Source of the DNA: an uncultured Flavobacteriales bacterium
Lineage (GTDB): Bacteria > Bacteroidota > Bacteroidia > Palsa-965
DNA: 53,425 bases
Reading direction: 5' to 3'
NCBI GenBank assembly: GCA_903873905.1
Contig: CAIQQJ010000012.1
Location: 1-53,425, forward strand
Shown: one piece after another, positions 1-53,425 of the stretch
Numbering within the stretch: the first letter of the stretch is position 1
Layout of the letters: the number at the start of each line of letters is the position of its first letter
Position numbers and translations under genes: made by a program
The notes under the pieces: generated by a model
Told to the model about the DNA's origin: nothing
Databases searched by the model: none
The model's input: only the letters and a program-made list of their open reading frames with translations

Positions 1-66
1 CAGCTGTGGGCTTTTCGCTACTATCCCTCACGCAAGAATCCATAACCCCAAGATTTATCTTGGGGT
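1..66 (+). repeat. Dispersed intergenic element, copy A (cut by window edge)
   Basis: This is the right-hand part of a repeat family that recurs at 18651-18760, 35450-35546 and, reversed, 44796-44943. It holds the family core GGGCTTTTCGCTACTATCCC followed by TCACGC, then a perfect inverted repeat: ACCCCAAGAT (45-54) pairs with ATCTTGGGGT (57-66). The same terminal hairpin ends copy D. It lies just beyond the 3' end of sprA, where the hairpin could also protect or end the transcript, although no T-run follows in the sprA direction. Confidence 0.75.
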
Positions 67-87
67 ATTAAGAAAAATAAGGAATTC

Positions 88-3000
88 CTACTGCAGCATA
101 AATCTCAAACTGATTCCCGCATTGGTATTTGCGGTTTTGAATGCAGATGAAATTAGTGGATTGGTCATAATACGATCACAGAAGAATCGAATCTGAAGCT
201 GTTGTGTCAACTGATAATCAACAGAAGTCTTAAGTGAGAAAATATTCTGACCTGCTGTAAGCACATTGATATCCTCAACACTCTTACGAATTACAGTCTG
301 ATTATTGCGATAAGAAACATCGCAACGCATATTCAAATCACTCATTGGAATTTTTCCACGCATTATTTTTTTCATGAATTTCAGCGGAAGTTTCGGAATG
401 CGATAACCAAGTCCAACTACCATTTCGTGCCCACTCACTTCTGTCAATTGTGTATTGGCAAGACTCAAACTCATGGTGCGGTCTTTTTTGTATTCCACTT
501 TCGTAGAAAGACTATTGTTCCAAACCATGTCAACTCCCACAAGCGGACTGAATTGTTCTGAAATCTGCAACGTTCCAATTTGATATTGACTTTGGAAATC
601 ATCTACAACATTTCGCACAAACGCAAATCCATTCTGATCCGCACCATAATCCAAATTCGTTTGAAATCCTGCAAGCGAATAAGTGGAACGATAAGTATGA
701 CTTACTGCAATGGTTTTGAAATGCTTTTTAATTGCCGGATATTTTGTGAGTCCATCATATGAAATATGCCAGTTCGGCATTGGAATGGAAGGGAAAAGAT
801 TCAAAGAGGAAGTGGCCGCATTTTTTCCTGTGTATGCTGCAATGAATGCAGGAATAATTACATCTTGTTGAATGCTTCCATAACCATCGGTATATCCTGT
901 TGTCAGCAAACCTGCTGAATTTGGATTTTTTTCACCGAGACGTTTTGAAATTACTGCACGATTATTCAGGAATTGAATAAATGTTTTTGACGTGTGATCT
1001 GTTTTATTATCCTTCACAAAAGAAGAGTGCCAAGAAATAATCGACATACTGAAACTTCCACTCTGTGTGTGCGACAAAGAGTCAAATGATTCTGAAGTTG
1101 GATTCCAGTGAATGAATTGTGAATTATTCAAGGACATCGTACGATTTGCCGTAATCTCAATTCTCACATCCGGGAATGGTTCAAGTGTAGAACGCACTGT
1201 CAGATTTTTTGAAGTTCCTTGCGTAAATGGCGTATACAGGGATTGCGTATGCACCAACCATCCCTTTTCAATTGCATACTGCGGATAACTTGCATTCTTC
1301 GGTCCGAAATGATCTTGTTGGCCGAAAAGGAATCCTGCGCCCGGGCCTTGGAAGTGATCATCAAATCCCATGAATTGTGTGCGGGGTTGATAACCCGGTA
1401 ATCCCATTGTGGAATTCACGGAATAACTTACAGAAACAGTTCTCAAACTCATCATCAATCGTGCAAGATATTCCACGATCACATATTGATTGTTCGCTTT
1501 GTTAATCGAATCCTGAATTGCTTTTTGCTTCAATGAATCGGCTGGAGACATTGGTACTTTAGGTCCGCCTTTCAATCCTGGTTTTGTTACTGGTGGCGGT
1601 GCTTGTCCTGGCTTTTTCGAATTGATTCTCTTGAGGTATTTCGAATGATTATAAAGCGTGGTCATATTCAACTGCGCAGTATAATCCCACTTCGCACTAT
1701 TGCCAATGGTATTTCCAACCGAATCCGCAGATAACGGTGCACGCTGCCAATTGAATCCTGATGAATATCTCACCGTTGGCGTTACCCAATCAAATAATGG
1801 AATTCTATTGAGTGGAATATTGTAGGTCACATTGGTGATGTGATGATAGTTTGTTGTAGTACCAAAACCTTTGATATTACTCCAAACGGTATCACGTTTT
1901 TCTTTCGTGTCAATTTTTCCATTTGGTTCCAAAACATTTCCAAGATTATCAGCACTGAAATCAAACTTGAGATTTTTGGTAAGATCCCAACGCATATCAT
2001 AACTTCTTGTCCAAACGAAATTCTTGTTGAAATACGTTGGCGTAAACACATCACTGAATCCTGTGATATTTCTGTTTTTTGTTTCGCCATATTGTCGATT
2101 CAAGTCGGTACTGAAACCCATCATCGTTGGTGCAGGTGAAATTGCAATTTCCCTAATCAAGGCCAACCATTTTGATTTCGCCCACTTCGCTTTGTCAAAA
2201 GGTTTGTAAGGTGTTATTTTCGGACTATACGTGTAAGTTAATCCTCCACGATAATTTCGCAAAGTGCTGTAATCAATATTCACATTATGATGATACAGTT
2301 CCGTATAAGCAAAACTTGCCGTGAAATTTTCAATATCCCAAAAATTGGATTTTGTTTTTCCTTTCACTCGTTCCTTATGGACATTGGTGAAATTCAAACT
2401 TTTTCGTCGTGTATAATCCACCGTCGCTGATCGAATGGAATCCCTTGCAGGTTTGGAAAGATTCTCATTATTCAAAACCGGTTTCAATAAAATATCCGGA
2501 TCAAGCGGATTGTATTGTGGTGTAATAAATGTTTCACCAAAACCCCAGAACAAAGGAAGACGAATGCCAGCTTTTGCATTGAAGAATTTTCCAAGTTCCA
2601 CTTGAGCAGAAACGTCGTAGTTCTTTTGATTTTCTCTTGAGCGTTCACTTACTTTTTTCTCAATGCTTCCAAATCCAGGAGTCATCATGTTTCCGGAAAG
2701 ATTAACAACAGCAAAATCGGCGAGTTTCAAATTCACACGCGATGTTGCGGCCCATCCGCCATGCTCATCAAAATCTGTCAAACGCAATTCATTAAACCAT
2801 ATTTCCGCACATTTAGGAAAACCATCATCACCCGTAGTTGCGCTTGTCTTTTTTGGATTGCGAACACCGAGCATGAAAACCTTGATCATAGAAAGATTAG
2901 GATTTCCTTTTACCGTTACAAATCTTCCAGGATTATTTGGATCCTCCATTGTAAATTCCTGTGTGAGCGAAACAGTTCCATTTGCAGTTGCAATATTTCT

Positions 3001-6000
3001 TTGCTGTTTTACATATTGCAACAATTCAAAAGCAAGTTCAAGATTGTTTTCTACAGGCCAAACTTTCGTGCGCTCAGCTGCATCATTTGCATCATACGTA
3101 CCAGGAGGAGTCACTTGTAATGGAATGCTGTATTCGTAATAATTATCCGTTTGATCTGAGCCCATTCTGATAATGGCTACCAGATCTCCATTTGCCAATG
3201 GTGTTGTACTTCCTGCTCTGTTTTCAGCATGAATAAACATGCGAATTTTTTTATACGAACGCACATCCAAATTGGTAGATGTTTTATATGCCGCACGTGA
3301 ATCACCATCTTCCAAATTGCAAACTTTCATTGACAAAGCCTGCTCATTCAAACGAACGATTGTTGCACTCTGAACATTTTGTTCACGATCAATTCCTGGA
3401 GGCAAAACATAATTAACTGGCGTTTTATTTCCGTTCTCTTCGATGTTTACAGCAGCAAGATCAAATTCAGTATTGCTTTGGTCATTTGAAATATATTCAC
3501 CTGGAGACAACAACGAATAATTATATTTTCTCCAATCACTACGAACAAATTCCAATCGTGCGAAACGACACACAACTGGTTTGTCGCAATTTTTGAAATA
3601 CATACGTACGAATCGAATCGAATTGAAATTTTCGATGTTACCAACTTTTGCCGTATAGGTTTTAATCGGAATTTTAAATTGATACCAAGTGATCGGGCGT
3701 TCACGACCATCTTTTGTACTTGCTGTTGTGGTGTAAATATCCGTGATGTAATTGTTACCGATATTATTTACGTTCACATCATTCGGATCCATTTTCACAC
3801 GATACTCATAATAACTTTCATTTTCACTCAAGGTATTGTCACGATTAATATCTTCCTGATTCGGAAGTGTCGTCGCTTGTGTGGAATAAGTTTCAGTAAC
3901 ACCATCATCATTCGGCTGGCCAGTTGTCGGAGAATTTCCATCTACACCATTGAACATTTTATAACGCTCAAGAATCGGAATTTGTGAATTGTCATAATCA
4001 GTTCCTCGATAATAATGGTAATTGTCACCAGAAGGATCTTTTACCGCTTTTGTATATGCAGGTGATGCGCCTGTATAGCGTGATGCAATTTCGCCGATGT
4101 AATTTGAAAAATAAGAAGCTTCATCATCATCACCCAATCCATCCAAACCAACGTCCTGCTTCTTGCGTTTATCTGGATCATTATCAAATGCATTTACAAT
4201 CGATTGTAAAACGGGAACACGTCCCCATGGTGTAAGGTCAGTTCCTATTGCACTTCCATCGGACGGCAAACCATTTTCAAAACTATTACGAGAATCTTTC
4301 AATACATCTTCGGAAATATTTCCCAAATCAAAAACCAATTCTCCTGTGGTATTACGTTGTGAAATAGGAAGATCTTCATTGAAAGGATCCATCATCCAGA
4401 ATTGGATGTACTCAACATTCGCTGCTTCAAAATCATTTGTTTCTACGCGACGCATAATTCCGCCCCAACGTGTTGAAGGATTTTTCAAGAAGCCCATTGA
4501 ATCGAGACCAGAAGAAAATCCTGTTGGATTTACATCATAGTTGTAAGGTCCACGCTCATTTGGATAATAAGCAAGATCAAGCATGGAAACTGCCAATGGT
4601 TGTCCATTCGGTGGTTGTTTGTTTGGAAAAACTTCAGTCTCCGGAACTTCACGCACAAAGTGATTCGATTGATCTGCCGTAGTAATGTAGGATGGTTTCA
4701 GATTATTATCAGGACGAAGAAATAACGGATCAATTACATACCAAGCAATTTTCGCACGACCGAATCCTGATGCAATACTATCTTGTCCTGCTTCTGGAAA
4801 ACGTTGTGGTTGACCTTGCGGAACAGAAGCGAGTGACCAACCTTGAGGAGAACGAATATCTATTGCAGATTGCGTTCCTTCAAAATCATCGATGTAAGAA
4901 TTTCCATTTTTACCAATGGCTTTATTGTGGCCAGGATGCAAATACGCAAACTCTCCTTGGTAAGAAATGGATGATGCAACTTTTGTATCAATGAAAGGAA
5001 TGTGATCCACCATGCGTGTGAGGAAAGGCGCGTTGGTGGAATAATTAATATCCGTTCCGAAAATTGTATTGCTCATCGGCTCCTCGCCAACATTTGTTTT
5101 TTGTGTTACGGGGCGCTCTGTTAAATTCATCACCGTTGCGCCAATGTTGAATTGTTTATTCACGCGATAATCAAAGTGCGTTCCCCAAAGTGTTTTCGAT
5201 TGAATAGCAAAAAGTGAATTGCTTTCCAATGAAATTTTAATTGGAACACCTGAATTCAAAATGCTTTCATTGATGATTTTCACACGACCAAGTGTGTAAT
5301 CAACTGTGTAATCCGTATTTTCTGTAAGCGGTGCACCACCAGCTGTCACCACAACAGAACCTGCAGGAATATTCACAGCGTTCAATGAAATGTCAGAATT
5401 GGAAGAGGATTGATAAGAACCTTTTAATTTAAATCTATCCTTGTTCGCAAAAACAGTTTGTGCCACCGTTTTTGTTGAATCGTAAAGTTGTGGATAACCA
5501 TATTTCACATAAAGCGGTCCATCATGATTCAACACTTCATACAAATGATCACCGAAAGGATGAACTAAAGGAAAAATAACTCTGCCATTGGAGGAATTGA
5601 TGGTAACACCGTCAATAAAATCGAATTGTCCATCTGGAGAAGCCTGTTGCTGTTGATTCAGCTTATCCAGATTCATCACTTGCAAAAGTGGTTTTCCGTT
5701 GATCGGTCCTTCTGGAATAAATGGAATGTCCGTTCCTGTTGAAGGATTATTGTACCAAACATTCAAAATAAAATTCGCAGGATTCACTTGGTAAGCTCCA
5801 ACAGAATAAACGTTCTTCATCATCAAATCCCACATTCTGTATCTGTAACTTGTATTGTTATCAGAAATCTTCGGAACGTTATTGGTGCTTTTCAATAATT
5901 TTAAAATGAGCGCGTCTTGTCCGGAAATTCCACCATTGGAAAATTCACCAACTTGGTATGTTTTCCCATTGAGCGTATATTGATAAGCAACCGCAAGGAC

Positions 6001-7437
6001 CTCATCATAATTCAGCGCTTGATTCAGGGAAATATATCCCAAGCGCGTATTCATTGTGTATTCGGTTGTTGCTAATTTTCTCGCATTACCAACACGTTCA
6101 TAATTTACCGCTTGCTGATATCCAAAACCATTAATGAGTGGCGCAAATGTTGACTGAAGAGGCGTATTAATATCACGCAACAATCTGTAAGTTGATGTAT
6201 CCTGCGCATACAAATTATTCAAGGCATTGTGTGGCACATGATCTTCTCCCGCTACCATTGAAATAAAACCTGTACCCACTTGCTCGAGAGAATCTTCACC
6301 AAGATCAGCCTGCGCAACAATGTTTCTTGTGTTATCAACTGCACCCGTTCTGTTGGTTACCCATACTTCCATTCTGGTAATTGCAACACCAGAATTGATG
6401 ACAGGGAAATTTGCAAGTGCGCCATCATAATTATCATAGAAATATTGCGAAAGGAAAAAATGTTTGTTCGCCTCATAATTGTCAGCCAACACTTCAAACT
6501 GTGTAACCTGCGCGCCACCTGTCACATTGATCTCCGATTTTTTTCCGCGCTCTTGTGATGCGATACTGGTTACTGTCAATCGACCAAACTGAAGTTGTGT
6601 TTTAATACCAAACAAAGTCTGGCTACCCGTAATGAGCGAAGTGTTCAATCCGAAAGTGACATTACCCGCTTCAATTTTTTTGATGATCTCATCTTCGAAA
6701 CCAGTGTATTCCAGCTTCATTTGATTTTCCCATTCAAAAGTGGATTCGGTATTATAATTTGTGGTGAGTTTTAATTTCTCCCCAATTTTACCAATGACAT
6801 TCAACTGAATTTTTTCATTGAAATCAAAAGTTGAAATTCTGCGTTGACGTTCTGCCAATGCCGGATTATTCGTTTTGTTAATGTTGATTCCAAAAATCAA
6901 TTCTGCAGAACCTTGTGGGCGAATATCAATTGTTCCTCCACCAAAAATTCTGTCAAATTTTTCACTGTTGATTTTAATAGGAGGAATAAGATTTTTATTT
7001 CCTTTCCCTTGTGTTTGACTTTCGGCATGTTCACGTGTTCTCCAATAATCGTGAACGGATTTTTTCATTTCATAATATGCGTACTCATCCTTCGTCATAT
7101 ACGTCGGAGGACGATAATCCAATCTGTTTCCAATTTTTTGTGTGACTTCGTAAATATTGGAATCGGGATTATAAGTAACCGTTGTTTTGATATTATTTGG
7201 ATCGTGCAACTTTAGTGGTCCGTTATTATCGTAATAAAGCGGATCAAGTCCTGACTGATCGGGGAACTGATATTTCAAAGGTGTTTCAACTACAGGCGTA
7301 TCAAGGACAGCTGGAGAATCTGTTCCACCCACCAAACCACGTTGCTGTGAAGTTACTCGCGCATCACTGTTCATCACGTTCGCAAGGAGCGAGCAGGAGG
7401 CAACAGCAACAAGTGTATATTTCAGTAGCGGTTTCAA
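88..7437 (-). CDS. sprA: T9SS outer-membrane translocon protein SprA
   Basis: SprA forms the giant outer-membrane beta-barrel through which type IX secretion cargo leaves the periplasm; in gliding Bacteroidota it is also needed to put adhesins on the surface. The 2449-residue length fits the family (about 2,400). A signal peptide covers about residues 1-26 (MKPLLKYTLVAVASCSLLAN). The rest is an Asn/Thr/Tyr-rich succession of beta-strands with no membrane helices, ending in the hydrophobic-alternating tail ISLRFMLQ that is typical of outer-membrane barrels. It is the last gene of maeB-ruvA-sprA, starting 10 nt after the ruvA stop. The window has four proteins with T9SS sorting tails that could be its cargo. 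No frameshift is visible. The assignment rests on length, composition and the ruvA neighbourhood seen across the phylum. Confidence 0.95.
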   Translation of the reverse strand: MKPLLKYTLVAVASCSLLANVMNSDARVTSQQRGLVGGTDSPAVLDTPVVETPLKYQFPDQSGLDPLYYDNNGPLKLHDPNNIKTTVTYNPDSNIYEVTQKIGNRLDYRPPTYMTKDEYAYYEMKKSVHDYWRTREHAESQTQGKGNKNLIPPIKINSEKFDRIFGGGTIDIRPQGSAELIFGININKTNNPALAERQRRISTFDFNEKIQLNVIGKIGEKLKLTTNYNTESTFEWENQMKLEYTGFEDEIIKKIEAGNVTFGLNTSLITGSQTLFGIKTQLQFGRLTVTSIASQERGKKSEINVTGGAQVTQFEVLADNYEANKHFFLSQYFYDNYDGALANFPVINSGVAITRMEVWVTNRTGAVDNTRNIVAQADLGEDSLEQVGTGFISMVAGEDHVPHNALNNLYAQDTSTYRLLRDINTPLQSTFAPLINGFGYQQAVNYERVGNARKLATTEYTMNTRLGYISLNQALNYDEVLAVAYQYTLNGKTYQVGEFSNGGISGQDALILKLLKSTNNVPKISDNNTSYRYRMWDLMMKNVYSVGAYQVNPANFILNVWYNNPSTGTDIPFIPEGPINGKPLLQVMNLDKLNQQQQASPDGQFDFIDGVTINSSNGRVIFPLVHPFGDHLYEVLNHDGPLYVKYGYPQLYDSTKTVAQTVFANKDRFKLKGSYQSSSNSDISLNAVNIPAGSVVVTAGGAPLTENTDYTVDYTLGRVKIINESILNSGVPIKISLESNSLFAIQSKTLWGTHFDYRVNKQFNIGATVMNLTERPVTQKTNVGEEPMSNTIFGTDINYSTNAPFLTRMVDHIPFIDTKVASSISYQGEFAYLHPGHNKAIGKNGNSYIDDFEGTQSAIDIRSPQGWSLASVPQGQPQRFPEAGQDSIASGFGRAKIAWYVIDPLFLRPDNNLKPSYITTADQSNHFVREVPETEVFPNKQPPNGQPLAVSMLDLAYYPNERGPYNYDVNPTGFSSGLDSMGFLKNPSTRWGGIMRRVETNDFEAANVEYIQFWMMDPFNEDLPISQRNTTGELVFDLGNISEDVLKDSRNSFENGLPSDGSAIGTDLTPWGRVPVLQSIVNAFDNDPDKRKKQDVGLDGLGDDDEASYFSNYIGEIASRYTGASPAYTKAVKDPSGDNYHYYRGTDYDNSQIPILERYKMFNGVDGNSPTTGQPNDDGVTETYSTQATTLPNQEDINRDNTLSENESYYEYRVKMDPNDVNVNNIGNNYITDIYTTTASTKDGRERPITWYQFKIPIKTYTAKVGNIENFNSIRFVRMYFKNCDKPVVCRFARLEFVRSDWRKYNYSLLSPGEYISNDQSNTEFDLAAVNIEENGNKTPVNYVLPPGIDREQNVQSATIVRLNEQALSMKVCNLEDGDSRAAYKTSTNLDVRSYKKIRMFIHAENRAGSTTPLANGDLVAIIRMGSDQTDNYYEYSIPLQVTPPGTYDANDAAERTKVWPVENNLELAFELLQYVKQQRNIATANGTVSLTQEFTMEDPNNPGRFVTVKGNPNLSMIKVFMLGVRNPKKTSATTGDDGFPKCAEIWFNELRLTDFDEHGGWAATSRVNLKLADFAVVNLSGNMMTPGFGSIEKKVSERSRENQKNYDVSAQVELGKFFNAKAGIRLPLFWGFGETFITPQYNPLDPDILLKPVLNNENLSKPARDSIRSATVDYTRRKSLNFTNVHKERVKGKTKSNFWDIENFTASFAYTELYHHNVNIDYSTLRNYRGGLTYTYSPKITPYKPFDKAKWAKSKWLALIREIAISPAPTMMGFSTDLNRQYGETKNRNITGFSDVFTPTYFNKNFVWTRSYDMRWDLTKNLKFDFSADNLGNVLEPNGKIDTKEKRDTVWSNIKGFGTTTNYHHITNVTYNIPLNRIPLFDWVTPTVRYSSGFNWQRAPLSADSVGNTIGNSAKWDYTAQLNMTTLYNHSKYLKRINSKKPGQAPPPVTKPGLKGGPKVPMSPADSLKQKAIQDSINKANNQYVIVEYLARLMMSLRTVSVSYSVNSTMGLPGYQPRTQFMGFDDHFQGPGAGFLFGQQDHFGPKNASYPQYAIEKGWLVHTQSLYTPFTQGTSKNLTVRSTLEPFPDVRIEITANRTMSLNNSQFIHWNPTSESFDSLSHTQSGSFSMSIISWHSSFVKDNKTDHTSKTFIQFLNNRAVISKRLGEKNPNSAGLLTTGYTDGYGSIQQDVIIPAFIAAYTGKNAATSSLNLFPSIPMPNWHISYDGLTKYPAIKKHFKTIAVSHTYRSTYSLAGFQTNLDYGADQNGFAFVRNVVDDFQSQYQIGTLQISEQFSPLVGVDMVWNNSLSTKVEYKKDRTMSLSLANTQLTEVSGHEMVVGLGYRIPKLPLKFMKKIMRGKIPMSDLNMRCDVSYRNNQTVIRKSVEDINVLTAGQNIFSLKTSVDYQLTQQLQIRFFCDRIMTNPLISSAFKTANTNAGISLRFMLQ

Positions 7438-7447
7438 TTTATTTTTA

Positions 7448-8035
7448 TCAGAGATTTTTTAAAGCAAGTTTTATTAAGTGTTCAACTGACAATGCATTTC
7501 CTTCGGTCTTCAAGGCTCTGTCAATTGCTTTTTCGGCAACATTTTTCGCAAACCCAAGCATTACCAGCGCTGATAACGCTTCATCACGCATTTTATTGTC
7601 AGCAGAAAAAACACTTGTACTTGTTGTTGAACTTTCGGCAGTGAATTTTCCTTTCAGGTCAATGATAATTCGTTGAGCGGATTTTTCACCGATACCTTTT
7701 ATGGATTTCAACACAGCCACATTGCCGGTATGAATGGCTTGCATTATTTCTGTGGGACTCATTGAAGAAAGAATCATACGAGCCGTTCCTGGGCCAACTC
7801 CTGAAACAGAAATCAGTTGGCGGAACAATTCACGTTCAGCTTCATCAGCAAAACCAAAAAGAACTAAAGCATCTTCACGAACAGCAAGGTGTGCAAACAA
7901 TTTGCAGGAACCAGAATCAGGAATTTGTGAAAATGTGTGCAGTGAAATATTGAACTGATAACCAACACCACCACAATCGATAACAACGTATGTTGGCGTT
8001 TTCACTGACAATTTTCCTTCAAAGTGATTATACAT
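7448..8035 (-). CDS. ruvA: Holliday junction branch-migration protein RuvA
   Basis: RuvA binds four-way junctions as a tetramer and loads the RuvB motor, whose gene is also in this window at 21150-22184. The 195-residue product has the usual three parts: an N-terminal OB-fold (about 1-64, beginning MYNHFEGKL), a helix-hairpin-helix region (about 65-140, with VSGVGPGTA and IKGIGEKSAQRI), and after a Ser/Thr-rich linker a small C-terminal helical domain (about 148-195, EALSALVMLGF) that contacts RuvB. The start is the first Met of the OB-fold. It sits between maeB (90 nt upstream) and sprA (10 nt downstream) on the same strand, so the three are probably co-transcribed. ruvA next to sprA is a recurrent arrangement in Bacteroidota. 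Confidence 0.97.
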   Translation of the reverse strand: MYNHFEGKLSVKTPTYVVIDCGGVGYQFNISLHTFSQIPDSGSCKLFAHLAVREDALVLFGFADEAERELFRQLISVSGVGPGTARMILSSMSPTEIMQAIHTGNVAVLKSIKGIGEKSAQRIIIDLKGKFTAESSTTSTSVFSADNKMRDEALSALVMLGFAKNVAEKAIDRALKTEGNALSVEHLIKLALKNL

Positions 8036-8040
8036 ATTTC

Positions 8041-8122
8041 AAATTCCAATTTTCAGATTCCAATTTTCAGAAAACAAACGACTTTTTAAAATCTGTAATT
8101 TGTAATCTGACAATTTGGAATC
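8041..8122. repeat. Imperfect inverted repeat of short words between maeB and ruvA
   Basis: The left arm (8041-8070) is built from two tandem copies of a word like ATTCCAATTTTCAG. The right arm (8093-8122) is its imperfect reverse complement; I count 22 of 30 positions matching, with about 22 nt between. The arms would form a long AT-rich hairpin in the maeB-ruvA intergenic stretch. The build resembles 21055-21144 and 37016-37122. Confidence 0.65.
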
Positions 8123-8125
8123 ATT

Positions 8126-10399
8126 TTAACTTCTTTTTGATTGGGCATCCACCACTGCGATGGTCACCATGTTTACGATTTCACGAACAGAACTTCCTAG
8201 TTGAAGTACATGCACTGGCTTTTTCAATCCAATCAGTACAGGACCTATTGCTTCTGCTCCACCCATTTCCTGCATCAATTTGTAAGCGATATTCCCTGAT
8301 GCAAGATTGGGAAAAATCAACGTGTTTACTTTTTTGTCGACTAATTCGCTGAATGGGAATTGTTCTTTTAACAATTCATTATTCAATGCAAAGTTTGCCT
8401 GCATATCACCATCAACGATTAGACCTGGGTAATCACGGTGCAAAATTGCAACTGCTTCTTTCACTTTTTCCGGTATCGGACCTTCCGCTGAACCGAAGTT
8501 GGAGTAAGACAGTAAAGCGATTCTTGGTACAATGTTATACTGTCGAATTGCTTGCGCTGTTAGCACCGTAATATCCACCAGTTCCTTCACTGTCGGATCT
8601 ACATTCATAGTCGTATCGGCGAAGAAAAAGTTGCCTATGCGTGTTGACATGATGTACATTCCAGCCACACGATTTACGCCATCTTGAACGCCAATACACT
8701 GAAGCGCAGGCGTTATCGGCGCTCCATATTTTCTTGTCAAACCCGAAATCATTCCATCAGCCATTCCGGTTTCCACCATCATCGCACCGAAATAATTTCT
8801 TTCTGTCATTACTTTTTTCGCTTCATACGGAGTATAACCACGACGTTTTCTTTTCTGGAAAAACAATTCTCCAAAGCGAGTGCGGTTTTCTTCTTGAGAA
8901 GCATCACGCGGATCAATAATCGGTGTGTCGCCGAGATCCACGTTATTTTCATGCATCAGACGTTTTATTTTTTCAACATCACCGAGCAAAATTGGTTTTG
9001 CAATTCCTTCATCGCGTGCAACCTGAGCTGCTTTTAGAATTTTGTACGTGTCCGCTTCAGCAAAAACAATTCGTTTAGGATTTTGTTTTGCTTTGGCTGC
9101 GACACCTCTCATCAATTTATTGTCGCGTCCTAAACGATTGCTTAATTCATTTGCATAGGCATCCCAATCCGCAATTGTTTTTTTCGCAACGCCTGATTCA
9201 ATCGCTGCTTTTGCAACAGCAGGAGCAACAGTGGAAATCAATCGTGAATCAATTGGTTTTGGAATAATATAAGTTGGTCCGAATGTAAGATTGCGAATAT
9301 CATAAGCGTGACTTACATCATCCGGCACTGGTTCTTTTGCAAGACTTGCAATTGCATAGGCAGCAGCAAGTTTCATGGCTTCATTAATTTGTGTTGCGCG
9401 AACATCTAATGCGCCACGGAAAATATATGGAAATCCCAAAACATTATTCACCTGATTAGGGTGATCGGAACGACCCGTTGCCATGATAATATCAGGGCGA
9501 GCGGCCATTGCATCATCATAAGGAATTTCAGGATCTGGATTCGCAAGGGCAAATACAATAGGATTTTTCGCCATTGAACGAATCATTTCCTGATCCACAA
9601 TATTTCCTTTTGAAAGTCCGACAAAAACATCAGAACCTTTCATTGCCTCAGCCAAGTTATTTTTTCCACATGGTTTAACAGCGAAAAAAAGTTTGCTTTC
9701 ATCAAGATCTGTACGGTCGGTGGTGATAACCCCTTTGGAATCGAGCATGAGAATGTTTTCCTTCTTCACGCCAATAGCAATATACATTTGCGTACAGGAA
9801 ATTGCAGCAGCGCCGGCACCATTTACAACAAGTTTTACTTTGTCTAATTTTTTGCCTGCAATTTCTACTGCATTGATGAGTGCTGCGGAAGAAATAATTG
9901 CTGTTCCATGTTGGTCATCGTGCATCAATGGAATATTCAATTCCTCTTTCAGTCGGCGCTCGATTTCAAAACATTCTGGTGCCTTAATATCTTCCAAATT
10001 AATTCCTCCAAAAGTTGGAGCAATTGCTTTTACAGTTTGAATGAACACCTCAATATTTTCTGTATCGACTTCAATATCGAATACGTCAATATCTGCGTAG
10101 ATTTTGAAAAGCAATCCTTTCCCTTCCATCACTGGTTTGGATGCAAGAGGTCCGATATTTCCCAATCCGAGAACGGCTGTTCCGTTAGAAATAACGGCCA
10201 CAAGATTTCCTTTCGAAGTGTATTTATAAACGTCTTCCGGATTTTTTTCAATTTCCAAACAAGGCTCAGCAACACCAGGAGAATACGCTAATGTTAGATC
10301 ACGTTGTGAGGTATAGGGCTTTGTTGGTATAACCTCAATTTTACCTGGACGACCTTGGGAGTGATAATCAAGTGCGTCCTGCTTTCTGAATTTTGCCAT
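8126..10399 (-). CDS. maeB: NADP-dependent malic enzyme with C-terminal phosphotransacetylase-like domain
   Basis: This enzyme decarboxylates malate to pyruvate, generating NADPH. The 757-residue length matches large two-domain MaeB enzymes. The N-terminal half (about 1-430) is the malic enzyme: [20 protein letters not shown] near the start, [14 protein letters not shown], the Rossmann motif VNGAGAAAI and the metal-site region MHDDQHGTA. The C-terminal half (about 430-757) is phosphotransacetylase-like ([40 protein letters not shown]); in this family it is usually regulatory, responding to acetyl-CoA, rather than catalytic. It begins the maeB-ruvA-sprA run. A near-consensus -7 box lies upstream at 10456-10463. 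The metabolic gene next to secretion and recombination genes is conserved context in the phylum rather than a known functional link. Confidence 0.96.
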
Positions 10400-10455
10400 A
10401 ATTTTAATTCAATTACTTAAGGACAATGCAATTTGCATTGGAAAGACGGAACGGC

Positions 10456-10463
10456 GAAGGTAA
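10456..10463 (-). promoter_or_regulatory. Candidate -7 box for maeB-ruvA-sprA
   Basis: Read on the minus strand the sequence is TACCTTCG followed by CC, one mismatch from the Bacteroidota -7 consensus TAnnTTTG. It lies about 57 nt before the maeB start. I see no well-spaced -33 TTG, so this is a moderate call. Confidence 0.4.
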
Positions 10464-10578
10464 TAATTTAGTATGGTTTGGGAGTTCTGATTTTGGTGAT
10501 AAAATGGCTATTTCTTCGAACTAAAAACACCCAACTAAACACTAATCCCTATCTTGTAAATCCAATTACAAAAAAGGA

Positions 10579-11280
10579 ATGTCCAAATTGCGAAAAATCG
10601 TGGTTTTTACAGGCGCTGGCATCAGTGCGGAAAGCGGCATTAGCACTTTTCGTGACAGTGGCGGACTATGGGAAAAATATGACATCAGAGATGTAGCAAC
10701 TCCTGAGGCTTGGCAACGCAATCCCAATCTTGTTCTTGAATTTTACAATCAAAGAAGAAAACAGGTATTGGAAGTTCTGCCAAATGCAGCTCACAGCGCT
10801 TTGGTTGAATTGGAAAAAAAATTTCAGGTGCAGATCATTACACAGAACGTAGATGATTTACATGAACGTGCAGGATCAAAAAATGTGGTTCATTTACACG
10901 GGGAAATTCGTAAATCGCGCAGCACGAGAAATCCGGAATTGGTTTATAATATCAAAGGTTGGGAATTAAAAGCTGGCGATAAATGTGCTGAAGGTTCACA
11001 ACTTCGTCCACACATTGTTTGGTTTGGAGAAATGGTTCCCGAAATGGATATCGCAACGGATATTTCGGCCGAAGCTGATATTTTTCTCATCATTGGAACT
11101 TCGCTTAATGTTTACCCCGCTGCTGGATTGGTTCATTCCACGCGAAAAGATTGTCCGATTTACCTCGTAGATCCGAATGAAGTAAACAATCCCGGAATTT
11201 CAAATCTTGTTTTCATAAAGGAAACAGCAGGACTTGGTGTGCCGGCTTTGGTTGAAAAATTATTGGCAGCTGAATTTTAG
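10579..11280 (+). CDS. cobB: NAD-dependent protein deacylase, sirtuin (CobB-like, zinc ligands lost)
   Basis: Sirtuins remove acyl groups from lysines using NAD. The 233-residue protein has the NAD-binding GAGISAESGISTFRD (about 12-26), TQNVDDLHERAG (88-99) and the catalytic His in HLHGE (H107). Y56 and R59 in FYNQRRKQ form the YxxR pair that marks the CobB/SIRT5 class able to remove succinyl and malonyl groups. The four zinc-binding cysteines of this class are absent: the zinc loop (about 110-140) keeps only C136 in DKCAEGSQLRPH. The fold must be stabilised without zinc, or the loop has changed. The start is the Met directly before the first beta-strand. It converges on the gene at 11350-12090 and shares its terminator. 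Confidence 0.92.
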   Translation: MSKLRKIVVFTGAGISAESGISTFRDSGGLWEKYDIRDVATPEAWQRNPNLVLEFYNQRRKQVLEVLPNAAHSALVELEKKFQVQIITQNVDDLHERAGSKNVVHLHGEIRKSRSTRNPELVYNIKGWELKAGDKCAEGSQLRPHIVWFGEMVPEMDIATDISAEADIFLIIGTSLNVYPAAGLVHSTRKDCPIYLVDPNEVNNPGISNLVFIKETAGLGVPALVEKLLAAEF

Positions 11281-11303
11281 AAACTGCAAGATTTTAGAAA
11301 AAA

Positions 11304-11330
11304 AAAAGCGAACCGTTCTGATTCGCTTTT
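11304..11330. terminator. Bidirectional intrinsic terminator
   Basis: AAAAGCGAA (11304-11312) pairs with TTCGCTTTT (11322-11330) around a 9-nt loop. A-runs lie on the left and a T-run is provided on each strand, so it can end both the sirtuin gene and the converging gene at 11350-12090. Confidence 0.85.
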
Positions 11331-11349
11331 AAAAAAAATCTTTTTTTTA

Positions 11350-12090
11350 TTAATGTGTTACAACCAATCTGCGAGTGGAAAGCATTCTTCCTTCCGATTC
11401 AAGATTGCAGAAATAAATTCCTTGTTCCAAATTTGAAACATCCATTTTAATGGTTCCCTCATTTTCTTCAACTATGGTTTCCATTACACGATCGCCGAGC
11501 ATATTGTAAATAACCATTTTCGCCCCTGCAGGATTTGTGCTTCCCAGTTTGTAATTTACAGTAAAGTAGGAAGAAGCAGGATTCGGTGCAGGATTTGACA
11601 CAGTTGGTTTCACAATCGAAGGAGAATTTATTCCACCAGGACTGCAAACAGAAGTGTAATTAATTAAGAAATACGCACTATCAGATAAATTTGCCTGATT
11701 GATGACGGTATATCGAACCAAGGTTACCCCAGCAATATTATTTGGGAAATGATCAGTAGTCAAAAGTTCAGACCCACCCGACCCCGCAACGGCTACTGCC
11801 AATGAAAGAGTCTGTGAAGGGGAATAACAATTAATATCAGTGCAGAAATAAACCGTTGCACCAGGATCATTCAACGTAAGAATTGTTTTTTTGACCTTGA
11901 TGGTTATTTGATTTCCACCTGCATTTGTAATATGCCAAATTCGAGTATCAAGTAAATTACAAGGAATAGTATAATTGACAGTGGAGCCTGTAACAACAGC
12001 TCCGGAAGAATCTGTAATCACAATATTCATTTGTGCCGAAACAGAGCCAAACAAACCAAATAAGGATAAAGCGAGTAAAAGTTTTTTCAT
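11350..12090 (-). CDS. Secreted protein with T9SS type A sorting domain
   Basis: A 246-residue secreted protein of unknown activity. The chosen ATG at 12090 gives a clean signal peptide (MKKLLLALSLFGLFGSVSAQ, cleavage after SAQ); an in-frame upstream extension to 12201 would bury it, and a promoter at 12121-12153 lies inside that extension. Residues about 20-150 are beta-rich with four Cys (e.g. YFCTDINCYSP), suggesting disulphides. The last about 75 residues are a T9SS type A sorting tail (SNPAPNPASSYFTVNY, then VIYNMLGDRV, DVSNLEQGIYF, RRLVVTH), so export through the SprA channel followed by surface attachment is expected. No enzyme motif is recognised in the passenger. Confidence 0.85.
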   Translation of the reverse strand: MKKLLLALSLFGLFGSVSAQMNIVITDSSGAVVTGSTVNYTIPCNLLDTRIWHITNAGGNQITIKVKKTILTLNDPGATVYFCTDINCYSPSQTLSLAVAVAGSGGSELLTTDHFPNNIAGVTLVRYTVINQANLSDSAYFLINYTSVCSPGGINSPSIVKPTVSNPAPNPASSYFTVNYKLGSTNPAGAKMVIYNMLGDRVMETIVEENEGTIKMDVSNLEQGIYFCNLESEGRMLSTRRLVVTH

Positions 12091-12120
12091 TTTGAGGCGT
12101 TTTTTGATATTCTTCAATAA

Positions 12121-12153
12121 CAAACTTAATGATTTATTCTTCATGAACCACAA
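12121..12153 (-). promoter_or_regulatory. Promoter of the T9SS protein at 11350-12090
   Basis: On the minus strand the -7 box TAAGTTTG (12121-12128) is an exact TAnnTTTG match. A TTG -33 element lies at 12151-12153, 22 nt upstream. Transcription would start about 12115, leaving a leader of roughly 25 nt before the ATG at 12090. Confidence 0.6.
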
Positions 12154-12286
12154 CCAGATAAAGGGTTGTGGCCACCACTTGTGAATTGGGGATATGAACA
12201 AAAAATGTCAATTCAAGCACTCAATTTGCATAAAATGACCAATCGTGAAGTTATTTTAACCGGAAGACCAATTGACCATTTGCCCG

Positions 12287-12317
12287 TTTGTTTATTTGCA
12301 TTTCCTAACTACCTTAG
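12287..12317 (+). promoter_or_regulatory. Promoter of the Omp28/T9SS protein
   Basis: TTTG (12287-12290), 19 nt, then TACCTTAG (12310-12317), one mismatch from TAnnTTTG, with ideal Bacteroidota spacing. The start codon at 12365 follows after an A-rich leader of about 40 nt. Confidence 0.55.
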
Positions 12318-12364
12318 CCATTCAAGACAAATAGTAAACGTCAATAAACAACAAATAAAAAAAA

Positions 12365-14281
12365 ATGAAAAAATCACTACTAGTTCTTTTCGGACCATTA
12401 GTTTTCGCCTGTGGAAGCCTCAGCGCGCAAACTTATCTTACTGCCGATTTCGAGGCAGGTATGCCTGCAGGTTGGACAGCAAGCCCAGCAACAGGTGCAT
12501 GGGTAGTACCAGGTGTTAATAGCTCTGGATTTACTCCTCCTGCTCACACCGTATTTTGCGCTATTAATGATGACGCCTCACAAACATCGGCAAACCCTGC
12601 GTCAACAATTACTACTCCTGTTATCAATTTGGGAGCAGCAACTACAGTTTATTTGAAGTATGATTGTTTTTTCGGCGGTCTTACTTATTCAAGTATTACT
12701 GAAGTAGCTCAGTTGCTTTATTCAATTGATGGTGGTGTTACTTACACTGTTTATGGTGGTCTTCCAACTAGCACAACAGCTTGGACAACAAATGCAATTA
12801 ACCTTACCACACAACTTGCTGGTCAAGCTAACGTGAAAATTCAATGGCGTTATAATGACGGAACAGGTTGGATGTACGGTGCTGCTATTGATAACATTTC
12901 TGTTTTCGTTCCACCTGCAAATGATGCAAACCTTTCTGTAGTAACTCCTGCTGCTGGTTCTTCAGCTTCTTTTGGAATTGTTGCAAGTAACATTTCTATT
13001 GGAGGAACAATTCAAAATGCAGGCACAAGCCCAATAACTTCTATTGCGGTGAAATACAATGATGGTACTTCTACATTTACAGACAATATAGCTTCCATCA
13101 ATATTGCTTCATTTACAACCTACAATTTCACACACAACATTCCTTACAACATTCCTTCATTAGGTGCTCATCCAATTAAAGTTTGGATTGAATTGGCTGG
13201 AGATGCTAATCATACAAATGATACACTTGGTACAATCATCAATGGTGCAATGTTTATTCCTAATCACCACGTTACAGTGGAAGAAGGAACTGGAACATGG
13301 TGCGGTTGGTGCGTACGCGGAATGGTCTTCATGGATCAAGCGAATACAAACCATCCAACAGACATGGAATTGATCGCAGTTCACAATGGCGATCCAATGG
13401 TTGTTACTGCTTACGATGCTGGTATGGGAACTTTAATAGCTGGTTACCCAACTATTGTTGTTAACAGAGACATCCTTGATGATCCATCAAATATTGAGGC
13501 TGAATACTTGTCTACAATCGGCAATTTCGGATACGCTGACTTAACTCCTACAGTTACTTTCAACGCTACTACTCGTGTTGCTACTGTTGTTGTAAGTGCA
13601 CATTTTGCAGTTGGATTGACTGGTGATTACCGTCTTGCTTGTGCTTTCACAGAAAACCAAGTTCACGGAACAGCTACAACATACGATCAGCACAATTATT
13701 ACACAGGTGGCGGAAGTGGCCCAATGGCTATGCCAGGATATGACTTCGCAGTTCTTCCTGATCCCGTTCCTGCTGCACAAATGTATTATGATTATGTAGC
13801 TCGTACAATCGTTGGTGGATTTAACGGAATGGCAGCTTCTTTGCCTGCTACAATTCCTGCTGGTTCAACACAGTCTTACACTTTCACTTACACAATTCCT
13901 GCTGGTTACAACGTAGCTAACATGAAAGCAAAAGTGTTATTGATTGACAATACACAAGCTGCAAAACACATCATGAATTCTGCTGGTGCTGCAATTCCAC
14001 TTGGAATTGAAACTCCTTCTGCTTTGAATGGTGTTTCTATCTATCCAAACCCTTTCAACCAATCTACAAACATTGATATCAATTTGATGTCAAATGAAAA
14101 TGTAACTGTTGAATTGTTTGATATGACAGGCAAATTGGTTAGCTCACAAAATGAAGGCCAATTGAATGCAGGTCAGCACACAATTTCAGTTGCTGCTGCA
14201 AACCTTTCAGAAGGAATGTATTTTGTGAAAATCACTGCAGGCACATCTGTATTGACACAAAAAGTAGCTATCGCACACTAA
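12365..14281 (+). CDS. Omp28-related secreted protein with CxxC and T9SS type A tail
   Basis: A 638-residue exported protein. The signal peptide is about 1-21 (ending SLSAQ). The first about 180 residues form a beta-sandwich of the jelly-roll type common in secreted Bacteroidota proteins (FEAGMPAGWTA, YLKYDCFF, VKIQWRYNDGTGW, AAIDNISVF). A CARDB/Ig-like segment follows, then an Omp28-type thioredoxin-like domain with EEGTGTWCGWCVRG; its redox pair is C313/C316. The C-terminus is a type A sorting tail (LNGVSIYPNPFNQSTNI, FDMTGKLV, LSEGMYFVKI, QKVAIAH). It is followed by a stem-loop and then by tlpA-like, DUF6029-like and a second Omp28 gene, suggesting a shared role in surface or periplasmic thiol chemistry. 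Family function is unknown. Confidence 0.88.
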   Translation: MKKSLLVLFGPLVFACGSLSAQTYLTADFEAGMPAGWTASPATGAWVVPGVNSSGFTPPAHTVFCAINDDASQTSANPASTITTPVINLGAATTVYLKYDCFFGGLTYSSITEVAQLLYSIDGGVTYTVYGGLPTSTTAWTTNAINLTTQLAGQANVKIQWRYNDGTGWMYGAAIDNISVFVPPANDANLSVVTPAAGSSASFGIVASNISIGGTIQNAGTSPITSIAVKYNDGTSTFTDNIASINIASFTTYNFTHNIPYNIPSLGAHPIKVWIELAGDANHTNDTLGTIINGAMFIPNHHVTVEEGTGTWCGWCVRGMVFMDQANTNHPTDMELIAVHNGDPMVVTAYDAGMGTLIAGYPTIVVNRDILDDPSNIEAEYLSTIGNFGYADLTPTVTFNATTRVATVVVSAHFAVGLTGDYRLACAFTENQVHGTATTYDQHNYYTGGGSGPMAMPGYDFAVLPDPVPAAQMYYDYVARTIVGGFNGMAASLPATIPAGSTQSYTFTYTIPAGYNVANMKAKVLLIDNTQAAKHIMNSAGAAIPLGIETPSALNGVSIYPNPFNQSTNIDINLMSNENVTVELFDMTGKLVSSQNEGQLNAGQHTISVAAANLSEGMYFVKITAGTSVLTQKVAIAH

Positions 14282-14308
14282 TCCTTTCATAAGGAATTAG
14301 AAACAAAA

Positions 14309-14357
14309 AAGAACTGACGGTTTTGGCGCGGATTTTGCGTCTTAATCGTCGGTTCTT
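14309..14357 (+). terminator. Long stem-loop, possible terminator or attenuator
   Basis: AAGAACTGACG (14309-14319) pairs with CGTCGGTTCTT (14347-14357) with a single G-T wobble, around a 27-nt loop. The following CTTTC is a weak T-tract. It separates the Omp28/T9SS gene from the tlpA-like gene, so it may give partial read-through or mark a separate transcription unit. Confidence 0.5.
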
Positions 14358-14407
14358 CTTTCAATAAGAAGATTTCCATTCTCGGAATTATCAATAAAAA
14401 TGATTTT

Positions 14408-14935
14408 ATGAAACGTATTTCTTCAGCTATTCTACTTTCTGTTTTTTTATTCACTACAGTGGCATTCCGTTTTCAGGATGCTCCACTTCAGAAAGTTCCT
14501 TCTGTCCAAATAAAATCAATGGATGGAAAAATGATCAACACTTCTGAATTTGCTAATGATGGCAAACCAATGATCATCGATTTTTGGGCAACTTGGTGTG
14601 CGCCTTGCAAAAAAGAACTGAATGAAATTGCTGAAGTTTATGGGGATTGGCAAAAAGAAACCGGCGTGAAATTAATCGCCATTTCTATTGACGATCAACG
14701 CAACTCTCCGAAAGTAAAACCTTATGTTGAAAGTAAAGATTGGGATTACGAAGTTTATCTCGACGAAAATCAGGATTTCAAACGTGGAATGAATGTGAAC
14801 AATGTTCCTCACGTTTTTGTATTAAACGGCAAGGGTGAAATCGTTTGGCAAACCAATGTGTATAATGAAAATGGCGGTGTTGAAAAACTGCATGACGTTA
14901 TTTCAAAAGTTGCCAAAGGCGAAAAGCCTGAATAA
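14408..14935 (+). CDS. TlpA/ResA-like periplasmic thioredoxin
   Basis: A 175-residue thiol-disulphide oxidoreductase acting outside the cytoplasm. An N-terminal signal or anchor (about 1-20) precedes a TlpA-like AhpC/TSA-thioredoxin fold. The active site is DFWATWCAPCKKEL (C64/C67) and the cis-proline is in NNVPHVFVL. The charged AP between the cysteines and the VKLIAISIDDQ insertion are typical of TlpA/ResA reductases, which reduce haem-attachment or client disulphides. No Cys follows the signal, so it is soluble or anchored by the signal rather than a lipoprotein. It is 27 nt ahead of the DUF6029-like gene and probably co-transcribed with it and the Omp28 lipoprotein. The client is unknown; a C-terminal CX4C in the next protein is a candidate. 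Confidence 0.92.
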   Translation: MKRISSAILLSVFLFTTVAFRFQDAPLQKVPSVQIKSMDGKMINTSEFANDGKPMIIDFWATWCAPCKKELNEIAEVYGDWQKETGVKLIAISIDDQRNSPKVKPYVESKDWDYEVYLDENQDFKRGMNVNNVPHVFVLNGKGEIVWQTNVYNENGGVEKLHDVISKVAKGEKPE

Positions 14936-14962
14936 TTTTTTCTTTTTTAAAACGCTATTCTT

Positions 14963-16633
14963 GTGAAAAAAGCTTTACTGCTCATCCCAACTTTCCTCGT
15001 TGGGTTTATCTCCTTTTCATTCGCGCAAACATCGTTAAACAATGTTGCGGGTGGACAAATTCACGGAAATTTTGAATTCGACGGACAATATTATTATCCC
15101 GATTCCTTAATCGGCGCTGATACTATTCCTGAAAAAGCTTTGATGAATGGCTGGGGAAATATCAATTATACCAATGGCAATTTTTCCGCCGGCATTCGAT
15201 ATGAAACTTATTTAAATCACCTCAATGGTTTTCCTGATGGTTATAAAGGAACTGGAATTCCATACAAGTATGCCACTTATAATAATGATAAATTAGAAAT
15301 TACAGTTGGTAGTAGCTATGAACAATTCGGAAGCGGATTGATCTTGCGCTCTTACGAAGAACGTGCATTAGGAATCGACAATGCAATTGAAGGAATGCGC
15401 GTGCGTTATTCTCCATACAAAGGAATTTATACAAAAGGTGTCTGGGGAAAACAAAGAAATTTTATGTCAACAGGTGCTGGAATTGTTCGAGGAGTTGATG
15501 GAGAAATAAACATGAATGAATTATTTGATTCATGTATGGCAAATATTAAAACACAAGTTATTGTTGGCGGAAGTTTCGTTAGCAAATTTCAAGCGGATCA
15601 AGATCCATTTTTGGTGCTTCCTCAAAATGTTGGCGCGTGGTCGGCAAGGACAAATATCATTCGCAACAAAGTAAATTTTTCAGGCGAATACGCTTACAAA
15701 ATAAATGATCCTTCAGCTGCGAATGGATTTATTTACAAACCTGGTCAAGCTTTGTTTTCATCACTCACCTATTCTCAAAAAGGATTGGGAATTTATTTGG
15801 GATTGTTGCGCGTCGATAATTTTTCCTTCCGTTCCGATCGCACGGCTTCACTCACACAATTAAGCATCAATTCCATTCCTGCTCTTACCAAACAACACAC
15901 GTATGCGCTCGCTGCGTATTATCCTTTTGCATCGCAACCAAACGGCCAAATTTCTTGGCAAGCTGAAATCAGCAAAAAACTTAAAAAAGGTTCGAAGCTT
16001 GGAGGAAAATACGGAACCGATATTTCAATAAATTATTCCGCTGCATATGGTTTGGATACCACAAATCTCAATGACATGGGCGGCAAAAGATTAGGTTATA
16101 CTTCGAAATACCTTTCCATTGGCGATACCTTGTTTTATCAGGATGTCAACGTTGAGATTTTCCGAAAAATAAATTCGCATCTGAAAGGAACTTTGCTCTA
16201 TGGACATTTCATTTACAACAAAAATGTTCTTGAAGGAAAATCAAATTATCCATACATCAATGCCGACGTTGTTGTTTTGGATGTGATCTGGAAATTAAGC
16301 GACAAACTCACTTTACGTTCCGATGCTGAACATCTATTGTTGGGTGGAAAAGCAGACAATAAAGAAGATCATGGCAATTGGGCTTCTTTACTCGAAGAAC
16401 TTTCTATCGGCGATCACTTCTTTGTTGCTGCAATGGATCAATACAATTATGGAAATCCAATTGTTGATCACCGCGTTCATTATTTCAGTGTACAAGGTGG
16501 TTTTTCTAAAGGAACAAATCGAATTGTTTTCGGTTATGGAAAACAACGACAGGGAATTTTTTGTGTAGGTGGCGTTTGTCGTCAGGTTCCTGCATCAAAT
16601 GGATTCACGCTTACCATCACAAGTTCATTCTAA
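14963..16633 (+). CDS. DUF6029-like outer-membrane beta-barrel protein
   Basis: A 556-residue protein of the Bacteroidota family annotated as DUF6029; function unknown. The start is GTG at 14963, giving a signal peptide ending SFAQ (about residue 20). The remainder is a run of amphipathic strands rich in Tyr, Asn and Gly (GGQIHGNFEFDGQYYY, YEQFGSGLILRSYEERALGID, VRYSPYKGIYTKG), ending TLTITSSF with a terminal Phe as in outer-membrane barrels. A cysteine pair sits just before the end, C534 and C539 in FCVGGVCRQVP, from memory a constant feature of the family. It lies 27 nt after the tlpA-like gene and 20 nt before an Omp28 lipoprotein, which suggests that the TlpA protein acts on this pair. 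That link is inference. Confidence 0.8.
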   Translation: MKKALLLIPTFLVGFISFSFAQTSLNNVAGGQIHGNFEFDGQYYYPDSLIGADTIPEKALMNGWGNINYTNGNFSAGIRYETYLNHLNGFPDGYKGTGIPYKYATYNNDKLEITVGSSYEQFGSGLILRSYEERALGIDNAIEGMRVRYSPYKGIYTKGVWGKQRNFMSTGAGIVRGVDGEINMNELFDSCMANIKTQVIVGGSFVSKFQADQDPFLVLPQNVGAWSARTNIIRNKVNFSGEYAYKINDPSAANGFIYKPGQALFSSLTYSQKGLGIYLGLLRVDNFSFRSDRTASLTQLSINSIPALTKQHTYALAAYYPFASQPNGQISWQAEISKKLKKGSKLGGKYGTDISINYSAAYGLDTTNLNDMGGKRLGYTSKYLSIGDTLFYQDVNVEIFRKINSHLKGTLLYGHFIYNKNVLEGKSNYPYINADVVVLDVIWKLSDKLTLRSDAEHLLLGGKADNKEDHGNWASLLEELSIGDHFFVAAMDQYNYGNPIVDHRVHYFSVQGGFSKGTNRIVFGYGKQRQGIFCVGGVCRQVPASNGFTLTITSSF

Positions 16634-16653
16634 ATTTTTGTAAATTAATACAA

Positions 16654-17520
16654 ATGAAAAAGTCATTCTTGTTTTTCGCAATCGCATCTCTTTCCATTAT
16701 GGGATGTGATAAAATTGAATTGCCTAATCAGCCACATACAGTTGTAATACCGACCAATGATACGATTCGCAGAATTTTCATTGAAGATTTCACAGGACAT
16801 ATTTGTCAGAATTGTCCTAAAGCAGCTCGTAAATTAGATAGTTTGAAAGCGGCGTATCCCGAACGAATTATTGGAATGGCCGTTCACATTGATTATTTCG
16901 CTGGACCTTGCCCGCCGAATCCAATGCCAGCAGGTTCTATTGCAGGAACTTTTTCAGAAGATTTCAGAACTCCAGAGAATGCAGATTATGAATCAATTTA
17001 TACCTGTAGTAACTGGTCCTATCCCAATGGATTGATAAACCGAATTGGCCTTACTCCTGTGGCTTATGATGATTGGCCAACAACAGCTGTGACATTGCTT
17101 GCCGATTCCATGACGGCATACATAAAAATTAATCCAAATTACAATTCCTCTTCTCGCACATTGAATGTGTCAGTCACAGGAGAGTTTTTGTGTGATACAA
17201 CTGGAACCTACAACATCGCATTGTATCTCGTTGAAAATGGTTTGCATGGAAGTCAAGTTGATATTACCGCATCTGGTGGCATTGATAATAATTACACATT
17301 CAATGAAGTATTACGCGGATGCATTAATAGTCCTGGAACAATTAGCGGACAACAAATAAGCACACCAACAAATATTACAGGACACACTCCAATTAATTAT
17401 ACTTCACCTGCATTTAATGTAAGTGCAAATTTTAATGCGGCAAATTGTAAAATCATTGCAATCCTTATCAATAATACAGATCGTGGTGTATTACAAGCAG
17501 CGGAATGTAATTTGCAATAA
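16654..17520 (+). CDS. Omp28-related outer-membrane lipoprotein with CxxC
   Basis: A 288-residue lipoprotein. The start at 16654 gives a lipoprotein signal with lipobox SIMGC (C18); in-frame codons upstream overlap the previous gene and are not needed. After a short linker comes the Omp28 thioredoxin-like domain: RRIFIEDFTGHICQNCPKAA, with the redox pair C51/C54, then KLDSLKAAYPERIIGMAVHIDYF. The second half is a beta-rich domain (about 160-288) ending in NTDRGVLQAAECNLQ. It is the third gene of the tlpA-like/DUF6029-like/Omp28 operon and is followed by a strong terminator. Both Omp28 proteins of this cluster keep a CxxC, but one is T9SS-exported and this one is lipidated, so they may act on different sides of the outer membrane. 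Confidence 0.87.
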   Translation: MKKSFLFFAIASLSIMGCDKIELPNQPHTVVIPTNDTIRRIFIEDFTGHICQNCPKAARKLDSLKAAYPERIIGMAVHIDYFAGPCPPNPMPAGSIAGTFSEDFRTPENADYESIYTCSNWSYPNGLINRIGLTPVAYDDWPTTAVTLLADSMTAYIKINPNYNSSSRTLNVSVTGEFLCDTTGTYNIALYLVENGLHGSQVDITASGGIDNNYTFNEVLRGCINSPGTISGQQISTPTNITGHTPINYTSPAFNVSANFNAANCKIIAILINNTDRGVLQAAECNLQ

Positions 17521-17539
17521 CACCCATGAAAAATCATTC

Positions 17540-17570
17540 AAACGCGATCTAAAATAAGATCGCGTTTTTT
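17540..17570 (+). terminator. Intrinsic terminator of the thiol operon
   Basis: AAACGCGATCT (17540-17550) and AGATCGCGTTT (17557-17567) form a perfect 11-bp stem with a 6-nt loop, followed by a T-run. This closes the tlpA-like/DUF6029-like/Omp28 operon. Confidence 0.93.
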
Positions 17571-17577
17571 ATTTAAC

Positions 17578-17605
17578 AATCTGCGTAAATCTGCGAAATC
17601 TGCGG
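17578..17605. repeat. Short iterated-word array (AATCTGCG)
   Basis: Three successive copies of AATCTGCG-like words, separated by TA or AA, lie directly upstream of the ubiX -7 box. The array resembles other word arrays in this window in design though not in sequence. Confidence 0.6.
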
Positions 17606-17606
17606 C

Positions 17607-17614
17607 TAACTTTG
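17607..17614 (+). promoter_or_regulatory. -7 box of ubiX (leaderless start)
   Basis: TAACTTTG matches TAnnTTTG exactly. It ends only 4 nt before the GTG start at 17619. Since transcription in this phylum starts a few bases after the box, the mRNA would begin at or within the start codon. No clear -33 TTG is seen; the iterated-word array occupies that place. Confidence 0.6.
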
Positions 17615-17618
17615 CACT

Positions 17619-18194
17619 GTGAATCAGGAAAACAAAAAGCAGAATATCATAGTTGCAATCACTGGTGCTAGTGGTTCCATTTATGCGAAAGTATTATTGG
17701 AAAAACTGGCCACATTGAATGAGCAAATCGAAAAAGTTGCCGTCGTGATGAGCGATAATGCAAAACAGGTTTGGACAACTGAAATTGGTGAAAATAGTTT
17801 TGAGAAATTCCCTTTTACCTTTTATCAGAAAATGGATTTCAACGCGCCCTTCGCTTCTGGATCTTCCAGTTTCCGCACCATGATCATTTGTCCTTGCTCC
17901 ATGGGAACAATGGGAAGAATCGCATCCGGCATTTCAAACGATCTCGTCACACGCGCAGCGGATGTTATGCTCAAGGAACGACGCAAATTGATTTTAGTTC
18001 CAAGGGAAACTCCATTGAGCCTCATTCACATCAACAACATGAAATCAATTACAGAAGCTGGTGGTATCATTTGTCCCGCCAGTCCTTCTTTCTACAGTTT
18101 GCCCCAATCATTTGAAGCACTCGCCGCAACCGTAATTGACCGCGTCATCGATCTTTGTGGTTTGGAACAAAAAACCTTTCGCTGGAAAGAATGA
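17619..18194 (+). CDS. ubiX: Flavin prenyltransferase UbiX
   Basis: UbiX joins a dimethylallyl group to FMN to make prenylated FMN, the cofactor of UbiD-type decarboxylases. The 191 residues carry the family signature: AITGASGSIYAKVLLEKL (about 12-29) for FMN, SGSSSFRTMIICPCSMGTMG (about 82-101), and PRETPLSLIHINNM (about 128-141) for the prenyl phosphate. The start is GTG, supported by a -7 box 4 nt upstream and a short charged N-terminus. No ubiD-like decarboxylase is in the window; in a futalosine-type menaquinone producer (mqnC is at 47825-48952) the usual need for prenyl-FMN is the late decarboxylation step, so the two genes may serve one pathway. It is monocistronic as far as can be seen. 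Confidence 0.95.
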   Translation: MNQENKKQNIIVAITGASGSIYAKVLLEKLATLNEQIEKVAVVMSDNAKQVWTTEIGENSFEKFPFTFYQKMDFNAPFASGSSSFRTMIICPCSMGTMGRIASGISNDLVTRAADVMLKERRKLILVPRETPLSLIHINNMKSITEAGGIICPASPSFYSLPQSFEALAATVIDRVIDLCGLEQKTFRWKE

Positions 18195-18351
18195 TAAAAG
18201 GCGAAAAATGTTTTTTGTTGAAAACATCTGCCCACTGACTTACAATAATTTAGCTTTTCAGACGATTTATCTTTAGGAACTTTAACGTTATCGACATATA
18301 TTAGATAATCATTCTGCGTTCCTTGTAGGAACATTTCTAAAGGTTTTTATT

Positions 18352-18546
18352 ATGCTAGAATTCAGTAAGACCATACTCAAAAGTGTAAGCTTCGATAAGC
18401 TTCTCTTCAAGAAAGAATTAAGAAAAATGTTGCTTTGGGCTAAACCCGATGAAGCACTTTTATTGAAAGCTTGGTGTCTCGCAACTTTCGGTCACATGTA
18501 CGGCGATGTAATTCGCGAGGTTTTCCGCAACGTTACAAAATCCTGA
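18352..18546 (+). CDS. Small conserved Bacteroidota protein, 64 residues
   Basis: A 64-residue product beginning MLEFSKTILKSVSFDKLLFK and continuing KELRKMLLWAKPDEALLLKAW, then CLATFGHMYGDVIREVFRNV. It is all-helical and amphipathic, with no signal or membrane helix. I recognise it as resembling a short uncharacterised protein that recurs in Bacteroidota genomes with the same MLEFSKTIL opening; this is from memory, not a search. A near -7 box TATCTTTA (18268-18275) and a small hairpin GTTCCttgtaGGAAC lie upstream. It stands alone between ubiX and a dispersed repeat. Function unknown. Confidence 0.65.
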   Translation: MLEFSKTILKSVSFDKLLFKKELRKMLLWAKPDEALLLKAWCLATFGHMYGDVIREVFRNVTKS

Positions 18547-18874
18547 TTTCGATACGTTCCGCAATCTACATTTCCATTTTCCACAACCAAATTTTGCGGT
18601 ACTACTCAGTCTGACAAGTTAGTAATTCAAAGTTTTCCTTTTTTTTATTATGGCGCATCCCTTCGGGTCGGGCTATTCGCTTCAAATCCTCGCCAAGTTT
18701 CTTTTCCAAAATAAATTTTTATCCGCTGTGGGTTTTCCACTGCTATCCCTTGCGCAAGAAAAAATGCCACAAAGACACAAAGGCACGAAGGTTTTGCTTA
18801 ACGATACATTCAAGTTTCCAAATTCACTTCTACATTCGATATTCATTATTCAATATTCGATATTCAAAGGTTTT
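18547..18874. other. Gene-free stretch between the 64-residue protein and queG
   Basis: The 328 bp hold dispersed-element copy B (18651-18760). A word array of the form CCACAAAGACACAAAGGCAC follows at about 18766-18791, and an ATTCGATATTCA-type array at about 18834-18867. There is no convincing ORF: a 100-codon frame starting at 18650 lies inside the repeat. Both neighbouring genes end here, but no strong terminator hairpin is visible. Confidence 0.7.
18651..18760 (+). repeat. Dispersed intergenic element, copy B
   Basis: The left module is GGGTCGGGCTATTCGCTTCA and the right module is CTGTGGGTTTTCCACTGCTA followed by TCCCTTGCGCAAGAA, matching copies A, C and D with substitutions. It is the most diverged copy and lacks the terminal CCCCAAGAT hairpin. 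It sits between two converging genes. Confidence 0.75.
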
Positions 18875-19804
18875 TTACTCGGAGCTTATGAATTTAATAT
18901 TCCGTTTCAGTCCTTCATACTTCGTCCGTTTCACTGGGGAATTCTTGAATAATTTCTGAAAAACTTCCTCCGTAATTTCTTCCCACTCTTTTCTATTCAT
19001 CGAAAGCAACTCACTTTTTGCATCGAATGACTTTTCATTGTGCGGTTTTGAAAATCGATTCCACGGACAAACATCCTGGCAGATATCGCAACCGAAAACC
19101 CAATTCTCAAATTTTCCTTTTTGTACTTCTGGAATTGCACCTTTCAACTCAATCGTGAAATAGGAAATGCATTTGCTTCCATCCACCACATGAGGAGAAA
19201 CAATCGCATCCGTCGGACATGCATCAATGCATTTTGTACAGGTTCCACAAAAATCACCAATGGGTCCATCAGGAATTAATTCAATATCCAAAATCAATTC
19301 CGCAATAAAAAAAAACGATCCCGAACTTTTCGTGATGAGGTTGCTGTTTTTTCCAACCCAACCCAAACCGCTTTTTTTCGCCCACACTTTATCCATCACC
19401 GGTGCAGAATCAACAAACACTCTTCCATTCACATCCTTCCCAATTTTCTGATTCAATTCAAAAATGAATTCCTTGAGTTTTCGCTTTATCACAAAATGAT
19501 AATCTTCTCCAAAAGCATATTTGGAAATTTTAGGAGCCGATAAATCTTCTTGTTTTTCATTCGGAAAATAATTCAACAACAAGGAAACAACCGATTTTGC
19601 ACCAGGAACCAATTTTGTCGGATCCAATCGCATGTCAAAATGATTGGACATATAATCCATTTCACCATTCATTTTGTTTTTCAGCCAATTTTCCAAACGC
19701 GGCGCTTCCTCTTCTAAGAATCCTGCTTTTGAAATTCCACAGAAATCAAAACCCAAGCGTTTCGCTTCGGATTTAACAATTGCGGTATGTGCTGCAGCAT
19801 TCAT
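18875..19804 (-). CDS. queG: Epoxyqueuosine reductase QueG
   Basis: QueG is a cobalamin-dependent iron-sulphur enzyme that reduces epoxyqueuosine to queuosine at the wobble base of certain tRNAs. The 309-residue form (start [20 protein letters not shown] at 19804) is the short type without a C-terminal HEAT domain. The two 4Fe-4S clusters are bound by [16 protein letters not shown] and [13 protein letters not shown]. The substrate and cobalamin region has [21 protein letters not shown] and [18 protein letters not shown]. An in-frame extension to 19843 adds 13 poorly plausible residues, so the inner Met is preferred. It is divergent from the DinB-fold gene, and the 70-nt gap must hold both promoters. 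Confidence 0.95.
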
Positions 19805-19874
19805 TCCGCTAATATACCACTCGATGAAAAGAGAACGGCACAATAACTATCTTTATTCAAACTAAAAAAAACGT

Positions 19875-20375
19875 ATGATTTCCCGCCAACATTTCCTCGA
19901 TGCACTCATGAAAGAAGTGCATATCTGTAAACACCTCTACACAAAAATCCCAAAAGACGCATTTGATTTTCGTCCATCGAAAGGACAACGTTCTACCTTG
20001 GAATTGCTTCGTTATCTCGCAGTTTGTGGAAGCGCATCCATGTATGTCATGCTCAATGGCAGCGATTGGAAACTTTGGAAACCATACACTGAGAAATCAA
20101 TCAACATGAATGCTGAAGATTTCATTGAAGCAATGGAAAATCAAGCGGCCGCGATGAAAGAAATGTTGGATGCAATTCCAGAAGATTATTTTTTTACGCA
20201 AGATGTAAAACATCCGAATGGCGCTGAAATGAAATTGGGTCTTGGCTTAATGACAATGCCCTATGCATGGCTAGTTGCTTATCGCATGCAATTGTTTTTG
20301 TATTTGAAACAAATTGGAGTGACAGATATTGGAACTTCAAACGTATGGGGTGGCGCAGACAGAAAAGTAAAATAA
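19875..20375 (+). CDS. DinB-fold protein lacking the metal-binding histidines
   Basis: A 166-residue four-helix-bundle protein of the DinB/YfiT type. Helix 1 is MISRQHFLDALMKEVHICKHLYTKIP. FDFRPSKGQRSTLELLRYLA follows, and the final helix is YAWLVAYRMQLFLYLKQIG, matching the usual HRxQLxxYLRxxG ending. The residues that normally bind a divalent metal are changed: the first His (LLxHI) is replaced by LRYLA, and the last by Tyr in AYRMQL. It is therefore unlikely to be a metal-dependent thiol transferase of the classical type. The gene ends 3 nt from the converging LysE-family gene. Precise role unknown. Confidence 0.75.
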   Translation: MISRQHFLDALMKEVHICKHLYTKIPKDAFDFRPSKGQRSTLELLRYLAVCGSASMYVMLNGSDWKLWKPYTEKSINMNAEDFIEAMENQAAAMKEMLDAIPEDYFFTQDVKHPNGAEMKLGLGLMTMPYAWLVAYRMQLFLYLKQIGVTDIGTSNVWGGADRKVK

Positions 20376-20378
20376 ATT

Positions 20379-21032
20379 TTACTTTTTCGGATGGATAAAA
20401 AGTTTTATTGTTTGAATCACGGCAAGTAAAATGAATAAGCCTCCGAACACTTTGTTCAGATTCCACTTTTTCATTTTACGCAACAGGAATTCCTTGTATT
20501 TATTGGTCAGCCAAATTATCAAACTCAGTATTACGAGTTCGCCAAACCCTGCGCCAAGAACAAAAGCCAATTCTTCGCCTATTGTGCTGATTCTAAAAAA
20601 AACATAACCATTCAACATAACCAAAACGGCAAGCCAGAAAGGAAGAACCTGAGGATTCATTGTTGAAATCAGAAATCCCTTCATGAAACTGGAACAGCTT
20701 TGAGCCTTGGATTGTTTTTCAGAAAGGTCATCTGAGTTTTTTGAAACCTTTTTCAGAAAATTATAAATTCCAAAAGCAAGAAGAATTGGAACAATGCTCC
20801 ATTCGAGAATTTTAAGAAGAGTTTCGTGGGTTAAAAACCATGCAGCTGCATATAAAGCTATAAAGGAATAAAATAATTGGGGAACACAAATCCCAAAACC
20901 AATGACCAATGCTGCACGCCATTTTCCCTGCAGAACTTCTTTTATGATTACAAGATTCACCGGTCCGAGTTCGATCGAACCAATAAAGCTGATAAGTGAA
21001 GTGATGAGAAAAATTACAAGTGCGTGAACCAT
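20379..21032 (-). CDS. LysE/RhtB-family exporter
   Basis: A 217-residue inner-membrane protein with about six hydrophobic helices. The N-terminal helix carries the family-like GSIELGPVNLVIIKEVLQGK. Further helices are ALVIGFGICVPQLFYSFIAL, ILEWSIVPILLAFGIYNFL, FLISTMNPQVLPFWLAVLVML and ELVILSLIIWLTNKY, then a C-terminal helix ending LLAVIQTIKLFIHPKK. LysE-type proteins export amino acids or small metabolites; the substrate cannot be read from sequence. A basic, Ser-rich loop (KKVSKNSDDLSEKQSKAQSC) separates the halves. It is upstream of nothing on its strand except the converging DinB-fold gene, and a perfect inverted repeat (21055-21144) lies between it and ruvB. Confidence 0.85.
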   Translation of the reverse strand: MVHALVIFLITSLISFIGSIELGPVNLVIIKEVLQGKWRAALVIGFGICVPQLFYSFIALYAAAWFLTHETLLKILEWSIVPILLAFGIYNFLKKVSKNSDDLSEKQSKAQSCSSFMKGFLISTMNPQVLPFWLAVLVMLNGYVFFRISTIGEELAFVLGAGFGELVILSLIIWLTNKYKEFLLRKMKKWNLNKVFGGLFILLAVIQTIKLFIHPKK

Positions 21033-21054
21033 TGTCTTACCGTAAGCAATTTTG

Positions 21055-21144
21055 AATTTTGAATTCTAAATTTTGAATTGGATGACGTTCTGGAAAGGCT
21101 ATCATTCCCAATAATTCAGAATTCAAAATTTAGAATTCAAAATT
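21055..21144. repeat. Perfect 25-bp inverted repeat between ruvB and the LysE-family gene
   Basis: The left arm 21055-21079 and the right arm 21120-21144 are exact reverse complements over 25 bp, separated by 40 nt. The arms consist of TTTTGAATT/CTAAATTTTGAATT words, and further partial words lie outside each arm. As RNA this would be a long AU hairpin in the ruvB-lysE intergenic space. Confidence 0.85.
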
Positions 21145-21149
21145 ATTTT

Positions 21150-22184
21150 TCATTCTCCAAAAAGCGTTCCTGCATTCATTCCCGGCATTCGTCCCAAATG
21201 TTTATACGCTTGTTCTGTTGCTTGTCGTCCACGTGGTGTGCGAATGAGGTAACCTTCCTGAATTAAAAATGGTTCGTACACTTCTTCAATCGTTCCTGAT
21301 TCTTCACCAACAGCAGTTGAAATTGTAGTAATACCAACTGGCCCTCCTTTGAATTTATCAATGATCGCACTGAGAATGCGAATATCCATTTCATCCAAAC
21401 CGTTTTTGTCAACGTTCAATGCCTGCAAAGCATATTGCGCAATTTCCATATCTATGGAACCATTTCCTTTTATCTGAGCAAAATCACGCACACGTCGCAA
21501 CAATGCATTCGCAATACGTGGCGTACCTCGCGACCGTCGTGCAATTTCATGCGCTGCCTCTTCATTGATCGGTACATTTAAAATGGAAGCGGAACGTTCT
21601 ATGATTTTCTTGAGCAATTTCGCATCGTAATATCCGAGTCGAGATGTGATTCCAAAACGTGCGCGTAAAGGTGAAGTCAATAATCCAGAACGCGTGGTTG
21701 CACCGACAAGTGTAAATGGATTTAATTTTATCTGCACACTTCTTGCATTCGGTCCGCTGTCGAGCATAATGTCGATGCGATAATCTTCCATTGCAGAATA
21801 CAAATACTCTTCTACAATCGGGCTTAAACGATGAATTTCATCAATGAATAAAACATCAAACTCTTCGAGATTGGTAAGCAATCCTGCAAGATCACCAGGC
21901 TTATCCAAAACAGGTCCGGAAGTGATTTTAATATTCACACCCAATTCCTGTGCAACAATATTTGCCAACGTAGTTTTTCCCAAACCTGGAGGACCGTGCA
22001 ATAAAACATGATCTAATGCCTCTCCTCTTTGTTTCGCAGCCTGTACAAATATTTTCAGATTTTCAACCACCGCTTCCTGTCCAGTGAAATCAGAAAAATC
22101 CTGCGGGCGCAACATTTTTTCAATTTCCTTTTCTTCGGAACTTAAATTTTCTGCTTCTGGATCTATATTGGGATTGAGTGACAT
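21150..22184 (-). CDS. ruvB: Holliday junction branch-migration ATPase RuvB
   Basis: RuvB is the hexameric AAA+ motor that drives branch migration with RuvA. The 344 residues (from [20 protein letters not shown]) show [11 protein letters not shown] (about 28-38), Walker [13 protein letters not shown], Walker [12 protein letters not shown], sensor 1 [19 protein letters not shown] with the arginine finger, sensor 2 [20 protein letters not shown], and a winged-helix DNA-binding C-terminus ending [14 protein letters not shown]. The inner ATG at 22184 is preferred over 22202 because family members begin close to it. A near -7 box (TATCTTCG on the minus strand at 22216-22223) lies upstream. It is not linked to ruvA, 13 kb away. 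Confidence 0.97.
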
Positions 22185-22213
22185 CTTATTATGTTGTACC
22201 AATAACTTAATAG

Positions 22214-22250
22214 TACGAAGATACGAATTACGAATGGGTGTACGAATTAC
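22214..22250. repeat. Iterated TACGAA word array upstream of ruvB
   Basis: TACGAAGA, TACGAATTACGAAT and TACGAATTAC words fill the short gap between ruvB and the gene at 22247-22942. The array contains the stop codon of that gene (22247-22249) and the likely ruvB -7 box (22216-22223), so repeat, terminus and promoter are superimposed. Confidence 0.6.
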
Positions 22251-22942
22251 AACATTTTTGCAAGTTTCGTTTCAGGAAAAATATTTTTGTACAATTCTCC
22301 CCAATAAATACTGACATAAAAAGAATAGATTGGCGAATTGAAATTTTCAGAAATGTTGGGGTTGTTTCTAAGCATAAAACGATATCCTATGTCACCTCCT
22401 ACTCCCAACCATTTGAAAAATTTATACGAAACAGAAATTCCTGGTTCATAAATTACCACAAACCGTTTTCCTGAAATTTTTTCACTGCCATTTTGCAAAT
22501 AACGGTAATCAGAATTTCCAAAACCCAATTGATAAGGCATAACACTGAATCTCCAATGTCCTTTATTATAATAAACATAGCGCATGTAAAAACTAAAATA
22601 ATCTAAATGTAAAAACGCAGATGCTGAATCGGGATTTCCTGCCAAATCAGAAAAATAAATTTCTTTCCTCAGATTTTTATCATGGCGATTATACCCTATT
22701 CCTCCCTGGATTTTTCCAGAAAAATCAACACCAATTTTCACACCCCAAATGTGCGCACGGCTATTACTGATGAAAGAATTGCGTGAGTCGAATGAAGCTG
22801 TTGGATAAACTTTTCCGTGAAGAATTGTTTCAATAGTATCGGACCATTGTGCAGAACCATTGACATGAAAACAAAAAAATGTTATCAGAAGAAAAAATAA
22901 TTTTCTGACTACAAATTCATTTGAAAATAGTTTGCTCTTCAT
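22247..22942 (-). CDS. Secreted beta-rich protein, function unknown
   Basis: A 231-residue product I do not recognise. It has a signal peptide (about 11-32, hydrophobic [17 protein letters not shown]), then beta-strand-rich sequence with many Tyr, Phe and Asn: [74 protein letters not shown]. The alternating pattern fits a small outer-membrane beta-barrel or porin-like protein. It lies just upstream of ruvB on the same strand, with its stop codon inside a word array, and its start is about 75 nt from the ctaD stop. I see no enzyme motif. Confidence 0.7.
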
Positions 22943-22977
22943 TCAATAATTCTCCGCCACAAGTTCCATCAAAAAAA

Positions 22978-23002
22978 AAGACTCTCCAAATAAGAGAGTC
23001 TT
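22978..23002 (-). terminator. Intrinsic terminator of the respiratory operon
   Basis: On the minus strand AAGACTCTC and GAGAGTCTT form a 9-bp stem with a 7-nt loop, followed by a run of nine T. It lies 15 nt after the ctaD stop and closes the act-cta operon. Confidence 0.95.
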
Positions 23003-23017
23003 CTGAAAAAATATTTT

Positions 23018-24862
23018 TTAGGCATGATGTCCGCCACCATCTTCTTCACCTTCTCGCAATGGAACGGTTTGTGGAATGAAATCAGCTTCTTCACCAGGGC
23101 GACTGTAATCATATGGCCAACGATGAACTTCAGGCAATTCTCCAGGCCAATTACCATGTGTATTCGCCATTGGAGTAGTCCACTCAAGCGTATTTGAGTT
23201 GTATGGATTCTGAACCGATTTCGGTCCGCGGAAAATACTGTAGAAGAAATTGAAAAGGAAAATCAATTGACCACAAGCAGCGATGATCGCAAAAATCGTA
23301 ATCAAGACATTGATGTCCTGTAAATTATCAAACATCGGGAAAGCCGTATTCTGGTAATAACGACGTGGTACACCAGCCAGACCTAAAAAGTGCATTGGGA
23401 AGAAAACGCCATAAGCACAAATGAATGTAATCCAGAAATGCAGGTAACCCATGGTCTTATTCATGTGACGCAGGAATAATTTTGGAAACCAGTGATAAAC
23501 ACCGGCGAGCATTCCAAGAATCGCTGATACACCCATTACAATGTGAAAGTGGGCAACAACGAAATACGTATCGTGAATATTAATGTCAAGAGCAGAATCG
23601 GCAAGAATGATTCCTGTTACACCACCCGAAATAAATGTGGAAACCAATCCGCAAGCAAATAACATTTGCGGAGTGAATTGAATATTTCCTTTCCACAACG
23701 TTGTGATGTAGTTAAACGCTTTTACCGCAGATGGAATCGCAATAAGAAGTGTAGTGAATACGAATACAGAACCAAGGAAAGGATTCATTCCAGTCAAGAA
23801 CATATGATGACCCCAAACAATAAAGGAAAGGAAACCAATTGCAAGAATGGAAGTGATCATTGCTCGATAACCAAAAATCGGTTTGCGTGAATTGACAGAA
23901 ATGATTTCAGAAGTTAATCCGAGCGCAGGAAGAATAATAATATAAACTTCAGGGTGACCAAGGAACCAAAACAAGTGTTCGAAAAGAATCGGACTTCCAC
24001 CGGTTTGGTCAAGCGGATGACCACCGATGAAAATGTCTGACAGGTAAAAACTTGTTCCGAAACTTCTATCGAAAATCAATAGAAGTGCGCAAGAAAAAAG
24101 TACAGGGAAAGAAAGTACACCAAGAATTGCAGTAACGAAAATCGCCCAAATTGTTAATGGCATACGTGTCATTTTCATTCCTTTTGTTCGCATGTTGATG
24201 ATGGTAATGATGTAATTCAATCCACCAAGCAGCGAAGAAATAATGAAAAACGACATTGCAATAAGCCACAGCGTCATTCCAGTTCCAGAACCTGGCATCG
24301 CTTGCGGCAATGCTGACAGTGGAGGATAAACTGTCCAACCACCTGAAGCGGCACCATCCGTAACGAAAAGAGAAATAATAATCGTTACACTGGAAAGAAA
24401 GAAGAACCAATAGGAAAGCATATTGAGAAAACCTGAAGCCATATCACGCGCACCAATCTGATAAGGAATCAAAAGATTCGCGAACGTTCCACTCAATCCA
24501 CCCGTAAGCACCATAAAAACCATGATGGTTCCGTGAATCGTCACAAGCGACATATAGGCGTTAGGATCAAGAATTCCATCCTTGCCCCATTTGTCGCCCA
24601 TGATGGCGTTAATGAATGCGAACTTTTCACCCGGCCATGCGAGTTGAAGTCGGAATACGATCGACATAAGCATTGCAACACAAGCCATGATTACCGCAGT
24701 AATGAGGAACTGTCGTGAAATGGTTTTGTGATCCATACTGAATACATACTTCGCAACGAATGATTGGTGATGATCATGATCGTCGTGCCCGTGATGTACA
24801 TGCGCGTCGTGCTCCAGCGATTGCGCGTGAAGCTCACTATGTGCGTGCATATCAGTTGTCAT
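23018..24862 (-). CDS. ctaD: Cytochrome c oxidase subunit I (aa3 type)
   Basis: The catalytic subunit of the terminal oxidase, reducing O2 to water and pumping protons. The 614 residues have the expected about 12 helices and haem/copper ligands: the low-spin haem His in VTIHGTIMVF, the CuB His and crosslinked Tyr in LGHPEVYIIILP, the paired His in VWGHHMFLTGMNP, and VVAHFHIVMG for the haem a3 and second haem a ligands. The HPEVY tyrosine with FLSFIVWGHH marks an A-family, K- and D-channel enzyme. The first about 30 residues are an unusually His-rich cytoplasmic extension (HAHSELHAQSLEHDAHVHHG, then HDDHDHH). It is the last gene of the operon; no subunit III or IV genes follow, so they must lie elsewhere. 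Confidence 0.97.
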   Translation of the reverse strand: MTTDMHAHSELHAQSLEHDAHVHHGHDDHDHHQSFVAKYVFSMDHKTISRQFLITAVIMACVAMLMSIVFRLQLAWPGEKFAFINAIMGDKWGKDGILDPNAYMSLVTIHGTIMVFMVLTGGLSGTFANLLIPYQIGARDMASGFLNMLSYWFFFLSSVTIIISLFVTDGAASGGWTVYPPLSALPQAMPGSGTGMTLWLIAMSFFIISSLLGGLNYIITIINMRTKGMKMTRMPLTIWAIFVTAILGVLSFPVLFSCALLLIFDRSFGTSFYLSDIFIGGHPLDQTGGSPILFEHLFWFLGHPEVYIIILPALGLTSEIISVNSRKPIFGYRAMITSILAIGFLSFIVWGHHMFLTGMNPFLGSVFVFTTLLIAIPSAVKAFNYITTLWKGNIQFTPQMLFACGLVSTFISGGVTGIILADSALDINIHDTYFVVAHFHIVMGVSAILGMLAGVYHWFPKLFLRHMNKTMGYLHFWITFICAYGVFFPMHFLGLAGVPRRYYQNTAFPMFDNLQDINVLITIFAIIAACGQLIFLFNFFYSIFRGPKSVQNPYNSNTLEWTTPMANTHGNWPGELPEVHRWPYDYSRPGEEADFIPQTVPLREGEEDGGGHHA

Positions 24863-24926
24863 TGGTTTCTTTGTTTTAAAAGTTTAAGTCCTTACTTGAA
24901 TGTTGTGGTAATTTTATTCTTGATAA

Positions 24927-25922
24927 TCAATTCTGAGCTGTTGCAGAAGGCGGTGTTTTTCCACTGTAAAAAGGAACATGCCTTTTTGTCCAAACATCGA
25001 ATTCAGCTCTTGTTCCCACAACAATTTTCAGTTGCATATTAAAATGGCTCACGCCACAAATTTTATTACATAACAAAATATAATCAAAATCCTTATTTCC
25101 TGTCAACTCACGCATCTTTTCAGTTGTATATCGTGGATTAAAATGGAAATATGTTTGCATACCAGGAACAACATTCATTTGTGCGCGGAAATGTGGGAAA
25201 TAAGCACTGTGAATTACATCACGTGAACGCATTTCAAAATCCACTTCTTCATCAACAGGAAGGAAAATTGTGTCTGGGGAAATAAAATCATCATACCCCG
25301 TTGCATCAGTAGAATCAAGACCTAGTTCATTGTTATCATTGATCAGAAGGTAATTTGATTTCCCAAGTACATTGTCTTTCCCAGAATAACGTGCTTTAAA
25401 ATTAAACTGCTGCGCATAAATTTCAATCATGCGAGTTCCTTTTGGTGGTAGTGACATGGTATCATTCCACAAACGAATTCCGAGAAAAATAATCACGAAT
25501 AATACCACAGCTGGAACTCCAGTCCAAATCATTTCAAGTTTGTTATTGTGCGCGACAAATGTTGCACGTTGGCCATCGCGACCATAATACTTAAATCCCA
25601 TGTAGAACAGCAGGAAATTGGTAACCACAAAAACGATTGAAACAATAATCAAGTTAATGTCCATTAACCAATCAATCTTCGCACCGTGAACAGATCCAGA
25701 AACAGGCAACAATCTGTCTTTGTATTCCATGATCTGCCAAACGAAGAAGGCCATCAATGCAAAGTAGAACACAAGCATGATGCGACCCTGCAAACGGTTG
25801 TCACTTTCAGTCACTTTGTTTGGATCGATTCCCTTCAGTTTTGATGAAAGTTCAACAACACGGACAAGCTGCCAAATTGCAGCTGCTGCGAGAATCAAAA
25901 GAAAATAAATTAAATAATGCAT
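24927..25922 (-). CDS. ctaC: Cytochrome c oxidase subunit II (CuA)
   Basis: This subunit accepts electrons at the binuclear CuA site and passes them to subunit I. The 331 residues have an extra N-terminal helix (MHYLIYFLLILAAAAIWQLV), two standard anchor helices (about 48-68 and 87-110), and a C-terminal cupredoxin domain. CuA ligands are the His in RDVIHSAYFPHF, then CNKICGVSHFNMQL with both Cys, His and Met. No haem motif is present, so this is an aa3 rather than a caa3 enzyme, taking electrons from the cytochrome domains of ActA/ActE. It is preceded 32 nt upstream by a micropeptide gene copied from its own first 30 codons (25955-26089), and the leader sequence is duplicated too. Confidence 0.97.
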   Translation of the reverse strand: MHYLIYFLLILAAAAIWQLVRVVELSSKLKGIDPNKVTESDNRLQGRIMLVFYFALMAFFVWQIMEYKDRLLPVSGSVHGAKIDWLMDINLIIVSIVFVVTNFLLFYMGFKYYGRDGQRATFVAHNNKLEMIWTGVPAVVLFVIIFLGIRLWNDTMSLPPKGTRMIEIYAQQFNFKARYSGKDNVLGKSNYLLINDNNELGLDSTDATGYDDFISPDTIFLPVDEEVDFEMRSRDVIHSAYFPHFRAQMNVVPGMQTYFHFNPRYTTEKMRELTGNKDFDYILLCNKICGVSHFNMQLKIVVGTRAEFDVWTKRHVPFYSGKTPPSATAQN

Positions 25923-25954
25923 GGCGGAATACGATTATTCAGGTGTTTAGTTTT

Positions 25955-26089
25955 TTAATTATCAGTTACCCTATCTGGTATTTTGTTCTTGTTAAATTCT
26001 TTCAATTTAGATGAGAGTTTGACAATCAAAACAAGTTGCCAAATGGCGGCGGCGGCAAGGATTAGAATAATATAAATCAAGTAATTCAT
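25955..26089 (-). CDS. 44-residue single-helix peptide, paralogue of the CtaC N-terminus
   Basis: A short ORF with its own ATG (26089) and stop (25955), 39 nt after actF and 32 nt before ctaC on the same strand. The product begins MNYLIYIILILAAAAIWQLV and continues LIVKLSSKLKEFNKNK, then IPDRVTDN. Its first 30 residues match CtaC at 24 positions. At codon level about 16 of those 30 codons differ synonymously while only 6 change the residue, so protein sequence has been preserved since duplication. The 5' leaders also match (ACCYGAATAAT before each ATG). It has one membrane helix and a basic tail with no signal cleavage site. It is most likely a small subunit or assembly peptide of the complex III-oxidase supercomplex; that role is inferred. 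It is too short for usual gene-length cut-offs. Confidence 0.7.
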   Translation of the reverse strand: MNYLIYIILILAAAAIWQLVLIVKLSSKLKEFNKNKIPDRVTDN

Positions 26090-26128
26090 GAAAAATTTAT
26101 TATTCGGGTATGTTGTGTCGATTAAATA

Positions 26129-27400
26129 TTACTGGTGATGATGCAATCCCTCTTCAAGAAGTGCGTGGTTTCTAGCAAGTATAGGTGCTTTAGAAAGTGA
26201 ACGAAGAATCCAAAATGTGAAAAAGGAAACAAACGACAGGAACATTCCAATTTCAATTGCACCAATTCCCCAATGACCACCAACTGTTCCTGGCATTACC
26301 ATCAAGAATGTATCGGTCCAGTGGAAGAAAATAATCAGCAATGCAACAAAAAGCAAGAATGATTTATTTCTTTTTGCATCACGCGACATCAACACCAACA
26401 TTGGGAATGAGAAATTGACAATCATTGTAATCCAGAAAAGTCCACGGAATTGTTCCCAACGTTGCTGGAAATAAACAACCTCTTCAGGAATGTTTGAATA
26501 CCAAATGAGCATGAATTGGGAAAACCACAAATAGGTCCAAAGGAAACTTATTGCGAACATCCATTTTCCAAGATCATGCACGTGAGAAGGTGTAGCATAT
26601 TCCATTTGTCCACGTGATTTCAAATGCATCACCAATAAATTCGCTACAATAATTGCTCCCAACCACCAGCCGGCGAAATTGTACCAACCGAAAAGTGTAC
26701 TGTACCAATGTGTATCAATGGACATGATAACATCCCAAGAAAAAACAGAAGTTGTAAATCCAAAAAACACAAGGAAGATGGCAGCGTTTTTCAAATTGAG
26801 ATTCCAATTACGTGCTGTGTCCACACCTGCTTTCATCACATCCTCTGCAAGCGCATTTTTGCGTGCCCACATTTGGTAACACAGCCAGCCACCCATGAAC
26901 AAGAGTGTACGCCCCCAGAAAAATAAATCTGCGAAATAAGGTTTTTTATGATTGACAAGCGCATCAAATTCAGGACTTTTTGGATCATAAACTTTTTGAT
27001 CCTGCCACTCATAGATATGGTGAAATCCCATTCTGCCAGCAATAAAAATCAATAAGATAAGACCCAAGGCAATTGGAAGAAAAGTTCCTATTGCACTGAA
27101 AAGGCGCATAAAAACCGTACTCCAAGATGCTTGAGCTGCATATTGCAAAGCATAAAAGAAAGTTGCTCCAAGCGCAATGCCACCGAAGAAATAACTATTT
27201 ACAAGAAGGTTTGCCCAGAGACGTTGTCCGAGTGAAGAATGATGGTCTTCTAGTCCTTCGCCACCAACAGATTCAGGAGAATGGTGAAACACCAAACCTA
27301 AGATCAGTAGAAGCAAACCTGCACCAAAAAGAATCCACAAATTTCTTTGTGCCTTCGAGGAGAAGTTATACGTCAGGTTATTCAAGTTAACGTTGCTCAT
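26129..27400 (-). CDS. actF: Alternative complex III subunit ActF (NrfD/PsrC-like)
   Basis: A polytopic membrane subunit of alternative complex III, homologous to ActC and to NrfD/PsrC quinone-binding proteins. The 423 residues hold about ten hydrophobic helices, such as LWILFGAGLLLLILGLVFHH, LVNSYFFGGIALGATFFYAL and IALGLILLIFIAGRMGFHHI; conserved WDVIMSIDTHWYSTLFGWYN lies mid-protein. It ends in a His-rich tail (EEGLHHHQ). It follows actE by 23 nt and is followed by the 44-residue CtaC-like ORF. ActF does not necessarily bind quinol itself; in known complexes ActC has the quinol site and ActF may contribute to proton movement. Confidence 0.93.
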   Translation of the reverse strand: MSNVNLNNLTYNFSSKAQRNLWILFGAGLLLLILGLVFHHSPESVGGEGLEDHHSSLGQRLWANLLVNSYFFGGIALGATFFYALQYAAQASWSTVFMRLFSAIGTFLPIALGLILLIFIAGRMGFHHIYEWQDQKVYDPKSPEFDALVNHKKPYFADLFFWGRTLLFMGGWLCYQMWARKNALAEDVMKAGVDTARNWNLNLKNAAIFLVFFGFTTSVFSWDVIMSIDTHWYSTLFGWYNFAGWWLGAIIVANLLVMHLKSRGQMEYATPSHVHDLGKWMFAISFLWTYLWFSQFMLIWYSNIPEEVVYFQQRWEQFRGLFWITMIVNFSFPMLVLMSRDAKRNKSFLLFVALLIIFFHWTDTFLMVMPGTVGGHWGIGAIEIGMFLSFVSFFTFWILRSLSKAPILARNHALLEEGLHHHQ

Positions 27401-27423
27401 ATTGTATTGAGTCTGTCAGATTA

Positions 27424-28119
27424 TTATTTCGGCTTTACTTTCCCAGCATCAGCTTTTGCGGGCACTTTTTTACTTGTAGTATCAGGCATATTGGCTTGCT
27501 CCTGCATTTTTTTCTGGTAAACGCTCCAAGCATCACCTCCACGACCTAGTCGTTGAACGTATTCAATTACTTTCCAACGCTCTATAGGAGAAAGTTGTGT
27601 TGCGTGAGAACCCATGTTTAATTTACCATAAGTGATAACGTGGTAAATATGTCCATCGGTTAAAAATCCAGCTTTGTATCTGACAACATAATTTGGAGGA
27701 ACGGCTGAATACTTTCCGCTTTCAACAAATTTCCCATTTCCATCTCCTTTTGGTCCATGGCAATAAATGCAGAATCGCTCAAATAGAAACTGTCCTTCTG
27801 CTTCGATGGAATCATTGTTTTGTAATGGATTTTTCCAGAACAAGGAAGCGAGGCTATCGCCTTCAAGTGTGTTTTCATAAGGGAATGGAATAAATCCACG
27901 TGGAATTGCTCCATCAGGGGGAAGCATATTTCCCATTTGAATGCTATCATTCACCCATGCATTAATTCCATTTGTTTCAACAGAAGGACTGCGGTACATG
28001 TCGGGCATGTATTCAATTCCCGGGCTATCCGGATTTTCTTTCGCGCAAGATGTAAGCAAAGCTGAACCAGCAAATGCTATGGCACCGAAAGCGAAAAGAG
28101 TATAAGTTATTTTTTTCAT
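27424..28119 (-). CDS. actE: Alternative complex III subunit ActE (monohaem cytochrome c lipoprotein)
   Basis: A 231-residue lipoprotein cytochrome. The signal carries the lipobox LLTSC (C25) followed by AKENPDSPG. A single haem c site is in FERFCIYCHGPKGDGNG, with the axial Met expected in KLNMGSHATQLSP. The C-terminal tail is Lys/Pro/Ala-rich (KKVPAKADAGKVKPK). In the complex, ActE receives electrons from ActA and can hand them to the oxidase. It is encoded 18 nt after actD and 23 nt before actF, in the standard order. Confidence 0.94.
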   Translation of the reverse strand: MKKITYTLFAFGAIAFAGSALLTSCAKENPDSPGIEYMPDMYRSPSVETNGINAWVNDSIQMGNMLPPDGAIPRGFIPFPYENTLEGDSLASLFWKNPLQNNDSIEAEGQFLFERFCIYCHGPKGDGNGKFVESGKYSAVPPNYVVRYKAGFLTDGHIYHVITYGKLNMGSHATQLSPIERWKVIEYVQRLGRGGDAWSVYQKKMQEQANMPDTTSKKVPAKADAGKVKPK

Positions 28120-28137
28120 CGTATCGTTCGTGTTCGG

Positions 28138-28659
28138 TCAGATAACATTTATTTCTGTTGCACCCGATTGACGAAGCATAGAAACAATTTTAGTTTCATC
28201 TTCAGGTTTTACTTCGAGCAACATTAGAAATTTATCATCGGTTGTACGTGGATCAGGATTTTTTGGCATTACACCAGGAAGCAACCAACTGCGAAGTAAG
28301 AATGTTATTGCCATTCCGTGACCTGCACAGAAAACTGTCAACTCAAAAGTTACAGGAATGAAAGCCGGCCAATTCATGTAATACCAGAAACTTGGTTTAC
28401 CCCCGATATCAGTTGGCCAATCATTAACCATCATATACCAAGTCATGAGAATTGCAAGTGAAGTTCCAGTAACGCCATAAATAAAAGCGGTTATGGCAAT
28501 TCGTGTACGAGGGAGTCCAATTACATCATCAATGCCATGAATTGGAAACGGAGAAAAAACATCTTTCACTTTGAAGTGTGAAGAACGAAGCTGCTTTGCT
28601 CCTTCTACTAGACATTCTTCGTCATCGTAAATTCCGTGAATTGTTTTTGTGCCTGCCAT
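28138..28659 (-). CDS. actD: Alternative complex III subunit ActD (DUF3341)
   Basis: A 173-residue membrane subunit of the DUF3341 family. Start MAGTKTIHGIYDDEECLVEG at 28659 is preferred to an upstream TTG at 28677. A soluble ferredoxin-like N-terminal region (about 1-55) is followed by two helices: IAITAFIYGVTGTSLAILMT and PVTFELTVFCAGHGMAITFL. The C-terminus (KFLMLLEVKPEDETKIVSML, ending GATEINVI) is soluble. ActD packs beside ActC and anchors the complex; it has no cofactors. Confidence 0.94.
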   Translation of the reverse strand: MAGTKTIHGIYDDEECLVEGAKQLRSSHFKVKDVFSPFPIHGIDDVIGLPRTRIAITAFIYGVTGTSLAILMTWYMMVNDWPTDIGGKPSFWYYMNWPAFIPVTFELTVFCAGHGMAITFLLRSWLLPGVMPKNPDPRTTDDKFLMLLEVKPEDETKIVSMLRQSGATEINVI

Positions 28660-28686
28660 GTTATTATTGTTCAGCAATGATTTTAT

Positions 28687-30102
28687 TTAATGATGTGTGT
28701 TTTCAGCAGCTTGCGCCTCTTCAGCACGCTTGCGTTTTGGAACTTCTCCCGATGATTTCAGAATTGTTTTCAATTCACTCAATGCAATTACAGGGAATGT
28801 TCTTGAAAACAACAGGAAGAACGTAAAGAACATTCCAATTGTACCAATGAAAATTCCAATTTCAACCCAAGTTGGATGATACATTGTCCAAGATGATGGA
28901 AGGTAATCACGGTGAAGTGATGTAACGATAATTACAAATCGCTCGAACCACATTCCAATATTTACCACAATCGAAAGAACAAACATGGCCATAAGACTTG
29001 TTCGGATTTTCTTGAACCAGAATAGCTGAGGCGAAATAACATTACAAGTCATCATTCCCCAGTAACTCCACCAGTATGGGCCTGTTGCACGATTCATGAA
29101 TGCATAACCTTCATATTCCACTCCGGAATACCAAGAAATAAATAATTCAGATAAGTAAGCAACTCCAACCATTGAACCGGTGAGCGTAACAATAATGCTC
29201 ATCATTTCCATATGTTGAATGGTAATGTAATGTTCAAGGCTCAATACTTTTCTCATGATCAACAAAAGTGTTGACACCATAGCGAAACCTGAAAACACAG
29301 CACCAGCTACGAAGTAAGGAGGGAAAATAGTGGTGTGCCAACCTGGTACAACCGAAGTTGCAAAGTCCATCGATACAATAGAGTGAACAGAAAATACAAG
29401 TGGTGTAGAAAGACCAGCAAGTACAAGAGATACTTCTTCAAAACGTGACCAATCACGTGCACGACCACTCCAACCGAAAGAAAGAATTCTGTAAATTTTT
29501 TCTTGCATTGGTTTGCCTGCAACTTTAAAACGATCACGAATAGCACCGAAATCTGGAATCAATCCGAGGTACCAAAACACAAGTGAAATGGTGAAGTAAG
29601 TTGAAACCGCAAAAACGTCCCACATCAATGGTGAGTTAAAGTTCACCCATAGGGATCCGAATTGATTGGCATGTGGAAACAACCAATAATCCACCCAAGG
29701 ACGACCTGTGTGCATGGTAACGAAAACGGCAGCGCACAACACGGCAAAAATTGTCATTGCTTCTGCAGAACGGTTAATTGCCATACGCCATTTCTGACGG
29801 AAAAGAAGAAGTACAGCAGAAATAAGTGTTCCTGCATGACCAATACCGATCCACCAAACGAAGTTGGTAATATCCCATGCCCAGCCGACTGTTTTATTTG
29901 CGCCCCATTGACCAATACCAGTTCCAATGGTATAAGCAAGGCAGCTGAAACCCCAGATAAAAGCAGCAACCGAAATGGTAAAGACCACATACCAATATCT
30001 GTTGGCCTTGCCTTCGATCGGACGCGCAATATCGCTTGTGATCTCGTGATAGCTTCTATCACCGAGAATCAGCGGGTCCCTAAGCGGAGATTCGTGTTGC
30101 AT
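28687..30102 (-). CDS. actC: Alternative complex III subunit ActC (NrfD-like, menaquinol site)
   Basis: A 471-residue polytopic subunit of the NrfD/PsrC superfamily with about ten helices, which carries the menaquinol oxidation site in characterised complexes. It begins MQHESPLRDPLILGDRSYHE and shows the family-typical NFVWWIGIGHAGTLISAVLL near helix 2, FSVHSIVSMDFATSVVPGWH, and WFERFVIIVTSLHRDYLPSS. These contain the acidic and His residues associated with quinol and proton handling. The C-terminal tail is basic and His-ending (KRKRAEEAQAAENTHH). It starts 46 nt after actB and ends just before actD. Confidence 0.95.
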   Translation of the reverse strand: MQHESPLRDPLILGDRSYHEITSDIARPIEGKANRYWYVVFTISVAAFIWGFSCLAYTIGTGIGQWGANKTVGWAWDITNFVWWIGIGHAGTLISAVLLLFRQKWRMAINRSAEAMTIFAVLCAAVFVTMHTGRPWVDYWLFPHANQFGSLWVNFNSPLMWDVFAVSTYFTISLVFWYLGLIPDFGAIRDRFKVAGKPMQEKIYRILSFGWSGRARDWSRFEEVSLVLAGLSTPLVFSVHSIVSMDFATSVVPGWHTTIFPPYFVAGAVFSGFAMVSTLLLIMRKVLSLEHYITIQHMEMMSIIVTLTGSMVGVAYLSELFISWYSGVEYEGYAFMNRATGPYWWSYWGMMTCNVISPQLFWFKKIRTSLMAMFVLSIVVNIGMWFERFVIIVTSLHRDYLPSSWTMYHPTWVEIGIFIGTIGMFFTFFLLFSRTFPVIALSELKTILKSSGEVPKRKRAEEAQAAENTHH

Positions 30103-30148
30103 ATCGTTCTTTAATTGTCAGTTCTAATTTTCAATCAATATTTTATAA

Positions 30149-33100
30149 TTACAAGTGTGCGTTTTCATCTTCACGGTTCCACACTTTTGTAAGGTAGAAC
30201 ACAGAAGGACGCACACCCGTTTCTTCAAGCATTTCAAATTTTCTTCCATCTTGTTCCATTGCTGAAACTGCACTCTTGATGTCATTCAAATCTCCGAATG
30301 TAATTGCATCAGCAGGACAAGATTGTTCGCATGCCATTTTTATTGTACGATCAACTGGACGAATGCCCGCTTTTTTAGCATCCAATTTTCCGGCTTGAAT
30401 TCGTTGCGCACACATGGAACATTTTTCCATTACCCCACGTGAACGAACTACAACATCTGGATTCAATACCATGCGACCCATAAGATCATGAGCTGGATTC
30501 AGATTTGTGCTTTCGAAACGATGGTATTCGGTATAGTTAAACCAATTGAAGCGACGAACTTTGAAAGGACAATTGTTTGCGCAATAACGTGTTCCAACAC
30601 AACGGTTGTAAGCCATTTGATTAAGACCTTCACTGCTATGATTGGTTGCAAGTACAGGACAAACTGTTTCGCAAGGTGCGTGATTGCAATGTTGACACAT
30701 TACAGGTTGGAAAGCAACTTTCGGATTATCAAAAGTTGGGTTTTCCATTTCACGATACATTTCTAAATTCCCTAAGTCGCCTTTTGCTTGTGCAACTTCC
30801 TTCACCACATTACTGCTGAAATAACGATCGATACGCATCCAATGCATTTCGCGACTGCGATGAACTTCATCTTTTCCGACTACTGGAATATTATTTTCGG
30901 CATTACAACTAACAATGCAAGCACCGCATCCGTTGCAAGAATTCAAATCAATTGCCATTGCCCATTTGTGATTTGGGCGATCAAAATCATTCCAGAGATT
31001 TACTTTTTCAACATCCTGCTCACCTTTGTAAGTCTGCATCATTGGACGTTCATTTCCGGCACGATCATCTTTTGCATAAGCAGCAAGAGTGGTTTCGCGA
31101 AGAATATCTTCGTTACGTCCCATGATGGTGCTGTGTGATTGTGTAGAAGCAATTACGTGTTGATCATCGCCAGAATCTGCAATGGTAACATCATATACGT
31201 CGTATGATAATGTACCAGAAGATGTCATTCCAACTGCAGGATAAATATTTTCTCCAGTTGCATCAATGATTGGATTGAAACCTTTTCTTCCATATCCAAC
31301 TGCAATACCAACAGTTCCGCGAGCTTGTCCTGGTTGAAACCAAACAGGAAGTTTAATGGTATAACCATTTGCTGTAATAGAAGCAACATCAAGTTTGTCT
31401 TCCATTTGATCGAAACGAACAAGCAAATCTTTGTCTTCAAGAAGTCCGAACAATTTCAAACTCTTAACATCCATAGGATGCATCATGATGTAATTGTCCC
31501 AAGTTATTTTGGTGATAGGATCTGGCATTTCCTGCAACCAAGGATTCTGCGATTGCGTTCCGTTTCCTATTGATGTTTTTGTATAAATAACAAGTTCAAA
31601 TGCTCCACCTTTTATTGCAGCGATCTGACTTGTTGCATCACTCAACGTAAGTGTTCCTCCAGTGAAAGAAATTTCATCGTTCATTCCTACTGATGTACTT
31701 GCAGGAGTTTCCGTTGCAAGAGAATCAGCAACTGGCTTTTTCTTTTCCACTTTCTTTTCTGCATCAACAACAGCTACAATTACTGGAGTCAATTCAATTA
31801 CCCCATCGCGAACAGTGTTATTCCAGAATGCAGTAAAGTCGCCGTAATTATTTTGTAGGGAGAACAAATTGTTCTGCCATGTTTTCTGAATGTAAGAATG
31901 GTAATCGCCATTTATTCCAGACCACTTCAAAAGAGAAACTTGCGCTTGACGTGTTTTGAATAAAGGTCGTATTGCAGGTTGTTGAATGCTGTACTGACCT
32001 TTTCTTGGATGGTGATCATCCCAAGATTCAAGATAATGATGATCAGGGCAAACATAATCGCAAAGTGTTGCTGTTTCATCAAGCATTCCAGCAAAAGAAA
32101 TTCTGCAAGAAAGTTTTTTCATTGCCGCTTCGAAGTTTCCAATTTTCGGTGCGGTATAAACAGGATTTGTATTGTAAAAAATAACGGTGTCAATACTGGT
32201 TCCCATATCTTCCATCAACTTCTTCACTGCAGCATCATCGCCTTGATGTGTGAAATCTGGATTTTCCCAATCAACAGTTGTTCCAAGCGCGCCAATGTTT
32301 TTGTTGATTTCATTTACAACCAACTGAACGGCTGCATCATTAGAACCACAAACAACAAGTCCTTTTCCATTTGCATTTTTCAAGGCTGCAGCAACTTTTG
32401 CAACTTCATTTTTCATTACCGAAGGCGCCGAGCCATTGCCACCAACTCCAGCAAGAATTCCAAGAGCAATTTGTCCAAGTTGAGAAGGTTTCACAGGGAA
32501 ACGCTCATCAGCATTTGAACCGGTAAGGGAAAGTATCGATTCGAATTGGAAATGCTTCGACATCGTTTTCTTGTCTTTTCCAACTTTACGTGTTTTGCTA
32601 TATTGTTTAGCATGTTCCATTGGAGAAAGCCAATTGGCAAGAAAATCTGCGCCAAGACTTACAATAACATCAGCCTTATCAAAATGATAAGTTGGAATCA
32701 TTGCTTTTCCAAAAGAGGAAAGATTTGCTTTCAACATTCCAGAATAAGAAATGGAATCGTAAGTGACGTGACGAACATTTTTATATTTCGCGGAAAATTC
32801 TGCAATCGCAGCTTTCGTTGAAGGAGAAATAATTGTTGAAGAAAGAATGGCAATACCTTTTGATTGCTCCAATTTTGGTGTAATCTCTCTATCAATTTCA
32901 GACCAATTCTTATCTGACCAAGTATTTCCAGATTTCATTTTCGGACCGCTGATGCGAGCAGAATCATAAAGGGAAAGTAGAGAAGCTTGAACGCGGGCGC
33001 TTGTTGCACCCATCGTGATTGTTGAAAGCGTATTGCCTTCAATTTTTATAGGACGACCTTCACGTGTTTTTACAAGAATGCTAGCGTAATCATGACCATC

Positions 33101-33400
33101 GAAAAAAGAAGAAGCATACCAATTTGCAACACCAGGAATTACATCTTCCGGACGCTGTACATAAGGAATTGCTTTCATCACAGGTGTTTCGCAAGCCGCT
33201 AATGTTGCTGCAACAGTCGAGAACCCAAGGAATTTTAGGAAATCGCGACGGTTGGTGGAAGAGGTTTCCATCGCGGCTTTGTTGCCAATAAATTCTTCCA
33301 CCGGAATATATTCTGCGAATTCGCTTTCATGCTTTTCAACGAATTGACTTTCGTTGGTGTGCTGTGCAAGTCCTTTCCAGTATTTCTTATCGTTCGCCAT
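30149..33400 (-). CDS. actB: Alternative complex III subunit ActB (molybdopterin-like and iron-sulphur)
   Basis: A 1083-residue periplasmic subunit. The N-terminus has a twin-arginine signal (TNRRDFLKFLGFSTVAATLA, then AC) whose AAC is a lipobox. The first about 800 residues resemble a molybdopterin oxidoreductase that in this family has lost the cofactor. The last about 260 are a PsrB/HybA-like domain with four cysteine motifs: CNGCGACIVSCNAEN, CQHCNHAPCETVCPV, CVGTRYCANNCPFK, and CSMCAQRIQAGK with CEQSCPADA. Electrons from ActC pass through these clusters to the haems of ActA. A low-complexity linker (EKKVEKKKPVADSLATET) around residue 555 interrupts the molybdopterin-like half. Confidence 0.96.
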   Translation of the reverse strand: MANDKKYWKGLAQHTNESQFVEKHESEFAEYIPVEEFIGNKAAMETSSTNRRDFLKFLGFSTVAATLAACETPVMKAIPYVQRPEDVIPGVANWYASSFFDGHDYASILVKTREGRPIKIEGNTLSTITMGATSARVQASLLSLYDSARISGPKMKSGNTWSDKNWSEIDREITPKLEQSKGIAILSSTIISPSTKAAIAEFSAKYKNVRHVTYDSISYSGMLKANLSSFGKAMIPTYHFDKADVIVSLGADFLANWLSPMEHAKQYSKTRKVGKDKKTMSKHFQFESILSLTGSNADERFPVKPSQLGQIALGILAGVGGNGSAPSVMKNEVAKVAAALKNANGKGLVVCGSNDAAVQLVVNEINKNIGALGTTVDWENPDFTHQGDDAAVKKLMEDMGTSIDTVIFYNTNPVYTAPKIGNFEAAMKKLSCRISFAGMLDETATLCDYVCPDHHYLESWDDHHPRKGQYSIQQPAIRPLFKTRQAQVSLLKWSGINGDYHSYIQKTWQNNLFSLQNNYGDFTAFWNNTVRDGVIELTPVIVAVVDAEKKVEKKKPVADSLATETPASTSVGMNDEISFTGGTLTLSDATSQIAAIKGGAFELVIYTKTSIGNGTQSQNPWLQEMPDPITKITWDNYIMMHPMDVKSLKLFGLLEDKDLLVRFDQMEDKLDVASITANGYTIKLPVWFQPGQARGTVGIAVGYGRKGFNPIIDATGENIYPAVGMTSSGTLSYDVYDVTIADSGDDQHVIASTQSHSTIMGRNEDILRETTLAAYAKDDRAGNERPMMQTYKGEQDVEKVNLWNDFDRPNHKWAMAIDLNSCNGCGACIVSCNAENNIPVVGKDEVHRSREMHWMRIDRYFSSNVVKEVAQAKGDLGNLEMYREMENPTFDNPKVAFQPVMCQHCNHAPCETVCPVLATNHSSEGLNQMAYNRCVGTRYCANNCPFKVRRFNWFNYTEYHRFESTNLNPAHDLMGRMVLNPDVVVRSRGVMEKCSMCAQRIQAGKLDAKKAGIRPVDRTIKMACEQSCPADAITFGDLNDIKSAVSAMEQDGRKFEMLEETGVRPSVFYLTKVWNREDENAHL

Positions 33401-33450
33401 TTTGTTTGTTCAGTATGCGGTGATTTTTCTCAGGCTTTATTTTCGAAATA

Positions 33451-34728
33451 TTAATAATGACAACGACCACATTCGATTCCACCTGCCATTGCAACAGTGA
33501 TCGGCTGGTCTTTGTATTTTTCCTTCATTTTTTCATGAAGTGCCGTGTAATATCCATTGCCCTCCATTTTCAAAGGAGTTGTACGGTGACATTCCACACA
33601 CCATCCCATTGTGAGCGGACGTTGCTGCTCAACTGTTACCATGTTTTTTACATCACCATGGCATTGATCGCAATTTACTTTTCCTACAACAACGTGTTGT
33701 TGATGGGAAAACCAAACAAAATCAGGAAGGACATTTACTTTATTCCAAACAACTGGTTGTTGCGCACGTGTGAAAGCACGCATATCAGGACTCCATCCGG
33801 TAGCAGTATAAATTTTTGCAATTTCTTCTTTTGACCCAGCATTCACGGTTTGGTCAATTACTTTATGACAATTCATACAGACCATTACAGAAGGAATGCC
33901 TGCCGTTTTTGAATTCTCTACTCCAGTGTGACAATAATTACATTGAATTGCATTATCACCAGCATGTATTTTATGAGAAAAATTAATTGGTTGCGAAGGA
34001 TGATAACCCACCCATTCGTTTGGATGAACTTCTTCGGCATAAACACCAATTCCCTTTAATGCGTACCAACCTTTTCCAACGAGCGTACAAAAAATAAAAA
34101 TACCTATCAATGCACATTTACGTTTATGATGATGCATCCAATGACGCGCAGCCTGAAGGAATGGCATTGCTGGTTGCTCGGGCAATCCATCTTTTTCATT
34201 TGCAGCATTACGAAGATTAATTTTTGTGAAGCGAAGAACTGCAATCAGAATAATAAGAAGGACAAGAATAATAATAACCAGAAAAACTGGATTGGTTTCA
34301 TCAGTCGCATTTGCAGCTTGCGTTGGTGCGCCAGTTGTTACAACAGGTTTCGGAACATCGCCTTTCTGAGTGTAGTCAAGAATTGCATCAATATCCTCTT
34401 TTTTCAAAGCAGGAAATGGAGGCATGACAGTATGGTTGTATTCATTAAAGCGTCCAACCGCATAGCCATCTCCAGAGGCGACAACCTTTGAAGAATTTTG
34501 AACCCAATTATATTTCCAATCGCCAGTAGGAATGCGATCAAGAACACCCATCAGACCAGGACCTGTGGATTTTTTGTCACTTGCATTGTGACAGGCTGCA
34601 CAATTTGCTTTGAACAGCGCTTTTCCGTCAGGTGCGGCATAAGCATTGAAGCTGAACAATAGAAAAATTGTAAGAGAAAATAAAACGACATTGCGTTTGC
34701 TTTGCACGTTTTGCCAGAGGCGAATCAT
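33451..34728 (-). CDS. actA: Alternative complex III subunit ActA (multihaem cytochrome c)
   Basis: A 425-residue exported cytochrome, first gene of the operon. The signal peptide ends NAYA (about 31). A class I-like monohaem domain follows (ALFKANCAACHNASDKKSTG, C43/C46/H47), then a membrane helix (VFLVIIILVLLIILIAVLRF), a second helix (CALIGIFIFCTLVGKGWYAL), and a pentahaem domain with CNYCH, CMNCH, CDQCH, CVECH and the terminal CGRCHY. Six CXXCH motifs in total: the canonical five plus the fused N-terminal cytochrome domain. The extra haem may wire the complex directly to the oxidase CuA site; this is inference. Confidence 0.95.
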   Translation of the reverse strand: MIRLWQNVQSKRNVVLFSLTIFLLFSFNAYAAPDGKALFKANCAACHNASDKKSTGPGLMGVLDRIPTGDWKYNWVQNSSKVVASGDGYAVGRFNEYNHTVMPPFPALKKEDIDAILDYTQKGDVPKPVVTTGAPTQAANATDETNPVFLVIIILVLLIILIAVLRFTKINLRNAANEKDGLPEQPAMPFLQAARHWMHHHKRKCALIGIFIFCTLVGKGWYALKGIGVYAEEVHPNEWVGYHPSQPINFSHKIHAGDNAIQCNYCHTGVENSKTAGIPSVMVCMNCHKVIDQTVNAGSKEEIAKIYTATGWSPDMRAFTRAQQPVVWNKVNVLPDFVWFSHQQHVVVGKVNCDQCHGDVKNMVTVEQQRPLTMGWCVECHRTTPLKMEGNGYYTALHEKMKEKYKDQPITVAMAGGIECGRCHY

Positions 34729-34784
34729 ATACGGTGTTTTGGCGATTGCAATAATATAAAGGAACCTTACAATTCAAGGCGGGG

Positions 34785-34792
34785 CAAATTTA
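34785..34792 (-). promoter_or_regulatory. Candidate -7 box of the act-cta operon
   Basis: Minus-strand TAAATTTG followed by CCCC is an exact TAnnTTTG match, 57 nt before the actA start. A TTTG lies 14 nt further upstream, somewhat closer than the usual 17-23, so the -33 is uncertain. Confidence 0.5.
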
Positions 34793-34996
34793 TGAGATAA
34801 ATCAGACAAACCTTATTATTGAGTAAAAAAATTTTTAACAAGGATTGAAAACAATTCCCGAAGGCTTCTTTTTTTATGCCTAATCGGCCTTTATTCTTGC
34901 AAATCAAAACATTAAGCTCCCTAAAAATTTAAACTGCCGACAAAAAAGTTGACTCCGTCGAATCATTGTCCAACTTTTTATGGTCCGAATTTTGGT

Positions 34997-35004
34997 TACT
35001 TTTG
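34997..35004 (+). promoter_or_regulatory. -7 box of the SPOR gene (leaderless start)
   Basis: TACTTTTG matches TAnnTTTG exactly and ends 5 nt before the ATG at 35010. It implies a leaderless mRNA and rules out the in-frame ATG at 34980, which would lie upstream of the promoter box. Confidence 0.6.
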
Positions 35005-35009
35005 GCGTA

Positions 35010-35414
35010 ATGATTCGCACAATTATTTATTTCCTTCTTGTTTTCACGGCAAATCTTTCAATAAATGCCCAAACTGCCGCTGATTCCATTCAAAAAGGTG
35101 TTGAGGCGGATCCCCGTTTGCAAACGCTAGTCACAAAGCACATGGAAGTTAATAGCCATGAAAAAGGGAAAGGATATAGAGTTCAAATTTATTTCGGTGC
35201 AGATAAGGCAAAAGCGAATGCAGCAAAAGCGCAATTTCTTTCGCGTGGCAGCGATGCAACACACGCATATGAACTTTATGATGTTCCCAATTTTAAGATT
35301 CGTGTTGGCGATTTCAGAACAAAAATGGATGCTTACCGCTATCTGAAAAAAATCAAGGGCGAGTTTCCACAAGCATTCATAGTGGAAAGTGAGATTGAAT
35401 TTCCCGAGCAGTAA
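35010..35414 (+). CDS. Secreted SPOR-domain protein
   Basis: A 134-residue exported protein. With the start at 35010 (supported by the promoter box just upstream) it has a signal peptide MIRTIIYFLLVFTANLSINA followed by Q. After a short linker comes one SPOR domain (about 55-130): GKGYRVQIYFGADKAKANAA, then AYELYDVPNFKIRVGDFRTK and AYRYLKKIKGEFPQAFIVES. SPOR domains bind peptidoglycan stripped of stem peptides, often at the division site. It is divergent from the act operon, whose promoter shares the 280-nt gap, and stands alone. Confidence 0.88.
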   Translation: MIRTIIYFLLVFTANLSINAQTAADSIQKGVEADPRLQTLVTKHMEVNSHEKGKGYRVQIYFGADKAKANAAKAQFLSRGSDATHAYELYDVPNFKIRVGDFRTKMDAYRYLKKIKGEFPQAFIVESEIEFPEQ

Positions 35415-35449
35415 TTCAAAATTTTCTTATTCAATATTCATTTTTCTTT

Positions 35450-35546
35450 GGGCGTGCCCTTGCAGGTCGGGCTATCCGTTACAAGTCCTCGTCCCAACAG
35501 AAATGTTGTGACTGTGGGCTTTCCTCTTCTATCCCTCACGCAAAAG
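35450..35546 (+). repeat. Dispersed intergenic element, copy C
   Basis: It begins GGGCGTGCCC, has the left module GGTCGGGCTATCCGTTACAA, a central near-palindrome GTCCCAACAgaaaTGTTGTGAC, and the right module GTGGGCTTTCCTCTTCTATC then CCTCACGC. It lies between the converging SPOR and accC genes. It lacks the CCCCAAGAT end hairpin of copies A and D. Confidence 0.8.
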
Positions 35547-35606
35547 ATTTACCACAAAGAATATGCAAGGATATTGTGGATTGAAACAAGGATTTTTTTC
35601 AAAAAA

Positions 35607-35636
35607 AAAGGATAGAAGATTTCTCAACTATCCTTT
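35607..35636 (-). terminator. Intrinsic terminator of the fatty-acid operon
   Basis: On the minus strand AAAGGATAG (35636-35628) and CTATCCTTT (35615-35607) form a 9-bp stem with a 12-nt loop, followed by at least six further T. It lies about 20 nt after the accC stop. Confidence 0.9.
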
Positions 35637-35656
35637 CAAAAATATTTTTTTGATTC

Positions 35657-37012
35657 TTATTCCTTCAAATCAAAATCTTCCAAAAATTTCGTGGTGTAAT
35701 TTCCAAGAATGAAATTCGGATCTTTCATCAAACGCAGATGAAAAGGAATTGTTGTTTTTACTCCTTCTACAACAAATTCACTCAGCGCACGGTGCATTTT
35801 TGCAATGGCTTCTTCACGTGTTTGCGCCATTGTAATCAATTTTGCAATCATGGAATCGTAATTCGGTGGAATGGTATAGCCAGCGTAAATGTGTGAATCT
35901 ACACGCACGCCATGCCCACCAGGAGTGTGCAACACAGTTATCTTACCTGGTGATGGTCGGAAATTATTGAACGGATCTTCCGCATTGATTCTGCATTCGA
36001 TCGCACACAATTGTGGGTAATAATTTTTTCCTGAAATCGGTACGCCGGCAGCAATGAGAATTTGTTCACGAATCAAATCGTAATCAATTACTTCCTCAGT
36101 AATTGGATGTTCAACTTGAATTCGCGTATTCATTTCCATGAAATAAAAATTGCGATGCTTGTCCACTAAAAACTCAACGGTTCCAACACCTTCATAATTC
36201 ACAGCAGATCCCGCTTTGATTGCGGCTTCTCCCATTTTATCACGAAGTTCAGCGGTCATGAAAGGAGAAGGAGTTTCTTCTGCCAATTTCTGATGACGAC
36301 GTTGAATGGAACAATCACGTTCACTCAAATGACAAACTTTTCCGTATTGATCACCTGCAATTTGAATTTCAATGTGGCGTGGTTCTTCAATGTATTTTTC
36401 CATGTACATCGCACCATTTCCAAATGAAGCTTCCGCTTCTTTCACCGCATTCTCAAATTGATTTTCTAATTCTTCCTCTTTCCAAATGATTCGCATTCCT
36501 TTTCCACCACCACCAGCAGTCGCTTTAATGATTACTGGATAACCAACTTCCAATGCAATCGCTTTTGCCGATTCCGAATCTGTCAATAATCCTGCAGAAC
36601 CTGGAACACAAGGAACGCCCGCTTTGATCATGGTATCCTTTGCATTCGACTTATCACCCATTTGTTCAATTTGCTCAGGAGTTGCACCAATGAACTTGAT
36701 GTTGTGCTCTGCGCAAATTCGGGAGAATTTTGAATTTTCACTAAGGAAACCATAACCCGGATGGATTGCATCTGCATTGGTAATTTCTGCAGCAGCAATA
36801 ATGCTCGGAATATTCAAATAAGAATCCTTGCTAGGAGGTGGCCCAATACAAACAGCTTCATCAGCAAATTTCACGTGAAGGGAATCCTTATCGGCAGTTG
36901 AATAAACAGCTACCGTTTTAATTCCCATTTCGCGACAGGTACGAATAACTCGCAAAGCGATTTCGCCGCGATTCGCAACCAATATTTTCTTGAACATTTT
37001 TTCTTTCGCCAT
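35657..37012 (-). CDS. accC: Biotin carboxylase, acetyl-CoA carboxylase subunit
   Basis: AccC carboxylates the biotin carried on AccB, the first step of malonyl-CoA synthesis. The 451 residues show the N-terminal [20 protein letters not shown], the ATP-grasp loop [52 protein letters not shown], and catalytic [17 protein letters not shown]. Two starts are possible: ATG at 37012 (MAKEK) or ATG at 36997 (MFKKI), the latter matching the usual family N-terminus; the longer is listed. It is the last gene of the operon, separated from accB by an inverted repeat of iterated words (37016-37122) and followed by a terminator. Confidence 0.97.
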
Positions 37013-37015
37013 GAT

Positions 37016-37122
37016 AGTATTGAGTATTGCGTATTACGTATTGAGTATTGGCTGATGAGAATTTTGTGTTGAGATTTTATTCCGCACAAAGTCTCAATAC
37101 CCAATACTAAATACGCAATACT
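37016..37122. repeat. Inverted repeat of GTATTGAG words between accB and accC
   Basis: The left arm (37016-37051) reads AGTATTGAGTATTGCGTATT and on, while the right arm (37093-37122) is its near reverse complement (CTCAATACCCAATACTAAAT and on); about 25 of 28 bases pair in the best register. The spacer is about 41 nt. It fills the entire accB-accC gap, so it is transcribed in mid-operon. Confidence 0.8.
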
Positions 37123-37123
37123 T

Positions 37124-37627
37124 TTAAGCTGGTTCTACTAAAAACAAAGGCTGATCGTATTCAACTGGAGTTGCATCGTCAACAAGAATTTTCACGATAC
37201 GTCCGCTGATTTCACTTTCGATTTCGTTGAACAATTTCATTGCTTCAATAATGCAAAGCACTTTTCCTGTTTTTATTTCATCTCCAACATTTGCAAAAAT
37301 CGGTTTGTCAGGACCTGAAGCACGATAGAAGGTGCCGATCATTGGTGACTTGATTGTAACAAGTTTGGATTCGACTGCTCCGGCTGTTTCAATTTTCTGC
37401 TCTGAAGTTTTAATTTCAGAAGGTGCGCTGGAAACAATATTGTGCACCATCGGTTGATTGGCTTGCATCATTGGAACATTAGCTTGCATGACAATAGGCA
37501 TTTCTCCCTTTTGTCCTTTGCTGCTGGTTGTGATCTTAATTTTCACATCCTTTGTTTCCAATTCAACTTCGCTTACGCCAGATTTGGCAACGAATTTAAT
37601 CAGGTCTTGGATTTCGTTCAGTTTCAT
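37124..37627 (-). CDS. accB: Biotin carboxyl carrier protein of acetyl-CoA carboxylase
   Basis: AccB carries the biotin that is carboxylated by AccC. The 167-residue form starts at MKLNEIQDLIKFVAKSGVSE (37627); an upstream in-frame extension is not family-like. A short helical N-terminus, a flexible Gln/Met/Ala linker (about 45-85), and the C-terminal biotinyl domain follow, with K131 in the EAMKLFNEIE motif as the biotinylation site and the thumb-type PMIGTFYRASGP present. It sits between fabH and accC. In many relatives efp lies before accB; here it is absent. Confidence 0.96.
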   Translation of the reverse strand: MKLNEIQDLIKFVAKSGVSEVELETKDVKIKITTSSKGQKGEMPIVMQANVPMMQANQPMVHNIVSSAPSEIKTSEQKIETAGAVESKLVTIKSPMIGTFYRASGPDKPIFANVGDEIKTGKVLCIIEAMKLFNEIESEISGRIVKILVDDATPVEYDQPLFLVEPA

Positions 37628-37755
37628 TTTTTGCGTTTTAATTATTGATCTCCAACTATTAATTGATCTCCGAAGGAACCCTGCGGACAAAAAAATGCGT
37701 GATAAAGATAGTTTTTCTCCGAAAGAGTCCTTCCGGGAATTTCATTTGAATTTTA

Positions 37756-38751
37756 TTATGTGTTATATGCCCATCGGAGATAAATGGAGCCCCATGTGAA
37801 ACCACCTCCGAATGCAGATAAAATTAAGTTGTCACCTTTTTTCAATTGTTTTTCATAATCCCACAATAACAATGGTATAGTTCCTGCTGTTGTGTTTCCG
37901 TAACGTTGAATATTCATCATTACTTTTTCCTGCCCAAGTCCCATTCTCTTCGCCGTTGCATCCACAATTCTTTTATTTGCTTGATGTGGCACTAACCAGG
38001 AGATATCTTCGGCCTTCAAACTATTTTTCTCCATGATAGCAGCAGAAACCTCCGCCATATTCACAACCGCATTTTTGAAAACAGCCTGCCCTTCCTGAAA
38101 AACATAATGCATTTTTTTGTCCACAGTCTCGTGTGAAGGAGGATTAACAGAACCGCCGCCCTTCATATTCAAAAATTGTCCACCGGAACCATCAGCGTGC
38201 ATAATAAAATCCATCACCCCAAAATCTTCTTCAGTTGGTTCAAGAAGCACTGCTCCTCCACCATCACCAAAAATGACACAAGTTGCACGGTCTGAATAAT
38301 CAATAATGGAAGACATTTTATCTGCCCCCACAACAATCACTTTTTTATAACGACCACTTTCTATGAATTGTGTTGCCGTTGAAAGTGCAAATAGAAAACC
38401 AGAACAAGCTGCAGTCAAATCAAAACCCCAGGCATTTTTCATACCGAGTTTATCACAAATCAAATTTGATGTGGAAGGAAAAAGATAATCTGGCGTCACG
38501 GTTCCAACAATTAGCAAATCGATATCCAGTGGATCAATTCCCTTTTTATCGAGAATTTGTTTCACTGCATTGATTCCAATTTCAGAAGTTCCACGATCTT
38601 TTCCAACCATGATACGACGTTCCTTTATTCCAGTGCGCGAGACAATCCAATCGTCGGTAGTATCGACCATTTTTTCCAACTCCGCATTCGACAAGACCGT
38701 TTCCGGAAGCCAACCTCCAACTGCAGTAATAGCGGCCTTGATTTTTTTCAT
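37756..38751 (-). CDS. fabH: 3-oxoacyl-ACP synthase III
   Basis: FabH condenses acetyl-CoA or a branched acyl-CoA primer with malonyl-ACP to start fatty acid synthesis. The 331 residues carry the catalytic triad of the family: Cys in DLTAACSGFLFAL, His in WLVPHQANKRIV, and Asn in RYGNTTAGTIPLLL. Near the N-terminus TTDDWIVSRTGIKERRI and the CoA-contact tryptophan are conserved. It starts 3 nt after the plsX stop, indicating translational coupling. The primer preference (straight or branched) cannot be read from sequence. Confidence 0.97.
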   Translation of the reverse strand: MKKIKAAITAVGGWLPETVLSNAELEKMVDTTDDWIVSRTGIKERRIMVGKDRGTSEIGINAVKQILDKKGIDPLDIDLLIVGTVTPDYLFPSTSNLICDKLGMKNAWGFDLTAACSGFLFALSTATQFIESGRYKKVIVVGADKMSSIIDYSDRATCVIFGDGGGAVLLEPTEEDFGVMDFIMHADGSGGQFLNMKGGGSVNPPSHETVDKKMHYVFQEGQAVFKNAVVNMAEVSAAIMEKNSLKAEDISWLVPHQANKRIVDATAKRMGLGQEKVMMNIQRYGNTTAGTIPLLLWDYEKQLKKGDNLILSAFGGGFTWGSIYLRWAYNT

Positions 38752-38754
38752 TCG

Positions 38755-39690
38755 TTAGAAAGCTTGTCTTATTTTTTCAGGCAATTGCGCTTTCACAATA
38801 TCATATGAAAGGGTAAGCATTTTTTTTATCGCGAGCGGTGTAGAAATTCCATGGCCAACCATTACAGTTCCATTAACACCAAGAATTGGAGTTCCACCGT
38901 AAAGTTCATAATTGAAACGGTTGAAATATTCATCGTCAATTCCACGACTTTTAATTTTGGAATAAATTGATTCTGCAAATTTCAAGACTACATTTCCAGT
39001 GAATCCTTCACAAACAATAACATCCGCTTCATCGGAGAATATTTGTCGGCCTTCAACATTACCAATGAAATTAAAATCTCTCGAATCTTTCATCATTGCG
39101 TGAGCAGCCTGTGCAACGAGGTTTCCCTTTTCAGGTTCTTCTCCAATGTTCAGCAATCCCACTTTCGGATCTTTCATTCCGAAAACATGTTCGGCAAATA
39201 ATTTTCCAAGAATGGCAAACTGGTAAAGCACATCAGGTTTGCAATCTGCATTTGTGCCGACATCAAGCAACAAATTAAATCCTCCGGATTCTTTTGGAAA
39301 TGCCGTTGTGATACAAGGACGAATAACTCCTGGAATTGCTTTGATGGTATACATTGCACCAACGAGCATTGCACCCGAATTTCCACAACTAGAAAATGCA
39401 TCAAGGTTTCCTTCTTTCATGAGACGGAAACCTGTTGCGATGGTAGAATTTGGTTTTTGGGAAAAAGCTTTAACAGGATGTTCACCCATTCCGATTGTTT
39501 CGGTTGCATGAACAATGTCAAATTTTTCTGGATCTAATCCTTTTTGGGAAAGTCCAGAACGAATTTGTTCCTGATCGCCTATGAGGACGAGTCGTACATG
39601 GGAAGGCAATTCTGCATACGCGAGACACACGCCTTCCAGCGGAGCCCCAGGTGCGAAATCACCGCCCAGGATGTCGATCCCGATTTTCAT
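38755..39690 (-). CDS. plsX: Phosphate acyltransferase PlsX
   Basis: PlsX turns acyl-ACP into acyl-phosphate, the substrate for PlsY in phospholipid synthesis. The 311 residues start at MKIGIDILGGDFAPGAPLEG (39690), the typical family N-terminus; the in-frame sequence upstream overlaps the rpmF region and is rejected. Other signatures are GDQEQIRSGL, FSSCGNSGAMLVGAM, PCITTAFP, LLDVGTNADCKP, VGLLNIGEEPEKGN and ICEG-like VIVCEGFTGNVVLKFAES. It is encoded between rpmF and fabH, the classical rpmF-plsX-fabH order. Confidence 0.97.
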   Translation of the reverse strand: MKIGIDILGGDFAPGAPLEGVCLAYAELPSHVRLVLIGDQEQIRSGLSQKGLDPEKFDIVHATETIGMGEHPVKAFSQKPNSTIATGFRLMKEGNLDAFSSCGNSGAMLVGAMYTIKAIPGVIRPCITTAFPKESGGFNLLLDVGTNADCKPDVLYQFAILGKLFAEHVFGMKDPKVGLLNIGEEPEKGNLVAQAAHAMMKDSRDFNFIGNVEGRQIFSDEADVIVCEGFTGNVVLKFAESIYSKIKSRGIDDEYFNRFNYELYGGTPILGVNGTVMVGHGISTPLAIKKMLTLSYDIVKAQLPEKIRQAF

Positions 39691-39706
39691 TCTTGTGGAG
39701 GGCTGA

Positions 39707-39892
39707 TTAGTCCTTCTTCTCCATGATGACTTTGCCCTTGTAATAAAGAGCGCCATCGTGCCAATAAGCGCGATGCCATAGGTGGGCTTCACCTGTTACA
39801 GAGCAAACAGCAACGTTAGGAGCTTCTGCTTTATAGTGCGTGCGGCGTTTGTCGCGGCGGCTCTTGGAATGGCGGTGTTTTGGATTTGGCAT
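39707..39892 (-). CDS. rpmF: 50S ribosomal protein L32
   Basis: A 61-residue basic protein of the large ribosomal subunit: [20 protein letters not shown], then [20 protein letters not shown]. Only one Cys remains, so it lacks the four-Cys zinc ribbon found in some L32 proteins. It lies between yceD and plsX in the operon, linking ribosome production with membrane lipid synthesis. Confidence 0.97.
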
Positions 39893-39914
39893 TTTATTTT
39901 GTTGTTAAGGTGTT

Positions 39915-40457
39915 CTAGTTATCAAATTTGAGATTCTTCAATGAATCCCATCGTGGGTCGATTGGTTTTTCTTCTTCTTCTGAATCGCTACCGGCCCTTA
40001 GCTTTTCAAGTTTTTCAATCATTTCAGGATCGCATTCATTAGATCCTTCTGGTTTTCCCCCACAAACTCTGCGAGATGGAACCAACAATGAAATGTATTC
40101 ATATAAATATTGCGAAAGATCCAGTGCATGAACGCTTTCGGGTAAACTAATTAAGTCATCCTCATCTTCAAAACTATCGGCATTGAGATGGACAACAAGG
40201 GTGCGTTCTCCTTGAACAGGCTGCTGATAATCATTTCCGCAGCGATCGCAAACTTGTTCCACTTCTCCTTTCATGACAATTGTAAGCGTCATGATATGAA
40301 AATGCTTTACTAATGTTACATCAATATGAACAGTTCCCTTTTTAATTTCTGAATAAGGGAAAGCCTCAAAGAACGAACTGGTGACCTCAAACTTGAAATC
40401 GTGACTTCCATCTTTCAAACTAGTGAAAGGGATCTTAAACTCTTTCAAACCTCCCAT
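39915..40457 (-). CDS. yceD: YceD family protein (DUF177)
   Basis: A 180-residue protein of the YceD/DUF177 family, first gene of the yceD-rpmF-plsX-fabH-accB-accC operon. Family members assist 23S rRNA accumulation or large-subunit assembly. Conserved cysteines suggest a metal site: VEQVCDRCGNDYQQP and RRVCGGKPEGSNECDPE. The C-terminus is acidic (AGSDSEEEEKPIDPRWDSLK), with the family-typical DPRWDSLKNL ending. A strong promoter lies 23-55 nt upstream. Confidence 0.92.
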   Translation of the reverse strand: MGGLKEFKIPFTSLKDGSHDFKFEVTSSFFEAFPYSEIKKGTVHIDVTLVKHFHIMTLTIVMKGEVEQVCDRCGNDYQQPVQGERTLVVHLNADSFEDEDDLISLPESVHALDLSQYLYEYISLLVPSRRVCGGKPEGSNECDPEMIEKLEKLRAGSDSEEEEKPIDPRWDSLKNLKFDN

Positions 40458-40479
40458 GGTCGCCTTTTTAGATGGGTGG

Positions 40480-40512
40480 CAAAACTAATCAAATATTGAG
40501 AATATGGGCAAA
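40480..40512 (-). promoter_or_regulatory. Promoter of the yceD-accC operon
   Basis: Minus strand: TTTG (40512-40509), 21 nt, then TAGTTTTG (40487-40480), an exact TAnnTTTG with correct spacing. Transcription would start about 40473, some 16 nt before the yceD ATG. Confidence 0.7.
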
Positions 40513-40955
40513 ATAATCTGTGAAAAAGGGATGGTTTTTGGGGTAAAATGGCAGAAAATCGCTCTTTTTTGGATGAAAATGGGTTTTTGGACGATGGAAA
40601 AGCCTACCCAAAATAATTTGCGATGAAAACGGACTCATAAATCAGAATTGAAAAACAACTACAAAATATGTAACATTTTCAGCCTTTAACATTTCAAAAT
40701 GGATTGCTGTATTAAAAGTGTCCTCTTCGTGTCCTACACCAAATCGCATTTGGAAATGACTCTAAATTTAAGAATCGGAAGGTTTGCTAGTTGAATCAAA
40801 TAGAGGTTAGGGGAAATCTTGGATTATTTATGGTTTGATTTATTGCGTGCATTGGAAAACCCTATAACACTAAATACAATAAATCACAGATGTCTCTTTT
40901 TGAAAAAATATTTGAACTTAATAAAGTTACATTCAGAATTTCTTTGAAAATAGTT

Positions 40956-40963
40956 TATGTTTG
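40956..40963 (+). promoter_or_regulatory. Candidate -7 box for the Ig-repeat T9SS protein
   Basis: TATGTTTG is an exact TAnnTTTG match on the plus strand. No -33 TTG is found at normal spacing, and the resulting leader is about 160 nt, so other weak boxes nearer the gene (e.g. around 41029) remain possible. Confidence 0.35.
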
Positions 40964-41131
40964 CCTTCCAGAAAATTTTTCGACATCATCTGATAATAAA
41001 TAAACAGACCCATCAATGAGTTTCATATTTGTCAGATAAATATTTGAAGAAAAATCAAGAAAAGGAGTCTTAATTTTTTACTTAAAAAGTATTTGCAAAT
41101 TCAAAAAAACAAAAACCCCAAAACAAAAAAA

Positions 41132-43615
41132 ATGAAAACAAATTCCGCCTCAAAAACATCGTTAACCCAAGTATTGAGAAAGGGTGCAATTATCCTTGCT
41201 CTCTTGGCACTCTCTTTTACAAATGCAAAAGCACAATATTGTAGTCCAATAATGTTTGCTACAAATGGTTGTAATTATCTAAACAGTGTAACAACAAGTG
41301 GTGCAAGTACAAATATTACAGTTCCTGTTGATGCTGGATATAACGGCACAGGATATACCTATTTCAGTAGCCCAGTAATATCTCAAAGTCAAGGCAATTC
41401 TTTTACACTTTCTGTTCAGGCACAGGGTTATTGCAGCATTACTTACTATTTTGTTTGGGTGGATTGGAATCAGGATTTTGTTTTTGATCCCTCTGAAATG
41501 GTTATTAATAATGGAGCTACTAATACTGGGAACACACTTACCAATTTCACAATAAATGTTCCGATAAATGCAACCGCTGGTAATACGCGCATGCGGATTC
41601 TTTGCAGAGGAACTGGAAGCCCAATTCCAACAACTGCATGTGATAATGAAAGCTCCTATTACGGTGAGACAGAAGATTATGCAGTAACCGTTCTTGGAAA
41701 TTATGACATGGGTGTTTTAAATCTTACCGCACCAGCATCAGTTGCATGCTATACAACTACAGAAACAGTTACGGCTACAGTAAAAAACTTTGGTGCTGGC
41801 ACAATGAATTTGTCGTTGAATCCTGTTACTGTTAATTGTTCAGTTATCGGTCCAAATCCAATGACATTTACTCCTGTTGTATTGAACACAGGAACTATTG
41901 CACCTGGAGGAACTCAACTTGTTACTATTTCTACTACTTATAATATGTCGGCAACTGGTACATATGCTTTCACAACCAGCACATCCGTATCAGGTGATGC
42001 TACTTCGGGCAATGATAGTTATACCCAGAGTTATGTTAAAACACCACCTCCAACAGTTACAGCCAACAGCACAGCTGCGGCAGTTTGTGCAGGTGGAAGT
42101 GTAACACTAACGGGTGGTGGTGCAACAACTTATTCTTGGTCAGGTGGTGTAACAAATGCTGTTCCTTTTGTTCCAGTTTCAACGCTTACTTATACCGTAA
42201 CAGGAACTTCAGCATCGGGCTGTACTAATACAGCAACAACCACAGTAACAGTCAACGCTATTCCAACAGTAACGGCCAACAGCACAGCAGCTGCAGTTTG
42301 TGCAGGTGGAAGTGTTACACTTTCAGGTGGTGGCGCAACTACTTATGCATGGTCAGGTGGTGTAACAAATGCCGTTTCGTTTGTTCCAGTTTCAACTCTT
42401 ACTTATACTGTAACAGGAACATCAGGATCAGGTTGTACTAACACAGCAACAACCACAGTTACAGTTAACGCTCTTCCAACAGTAACAGCAAGCAGCACGG
42501 CAGCTGCAGTATGTGCAGGTGGAAGTGTTACACTTTCAGGTGGTGGTGCAACAACATACACTTGGACTGGTGGTGCAACAAATGCCGTTTCGTTTGTTCC
42601 ATCTTCAACCCTTACTTATACTGTAACTGGAACAGATGCTAACAGTTGCATTAACACAGCTACAACCACAGTAACAGTTAATGCACTACCTATAGTAACA
42701 GCTAACAGTACAGCCCTTGCAGTATGTGCAGGTGCAAGCGTAACACTTACAGGTGGTGGTGCAACATCTTACACTTGGACAGGCGGTGCAACTGATGCCG
42801 TATCTTTTGTTCCTGCTACTACACTTACTTATACAGTAACAGGAACTGATGCAAACAGTTGTTCAAACACAGCAACAACCACAGTAACAGTTAATGCACT
42901 TCCTACAGTAACAGCTAACAGTACAGCAGCCGCAGTTTGTGCAGGTGGAAGCGTAACACTTACAGGTGGTGGTGCAACAACTTATGCATGGGATAACAGC
43001 GTAATAGATGGAGCAACTTTTGTACCAGCTGCGACTGCAACTTACATAGTAACAGGAACAGATGTTAACGGCTGTATCAACACTGCAACAACCACGGTAA
43101 CCGTAAATGCACTTCCAATTGTGACAGCAACAGCTGCAAGTTCTGTAGTTTGCATTGATGATGCTTCAGTTACATTGACAGGAACACCTGCAAGTGGAAC
43201 TTGGAGTGGCCCTGGTGTAACAGGATCTTCTTTCAGTCCGACAACAGCAGGCTTAGGAGTTCAAACAGCTACTTATACATTTACAGATTTAAATAGCTGT
43301 ACAAATACTGCTACAGCAACCATTCAGGTGAATGCTTGTACTGGTGTTGTTGAAAACACTCTTGAAAATGGTTTTAATGTTTATCCTAATCCTAACAATG
43401 GAGAATTCACAATTTCATTCAACGCAAATGTTGGTAATGTGAAAATGGAAATTCTTGATATACAAGGACGAGTTGTCTATTCTGTATTAGAAAGCAACGT
43501 TCAAATTGGATTTACAAAACAGGTTTCCATGAATGAAATATCCAACGGCGTTTATATGATTCGTGTGACGAGCAATGAAGGCCAACGAATGATTAAATTT
43601 TCTGTAATGAAATAA
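41132..43615 (+). CDS. Secreted GEVED/Ig-like repeat protein with T9SS type A tail
   Basis: An 827-residue surface or extracellular protein. The start ATG at 41132 is preferred over an upstream TTG at 41093. The signal peptide ends NAKAQ. Residues about 35-190 form a GEVED-type domain (FVWVDWNQDFVFDPSEMVIN, TRMRILCRGTG, YYGETEDYAVTV). A CARDB-like segment follows, then five nearly identical 71-residue repeats and a degenerate sixth, each with VCAGGSVTL, GGGATTY, LTYTVTGT and TATTTVTV. The C-terminus is a T9SS type A tail (NGFNVYPNPNNGEFTISF, ILDIQGRVVYS, NEISNGVYMIRV). Likely an adhesin or structural surface protein; the ligand is unknown. A bidirectional terminator follows. Confidence 0.9.
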   Translation: MKTNSASKTSLTQVLRKGAIILALLALSFTNAKAQYCSPIMFATNGCNYLNSVTTSGASTNITVPVDAGYNGTGYTYFSSPVISQSQGNSFTLSVQAQGYCSITYYFVWVDWNQDFVFDPSEMVINNGATNTGNTLTNFTINVPINATAGNTRMRILCRGTGSPIPTTACDNESSYYGETEDYAVTVLGNYDMGVLNLTAPASVACYTTTETVTATVKNFGAGTMNLSLNPVTVNCSVIGPNPMTFTPVVLNTGTIAPGGTQLVTISTTYNMSATGTYAFTTSTSVSGDATSGNDSYTQSYVKTPPPTVTANSTAAAVCAGGSVTLTGGGATTYSWSGGVTNAVPFVPVSTLTYTVTGTSASGCTNTATTTVTVNAIPTVTANSTAAAVCAGGSVTLSGGGATTYAWSGGVTNAVSFVPVSTLTYTVTGTSGSGCTNTATTTVTVNALPTVTASSTAAAVCAGGSVTLSGGGATTYTWTGGATNAVSFVPSSTLTYTVTGTDANSCINTATTTVTVNALPIVTANSTALAVCAGASVTLTGGGATSYTWTGGATDAVSFVPATTLTYTVTGTDANSCSNTATTTVTVNALPTVTANSTAAAVCAGGSVTLTGGGATTYAWDNSVIDGATFVPAATATYIVTGTDVNGCINTATTTVTVNALPIVTATAASSVVCIDDASVTLTGTPASGTWSGPGVTGSSFSPTTAGLGVQTATYTFTDLNSCTNTATATIQVNACTGVVENTLENGFNVYPNPNNGEFTISFNANVGNVKMEILDIQGRVVYSVLESNVQIGFTKQVSMNEISNGVYMIRVTSNEGQRMIKFSVMK
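42050..43114 (+). repeat. 213-bp in-frame tandem repeat, five units
   Basis: Units start at 42050, 42263, 42476, 42689 and 42902, each 213 bp (71 codons) and beginning with codons for P(T/I)VTA. A diverged sixth unit follows from 43115. The reading frame is kept throughout. Near-identity makes this region prone to recombination and assembly collapse. Confidence 0.92.
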
Positions 43616-43633
43616 TAGCATTGGATGTAAAAT

Positions 43634-43669
43634 AAAAAAGGTATTCGTTTAAAAACGAATACCTTTTTT
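43634..43669. terminator. Bidirectional terminator
   Basis: AAAAAAGGTATTCGTTT (43634-43650) and AAACGAATACCTTTTTT (43653-43669) are exact reverse complements, giving a 17-bp stem. It serves the Ig-repeat gene on one strand and pdxA on the other. Confidence 0.93.
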
Positions 43670-43697
43670 TATGAAATTTTCTAAAGGCTTTACACTT

Positions 43698-44765
43698 CTA
43701 CCGCTCTCTACCCTCTCTTTGTCTTGGTGCGGCCTTTAATGGATTAGCGGAAATTTCTGTCCAATTATTTCGCATTCGGAAAATATCGATAGCCGTGTAA
43801 ACTGCTTGACGGAAAGAAGATTCATCTGCCATGTTTTTTCCAGCAATGTCATAAGCTGTTCCGTGATCTGGTGAAGTGCGAACAAATTTCAAACCTGCAG
43901 TGAAATTTACGCCACCACCGAAAGAAAGTGCCTTGAATGGGGCAAGTCCTTGGTCATGGTACATAGCGAGGATGCCGTCGTAATTTTTGTAGGCTTGCGC
44001 TCCGAAAAACCCATCGGCTGGGAAAGGACCGAATGCGAGAATATTTTCTGCTTTCAATGCTTCCACTGCAGGAAGAATAATTTCAAGTTCTTCTTTTCCA
44101 ATTGCGCCTTGATCGCCAGCGTGAGGGTTGAGCGACAGGATTGCAATTTTTGGACGGCGAATTCCAAAATCCTCGAGCAATGATTTCGCCATGATTTTTG
44201 CTTTCAGAATAATTCGCTCTTTGGTAATTTGTGAAGCAACATCGCGGATGGGTAAATGTTCTGTCAATAAACCAACGCGCAAATTATTGTTGAGCAATAA
44301 CATGAGAGATTGTTCGGCTCCAAGTTTCTGTTGCAAATATCCGGTATGACCTGTGAAAGTTGGGAGATCAATACTGACGGAATGTTTGTCGACGGGTGCA
44401 GTTACAAGCACATCAATTTTATTGCTCAACAACGCTTCGCAAGCAACATCAATGCATTTCAATGCATTTTTTCCTGCAAGCGGAGATGGTTTTCCGAATT
44501 CAACATTCACATCCTCATCAAAACAATTGAAAAGATTGGCACGACTTGCATTGAGCGTATCGAGATCGCGAATTAAATTAAAGTTGAAGGATTCAGAAGC
44601 GGAAACCCTACGCTGGTTGTTCATCACTTTTGTTGACGAAAAAATAATGGGTGTGCAAATTTCCAGGATTGCGGGATCCATGAAAGTTTTCAAAATGATT
44701 TCAGGACCAACACCATTCATATCGCCTTGTGTGATTCCGACTTTGATTTTTTGTGACTCGGTCAT
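43698..44765 (-). CDS. pdxA: 4-hydroxythreonine-4-phosphate dehydrogenase
   Basis: PdxA oxidises 4-phosphohydroxy-threonine on the DXP-dependent route to pyridoxal phosphate. The 355 residues begin MTESQKIKVGITQGDMNGVG, matching the family opening (usually GDPAGIGPE). Metal-binding His regions are TGHTGYLQQKLG, SLNPHAGDQG and MYHDQGLAPFKALSFGGGVN, then VRTSPDHGTAYDIAGKN. The C-terminus is basic (PLKAAPRQREGRER). It is alone on its strand; the upstream space is occupied by dispersed-element copy D, leaving only about 30 nt between element and start codon, so its promoter may lie in or overlap the element. Confidence 0.96.
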   Translation of the reverse strand: MTESQKIKVGITQGDMNGVGPEIILKTFMDPAILEICTPIIFSSTKVMNNQRRVSASESFNFNLIRDLDTLNASRANLFNCFDEDVNVEFGKPSPLAGKNALKCIDVACEALLSNKIDVLVTAPVDKHSVSIDLPTFTGHTGYLQQKLGAEQSLMLLLNNNLRVGLLTEHLPIRDVASQITKERIILKAKIMAKSLLEDFGIRRPKIAILSLNPHAGDQGAIGKEELEIILPAVEALKAENILAFGPFPADGFFGAQAYKNYDGILAMYHDQGLAPFKALSFGGGVNFTAGLKFVRTSPDHGTAYDIAGKNMADESSFRQAVYTAIDIFRMRNNWTEISANPLKAAPRQREGRER

Positions 44766-44795
44766 TTTGTTTGATCTGGTATTTTAGTTAGATGG

Positions 44796-44943
44796 CCCCA
44801 AGATAAATCTTGGGGTTATGGGATACTCGCGTGAGGGATAGTAGCGGAAAGCCCGAAGCGCGTTTGCGGATGCGAGGCCGGACTTGCAGCGGATAGCCCG
44901 ACCCCCAATCCCAACAGTACTGTTGGGATTGGGGGACACGCCC
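44796..44943 (-). repeat. Dispersed intergenic element, copy D (longest, two hairpins)
   Basis: Read on the minus strand it starts GGGCGTGTCC, has a perfect 34-nt palindrome (44902-44935, 17-bp arms), the left module GTCGGGCTATCCGCTGCAAG, the right module GGGCTTTCCGCTACTATCCC then TCACGC, and ends in the hairpin CCCCAAGAT-TT-ATCTTGGGG (44796-44815) shared with copy A. It lies between pdxA (30 nt from its start) and the 3' end of the gene at 45046. Confidence 0.85.
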
Positions 44944-45015
44944 TCAAAATTATTATTTACAAAGGACTACTTTTTAATTCAACATTCATCGTACAAACGG
45001 AATATTTATAAAGAG

Positions 45016-45037
45016 TGTTCTCGACTACGCTCGAACA
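45016..45037. repeat. TTCTCGACTACGCTCGAA repeat
   Basis: TGTTCTCGACTACGCTCGAA then CA, an imperfect palindrome 9 nt beyond the stop of the gene at 45046. From memory this motif recurs in many Bacteroidota genomes in intergenic positions; only one copy is in this window. Confidence 0.5.
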
Positions 45038-45045
45038 AGCGCTAT

Positions 45046-46206
45046 TTACTCTTCTGTCCAACCGATTACTGCGGAAAGATCACTATCGCCGATTGTTTTC
45101 CATTGATGAGAGGTGGAGGAATAGACTGCGGCGCCTTGCAAATAATGTTCATCACCAAGGACAATTTCATAGGGGAAAGCGATGTAACCTGTTGTGGTAA
45201 CTGCAGCTTCAGGAACCGTAAAATAGTTTCCAAGGATTTGATCACCACTCATGATTTGTCTTCCCTTTTTTTCCACTTCATAAAGTGCAATTGAAAATCC
45301 ATTTCCAGCGGAGAGAAATTGTAATTCTGAAATTTTCTTTTTGCCGAGATCTATTTTAAAATAGCCACGCGCACATTGGTAAACAATTTCATTCTCGGCA
45401 TTCTTAAAAAATTTTGAAAGGCTTCGGTTTTCAGGAAGCTGGTCAATACCTCCTATTTTTTCTTGCTCTTTAGAAGTGAAATTCACTTTCATGATTGAAA
45501 CATAATCGTGCGCAGCAGAATAATACGGATACAAAAAGTTGTCGTTGTCGATCCAGTAAATTGGACAGGTGGGTTTTGTTTTTGGAATGAGCGAAACATC
45601 TTCACCATAACCGGCATCGCGAATGATTTCAACTTTTTCTGCGGACGGTGGGTAATAATATATTTTGAAATTTTTCATTGTGCAATCGGGATGCACATCC
45701 TGACCAATGAGTGCATGAAACGTGAGTGCCTTCACTTGCGCATAAGTACCAGATTTGAGATCGAGCACGGAGTAGAATTTTCCACGCATAATATCATTGG
45801 TATAAAAAACAATGCTATCGCCGGAAGCGCGGACAAACTGATCGTGCGTATCCACTAGAATTTTTTTCTGAAGCATGTCAATCACATTTCCATATGCTGT
45901 GATGATCCAACGGTTGCGATAAATTTGATTTGGGCCAAGATCAAAACGAATTTTCGGAACGCGATCATTTGCACCTTGCGTGACCACGTCCATCACGTTT
46001 TCCATTGCGCCGATGGCACCAGCTTCGAAGGAAACCTTCTTCAAATGCACCATGTGATTTTGAGCGGCTTGTGAATCGTAAACGGCGATGATTAGAAAAT
46101 GTCTTTTCTCGCTGGCAATAAAAAATGCAGAGAAAAGAATTACGGAAACAAAAAGAAATATTCCTCCTGCGAACGCACGTCCGACGGAAGGAATTTCTTT
46201 TTTCAT
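45046..46206 (-). CDS. Membrane-anchored protein of unknown function
   Basis: A 386-residue protein I do not recognise. A short basic N-terminus and one hydrophobic segment (AFAGGIFLFVSVILFSAFFI, about 11-30) suggest a signal anchor with the rest outside the cytoplasm. The body is a series of beta-strands with recurring patterns (SIVFYTNDIMRGKFYSVLDL, PIYWIDNDNFLYPYYSAAHD, ENEIVYQCARGYFKIDLGKK, FTVPEAAVTTTGYIAFPYEI) that look like blades of a beta-propeller. No catalytic motif is seen. It starts 5 nt after the stop of the leucyl aminopeptidase gene on the same strand, so the two are probably co-translated. Confidence 0.75.
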   Translation of the reverse strand: MKKEIPSVGRAFAGGIFLFVSVILFSAFFIASEKRHFLIIAVYDSQAAQNHMVHLKKVSFEAGAIGAMENVMDVVTQGANDRVPKIRFDLGPNQIYRNRWIITAYGNVIDMLQKKILVDTHDQFVRASGDSIVFYTNDIMRGKFYSVLDLKSGTYAQVKALTFHALIGQDVHPDCTMKNFKIYYYPPSAEKVEIIRDAGYGEDVSLIPKTKPTCPIYWIDNDNFLYPYYSAAHDYVSIMKVNFTSKEQEKIGGIDQLPENRSLSKFFKNAENEIVYQCARGYFKIDLGKKKISELQFLSAGNGFSIALYEVEKKGRQIMSGDQILGNYFTVPEAAVTTTGYIAFPYEIVLGDEHYLQGAAVYSSTSHQWKTIGDSDLSAVIGWTEE

Positions 46207-46211
46207 TTTAA

Positions 46212-47648
46212 TTATGCTTTATAGTTTGACAAAAAATCGAACAAGAATCGAACGCCAACTCCTGTTCCTCCTTTGGTTCGATAAGCTTCTTTAGAAGAAA
46301 GAAAAGCAGGACCTGCAATATCGAAATGCATGAATGGAGAATTCACAAAACGTGCCAGAAATTTTCCAGCAGTAATGGAACCACCAACTGGTCCGCCGAT
46401 ATTTTTTATTTCGCCAATGTCTGATTTAATCAATTCATCGTATTCATCCCAGAAAGGAAATTCAGCAAGACGTTCGTAAACATTATTGCCGCTGACTTTC
46501 ATTTTTGCTTTTGTTTTTTCATCGGCCGTTCCCATGCAAACAATTCCATACTGACCGACCGCGGCAACAGCAGCGCCCGTGAGTGTAGAAAATTCCATGA
46601 CGAGTTCCGGACTGTATTGCTCACCATAAGCAAGTGCGTCGGCAAGAATCATTCTTCCTTCTGCATCGGTATTTAAAACTTCAACAGTGAGTCCGCTGTA
46701 CATGGTGATGATGTCGCCTGCAACATATGCGCTTCCATTTACGCGATTGTCGGTTGCAGGAACGAGCGCGATAACGTGCACAGGAAGTTTTGCTTTTGCA
46801 ATGGCCCACATGGCAGCACCAACTGCAGCGGCACCACCCATATCGCACTTCATGGTTTCCATTCCGTTGCCAACTTTGATATTGTATCCACCGGTATCAT
46901 ACACTACTCCTTTTCCAACGAGCACCACAGGTTTTTTATTTCTGTGACGAGTTGGTTTGTATTCCATGATGGTAAATGTTGGAGGAATATCGCTGCCTTT
47001 GTTGACGGCCAGCAAGCCTCCCATTTTTAAATTTTCAATTTTCTTTTTGTCGAACACTTCCACTTTAAAACCGGCTTCTTTTCCGAGGCGTTGGAATTCT
47101 TTTGAAAGTTTGACTGCGTCTAAAGTATTCGGTGGTTCATTTACAAAATTCCTTGCGGTGCAAGTTGCATCAACAATAATTTGCAGACGATTTACTTGTG
47201 TGTCTTTGATGGTTTTTGAAACGAGAATGATTTCTTTCAAGGAGTTCGTTTCCTTTTCCTTGTTCTTCATTTTGTAATGGAGAAACTGATAATTTCCCAA
47301 TGCAATTCCTTCCGCGAGTGCAAGAAGACTTTCATCTTTCTTATCCGCATCACAAATGGAAATCAATTTTATTTTGTGTTCGTTGCATGCTGCAATTAAA
47401 TTACAACCAGCTTTGCGAATGGATTCAATTGCTTTTGTTGGCGCTTCCTTTTCGCCTTTGATCAAAACAAAAACCGTTTGATTTCCATTGGAAACTTCAA
47501 TTTGTTTTCTGTCAATCGCAATTCCCTTTTTGATGGCATCGATTGCAGTTTGAGTCAATCCGAAATTTTTGAGATCGGAATTCTTTTTTGCCAGAATTAC
47601 AAGGCAATTATCTTTTGGAAGTGCGGTGGCACGTTTGAGTATGGTCAT
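46212..47648 (-). CDS. pepA: Leucyl aminopeptidase (M17 family)
   Basis: A cytosolic two-metal aminopeptidase removing N-terminal residues from peptides. The 478 residues have the M17 N-terminal domain (about 1-160) and a catalytic C-terminal domain: VLVGKGVVYDTGGYNIKVGN with the catalytic Lys and a metal Asp, MKCDMGGAAAVGAAMWAIAK, and the signature VEVLNTDAEGRMILADALAY supplying Asp/Glu ligands and the Arg. The C-terminus MHFDIAGPAFLSSKEAYRTK then GGTGVGVRFL is typical. GGYNIK replaces the more common GGISIK, a tolerated variation. It is divergent from mqnC and directly precedes the unknown gene at 45046. Confidence 0.94.
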   Translation of the reverse strand: MTILKRATALPKDNCLVILAKKNSDLKNFGLTQTAIDAIKKGIAIDRKQIEVSNGNQTVFVLIKGEKEAPTKAIESIRKAGCNLIAACNEHKIKLISICDADKKDESLLALAEGIALGNYQFLHYKMKNKEKETNSLKEIILVSKTIKDTQVNRLQIIVDATCTARNFVNEPPNTLDAVKLSKEFQRLGKEAGFKVEVFDKKKIENLKMGGLLAVNKGSDIPPTFTIMEYKPTRHRNKKPVVLVGKGVVYDTGGYNIKVGNGMETMKCDMGGAAAVGAAMWAIAKAKLPVHVIALVPATDNRVNGSAYVAGDIITMYSGLTVEVLNTDAEGRMILADALAYGEQYSPELVMEFSTLTGAAVAAVGQYGIVCMGTADEKTKAKMKVSGNNVYERLAEFPFWDEYDELIKSDIGEIKNIGGPVGGSITAGKFLARFVNSPFMHFDIAGPAFLSSKEAYRTKGGTGVGVRFLFDFLSNYKA

Positions 47649-47686
47649 AGATTGAAATTTTTTAGGACTCTAAAGTAGGGAAATTA

Positions 47687-47721
47687 ATGTGCAGATGTGC
47701 AGATTACAAATGTGCAGATTT
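47687..47721. repeat. Iterated TGTGCAGAT word array
   Basis: Three ATGTGCAGAT-like words (ATGTGCAG, ATGTGCAGATTACAA, ATGTGCAGATTT) in the pepA-mqnC divergent gap, followed directly by the G-rich array at 47729-47768. Confidence 0.6.
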
Positions 47722-47728
47722 AGGAAAA

Positions 47729-47768
47729 GGGACGAGGGAGGAGGGAAAGGGGGCGAGGGACAAGTGGG
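47729..47768 (+). other. G-quadruplex-capable G-run array
   Basis: Six plus-strand G-runs at 47729-47731, 47736-47738, 47743-47745, 47749-47753, 47757-47759 and 47766-47768, with loops of 3-6 nt, a motif able to form a G-quadruplex. It is strikingly G-rich for this AT-rich DNA and lies about 25-60 nt upstream of the mqnC promoter, in the pepA-mqnC divergent region. Confidence 0.6.
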
Positions 47769-47792
47769 TTGAGAATTAGTTGATTTAGAGTA

Positions 47793-47820
47793 TTTGGAAT
47801 TGAAAAAACATTGACCTTTG
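47793..47820 (+). promoter_or_regulatory. Promoter of mqnC (leaderless start)
   Basis: TTTG (47793-47796), 16 nt, then GACCTTTG (47813-47820), one mismatch from TAnnTTTG. The ATG at 47825 follows 4 nt later, implying a leaderless transcript. Confidence 0.5.
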
Positions 47821-47824
47821 TTTT

Positions 47825-48952
47825 ATGAAGACTGACCTTTTATTGAAACGTGCCTTGGATTTTGAATTTCTCACTGCGGAGGAAGGTGTTTTTCTTTTTG
47901 AAAATGCCGCTACAGCAGAATTGATGTTTGTGGCGAATGAATTGCGAAAAAAGAAAAAAAACAATTCCAACAAAGTTACTTGGATCATTGACAGAAATCT
48001 GAATACCACCAATGTTTGCATTGCAAATTGCAAGTTCTGTAATTTCTATCGCATACCAGGACATGAAGAAGCGTACATCACGGATATTGCTTCCTACAAA
48101 AAGAAAATTGAAGAAACTTTCCGTTATGGTGGAGAACAATTATTACTGCAAGGCGGACATCATCCTGATTTGGGATTGAAATATTATGTGGATTTGTTTC
48201 GTGAATTGAAAAAACTTTTTCCAAAATTAAAATTGCATTCACTTGGACCTCCAGAAATTGCGCACATCACCAAATTGGAGAAAAGTACGCACACAGAAGT
48301 TTTAAAAGCGTTGATGGAAGCAGGACTCGATTCATTGCCGGGGGCTGGTGCAGAAATTTTAAATGATCGTGTTCGAAGATTGATTTCAAAAGGAAAATGT
48401 TCTGGAAGAGAATGGTTGGATGTGATGCGAGCGGCTCACCAATTGAAATTGACAACCTCTGCAACAATGATGTTTGGACATATTGAAACCATTTACGAAC
48501 GTTTCGAACATTTGGTTTTATTGCGACAAGTTCAGAGTGAAAAACCCGCTGATGCGAAAGGATTTCTTGCTTTCATTCCATGGCCGTTTCAGGATGATGG
48601 AACATTATTGCGTCGTGTGAAAGGCGTGACGAATAATGTAACAGGCGATGAATACATTCGCATGATTGCCATGAGCAGAATTATGTTGCCGAACGTTGAA
48701 AATATTCAAGCTTCTTGGCTGACTGTTGGAAAAGAAATTGCACAATTGTGTTTGCATGCCGGCGCTAATGATTTCGGTTCAATCATGATTGAGGAAAATG
48801 TTGTTTCTGTTGCTGGCGCTCCACACCGATTCACTTACAAGGGAATTATGGCGGCAATTCAGGAAGCAGGATTCGAGCCACAATTGAGAACACAACAATA
48901 TGCAGAGCGTGAATTGCCTGTGAATATTGAAGAGCAAGTGATTAATTATTAG
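47825..48952 (+). CDS. mqnC: Cyclic dehypoxanthinyl futalosine synthase (radical SAM)
   Basis: MqnC is the radical SAM enzyme that cyclises dehypoxanthine futalosine in the futalosine route to menaquinone. The 375-residue protein has the cluster-binding motif NVCIANCKFCNFYR (CX3CX2C), preceded by WIIDRNLNTTNVC, and family regions LLQGGHHPDLGLKYY, SLGPPEIAHI, GAGAEIL, MMFGHIETIYERFEHL, GFLAFIPWPFQ, and IQASWLTVGKEIAQLCLHAG with AGANDFGSIMIEENVVSVAG. MqnE is the nearest alternative, but RNLNTTNVCIANC fits MqnC better. No other mqn gene is in the window. It stands alone after a leaderless-type promoter, and the menaquinol it helps make feeds the act complex encoded upstream. Confidence 0.93.
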   Translation: MKTDLLLKRALDFEFLTAEEGVFLFENAATAELMFVANELRKKKKNNSNKVTWIIDRNLNTTNVCIANCKFCNFYRIPGHEEAYITDIASYKKKIEETFRYGGEQLLLQGGHHPDLGLKYYVDLFRELKKLFPKLKLHSLGPPEIAHITKLEKSTHTEVLKALMEAGLDSLPGAGAEILNDRVRRLISKGKCSGREWLDVMRAAHQLKLTTSATMMFGHIETIYERFEHLVLLRQVQSEKPADAKGFLAFIPWPFQDDGTLLRRVKGVTNNVTGDEYIRMIAMSRIMLPNVENIQASWLTVGKEIAQLCLHAGANDFGSIMIEENVVSVAGAPHRFTYKGIMAAIQEAGFEPQLRTQQYAERELPVNIEEQVINY

Positions 48953-49098
48953 TCGCAAATTTCAATGACTAGGTGTGACAATTATCACTTCGCATCCTCA
49001 CAAAAAATCACAATTGCAATCATTATAAGAGGTGATTTCCAAGTAAATCAACCATTTATGGCGTCAATTCTTCCACCTGTAAAAGCGTGATTTTGCCA

Positions 49099-49129
49099 TT
49101 GCTTTTAGAGGAAAAGATGAATACCTTTG
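49099..49129 (+). promoter_or_regulatory. Promoter of the lipoprotein at 49153
   Basis: TTG (49099-49101), 20 nt, then TACCTTTG (49122-49129), exact consensus and ideal spacing. The start codon at 49153 follows a leader of about 18 nt, which excludes the in-frame ATG at 49087. Confidence 0.7.
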
Positions 49130-49152
49130 AAGGTACGTCAAGTATAATTGCA

Positions 49153-49629
49153 ATGAAATTGATTCGCGGAATTTTCTTTTTTGTTTTGTTTGGATTGCTC
49201 TTTTTCGGATGCAAACCACAACCAACTTTTCCAGTTGAGCCTGTTTTGACTTTTAGCAAATTCTTGCAACCAACAGGTTCCGATTCTCTTCGCATTGTTT
49301 TTTCTTTTACTGATGGAGACGGTGACATTGGCGTTTCACAGACAGACACCGACTCCAACATGGTAGTAACTGTTTACGTTCCTGATGCAACAGGACATTT
49401 TGTTGTACTTGATAACATCAATACACCACAAGCGGATTCCATCATGTACACGTATCGCATTCCACATCTTACCGCAGGGCAAGTTGGATTGGAAGGAGAT
49501 ATTTATGTTACGAATGAACATAAATCTTTTATCGGAAGAGACACTTTGCAATTCAATGCTTTTCTTCTTGATCAAGCACATCACAAGAGCAATTTAGTCA
49601 GAACACAAACCGTTATTCTGACGCATTAA
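49153..49629 (+). CDS. Lipoprotein of unknown function
   Basis: A 158-residue lipoprotein. The start at 49153 gives a signal MKLIRGIFFFVLFGLLFFGC with lipobox FFGC (C20); the promoter just upstream supports it. The mature part is beta-rich with an Ig/cadherin-like acidic turn, SFTDGDGDIGVSQTDTDSN, common in Bacteroidota lipoproteins, and RDTLQFNAFLLDQAHHKSNL towards the end. No enzymatic motif is recognised. It is 9 nt ahead of the 901-residue T9SS type B protein and is probably co-transcribed with it; a partner role at the cell surface is possible but unproven. Confidence 0.8.
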   Translation: MKLIRGIFFFVLFGLLFFGCKPQPTFPVEPVLTFSKFLQPTGSDSLRIVFSFTDGDGDIGVSQTDTDSNMVVTVYVPDATGHFVVLDNINTPQADSIMYTYRIPHLTAGQVGLEGDIYVTNEHKSFIGRDTLQFNAFLLDQAHHKSNLVRTQTVILTH

Positions 49630-49638
49630 TTTTTTTTC

Positions 49639-52344
49639 ATGAAACGTTTTATTCTACTTGCTTTTTGTTTTGTGTTTGCTGCTCCATACTTGTGGGCGAC
49701 ACATAACATTGCAGGAGATATTACAGTTCGGTGCGTGAGTGGAAATTCCTATGAAGTAACAGTTTCCACCTACACCAATACACAAAGCCAAGCTGATCGT
49801 TGTGAACTCACAATTTACTGGGGAGACAATACCTCCTCTGTAATTAGTAGGATGAATGGCCCTTCGGGCTCATGTGCACCTGCAACCATGGGATATGTCT
49901 TAAGTGCACAAGGCTTTCCACTTGCCAAACAAAATTTTTATAAAGGCACACACAACTATCCAGGCGCTGGTACTTATCGATTATTCATCAAAGATCCGAA
50001 TCGTGTAGCTGGAATTATTAATATTCCAAATTCAGTCAATGAACCTTTTTATCTAGAAACTGAAATTACCATTGATCCGAATATTGGATGTAATTCCACT
50101 CCCTATCTCACCACCATTCCTCTTGACAAAGCATGCATTCATCATTGCTATTATCACAATCCAGGTGCTGTTGATCCGGATGGCGACAGTCTTTCCTATC
50201 ACATTGGTGATTGTTTGGATACTTTGGGAAATCCAATTCCTGGATATACACTTCCCAATGTACTCGGCGGTGGATCACTTTCCATTGATGCCGTGACGGG
50301 AGATCTTGCATGGTGTTCGCCACAGGTTTACGGGAAATATAATCTCTGCATTTACATTGACGAATGGAAAATGTTTGGCAATGGACATCGTTACAAAATC
50401 GGAACGGTCATTCGAGATATGTCGATTGATGTTATTCAGAATTGCAACAACAACAATCCTGAAATTCCTCCTTTGCCTGACCTTTGTGTGGATGCCGGCA
50501 ACACGGTGAATTTTAGTTTCCCCGTTACAGATCCTGATTTTGATCTTGTAAAACTGCAAGGTTATGGTGGGCCATTCAATATTCTTCCTGCAGCGACACT
50601 AACTCCAAATAATAGTTTTCAAGCTACGCCCTATTCTCCGGATGCAATTTTTAATTGGCCAACTACTTGCGACCGCGTTCGATTGCAACCTTGGATTGTT
50701 ACTTTCAAAGCAACCGATAATGGCGTGCCTCCACTTTCAGATATTGAATCTGTAAATATTACAGTGGTTTCTCCAGGACCTGCTTTTTTGAATGCAAATC
50801 CGCAAGGCTCACAAATGAATTTGGATTGGGGAATAAATCCTTGCGATCCGGCAACGAATTTCTGTAAGGGGTATAAAATTTATCGTCGACAAGGACCGAG
50901 TGGATGGACACATTCCCAATGCGAAACGGGTGTTCCTGCCTACACAGGCTTTGTTCAAATTGGAACGGTTTCCGGAATAAATAATTTGACTTTCATTGAT
51001 AATAATGGTGGCGCAGGACTCATTCCTGGTGTTGATTATTGTTATCGCGTTTGTGCTTATTTCAATGATGGCGCAGAAAGCTACGCATCACCTGAAGCTT
51101 GCGCAGAATTAAAGCGTGATGTTCCTGTTATTACAAATGTGGATGTCATGACAACTGGCTCTAATGACAATATGTATGTGCATTGGATTAACGCACTTGC
51201 AAATGGATTTGATTTTGACACCATCGCGCATCCAGGTCCGTGGGTTTTGACACTGCAACGCGCAAGAGGATTTACATTTACAAATCCTGTTTTTGTCACA
51301 ACATTTACAGCTGCCATTTTTTCAAATTTGCCCACTTCCTATTTTGACACGGGATTAAATACAATTGATTCCGCATATACCTATCGATTGAGTTTTTATG
51401 GAGCAAATGGATTGGACACACTTGGTTTCTGTCAACCTGCTTCATCTGTTTTCTTGCACACGCACGCATCTGACAATACCGTTTCATTGACTTGGCAATA
51501 TGCAGTTCCATGGACAAATTTTGAGTATGCTATTTACCGTTACAACAACATCACAACCGTTTGGGATTCAATAGCACTTGCACCTGCTGGTAATGCGTAT
51601 GTGGATGACAGTTTGCAAAACGATGTTCAATATTGTTATTACATCACGGCACACGGTTCTTATTTCAATCCACTATTGCCTCCAGTGATGTACAATCGCT
51701 CACAACGAATTTGTGCAACGCCACATGATTCAACAGCACCATGCGCACCACATTTGCTTGTCAATTCAGATTGTTTTGCCGGAATTAATCAATTGGTCTG
51801 GACGAATCCGATGCATATGAATTGCGGAACTGATGATGTTGTTTCTTACAATATTTATTTTGCAGCAATAGAAGGTGACCCATTAACACTTATTGCCACA
51901 GTAAATTTATCAAGCGACACCACAATTATTTTCAGCAACTTGACATCTGTAGCAGGATGTTATGCTGTAACCGCACTTGACACTTTTTCAAATGAAAGTG
52001 TATACAGCAATCAGATTTGTTTGGATAATTGTCCGGAATATATTTTACCAAACGTGTTCACTCCAAATGGAGATAATACGAATGATTATTTCATTCCATT
52101 CCCATATCGATACATCAAAGATGTGGATGTGAAAATTTATGATCGTTGGGGCGTTTTACTTTTCGAAACAACAGACCCAAATATTCATTGGGATGGGCGG
52201 GATATGACATCGCATAAACTTTGTACTGACGGTGTTTATTATTACACCTGCATTGTCAATGAAATTCATCTGACAGGAATTGTGCCGCGCGAGTTAAAAG
52301 GATTTGTGCATCTCTTTGGAAAAGATGTGGGACAGTTCCATTAA
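49639..52344 (+). CDS. Large surface protein with T9SS type B (CHU_C/gliding-motility) tail
   Basis: A 901-residue exported protein. The signal peptide ends LWATHN. The N-terminal about 260 residues form the HNIAGDITVRC-type domain that opens many Bacteroidota gliding-associated proteins. The middle has Ig/fibronectin-like modules rich in Cys and aromatic residues (YKIYRRQGPSGW, YCYRVCAYFNDGAESY, FEYAIYRYNN, YCYYITAHG). The C-terminal about 90 residues are the type B sorting domain: LPNVFTPNGDNTNDYFIPFP, VKIYDRWGVLLFETTDPNIH, WDGRDMTSHKLCTDGVYYY. Type B tails direct T9SS export, often without lipid attachment. It follows the 158-residue lipoprotein by 9 nt and precedes ribE by 30 nt. Confidence 0.92.
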   Translation: MKRFILLAFCFVFAAPYLWATHNIAGDITVRCVSGNSYEVTVSTYTNTQSQADRCELTIYWGDNTSSVISRMNGPSGSCAPATMGYVLSAQGFPLAKQNFYKGTHNYPGAGTYRLFIKDPNRVAGIINIPNSVNEPFYLETEITIDPNIGCNSTPYLTTIPLDKACIHHCYYHNPGAVDPDGDSLSYHIGDCLDTLGNPIPGYTLPNVLGGGSLSIDAVTGDLAWCSPQVYGKYNLCIYIDEWKMFGNGHRYKIGTVIRDMSIDVIQNCNNNNPEIPPLPDLCVDAGNTVNFSFPVTDPDFDLVKLQGYGGPFNILPAATLTPNNSFQATPYSPDAIFNWPTTCDRVRLQPWIVTFKATDNGVPPLSDIESVNITVVSPGPAFLNANPQGSQMNLDWGINPCDPATNFCKGYKIYRRQGPSGWTHSQCETGVPAYTGFVQIGTVSGINNLTFIDNNGGAGLIPGVDYCYRVCAYFNDGAESYASPEACAELKRDVPVITNVDVMTTGSNDNMYVHWINALANGFDFDTIAHPGPWVLTLQRARGFTFTNPVFVTTFTAAIFSNLPTSYFDTGLNTIDSAYTYRLSFYGANGLDTLGFCQPASSVFLHTHASDNTVSLTWQYAVPWTNFEYAIYRYNNITTVWDSIALAPAGNAYVDDSLQNDVQYCYYITAHGSYFNPLLPPVMYNRSQRICATPHDSTAPCAPHLLVNSDCFAGINQLVWTNPMHMNCGTDDVVSYNIYFAAIEGDPLTLIATVNLSSDTTIIFSNLTSVAGCYAVTALDTFSNESVYSNQICLDNCPEYILPNVFTPNGDNTNDYFIPFPYRYIKDVDVKIYDRWGVLLFETTDPNIHWDGRDMTSHKLCTDGVYYYTCIVNEIHLTGIVPRELKGFVHLFGKDVGQFH

Positions 52345-52374
52345 TTTCAAATTGTATTTCCACACAACCACATT

Positions 52375-52959
52375 ATGTTTACAGGAATTGTAGAGGCTAC
52401 CGGAAAAGTTATAGGAAGAAAAGTAGAAAATGGCAATGTTCATTTTTCAATAGAAGCTCCATTTATTTCTGAAATAAAAGTGGATCAAAGTATTGCGCAT
52501 AACGGCGCTTGCCTCACTGCAACTGAAATTCACGAAAAGCATTATGTGGTCACCGCAATTGCTGAAACTTTACGCAAAACCAACCTGGGAGAGTTGGCAG
52601 TCGGTGATGTAATCAATCTCGAACGTTGCATGAAAATTGGTGATCGGCTCGATGGGCATATGGTGCAAGGCCATGTCGATACGACTGCAACTTGTTTGGA
52701 AATAAAAGAAGACAATGGAAGTTATCTCTTTCGTTTTTCCTTCGATGAAAAAATTGGATTGACCGTTTCAAAAGGTTCAATAACAATTAACGGCGTTAGT
52801 CTTACGGTTGTAGATTCTTTTCCCGGAGAGTTGTCCGTTGCAATTATTCCTTACACCTTTCAAAACACTAATTTTCATTTGCTAAAGAAGGATGATAAAG
52901 TCAATTTGGAATTTGATATTGTTGGAAAATATGTTGCCGCGATGATGAACAGAAATTAG
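52375..52959 (+). CDS. ribE: Riboflavin synthase alpha chain
   Basis: This enzyme converts two 6,7-dimethyl-8-ribityllumazine molecules into riboflavin plus a pyrimidine. The 194 residues form two tandem lumazine-binding barrels. Repeat one starts MFTGIVEATGKVIG and has VDQSIAHNGACLTATEI; repeat two has GDRLDGHMVQGHVDTTATCL, SKGSITINGVSLTVVD and YTFQNTNFHLLKKDDKVNLE. The N-terminal MFTGIVE is invariant in the family. It stands 30 nt after the T9SS type B gene with no terminator between, so it may be partly co-transcribed with it. Confidence 0.97.
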   Translation: MFTGIVEATGKVIGRKVENGNVHFSIEAPFISEIKVDQSIAHNGACLTATEIHEKHYVVTAIAETLRKTNLGELAVGDVINLERCMKIGDRLDGHMVQGHVDTTATCLEIKEDNGSYLFRFSFDEKIGLTVSKGSITINGVSLTVVDSFPGELSVAIIPYTFQNTNFHLLKKDDKVNLEFDIVGKYVAAMMNRN

Positions 52960-53019
52960 TGGTTTCTATATAGAAATGCCCCTTATTCCTTCTCGCCTGT
53001 CCCTTGCCACATTTTAAGC

Positions 53020-53027
53020 TACCTTTG
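53020..53027 (+). promoter_or_regulatory. -7 box of the repeat-rich basic protein
   Basis: TACCTTTG matches the -7 consensus exactly, 18 nt before the ATG at 53046. A TTG lies 13 nt upstream, closer than usual. Confidence 0.55.
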
Positions 53028-53045
53028 CACCATATCAAAAGCAAT

Positions 53046-53425
53046 ATGAAAAAGCAATTCGGTCGTAAGCCATCTGGCGATAAATCCAAATATTCAAAAA
53101 AAACATCATCCGATAAACCAGCTTGGAAAAAAAGCGGTGCTGGTGAAGGAAAATCTGATTATCCTAAAAAAAGATTTTCTTCGGATAAAGGTTCCGAAGG
53201 TGGTGAAAGAAAATTCGGCGATAAACCTTACGCAAAAAAATCTTTTGGTGACAAACCAGATCGTGGTGAAAGAAAATTCGGTGACAAGCCGTATGCGAAA
53301 AAATCTTTTGGCGATAGTCCAGATCGTGGCGAAAGAAAATTCGGTGACAAGCCGTATGCGAAAAAATCTTTTGGCGACAAACCAGATCGTGGCGAAAGAA
53401 AATTTGGTGACAAGCCGTATGCGAA
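53046..53425 (+). CDS. N-terminal part of a Lys/Arg/Gly-rich repeat protein, cut by the window edge (possible RNA-modifying enzyme)
   Basis: An open frame runs from ATG 53046 to the end of the window without a stop (126 codons). It starts MKKQFGRKPSGDKSKYSKKT, is strongly basic and disordered in character, and from residue 53 consists of a 21-residue tandem unit: GERKFGDKPYAKKSFGDKPD then R. Such extensions precede the catalytic domain of rRNA pseudouridine synthases (RluB/RsuA type) in many Bacteroidota; DEAD-box helicases with similar tails are the alternative. The catalytic part is outside the window, so the enzyme identity is inferred. A consensus -7 box lies 18 nt upstream. Confidence 0.75.
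   Translation, partial: MKKQFGRKPSGDKSKYSKKTSSDKPAWKKSGAGEGKSDYPKKRFSSDKGSEGGERKFGDKPYAKKSFGDKPDRGERKFGDKPYAKKSFGDSPDRGERKFGDKPYAKKSFGDKPDRGERKFGDKPYA
53202..53425 (+). repeat. 63-bp in-frame tandem repeat
   Basis: Units at 53202-53264, 53265-53327 and 53328-53390, plus a partial unit to the window end; each encodes 21 residues. Units two and three differ by only a few bases (for example GATAGT against GACAAA). The array probably continues beyond the window. Confidence 0.9.

Follow-up and report, generated by a model that had tools for sequence, protein, structure and literature searches.

A 44-codon open reading frame between actF and ctaC: a putative single-helix accessory peptide copied from the CtaC N-terminus in Bacteroidota

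Several respiratory enzymes work with very small membrane proteins. CydX and TorE/NapE are single-helix accessory proteins of this type (PMC6134056). In the B-type (ba3) cytochrome oxidases, subunit IIa (CbaD) is structurally equivalent to a helix of subunit II; it replaces the helix that is missing from subunit II and has no sequence similarity to that subunit (PMC3128077). ActG of the alternative complex III (ACIII) of Rhodothermus marinus is a small protein with one predicted helix, and its gene is located behind actF. It occurs only in some act clusters, and no density was seen for it in the structure (PMC5928083).

The window analysed here is a stretch of 53,425 nucleotides, in which the act operon, ctaC and ctaD follow one another on the minus strand; all features described below are on this strand. 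The gene actF (26,129–27,400) encodes the quinol-binding-like membrane subunit of ACIII (match to 6btm_F, E = 4e-90). The gene ctaC (24,927–25,922) encodes cytochrome oxidase subunit II of 331 aa with the Pfam domains COX2_TM and COX2, and directly downstream of it lies ctaD (23,018–24,862) for oxidase subunit I, assigned by reading of the ORF and by its position. Between actF and ctaC we confirmed the 44-codon ORF reported in the initial annotation, which runs from its own ATG to a TAA stop at 25,955–26,089 and translates as MNYLIYIILILAAAAIWQLVLIVKLSSKLKEFNKNKIPDRVTDN. The product has one predicted membrane helix and a Lys-rich C-terminal tail. Based on the alignment, the hydrophobic helix LIYIILILAAAAIWQLVLIV occupies codons 4–23 (26,021–26,080). 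Spacers of 39 nt (26,090–26,128) and 32 nt (25,923–25,954) separate the ORF from actF and from ctaC, respectively.

The similarity of this ORF to the start of ctaC, its parent gene, is far above chance: a CtaC query against the window's own genome (designated G000; other G numbers are comparison genomes, and f numbers are families) matched the ORF at E = 1e-9. Over codons 1–30, 8 codons were identical, 16 differed synonymously and 6 nonsynonymously, so that 24 of 30 residues are the same, in agreement with the earlier count. The four Ala codons all differ, as had also been noticed (GCC in every case in the ORF; GCA, GCA, GCT and GCA in ctaC). Homology may extend past codon 36, since VTDN at codons 41–44 resembles VTES/VTEN of CtaC by eye; if so, codons 37–40 (IPDR, 25,970–25,981) would be a 12-nt insertion relative to ctaC. 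A duplicated leader had been proposed as well, and the support for this is weak. The spacer behind actF has GAATAAT in common with the ctaC leader and otherwise little, and against shuffled sequences its similarity to that leader was not significant (p = 0.12 in a global and 0.06 in a local alignment).

The source of the ORF is the N-terminal extension of CtaC, codons 1–66 of ctaC (25,725–25,922), comprising the helices TM0 and TM1. The structure predicted for CtaC (mean pLDDT 85) has four helices, at residues 2–29, 39–70, 78–111 and 127–155, and then a periplasmic domain. The Pfam COX2_TM match begins at residue 72, solved chains align by sequence from residue 77, and among the structural matches listed, where the oxidase domain dominates, the aligned part starts at about residue 67. 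We use the term mini-CtaC for an ORF of 33–70 aa that is located behind actF and matches the CtaC N-terminal profile; the ORF in the window is one of these. Such ORFs carry the same TM0 (or TM0 + TM1) segment as CtaC, the subunit II of the Bacteroidota aa3 oxidase, from the extension outside the canonical subunit II fold, but they do not have TM2, TM3, the copper domain or the glutamate at position 24 (E24). The ORF in the window stops at codon 44 and therefore contains neither the copper-binding domain nor the canonical subunit II helices. No family in Pfam or NCBIfam reached its cut-off for the mini-CtaC ORFs, and a search of solved structures with a 70-aa mini-CtaC gave chance matches only.

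Mini-CtaC is similar to the ba3 subunit IIa in size and place. Unlike in the ba3 enzymes, CtaC here retains its own TM0 in the model, the mini ORF and that helix are paralogous in sequence, and the oxidase is of the aa3 type, encoded behind the act operon, with some mini-CtaC genes having no oxidase gene behind them. With ActG it shares the small size, the single helix and the location behind actF. However, ActG of R. marinus (locus L387; 100% identity to 6f0k_F) has 130 aa, including a long C-terminal domain, and the mini-CtaC profile matched it only at E = 0.5 and its relatives at best at E = 0.03. The identity of the two proteins was thus rejected. Among Rhodothermus and its relatives (L387–L416), many loci have an ORF of 101–157 aa behind actF with YRIPIDRAM near the C-terminus, which in R. 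marinus is ActG, and others have a different ORF of 250–270 aa at this position. The likeness drawn to CydX and TorE/NapE is one of kind, namely a small membrane peptide encoded with a respiratory enzyme.

No second copy was found in the other searched genomes of the genus and family. Each genome with a match had ctaC alone, and G004 (66% complete) gave no ctaC match at all; in the close relatives the actF stop lies 33–52 nt upstream of the ctaC ATG. Among the genomes examined, the ORF is therefore a partial duplication private to G000, and its clade does not share it as a conserved gene. The initial annotation had treated absence from all close relatives as telling against its proposal, and the copy is indeed absent from every relative examined.

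As the genus and family contain no ortholog, the estimate of selection on the G000 copy rests on a comparison of paralogues over about 40 codons with synonymous sites near saturation. The pairwise omega (dN/dS) between the copy and its own ctaC was 0.05, where half of the path is ctaC itself. The synonymous divergence between them is approximately as large as that between members of the genus. The initial annotation had argued for a conserved protein from the pairwise excess of synonymous changes, which is insufficient alone, because these changes can be assigned to the ctaC lineage unless the two copies are assumed to be of equal age. In a seven-taxon codon model, the fragment showed an omega of about 0.001–0.02 for codons 2–20 in the best placements (CtaC background 0.033) and of roughly 0.1–1 for codons 21–40 (background 0.016), the latter being the most constrained stretch of the CtaC N-terminus. 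With unconstrained ages, omega = 1 was rejected for the whole fragment (p = 0.0006–0.006) but not for codons 2–20 alone (p = 0.04–0.24). Under equal ages, which is justified by the presence of both copies in one genome provided that their synonymous rates are alike, omega for codons 2–20 was about 0.01 and neutrality was rejected at p = 1e-6 with the fragment attached to the G000 branch; the rejection was far stronger (p far below 1e-6) with attachment to the G000+G003 stem, and the two attachments differ in lnL by 0.13. Under the same assumption, codons 2–20 and 21–40 differ in omega (p = 0.005 or less), and codons 21–40 depart from the background rates (p = 3e-6). The regional test depends on the equal-age assumption, and all of these regional p-values, including those for codons 2–20, are optimistic, as the boundary was chosen after the differences had been seen.

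Over its first 20 residues the copy hardly departs from the consensus of the genus; at most 3 changes fall in codons 1–20, vs 7 in codons 21–36. The near-invariant R21 and E24 of CtaC are both missing from the copy: codon 21 (26,027–26,029) encodes Leu vs Arg/Lys in 161 of 172 distinct CtaC sequences, and codon 24 (26,018–26,020) encodes Lys vs Glu/Asp in 148 of them. Based on the codon models, the fragment as a whole does not evolve neutrally, and codons 2–20 would be its constrained portion. With moderate confidence, we suggest that the helix has been kept and the tail relaxed. The claim of a conserved protein sequence thus holds for the helix codons under equal ages and fails for codons 21–40, where R21 and E24 are gone.

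To place this ORF in a wider context, 228 loci with a measured actF–ctaC distance (median about 40 nt) were surveyed, and 10 of them contained a mini-CtaC ORF. Outside G000, such ORFs precede ctaC in G074 and G169 (f21), in G054 (f44) and in all three genomes examined of f14/g16, where the ORF is packed within a few nucleotides of actF and ends 23 nt before ctaC. Eight mini-CtaC sequences are rows of the search profile, so that their own E-values depend on it; the f14 sequences (E = 4e-6 to 8e-6) lie outside the profile and give independent values, as do three weak candidates in f9 (E = 0.0009–0.1), two of which were placed by eye. In addition, four genomes of f21 have stand-alone copies that close an act operon with no ctaC behind it. 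In G148 (L216), G170 (L218) and G168 (L217) these are 67–70 aa long and comprise TM0 and TM1, and in G157 (L219) the copy is 36 aa long. G148 has ctaC elsewhere in its genome; a search of G170 (97% complete) gave no match to CtaC. The copies of G148 and G170 lie in the same neighbourhood, with a panC-like gene on the opposite strand.

The omega values were 0.13 for G074/G169 (p = 2e-5), 0.13 for G148/G170 (p = 5e-6) and 0.07–0.15 for the f14 pairs (p = 6e-3 to 2e-6). Each of these sets has a common mini form, so divergence within the set probably postdates the mini, and on these estimates purifying selection acts on the mini form itself in the three ortholog sets. In the weak f9 candidates, purifying selection was not detected in the one pair tested. 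The general class of actF-adjacent mini-CtaC ORFs is better supported than its G000 member.

In 21 other long actF–ctaC gaps, no frameshifted mini-CtaC remnants were found above background. The 450-nt gap at L027 (G069) contains an ORF of about 120 aa, which by eye is like the four-helix-bundle protein of rRNA intervening sequences. A repetitive 94-aa ORF with DSHDTKLDSKETNL repeats is found in the 303-nt gap at L364 (G290); it is one of several gap ORFs that are unrelated to CtaC and were set aside. Within f9/g11, L309 (G131) and L310 (G241) carry a charged ORF of 46–50 aa with no obvious membrane helix, in the place that the helix-type mini ORF occupies in three congeners. Other g11 species have short gaps with no ORF.

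The substitutions at positions 21 and 24 recur in part of the class. Among the 172 distinct aligned CtaC N-termini, only one has K/R at position 24, and none of the mini-CtaC ORFs keeps E24. In the ORFs before ctaC, positions 21/24 are L/K in G000, N/R in G054 and H/R in G283, and the f14 sequences have Q/K, Q/K and E/K. By eye, G336 has Q/K and G384 has Q/R; the f9 sequences probably carry K/R at position 24, although these rows are weak. G074 and G169 have K or R at position 21 and D at 24, and the stand-alone copies have R or K at 21 and L, L, I or G at 24. This charge pattern emerged on inspection of the sequences and was not a prediction made beforehand. By protein score, the G000 copy is nearest to its own ctaC, the G000 and f14 copies are best or next best with the ctaC of their own family, and G054 and f9 are ambiguous. 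These scores suggest that the mini-CtaC lineages arose independently.

Based on the above results, we favour the reading that mini-CtaC is translated and that its single-helix product would serve ACIII, or an ACIII–oxidase supercomplex, as an accessory subunit or assembly factor. For the ORF in the window, we put about even chances on a small gene whose product would be a single-helix membrane peptide working with ACIII and, where present, with the aa3 oxidase. It could instead be a decaying relic, a functionless partial tandem duplicate of ctaC in a single species, whose open frame and intact helix are due to chance or recent origin. Mutation commonly produces tandem duplicates of parts of genes, the copy is private to G000 within its genus and family, codons 21–40 are relaxed with R21 and E24 lost, and the neutrality of codons 2–20 is not rejected when equal ages are not assumed. 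Against this, the codon models reject uniform neutrality for the fragment as a whole under either treatment of the ages, and uniform decay after truncation does not explain the uneven distribution of changes along the copy. Moreover, like ORFs recur behind actF in other families under purifying selection, and the other long gaps lack frameshifted remnants. We regard a relic as unlikely, while giving it serious weight.

A less probable origin, which we consider doubtful, is that a full-length ctaC, either foreign or older, diverged under whole-gene selection and was recently truncated to the present fragment, in which case conservation would be uninformative about a micropeptide. The genus-level synonymous divergence from ctaC and the near-equal likelihoods of the two attachments are compatible with such a history. 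However, recent truncation predicts that codons 21–40 are conserved at the background omega, and they are relaxed instead while codons 2–20 stay conserved; the best protein score with the genome's own ctaC also argues against it. Still more improbable, in our opinion, is a purely cis role, in which a translated spacer or upstream ORF couples or tunes the translation of ctaC and the peptide itself has no role. The ORF does end 32 nt before ctaC, and the f14 ORFs fill the space between actF and ctaC in a similar manner, but amino-acid-level constraint in three ortholog sets and stand-alone copies with no downstream ctaC would be unexpected for such an element.

For the accessory peptide, we propose the following scheme. 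A small separate gene would have arisen when the 5′ end of ctaC was duplicated in tandem. The stable neighbour of the mini-CtaC ORFs is actF and not the oxidase, and we infer from this that TM0 of CtaC probably touches ACIII. The peptide may fill the TM0 site of CtaC or pair with CtaC's own TM0 through the change of E24 to K/R, and thus may help to assemble, cap or stabilise ACIII or the supercomplex. A broader proposal is more speculative, and we think it unlikely: Bacteroidota may repeatedly copy the CtaC TM0 behind actF and swap its charges (loss of R21, K/R in place of E24), the copy pairing with the TM0 of CtaC or filling its docking site on ACIII, as an unannotated subunit that marks the ACIII–oxidase junction.

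If this is true, a small subunit of the ACIII-linked oxidases has been overlooked, and gene callers may skip it. The N-terminal extension of CtaC would then gain a proposed role as the part that meets ACIII, and the joining of ACIII and the oxidase would become testable via deletion or mutation of one helix.
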